Shown in pieces: positions 1 to 10,032 of a DNA stretch of 10,032 bases (positions are counted from its first letter, which is position 1; every line of letters begins with the position of its first letter). The notes beneath the pieces are model-generated. The model was not told the DNA's origin, ran no database searches, and worked only from the letters and a program-made list of their open reading frames with translations. The DNA is taken from the NCBI GenBank assembly GCA_025927935.1, contig JAICKM010000202.1, positions 1 through 10,032 of the forward strand, in the 5' to 3' direction. Both the position numbers and the translations under genes were made by a program. Source of the stretch: Chloroflexia bacterium. GTDB taxonomy: Bacteria; Chloroflexota; Chloroflexia; QHBQ01; JADMIH01.

Positions 1-948
1 GACCGGGATGGTGAGGATCCAGGCGCGCACCATGTTGCGCACCACGTCCCAGCGCACGGCGTTCATGCGCCGCGCCGCGCCCACGCCCAGGATGGTCGAG
101 CTAATGACATGGGTGGTGCTCAACGGGAAGCCGAGACGCGAGGCGGTCTCGATGACGGCCGCCGCCGAGGTCTCCGCCGCGAAGCCGTGGATCGGCTCCA
201 GGTGGGCCAGGCGCGTGCCCATGGTGTGGATGATGCGGCGCCCGCCCGCCGCCGTGCCCGCGGCCATGGTCAGCGCGCTCAAGATGATCACCCAGGTGGG
301 CACCGCGAAGGTGGGCAGCACGTTGGCGCTGACCAGGCCCAGGGTGATGATGCCCATCGTCTTTTGCGCGTCATTGCCGCCGTGGCTAAAGGCCATGAAC
401 GCCGCCGAGACGATCTGCGCGTGGCGGAACCACGACCCCACGCGGTGGGGCGACATGTTGGCGAAAATGGCGTAGAGCCCCTTCATCAGCAGCAGGGCGA
501 TGAAGAACCCGGCCACCGGCGAGGCCACCAGCGGCACCAGCACCTTATTGAACAGCACCAGCCACTGCACCGATCCCGCGCCCAGGGCGCCGATGCCCGC
601 GCCCATCAGGCTGCCGATGAGCGCGTGGCTGGAACTGCTGGGAATCCCGAAGTACCAGGTCAGCAAGTTCCAGAGGATCGCGCCGAGCAGGGCGGCGGAC
701 ACGGCCACCAGCGGCACATCGCCCTTGACGATGCCGCTGCCGATGGTTTTGGCAACCTCGGTGCCGGTGATGGCGCCGACAAAGTTGAGCGTGGCCGCCA
801 TGGCAATCGCCACGGTCGGCGACAGCACGCGGGTGGAAATGACCGTGGCGACGGCGTTCGCGGTGTCGTGAAAGCCGTTGATGAAATCGAATACGACGGC
901 CAGCAAGAGTAGGGTAACCAGCAGCGGGGTAAAACTGACATCAGGCAT
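1..948 (-). CDS. pit: PiT-family inorganic phosphate transporter (3' end cut by window)
   Basis: This is a low-affinity phosphate permease of the inner membrane, which in this family imports phosphate (usually as a metal-phosphate complex) by cation symport. The frame is open from an ATG at 948 to position 1, giving 316 residues with no stop, so only the last ~15-20 residues are probably missing (inference from the usual length of short bacterial PiT proteins). Both PiT signature repeats are visible: DFINGFHDTANA at residues 21-32 and AFSHGGNDAQK at about 186-196. The conserved WNLLTWYFGIPSSSSHALIG lies at about 93-112. Most of the protein is hydrophobic, consistent with about ten membrane segments. 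The start overlaps the stop of the upstream DUF47 gene by 8 nt (ATGCCTGA). There is no good Shine-Dalgarno sequence, so translation is probably coupled to the upstream gene. The family call is secure; the ion specificity is not readable from sequence. Confidence 0.96.
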   Translation of the reverse strand, partial: MPDVSFTPLLVTLLLLAVVFDFINGFHDTANAVATVISTRVLSPTVAIAMAATLNFVGAITGTEVAKTIGSGIVKGDVPLVAVSAALLGAILWNLLTWYFGIPSSSSHALIGSLMGAGIGALGAGSVQWLVLFNKVLVPLVASPVAGFFIALLLMKGLYAIFANMSPHRVGSWFRHAQIVSAAFMAFSHGGNDAQKTMGIITLGLVSANVLPTFAVPTWVIILSALTMAAGTAAGGRRIIHTMGTRLAHLEPIHGFAAETSAAAVIETASRLGFPLSTTHVISSTILGVGAARRMNAVRWDVVRNMVRAWILTIPV

Positions 949-1573
949 TCTTAATTACCAGGCCGCGCAACACGTCGGCGATATCCTCACTTTTATCGGT
1001 CACTTCTTCCATCATCTCGTAGATGCGGCTCCAGGTCAGCACCTCCAGCGGTTCATGCGGACTATGGAACAGCTCGATCAGCCCCTGGCGCAGCAGTTCG
1101 TCGGCCTGGTTCTCCAGCCGGTTGATCTCGATGATGCCTTCGTTCAGGTGGCCCATGCTGCGCCGCTGGCGCAGGTCGGGGATATAGCGCGCCACCTCTT
1201 CGGTGCAGGCGAGGATGCTCTTGGCGAGGGCCTGCGCGGTGGGTGTCGGTTGCTTGATATTGTAGACATACATGGCGTCGGCGCAGGCATGGATGGTATC
1301 CATCACGTCATCCAGGGCGCGAGTGAGCGTAATGATGTCTTCGCGGTCCATAGGCGGCATGAACACTTTGTTCAGTTGCTCATAGATGCTGTGGCTGATG
1401 TCGTCGTTACGGTGCTCCAGGTCGTGGATCTGCTCGACCACCTGGCCGGGCGCGTTGAAGTTCCGGCACAGCTCGTCCAGGAGCCGGGCGGCGGCCACAT
1501 TATTGTTTGCCGCTTCCTCGAACCAGGTGAAGAAGTCGTCGTGCTTTTTTGTGTTGTTGAGTACGTTCTGCAC
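941..1573 (-). CDS. DUF47 / PhoU-like Pit accessory protein
   Basis: A 210-residue soluble, mostly helical protein of the DUF47 (PhoU-like) family, which typically sits next to PiT transporters and is thought to modulate them. Visible hallmarks are the EHRNDD motif at 53-58, the PMDREDI...LDDVMD block at 74-92, NRLENQADELL at 151-161, and the C-terminal EEVTDKSEDIADVLRGLVIK at 189-208; the acidic clusters resemble the metal-binding helices of PhoU-like proteins. Length is normal for the family. The start is a GTG at 1571-1573, supported by a strong Shine-Dalgarno sequence (AAGGAG, 1581-1586) 7 nt upstream. The gene overlaps pit by 8 nt, so the two form an operon and the product most likely acts as a cytoplasmic partner of that permease. 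A tandem 11-bp repeat directly upstream of the ribosome binding site may be a regulator site. Confidence 0.93.
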   Translation of the reverse strand: MQNVLNNTKKHDDFFTWFEEAANNNVAAARLLDELCRNFNAPGQVVEQIHDLEHRNDDISHSIYEQLNKVFMPPMDREDIITLTRALDDVMDTIHACADAMYVYNIKQPTPTAQALAKSILACTEEVARYIPDLRQRRSMGHLNEGIIEINRLENQADELLRQGLIELFHSPHEPLEVLTWSRIYEMMEEVTDKSEDIADVLRGLVIKNA

Positions 1574-1586
1574 CGTCTCTCTCCTT

Positions 1587-1608
1587 ATGCGGTCTGAATA
1601 CGGTCTGA
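1587..1608 (-). promoter_or_regulatory. Tandem 11-bp direct repeat before the phosphate operon
   Basis: On the minus strand TCAGACCGTAT is followed immediately by TCAGACCGCAT, two head-to-tail 11-mers matching at 10 of 11 positions. The invariant core CAGACCG recurs with a 4-nt spacer. PhoB/PhoP-type response regulators classically bind two ~7-bp direct repeats at an 11-bp period, so a phosphate-regulated operator is a reasonable guess. The bases do not match the enterobacterial Pho box, and the site touches the ribosome binding site, which is unusually close to the start codon for an activator site. Function is inferred from layout only. Confidence 0.4.
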
Positions 1609-1626
1609 CTCGGCAGATCCTTCTCG

Positions 1627-1667
1627 CGGCGCGGTCCTCCCACGCGCCGGCCCATCTCCCAGGCCGG
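1627..1667 (-). promoter_or_regulatory. Paired GC-rich hairpins with matching GGGAG loops in the leader
   Basis: Read on the minus strand, CCGGCC/GGCCGG (1667-1662 with 1652-1647) closes the loop TGGGAGATG. The next stem, CGGCGCG/CGCGCCG (1649-1643 with 1633-1627), closes the loop TGGGAGGAC. The loops share their first six bases, and the stems share three bases (1647-1649), so they cannot both form at full length. They lie upstream of the DUF47-pit operon and would be in its mRNA leader if transcription begins before 1667. Exposed GGA in a loop is the kind of target that CsrA-type proteins use, but GC-rich DNA forms hairpins readily and no known riboswitch class was recognised. There is no U-tract, so this is not an obvious terminator. 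Confidence 0.35.
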
Positions 1668-1700
1668 GTTCAGCAAGTTACGTTCCAAACCCGACGAGTG

Positions 1701-1930
1701 GTCAGTGGTCGGTGATCAGTGGTCGGTGATTGACGAAGATCCGTACCTAGCGCTAGTGCAGCTTCCAGCCCCTTCTTGGGTGTAGCTGCGCGATTTATCG
1801 CGCCGTACTCGTTTGTCGCGAGCATATTCATAGCCCAACAGGTCGCTGGATCCGGCACTACTTCGCACGCCGCATGACCCACTCGTCGTACTGACCACTC
1901 CCCACCGACCACTGACCACCGACCACTGAC
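1701..1930. repeat. 230-bp intergenic element with 28-bp terminal inverted repeats (MITE-like)
   Basis: The left arm (1701-1728) is GTCAGTGGTCGGTG followed by ATCAGTGGTCGGTG. The right arm (1903-1930) is two perfect copies of CACCGACCACTGAC, the reverse complement of the same 14-mer. The arms therefore match at 27 of 28 positions in inverted orientation, enclosing a 174-bp core. A degraded extra copy of the right-arm unit starts at 1891. The core contains the hairpin GCGCGA-TTTA-TCGCGC (1788-1803) and the perfect palindrome CTAGCGCTAG (1747-1756). No transposase is encoded, so a non-autonomous mobile or REP-like element is the best reading. The element begins 10 nt past the stop of the glycosyltransferase gene and separates it from the phosphate operon, so the long inverted repeats could also end or block transcription. 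No clear target-site duplication was found. Open frames through it look incidental. Confidence 0.7.
1788..1803. other. Short perfect hairpin inside the repeat element
   Basis: GCGCGA and TCGCGC pair perfectly over 6 bp around a TTTA loop. The base composition of the surrounding core is more AT-rich than the flanking genes. It may be the structured centre of a REP/MITE-type repeat. There is no U-tract on either strand, so it is not a convincing intrinsic terminator. Confidence 0.45.
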
Positions 1931-1940
1931 CGCTCGCGGC

Positions 1941-3107
1941 TCACGCGAGGCTTTCGTAGAGGCCCAGCATCTGGTTGGCGGCGGCGCTCCACGGGTAGAG
2001 CGCGGCGCGCTGGAGGCCGGCGGCGTGCAGGTTGCGGCGTACCTCCGCGCTTTCCAGTACCAGTTCCAGGGCCGCCGTGATCGCTTCCTCGGCCGTCGGG
2101 TCCACCAGCATGACCGCTTGCCCGCCGATCTCGGCCAGGGCCGGGGTGCGCGAGGCGATCACCGGGGTGCCGCAGGCCATCGCCTCCAGCACCGGCAAGC
2201 CGAAGCCCTCGTAGAGGCTGGGGTAGACAAACAGGGTCGCCATGTTATAAAGCAGCGTCAGGTCTTCTTCCGCCACATAATCGATGAAATGGATGCGCTG
2301 GGCCACGCCGCTGGCGGCCGCCGCTTGGAAGATCGAATCGTACATCCAGCCGCGCCGCCCGGCCAGCACCAGGTCGTGGCCCGCGTCGCGGTCGTGCTGG
2401 ACCAGGCGGGCATAGGCCAGGATAAGCCGGGTCAGGTTCTTGCGCGGCTCGATGGTGCCGACGTGGAGCAGGTAACGCGCGGGCAGGCCCATGCGGCGGC
2501 GGGCCGCCGGGGCCTCGGCTTGCAAGTCGCCGTAAGTGAAGGAGCGGAACTGCCCGTCCACGCCGTTGTGGACCGTTACCACCCGTTCCGGCGGGATCTG
2601 CAACCATTCGACCACGTCGCGGCGGGTCGTCTCGGAGACGGCGACCACGCGCGTGGCCTGGCGGGCGGCGCGGGGCACGTGGCGCTGCAAATAGGCGCGG
2701 TTGCCGGGGTCGGTGACTTCGGGCAGCACCAGGAAGCTGAGGTCGTGGATGGTGATCACGCTGCGCGCCCCGCGCACCGGCGGGGCGATGAAGTCGGGCG
2801 CGTGCAGCACATCGACCCCGCCGATCATGCGGTCGGCGGCGACGGGCATGCGCAGGCGGTTCCAGAGGATGCCGAGCATGCGCGCCGACATCGGCAATTC
2901 GTGCGCCCGCGCGTTCCGGTGGTGGGCCAGCAACTGGGTGAGAAAGGCGTACTCCGGCGTATCGCGCGGCAAGCCCGCGCCGCCGTAGAACAACGTGTAC
3001 TCGTGCGTGCGGTCCATCTGGAGCAGGGCGCGCACGAGCGAGCGCGTATAGCGGGCCACCCCCGCGCCGTGCCAGACTCCCGTGGTATAGTCGATGCCGA
3101 TCCGCAC
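1941..3107 (-). CDS. GT4-family glycosyltransferase
   Basis: A 388-residue GT-B fold glycosyltransferase of family GT4, which moves a sugar (often mannose) from a nucleotide-activated donor to a lipid-linked or growing glycan acceptor at the cytoplasmic membrane face. The N-terminal acceptor domain has the glycine-rich GAGVARY loop (14-20), IHDLSFL (120-126), the SETTRRD helix start (158-164) and HNGVD (180-184). The C-terminal donor domain begins at VGTIEPRKN (216-224) and carries the nucleotide-sugar signature PSLYEGFGLPVLEAMACGTP (296-315), whose EGFGLPVLE gives the E-x7-E pair. Length is normal and no membrane segment is seen. The start is a GTG (3105-3107), because it gives the canonical MRIGIDY beta strand and lies just after AGGAA, which overlaps the TAG stop of the upstream gene (9-nt spacing). 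It is the last gene of the polysaccharide cluster. Donor and acceptor cannot be told from sequence. Confidence 0.93.
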   Translation of the reverse strand: MRIGIDYTTGVWHGAGVARYTRSLVRALLQMDRTHEYTLFYGGAGLPRDTPEYAFLTQLLAHHRNARAHELPMSARMLGILWNRLRMPVAADRMIGGVDVLHAPDFIAPPVRGARSVITIHDLSFLVLPEVTDPGNRAYLQRHVPRAARQATRVVAVSETTRRDVVEWLQIPPERVVTVHNGVDGQFRSFTYGDLQAEAPAARRRMGLPARYLLHVGTIEPRKNLTRLILAYARLVQHDRDAGHDLVLAGRRGWMYDSIFQAAAASGVAQRIHFIDYVAEEDLTLLYNMATLFVYPSLYEGFGLPVLEAMACGTPVIASRTPALAEIGGQAVMLVDPTAEEAITAALELVLESAEVRRNLHAAGLQRAALYPWSAAANQMLGLYESLA

Positions 3108-3116
3108 AGGGCGTTC

Positions 3117-4346
3117 CTACTTGCGCCGTGACAGGAGGTAGACGATGAAGCCCCCGATCACGATGCTCCAGTAGTTGATCAGCCGGTCCAACAAGGCGAT
3201 GCTGATCGCGGTGTTATCGTCCACGCCGAACAGCTTGAGCACGCCGACAACCGCGCCCTCGACCAGGCCGATACCGCCGGGCGTGAAGGGCAGCGTGGTC
3301 AGCAGCGAACTCGCCAGCGCGATGAAGATGACCACCGGCAGGGTGATCAGGTGGCCCTGGTCGAGCGCCTGCACCACGCCGTAGAGCCGGGCGCCTTCCA
3401 GCAGCCAGATCACCGCGGTATAGCCGGCCAGCACGGGCAGGCTGCGCCGGCGGAAGCTGAGCAGGGTGCCGTGCTGGAAGCTGGTGAACATCGCCCGGAA
3501 GCGCTGCGGGATCAGGTGCAGCACCCGGTCGCCCAGGATGCGCAAGACCACCAGGCCCACGCCGAGGGCCACGATCATCGCCCCGCCCAGGGCCAGCACG
3601 CCGGTCATCATGCCCGGCATATGGCCCTGCAAGGTCAGGAAGCCCGATACCAGCAGCAACCCGAACAGGATGAACAGGTCGATCATGCGCTCGGCCAGGA
3701 TGGTGCCGATGGTGCGCGAGAACGAGACGCCCGCGCTCTGCTTGAGCAGGTAGCTGCGGTAGGCGTCGCCCAGCTTGGCCGGCACGATGCAGTTCACGAA
3801 CCAGCTCAGGTAGATGATCTCGATCAGGCCGCCGACCCCCGGCATCTCCGGTTTCTTGGCCCGCGAGAAGCCGACGTTGCTGAGCAGCGTCTGCCAGCGC
3901 AGCCCGCGCAACAGGAAGGCCGCATAGTAGACCACGAACCCGGCCAGGAACCAGGCCGGGTTGGCCTGCTTCATCGTCTGCCAGACTTCCGCCGGATCGA
4001 GGTTGAAGCGGGTGAAAATGAACAGGAAGAGCGCAATCGCCAGCCCGAACGACAGCAGCGTGCGCGGATCGCGCAGGCGGTGAACCAGCCATGCCCGATC
4101 TTCGGCCATTTCCTCGACTTTGCCGGCCATCGCCGGGGCTTCCTTCTCGGCAGCCACTACGTCTTCCGGCGTGGTGTGCAGCTCCGCGGCGACCTGCCGG
4201 GCGTGCGCGCCGTTGGCGGTGATACCGGGCGCCGCGCCCGCGACGGCGTCATCCGCCGCGGTCTCCGGCTCCAGGGCTACCGAGCGATCATGCAACGATG
4301 TGGGTTCTTTGATAGGACCGTCCTCCTGTCCAATGCTGCGTTCCAA
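3117..4346 (-). CDS. YbhN / LPG-synthase transmembrane-type membrane protein (flippase-like)
   Basis: An integral membrane protein of the lysylphosphatidylglycerol-synthase TM-region family (PF03706-like, YbhN/AglD-type), without the C-terminal aminoacyl-transfer domain of MprF. Members next to glycosyltransferases are often suspected of moving or handling lipid-linked glycans; the biochemical role is unproven. Hydrophobic segments begin at about residue 97 (LLSFGLAIALFLFIF). Family landmarks are RGLRW (147-151), VPAKLGDAYRSYLL (188-201), ERMIDLF (219-225) and LPFTPGGIGLVEG (352-364). The first ~90 residues are a hydrophilic Ala/Glu-rich extension, longer than usual. The start is uncertain. 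The TTG at 4346 has no good Shine-Dalgarno sequence, while a perfect AGGAGG (4322-4327) sits 8 nt before an in-frame ATC (4311-4313); the first in-frame ATG is at 4130. The 111 nt between this gene and the upstream ligase (4347-4457) show no clear terminator or promoter. The downstream GT4 gene follows after 9 nt. Confidence 0.88.
   Translation of the reverse strand: MERSIGQEDGPIKEPTSLHDRSVALEPETAADDAVAGAAPGITANGAHARQVAAELHTTPEDVVAAEKEAPAMAGKVEEMAEDRAWLVHRLRDPRTLLSFGLAIALFLFIFTRFNLDPAEVWQTMKQANPAWFLAGFVVYYAAFLLRGLRWQTLLSNVGFSRAKKPEMPGVGGLIEIIYLSWFVNCIVPAKLGDAYRSYLLKQSAGVSFSRTIGTILAERMIDLFILFGLLLVSGFLTLQGHMPGMMTGVLALGGAMIVALGVGLVVLRILGDRVLHLIPQRFRAMFTSFQHGTLLSFRRRSLPVLAGYTAVIWLLEGARLYGVVQALDQGHLITLPVVIFIALASSLLTTLPFTPGGIGLVEGAVVGVLKLFGVDDNTAISIALLDRLINYWSIVIGGFIVYLLSRRK
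4322..4327 (-). promoter_or_regulatory. Perfect Shine-Dalgarno that disputes the start of the flippase-like gene
   Basis: AGGAGG on the minus strand is followed by an 8-nt spacer and then ATC in the reading frame of the membrane protein. No ATG, GTG or TTG stands at normal spacing in that frame; the next in-frame TTG is about 18 nt further on. Either ATC is used as a rare start, or the motif is coincidental inside the coding region of a TTG-initiated gene. Confidence 0.4.
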
Positions 4347-4457
4347 GGCCCCGGCACGGGTAGAAAGCGCGGGTGCGTCCCTTGAAATCGCCGACCTAAA
4401 AGCGAAAACAGAAGCCCTGCCGTTTCGGGTGCGAAGGCGGCAAGGCCATCCAGCAAC

Positions 4458-5996
4458 TCACGCGCCACCGGCGCGGGCGGCGGCGCTTGCGCCGGGCAGA
4501 ACGATGCGCGGCGCCAGGTAAAAAAGCGCAATCACGGCGGCCCAATGGATGCCGAAATTGAGCACATGCAAGTTCTCGAACACGCTATGGCCCATGATGG
4601 TGCCGACGACGCCGATGGCCCCGATGAGCAGGGCCGTCTCAAAGCCGCGCCGGGCTGTCCACAGGCGGCCAATCGCGCGCGCGCCCGTCGCCAGCGTCAC
4701 GCCGAGCACGGCCAGGTAGGCCAGCAGCCCGGCCAGCCCGGTCTCGGCCAGGGCGTGCAGGTAGTAATTGTGGGCATGGCCCTTCGATACCGGCCAGCCC
4801 TGGATGGAGAAGCGCGGCCAGGCCACGTTGAAGTTGCCGATGCCGATGCCCAGCCAGGGGTCGGAGAGGAACATGTTGCCCGCGGTCTGCCAGTGGGCCA
4901 GGCGCTCGACCTGGCTGAAGTTCTCCGGCGTCGTCTCGACCTCGCGCACATCGTAGATCTGCAACTGGTTGGGGATGCTCTCCAGGCGGTCGCGCAGGCT
5001 GGCGGGCAGCACGCCGGTCACGGTCAGGCCCACCAGCAAGGCCGCGCCCAGGCCCAGCGCGAGCAGCGTCCGGCCCCGGTATGGCCCCATCGCCAGGGCC
5101 ATCGCCAGGATGCCGAAGACCAGGCCGATGTAACCCCCGCGCGACTGGCTGGCGATCAGCCCGCCCAGGATGACGGCGCTCAGCGCGGCCACGCCCACCG
5201 CCAGAGCGACGAGGGCCAGCCGCGCCCGCCGGTCGCGCTGGACGCCCGATCCGCGCGCCCGCAGCCCGCGCACCGCGCGGATGAGCAGGTAACAACTGAG
5301 GGCAATCGCCAGCGCGATGGTCAAGTTGAGGTAGCCCGCGTAGGAGTTGGGCATGCCGATGGTGCCGAAGGCGCGCGGCACCAGGTCTTCGGGATCGCCG
5401 CCCTGGCCGGCAAAGAAGGATGGCGGCACCTGCCGCGTCGCCACCTGCCAGATGCCCAGCAGGGCCTCGGCGGTCGCGCCCGCGAAGAAGCAGGCGACCA
5501 GCCCGATGATCTCGGCGCGCGTCCGAATCGTGTTGGCGATGATGATATAGGCCAGCAGCACCACGGTCCAGCGGGCCAGTTCGGCCAGGCCCGCGCTCAC
5601 CGACCCGGCCACAGCCAGGCTGGCGACCATGACCGTCATGTAGACGGCCAGCGCCACGGCGAACGGGGGGATCACCAACCGGCGCGCGGACACGGCCGTC
5701 CAGGCCCACCAGGCGCCCAGCAGCCCGACCATGGTGGCCTGGGTCAGTGTGGCCCGGCCTCCCAACGTGATTTCCTGCTGCACGGGGACACTCAAGACGA
5801 GCGCGTAGACTCCCCAGGCCGGGCGCTGCAAGACCAGCACGCCGCCCACGAGCAGGACGGCGAGGCCCAGGCCCACCTGCGGCGGCAGGAAGACGGCCAC
5901 GGCCACGGCGCCCGCCACCAGGATGGCATACCACCAGGGCATGCGGCGCCAATCGGCGGCGGCGCCCCGTGATATGGCGAGGACAGCGGCCCGCAT
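4458..5996 (-). CDS. O-antigen ligase family (Wzy_C) membrane protein
   Basis: A 512-residue polytopic membrane protein of the O-antigen ligase/polymerase superfamily (Wzy_C, PF04932-like). Such proteins transfer or polymerise undecaprenyl-linked glycans on the outer face of the membrane. Visible landmarks are roughly a dozen hydrophobic helices, SQSRGGYIG (about 283-291) at the end of a helix, and a large extracytoplasmic loop at about 325-415. That loop holds ERLAHWQTAGNMFLSDPWLG (364-383) and GHAHNYYLHALAETGLAG (406-423), the conserved His-bearing segment of this superfamily. The start chosen is the ATG at 5996: AAGGGAG lies directly upstream and merges with the TAA stop of the UDP-xylose synthase gene, 7 nt away. 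The longer open frame back to 6101 would overlap that gene by ~100 nt and encodes an Arg-rich, unrelated-looking stretch. Whether it is a ligase or polymerase, and for which glycan, is not decided by sequence. Confidence 0.92.
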   Translation of the reverse strand: MRAAVLAISRGAAADWRRMPWWYAILVAGAVAVAVFLPPQVGLGLAVLLVGGVLVLQRPAWGVYALVLSVPVQQEITLGGRATLTQATMVGLLGAWWAWTAVSARRLVIPPFAVALAVYMTVMVASLAVAGSVSAGLAELARWTVVLLAYIIIANTIRTRAEIIGLVACFFAGATAEALLGIWQVATRQVPPSFFAGQGGDPEDLVPRAFGTIGMPNSYAGYLNLTIALAIALSCYLLIRAVRGLRARGSGVQRDRRARLALVALAVGVAALSAVILGGLIASQSRGGYIGLVFGILAMALAMGPYRGRTLLALGLGAALLVGLTVTGVLPASLRDRLESIPNQLQIYDVREVETTPENFSQVERLAHWQTAGNMFLSDPWLGIGIGNFNVAWPRFSIQGWPVSKGHAHNYYLHALAETGLAGLLAYLAVLGVTLATGARAIGRLWTARRGFETALLIGAIGVVGTIMGHSVFENLHVLNFGIHWAAVIALFYLAPRIVLPGASAAARAGGA

Positions 5997-6003
5997 CGCT
6001 CCC

Positions 6004-7002
6004 TTAGCCGCCCAGTGAGGTGCCGCCCACCGGCTGCGGCGCCGTCGCGTCGCTGGGCGTGACCACCGTGCGGAACCAGGCCAGGGTGCGTTCCAGCCCA
6101 TCAGCCAGGCTCACCCGCGGCTCCCACCCGATCTCGGTGCGGATGCGCGTGATGTCGGGGCAGCGGCGGCTGGGGTCTTCGGTCAGCGCGGGCCGATGCT
6201 CGATGGGCACCTGCGCGCCGGCCAGGTCGCGGATAATCCGGGCGAAGTCGATGATGTAGCGCTCATCGGGGTTGCCGACGTTGTAGACCCGCCCGCAGGC
6301 CACTTCGCACGGGGCGTCCATCACGGCGCGCAGCGCGCGCACCATATCCTCGACATAGCAGAAGGCGCGGGTTTGCTTGCCGTCGCCGTAGACGGTCAGC
6401 GGGCGACCGGTGAGCGCCTGGGAGATGAAATTGGGCACTACGCGCCCATCCTTGGGGTTCATGTGCGGGCCGTAGGTGTTGAAGATGCGCACCAGCCGCC
6501 CGTCAATGCCCTTCTCGCGCACATAGGTCGTGACCAGCGTTTCGCCCAGGCGCTTGCTCTCGTCGTAGCAGGCGCGCGGCCCCACTGGGTTGACGTTGCC
6601 GAAGTAGGTCTCGACCTGCGGGTGGACCAGCGGATCGCCATAGGCTTCGGACGTGGAGGTGAAGAGGATACGCGCGTCATGCTCCGTGGCCCATTCGAGC
6701 AGGTTCTGCGTGCCGTAGGTATTGGTCGCCAGGATCGCCAGCGGGATGCGGCTGAAATCGGCGGGACTGGCCGGGCTTGCCAGGTGATAGACCTGATCGG
6801 CGTCCGGCAGATCGGGCGGCAGGGGCCGGCTGATGTCGTGCTCGATCACACGCAGCCGGGGATTATCACGCAGCGCGGCGATATTGCGCGGGTTGCCGGT
6901 GAGGTAGTTGTCGAGAATGAGAACGTCATGACCGTCCGCGAGCAAGGCGGCGGTGAGGTGCGAGCCGATAAAACCGGCCCCACCGGCGACAATAATGCGC
7001 AA
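6004..7002 (-). CDS. UDP-glucuronate decarboxylase (UDP-xylose synthase), extended SDR family
   Basis: A 332-residue NAD-dependent extended short-chain dehydrogenase. UXS enzymes oxidise UDP-glucuronate at C4, decarboxylate it and re-reduce it to UDP-xylose in the cytoplasm. The Rossmann motif GGAGFIGSH (7-15) follows the first beta strand, with LDN (30-32) at the end of beta-2. Then come HLASPASP (73-80), TSTSEAYGDP (115-124), and the diagnostic UXS stretch GNVNPVGPRACYDESKRLGE (135-154), holding the catalytic YxxxK (Y146, K150). RIFNTYGP (172-179) and YGDGKQTRAFCYVEDM (205-220) complete the family pattern. Length is close to normal, with a short low-complexity tail. The start is a TTG (7000-7002), supported by AGGAGG 5 nt upstream and the intact Rossmann N-terminus. 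That Shine-Dalgarno sequence overlaps the TAG stop of the upstream fusion gene. Its product probably supplies xylose for the glycan made by neighbouring genes. A related UDP-hexose decarboxylase/epimerase activity is less likely. Confidence 0.9.
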   Translation of the reverse strand: MRIIVAGGAGFIGSHLTAALLADGHDVLILDNYLTGNPRNIAALRDNPRLRVIEHDISRPLPPDLPDADQVYHLASPASPADFSRIPLAILATNTYGTQNLLEWATEHDARILFTSTSEAYGDPLVHPQVETYFGNVNPVGPRACYDESKRLGETLVTTYVREKGIDGRLVRIFNTYGPHMNPKDGRVVPNFISQALTGRPLTVYGDGKQTRAFCYVEDMVRALRAVMDAPCEVACGRVYNVGNPDERYIIDFARIIRDLAGAQVPIEHRPALTEDPSRRCPDITRIRTEIGWEPRVSLADGLERTLAWFRTVVTPSDATAPQPVGGTSLGG

Positions 7003-7011
7003 AGGATCCTC

Positions 7012-10000
7012 CTACTGGTTGCCGGTTGCGGGGGCGAACGGCGGGCCGTGGGCCGGCTTCCACATCATCTGCAACAGGGCACAGAAGAGCCAGAAAGTGA
7101 GCGCCAGATCCGGCAGAAAATATGAGTTGTCGACGAGGCCATGCACGACCACGACGGTCATCCCGGCCAGCACCGCGCGGGCCAGCGCGGCGCCCCGCGC
7201 GTCAGTGCGGCGGATAAGGGCCAGCGCGCCCAGGATCACACGTACCATGATCCAGCCCGCGACAAGCACACCTATTATACCCAAACTGAGCCAGCAATCC
7301 AAGAGCAGGTTATGCGGGTGCGACAGCCAGCGCTCTTGCTGGTGGGCCGGATCGGCGTAGGGGCCTTGATACTGGTTGAGGAACTGGTCGAGGCCGATGC
7401 CGAAGACCGGGTGATCGCGCAGCATGGCGAGCGCCGTCTGCCAGAGGTCGAGGCGGATGAGGCCGCTGCCGGTGTGCAGGATACGCTCCGGCAGGCGGCC
7501 CAGCGCGGCCAGCGCCAGCAGCCCCGCCCCCCCGGCCACCAGCGCGCCGGTGAACACCCGCGCGGCCCGCCCGCCCACCATCCAGAGGCTGACCCCGACG
7601 GCGACCACGACGGCCAGCCAGGCCCCGCGCGAATACGAGAGCACCAGGGCCGGGATCATCACCAGCGTCGCCAGGATGTAGGCGCGGCGGCGCAAGGTTT
7701 CGCCCGGCTCGGTGAGGAACCAGGCCAGGGCCGCGGTGAAGGCCAGGGCGCGGCCCAGGAACAGCCCCAGGTTGTCGGGGTGGGTGAACAGGCCCTGGAA
7801 GCGGACGACGCCCTGCACGTCGAGCGTGTGGCCGGGGACGTTGAGGAAGCCGAGGGCCAGGGCCAGCGCCGCGGCCAGCGCCGACCCGCCGATGAAGCCG
7901 TCGGCCACGCGCAGGGTCTGGCGGCGGCCGGCGCGGATATCCGTCGCCAGGAAGTAGAACAGCACCGGCTCGACGATCACCCAGCGGTAGGCGCGCAGGC
8001 TATCGCGCAGGTACTCCGGGTTCGCCACGGTGAGCAGCGAGAAGGTGCCCACGATCAGCAGCGCCCCGGCGGGCACGCCGAAGAGATCGCGGCGCAGGGC
8101 GGTGCGCAGCCGTTCGCGCCAGGGCACCGGGCCTTGCAACTCCTGGTACAGATTGAGGTAACCGGTGACGGTCAAGTCGGCGGGCGCGGCCACGGCAGCG
8201 GCGGCCCGGCGGCGGGTTTGCTCGCGCCAGGCGCGGTGGATGATCCAGGCGATCAGCGTGAGCCAGAGGCAGGTTTCGCTGATCGGGAAGCTCCAATCGA
8301 GCAGGGCGCGCGGCGCCGTGGCGAACGGGATGGCGGCGGCCGTCGTGACCACGGCCATATCGGGGCGCAGCACGGCCAGCAGGAACCAGACGATAAGCGG
8401 CAGCAGCGCCCAGCGTGGCGACGGCAGCAGGTAATAGGTGACCAGGGCCGTGGTCATCGCGGCGACGACGACCCCGGCGCGCGCCCCGTCGCCGGTCAGC
8501 CCCGGCAGGGCCACGGCCTGGCGCACCAGTCGCGGCAGAGCGACGATGGCGAACGTGCTGCGCACGCCGAGCCAGAGCGCCAGCCCGGTCAGCAAGAGAT
8601 ACCCGGCGGCGAACAGCCCGGCCTGCGGCGACTCGCGCCCGACCACGAAGCCAAGCAGCGCGACCGGCGCGTCCACATTGGCCGGGCGGATAGTTACAGT
8701 GTGGCGCGTGTCCTTCAGGTCGCCGGCCACCCGGAGGCGCACGGCGCTCAGGCCGGGCGGCGCGGGCCAGGCCGGATCGGGCGTCACGCGGTTAGCGGTC
8801 GTCCCGGCGGCGGGGATGGTGGCGAGGGCGCGGCCTGTGCTGTCCACCGGCCAGCCGGGCGGCGGCGCGCCGTCCAGTTCGACCTGCAAGGGCGCCGGGT
8901 GGGCGCCGGGCGCGAACACCAGGTCCAGGATGTTGCCCTCGAAGGTCAGGGTGGCCGTGCTGTTGGGTGTGGTCGCCGTATAAACCGGACGGTCCGCCGG
9001 GGCGGCCCTGGTCCAGGGCCCGGCGACGGTCAGGGCCGGGTTGTCGGGCAGGCCCGCGCCGGTCTCGGCCAGCGGGAAGCGCTTGCTGTAGCGGGCGATG
9101 GCCCCGTAGGCCGGGCGCTGGGTCCAGTCCTGGTTGAGGATGGCGAAATACGCCTGGGGTTCGTGCGGCAGCGGCGCGGGGTCGCGCAAGAACCAGACAA
9201 ACATCGCGCCCATCCACGGCCATTCGGCGCGCGCCCGGTCATAGCCGCTGACCAGGTAGTTGGCCTGCTGCTCCGGTGTCACGCTACCCCAGATGCCCGG
9301 TTTGTTTGCCGGGTCGGCGCGCCAATCCGGCGGCAGGCTGACCCAGCCGTATTCGCTGGCCCAGATGCCCTTGGCGCCGTCGCCGTTGCGGACCATCACG
9401 TCGCGGGCCAGCACCGGGCGCGAGAAGTTGATGCGGTCGAGATCCGTGCGCCGGTCGGCGGGGGAATAATTCAGGCCGTAGTCCATGACGTTGGCGATAT
9501 CGAAGTAGGGCTGCGCGCCCGCGTCGTACATGGCCTGCAAGTAGAGGATGTCGTTGGGGTTGCACTGGTCGCCGGTGTGCGTCTGGGCCAGCGGCGCCAT
9601 GAGGATCACGGCGTCGGGGTTGGCGGCGTGGGCGGCTTCATAGGCCGCTTTCAACAGGGCGGTATAGGCGGCAGGGTTGGGCTGCGGCGGCCACTCGCCG
9701 ATCAGGTTCGGCTCGTTCCAAATCTGAAAGTAGCGCACCTTGCCCTTGTAGCGTGAGACGACTTCTCTCACGAAGTCGGCATAATCGTCCACGTTGGCCG
9801 GCGGCGCGTGCGAATAATCAACCTGGTCGCCACCGCAGGGATTGTTCGGGTTGGGCGCGCTGCGTGCCCAGGCCGGGGTGGCGTCGAGGCGGGCCACGAT
9901 CTCCAGGTTGAAGGCGCGCGCCTGGTCCACGATAAAGTCGTACTTGTCCCAGGCGGAGTGGGCCGGGCCGGGGCCGCGCCGGTCCACGTAGTCGCCCTTG

Positions 10001-10032
10001 CCCGCGATCTCGATGTCGCTCCAGACGAAGCC
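7012..10032 (-). CDS. Glycoside hydrolase (clan GH-A-like) / O-antigen ligase (Wzy_C) fusion, 5' end cut by window
   Basis: One uninterrupted frame of 1006 residues runs from the window edge to a TAG at 7012; the true start is outside. Numbering from the first visible residue, 1-325 resemble a GH39/GH5-type TIM-barrel glycosidase. WNEPNL (105-110) gives the putative acid/base Glu107, and WASEYGW (224-230) the putative nucleophile Glu227. Also seen are EIVARLDATPAW (44-55) and FVWFLRDP (278-285). Residues ~345-455 are a beta-rich domain (ATLTFEGNILDLVF). From ~470 on the protein is strongly hydrophobic with many membrane segments. It carries Wzy_C features: FTHPDNLGLFLGRA (749-762), SYSRGAW (799-805), LRDHPVFGIGLDQF (871-884) and SHPHNLLLDCWLSLGIIG (904-921). 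A hydrophilic loop lies at about 600-650. The glycosidase domain is presumably exported and faces the same side as the ligase catalytic loop. The UXS gene starts 9 nt downstream. Substrates are unknown. Confidence 0.88.
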   Translation of the reverse strand, partial: GFVWSDIEIAGKGDYVDRRGPGPAHSAWDKYDFIVDQARAFNLEIVARLDATPAWARSAPNPNNPCGGDQVDYSHAPPANVDDYADFVREVVSRYKGKVRYFQIWNEPNLIGEWPPQPNPAAYTALLKAAYEAAHAANPDAVILMAPLAQTHTGDQCNPNDILYLQAMYDAGAQPYFDIANVMDYGLNYSPADRRTDLDRINFSRPVLARDVMVRNGDGAKGIWASEYGWVSLPPDWRADPANKPGIWGSVTPEQQANYLVSGYDRARAEWPWMGAMFVWFLRDPAPLPHEPQAYFAILNQDWTQRPAYGAIARYSKRFPLAETGAGLPDNPALTVAGPWTRAAPADRPVYTATTPNSTATLTFEGNILDLVFAPGAHPAPLQVELDGAPPPGWPVDSTGRALATIPAAGTTANRVTPDPAWPAPPGLSAVRLRVAGDLKDTRHTVTIRPANVDAPVALLGFVVGRESPQAGLFAAGYLLLTGLALWLGVRSTFAIVALPRLVRQAVALPGLTGDGARAGVVVAAMTTALVTYYLLPSPRWALLPLIVWFLLAVLRPDMAVVTTAAAIPFATAPRALLDWSFPISETCLWLTLIAWIIHRAWREQTRRRAAAAVAAPADLTVTGYLNLYQELQGPVPWRERLRTALRRDLFGVPAGALLIVGTFSLLTVANPEYLRDSLRAYRWVIVEPVLFYFLATDIRAGRRQTLRVADGFIGGSALAAALALALGFLNVPGHTLDVQGVVRFQGLFTHPDNLGLFLGRALAFTAALAWFLTEPGETLRRRAYILATLVMIPALVLSYSRGAWLAVVVAVGVSLWMVGGRAARVFTGALVAGGAGLLALAALGRLPERILHTGSGLIRLDLWQTALAMLRDHPVFGIGLDQFLNQYQGPYADPAHQQERWLSHPHNLLLDCWLSLGIIGVLVAGWIMVRVILGALALIRRTDARGAALARAVLAGMTVVVVHGLVDNSYFLPDLALTFWLFCALLQMMWKPAHGPPFAPATGNQ

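Follow-up and report, generated by a model that had tools for sequence, protein, structure and literature searches.

The window analyzed here, a 10,032-nucleotide stretch of DNA from a Chloroflexia bacterium, encodes on its minus strand one continuous protein in which a GH39/PslG-like glycosidase, a beta-sandwich, and a Wzy_C membrane domain follow one another (positions 7012 to 10032). The fusion is real and no assembly accident, and among its relatives the barrel occurs in two classes, one with intact and one with degenerate catalytic residues; this split is the less expected part of the finding. Each half is known, and the fusion already stands in databases under other names, for example "O-antigen ligase family protein" or "polysaccharide biosynthesis protein PslG." It is undescribed in the titles and abstracts of the literature searched, most subscription papers lying outside that search, and no Wzy or PglL protein with an N-terminal glycosidase was met there.

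Architecture of the fused protein

The reading frame (7012 to 10032, minus strand, as for all features below) runs uninterrupted for 1006 amino acids and is open at the window edge, its start lying outside. It represents the last 1006 residues of P0001, the complete form (1091 residues). The two sequences match at 1003 of the 1006 aligned positions, and P0001 is longer by a single internal residue. The missing N terminus, supplied by P0001, carries a membrane helix, located at residues 9 to 27 by hydropathy and at 2 to 32 in the AlphaFold (AF2) model. From the N to the C terminus, the layout comprises this membrane anchor, a TIM barrel, a CBM35/CE2-like beta-sandwich, three linker helices, and a WaaL-fold Wzy_C domain, and the AF2 model of the whole protein has a pLDDT of 92.4 and a pTM of 0.74. 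A first-pass annotation had read from the DNA a single frame with a glycosidase domain holding catalytic glutamates in WNEP and SEYGW contexts, a beta-rich domain, and a complete-looking Wzy_C domain with its His loop, and all of these were recovered as described below.

An assembly join or a frameshift as the origin of the fusion is ruled out. The junction region, 8620 to 8700, contains neither a stop nor a frame change, the model is of high confidence across it, and independent genomes share the layout: 70 single-frame fusions were found among the loci, several of them on multi-megabase contigs. All that speaks for an artifact is the existence of some relatives with split or broken frames (L021, L036, L092, and L093), and we give that explanation a negligible probability.

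The TIM-barrel glycosidase domain occupies 9085 to 10032 (P0001 residues 85 to 400; the domain starts near residue 45, outside the window) and is modeled as alternating strands and helices. The front part of the window protein matched PslG by sequence (E 2.8e-8), and the family profile reached PslG at E 4.7e-27, WaaL (7tpg) at 1.5e-16, and GH39 xylosidases at 4.3e-13. PslG and GH39 enzymes were also the nearest structures to the barrel model; in the search with the whole model, domain 48 to 419 took all listed matches, and a second model was therefore made. In P0001 numbering, the acid/base Glu191 (WNEPN; 9712 to 9714) aligns with PslG E165 and is Glu in 80 of the 85 aligned fusions, and the nucleophile Glu311 (SEYGW; 9352 to 9354) aligns with PslG E276 and is Glu in 57 of them; the numbers and roles of the PslG glutamates are those given in PMC11912335. 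Model strands 185 to 188 and 307 to 312 precede or hold these residues, with the acid/base after strand 4 and the nucleophile on strand 7. In Pfam, only Wzy_C exceeded its cut-off in the window protein; the sole further match, to a lipase, was subthreshold, and no glycoside hydrolase model matched at E values up to 1. A GDSL lipase reading of the barrel (E 0.063, below the cut-off) was rejected. Judged by alignment and model, the barrel is a putative GH39/PslG-type glycosidase whose catalytic residues are intact in the window protein; it looks able to cut, and hydrolysis is the predicted reaction.

The beta-sandwich (8635 to 9072; P0001 residues 405 to 550) has the CBM35/CE2 fold, which resembles carbohydrate-binding modules. 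Its sequence likeness to CE2/CBM35 domains is weak (2wab at E 0.3 with alignment A2 and 0.001 with A1), and binding is putative. Three linker membrane-crossing helices, seen in the model (8368 to 8622; P0001 residues 555 to 639), lead from the outside domains to the ligase core, and the structural alignment with WaaL begins at residue 236 of the second model, or about residue 636 of P0001. The Wzy_C/WaaL-fold membrane core spans 7048 to 8364 and scores 82.9 bits with Pfam PF04932 against a cut-off of 31.7. Four of its residues (R846, R945, G963, and G965) do not vary across the 85 aligned fusions, and R945 (7453 to 7455) lines up with the RLKIW arginine of WaaL 7tpg. The external-loop HPH motif (H990 and H992; 7312 to 7320) aligns with the HAH (HAHN) of the same structure; H992 is His in 83 and H990 in 80 of the 85, and both are invariant in the 57-row alignment A2, which holds 56 of the 70 locus fusions and the window protein, the set on which the second model was also based. 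Fold, conserved arginine, and external His loop are thus those of WaaL. The N terminus of WaaL is cytoplasmic. Helix parity, with 641 to 656 taken as a crossing, together with the WaaL alignment would place the glycosidase and the ligase loop on the same side of the membrane, a point that the first-pass annotation had raised.

No NCBIfam equivalog model reached its cut-off with the window protein, which sets it apart from Wzy polymerases and from the O-oligosaccharyltransferases PglL, PglS, and TfpM; the RfaL model NF012031 gave 22 bits (cut-off 277) and the TfpM model 18 bits (cut-off 600). A bicarbonate transporter (IctB/2A73, TIGR00947) was rejected at 55.4 bits against 366.4. Compared with WaaL of Cupriavidus metallidurans (PDB 7tpg/7tpj), the fusion carries three additional helices and large outside domains ahead of the core. 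PslG of Pseudomonas aeruginosa (GH39; PDB 4zn2/5bx9/9g17) stands alone and lacks Wzy_C, whereas the barrel of the fusion is joined to Wzy_C through the CBM-like domain and the three helices.

Distribution, loci, and host envelope

Although the first-pass annotation did not regard the fusion as a standard architecture, it is not rare and forms a standing architecture in Chloroflexota. Of 115 homologous proteins, 85 are fusion-sized (890 to 1250 amino acids) and align over the fused length, so that orthologs are not always two separate genes; 28 are shorter than 700 amino acids, among them P0113, which carries Wzy_C rather than the barrel. These 28 along with P0112 and P0115 were left out of the 85-row alignment A1, and P0111 has no residues at its catalytic columns, which leaves 84 scorable fusions. 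Scanning a collection with a single genome for each species yielded 25 loci from 24 genomes (L018 and L015 being one contig), with the fusion in one frame at 13 loci. By label, 22 of the genomes belong to Chloroflexota or to a group within it; one is labeled "bacterium" and one PVC group. Genome-by-genome scans covered two phyla. In the Chloroflexota set (301 sampled genomes; the phylum of G003, an Anaerolineae MAG), at least 124 genomes matched at E 1e-100 and at least 62 had a single match spanning most of the 1058-position model; these counts are lower bounds, scoring having covered the two best candidates of each genome. The 62 become 60 when G258, missing model positions 1 to 135, and G043, in which a stop separates two genes, are set aside. 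Among 145 genomes from the phylum of the PVC-labeled MAG, 1 matched, that MAG itself, on a 4-kb contig; misbinning is likely, and this match is not taken as spread beyond Chloroflexota. PslG-like barrels occurred in 11 of 72,556 plasmid records, none with 80 percent coverage, and a Wzy_C-type gene adjoined the barrel in one of the four neighborhoods inspected among the 11.

The locus set, which includes the 70 single-frame fusions, partly overlaps the protein set (e.g., P0043/L037); 11 loci (L018 and L026 to L035) were left out as duplicates or short cuts, and L096 to L100, added later, are outside all counts. Trees were built by quick search from the locus set and 14 of the 85 fusion-sized proteins, excluding barrel frames of 300 residues or fewer, with columns 190 and 311 removed for the barrel tree. 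In L092 and L093, the glycosidase, beta domain, and Wzy_C are adjacent genes, L036 has a glycosidase next to Wzy_C, and L021 appears to be a frame break. The Wzy_C proteins of the split forms nest with fused ones, and their barrels group with the stand-alone glycosidases found upstream of fusions; therefore, we read L092, L093, and L036 as probable fusions that lost their own barrel, although the reverse direction could apply instead. Stand-alone GH39-like proteins of Chloroflexota have the barrel as in the fusion, partly with the beta domain, but no Wzy_C, and those upstream of fusions form a tree group apart from fused barrels.

In the window, the fusion is followed on the same strand by a UDP-glucuronate decarboxylase (UDP-xylose synthase)-type SDR directly downstream (6004 to 7002; PDB 4gll, E 8.7e-99), a second Wzy_C protein (4458 to 6101; Pfam, 75.9 bits), an LPG_synthase_TM/flippase-like membrane protein (3117 to 4346; 170.5 bits), and a GT4 glycosyltransferase (1941 to 3107; 111.5 bits). 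The second Wzy_C protein falls in a clade apart from the fused one, so one of the two could polymerize and the other transfer; the gene context of the locus would suit a Wzy-type polymerase that extends lipid-linked repeats. Across the 70 loci, downstream genes include the decarboxylase (directly) in at least 10, a second Wzy_C in at least 13, the flippase-like protein in at least 7, and GT4 in at least 10, all lower bounds because some contigs end early. At two of the 10 decarboxylase loci, L069 and L071, the decarboxylase frame runs back into the fusion gene. Directly upstream, a stand-alone glycosidase is present in at least 24 of the 70 loci (21 with intact and 3 with degenerate fusions), and a G5/DUF348-domain protein in at least 7, all of the degenerate class (0 of 45 intact).

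Of the 62 long-match relatives, 54 were searched for LpxC (including G043, a split form; genome completeness is not stated), and 53 gave no match; the control search was positive in 4 of 14 known genomes. This agrees with PMC7332563, which reports that LPS and its key genes were not found in Chloroflexales and describes an outer-membrane-like layer in two of the three strains studied. With LpxC found in just 1 of the 54, the acceptor is unlikely to be lipid A. Judged by these relatives, the host probably does not make lipid A, as a WaaL in the strict sense would imply; "O-antigen ligase" in the sense of an enzyme acting onto lipid A does not fit and is probably the wrong name. In the 38 long-match genomes searched for them, LCP transferases were found in 37 (control, 7 of 14) and Wzz in 30 (control, 8 of 14). 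The eight without Wzz (L042, L043, L045, and L049 to L053) all carry intact fusions; since several are close kin, we draw no inference about barrel class from this.

Intact and degenerate barrels

Among the 84 scorable fusions of A1, 54 have N190-E191-E311 and 30 lack the intact NE/E signature. All 30 have Asp or His at position 190, having lost the Asn before the acid/base, and their position 311 is occupied by His (11), Asn (8), Glu (3), Gln (3), Ala (3), Pro (1), or Arg (1), so that the nucleophile is absent in 27. In the locus set, 45 of the 70 fusions are intact and 25 degenerate, 19 of the latter without Glu at 311. The 42 nonfused barrel frames in the loci comprise 37 intact ones and five that are either HE/A or truncated fragments with Ala at the end.

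Mean column entropy in the intact class is 1.34 bits for the barrel, 2.76 for the beta domain, and 1.77 for Wzy_C; the corresponding values in the degenerate class are 1.61, 1.69, and 1.77 bits. The barrel is thus best conserved among proteins with intact catalytic residues. In the degenerate class it is about as conserved as the Wzy_C part and so is kept for something other than the classical double-displacement reaction; its conservation suggests sugar reading. Identity reaches 90 percent or more at 31 barrel positions in each of the two classes. The class switches twice on the tree of all barrels and twice on the Wzy_C tree of the fusions; several long branches and open deep forks leave the order of these events unsure, and the trees are midpoint-rooted.

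Proposed mechanism and competing explanations

We propose, with moderate confidence, that the fusion is a surface-polysaccharide assembly enzyme with a built-in PslG-like endoglycosidase that is tethered to the polymerase/ligase and cuts its product. At the outer face of the cytoplasmic membrane, the Wzy_C/WaaL domain would take a lipid-linked glycan, presumably on undecaprenyl-pyrophosphate, and would polymerize it or transfer it to an acceptor other than lipid A. Kept beside the Wzy_C core by the membrane anchor at one end and the three linker helices at the other, the barrel would cut the same glycan internally, and chains would thereby be ended, trimmed, or released, with the beta-sandwich holding the chain. 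In effect, this would be PslG covalently joined to its polymerase/ligase partner, and the fusion may hint at cutting and joining as one coupled step. In about a third of relatives, where the catalytic signature is lost, the barrel probably only reads or holds the chain. More tentatively, this polymerase/ligase of Chloroflexota might carry its own head for terminating or measuring chains: the intact class might cut the growing chain at a fixed distance from the membrane, the protein itself setting product length, with the degenerate barrel as a noncutting reader. The first-pass annotation had envisaged one machine that trims, measures, or transfers chains, and such a machine is an inference. 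Cutting cannot be what the fusion serves in every case, since 27 of 84 proteins and 19 of 70 loci are missing the nucleophile.

Several observations run against the proposed assembly enzyme. The signature is not intact in 30 of 84 proteins and 25 of 70 loci, so the fusion persists without cutting, and the loci vary, the second Wzy_C downstream missing in 57 of 70 and the decarboxylase in 60 of 70 (some contigs end early). Alternatively, the barrel may serve Wzy_C chiefly as a reading head that binds glycan as a ruler or senses chain ends, with cutting secondary or lost. We regard this as rather unlikely. In its favor are the loss of the signature in 30 of 84 fusions and of the nucleophile in 27 of them, a degenerate barrel about as conserved as the accompanying Wzy_C part, a beta domain that varies less than its intact-class counterpart, the 31 near-invariant barrel positions common to both classes, and an intact neighbor in three of three loci where a degenerate fusion has an adjacent glycosidase gene. 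Against it, the window protein and the majority of fusions keep the Asn, the acid/base, and the nucleophile; the intact barrel is the best-conserved part, which pure binding does not require; and Wzz-type length regulators mean that another ruler is often present.

Less probable again is that Wzy_C is an O-linked protein glycosyltransferase, or a transferase to another acceptor, with the barrel trimming or editing the glycan after attachment. WaaL-fold enzymes include the O-linking oligosaccharyltransferase PglS, according to PMC12800693, and both the LpxC result and the upstream G5/DUF348 protein would suit such an activity; however, the G5 link is confined to the degenerate class and the window protein is intact, the window locus has no linked acceptor protein, and the TfpM score is far under its cut-off. 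It seems improbable that one gene happens to combine two unrelated activities, as it would if a glycosidase for scavenging nutrients were anchored to a membrane protein: the barrel family does occur without Wzy_C (the short homologs, P0113 excepted, and the nonfused frames), but the fused layout is conserved across wide trees with few class changes, and its neighbors are glycan-assembly genes.

PslJ is a Wzy_C protein. That description of it was not found in the literature searched; its function is not clear according to PMC10569066. Also weighing against the proposal, a two-hybrid study reported PslE as the partner of PslG, and PslJ goes unmentioned in the main text of that study. The reason that polysaccharide gene clusters require a glycosidase gene was called "elusive" in a 2022 paper (PMC9075953). 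A natural fusion of a PslG-type barrel with Wzy_C points to a direct partner for the glycosidase, and the natural series of intact, nucleophile-less, and split forms makes cutting versus binding testable. The finding also suggests that "O-antigen ligase" labels in bacteria without a lipid A pathway cover other functions. If the more tentative reading, with a cutting intact class and a noncutting degenerate reader, is correct, exopolysaccharide loci would carry a glycosidase as a working part of the polymerase/ligase, not as a degrader.

Other reading frames in the window

Two frames on the minus strand, at 1-948 and 941-1573, lie downstream of the glycan genes; from their translations, the former resembles a PitA-type phosphate transporter and the latter a PhoU/DUF47 protein. 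An open frame of 871 residues also runs antisense to the fusion gene (7141-9756, plus strand), and it is probably a shadow frame arising from GC-richness.

Domain variation and a plasmid-borne counterpart

A model of the beta domain found no match between the barrel and Wzy_C in 11 of the 70 fusions (L017, L080, L084-L089, L091, L094, and L095), where the domain may be absent or too divergent. At five loci with an intact fusion (L042, L043, L045, L049, and L050), a second, stand-alone barrel of the degenerate HE/A or Ala type is found nearby, with four of these five barrels cut by the locus end. This arrangement is the opposite of the usual pairing.

The window's barrel also matched a glycosyl hydrolase of 1048 residues (28 percent, E 1e-6) on Deinococcus aetherius plasmid pDAETH-4 (locus L099, region 8659-13189 of that locus). 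The gene lies in a phage-like module, with a tape measure protein nearby, and it is immediately followed by a gene for an "O-antigen ligase family protein." On this mobile element, a glycosidase adjoins a Wzy_C-type protein.

Genomic markers and possible partners of the fusions

Among the 54 genomes searched for LpxC, a single one (G203) gave a match (E 8e-98), possibly through contamination of this metagenome-assembled genome. A G5/DUF348-domain protein was encoded directly upstream of 7 of the 25 degenerate fusions (L002, L004, L007, L016, L025, L038, and L044) versus none of the 45 intact ones, the domain being called by Pfam for L002 and L007 and by similarity to L007 for the remaining five. 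It is possible that this protein serves the degenerate fusions as an acceptor or wall partner.
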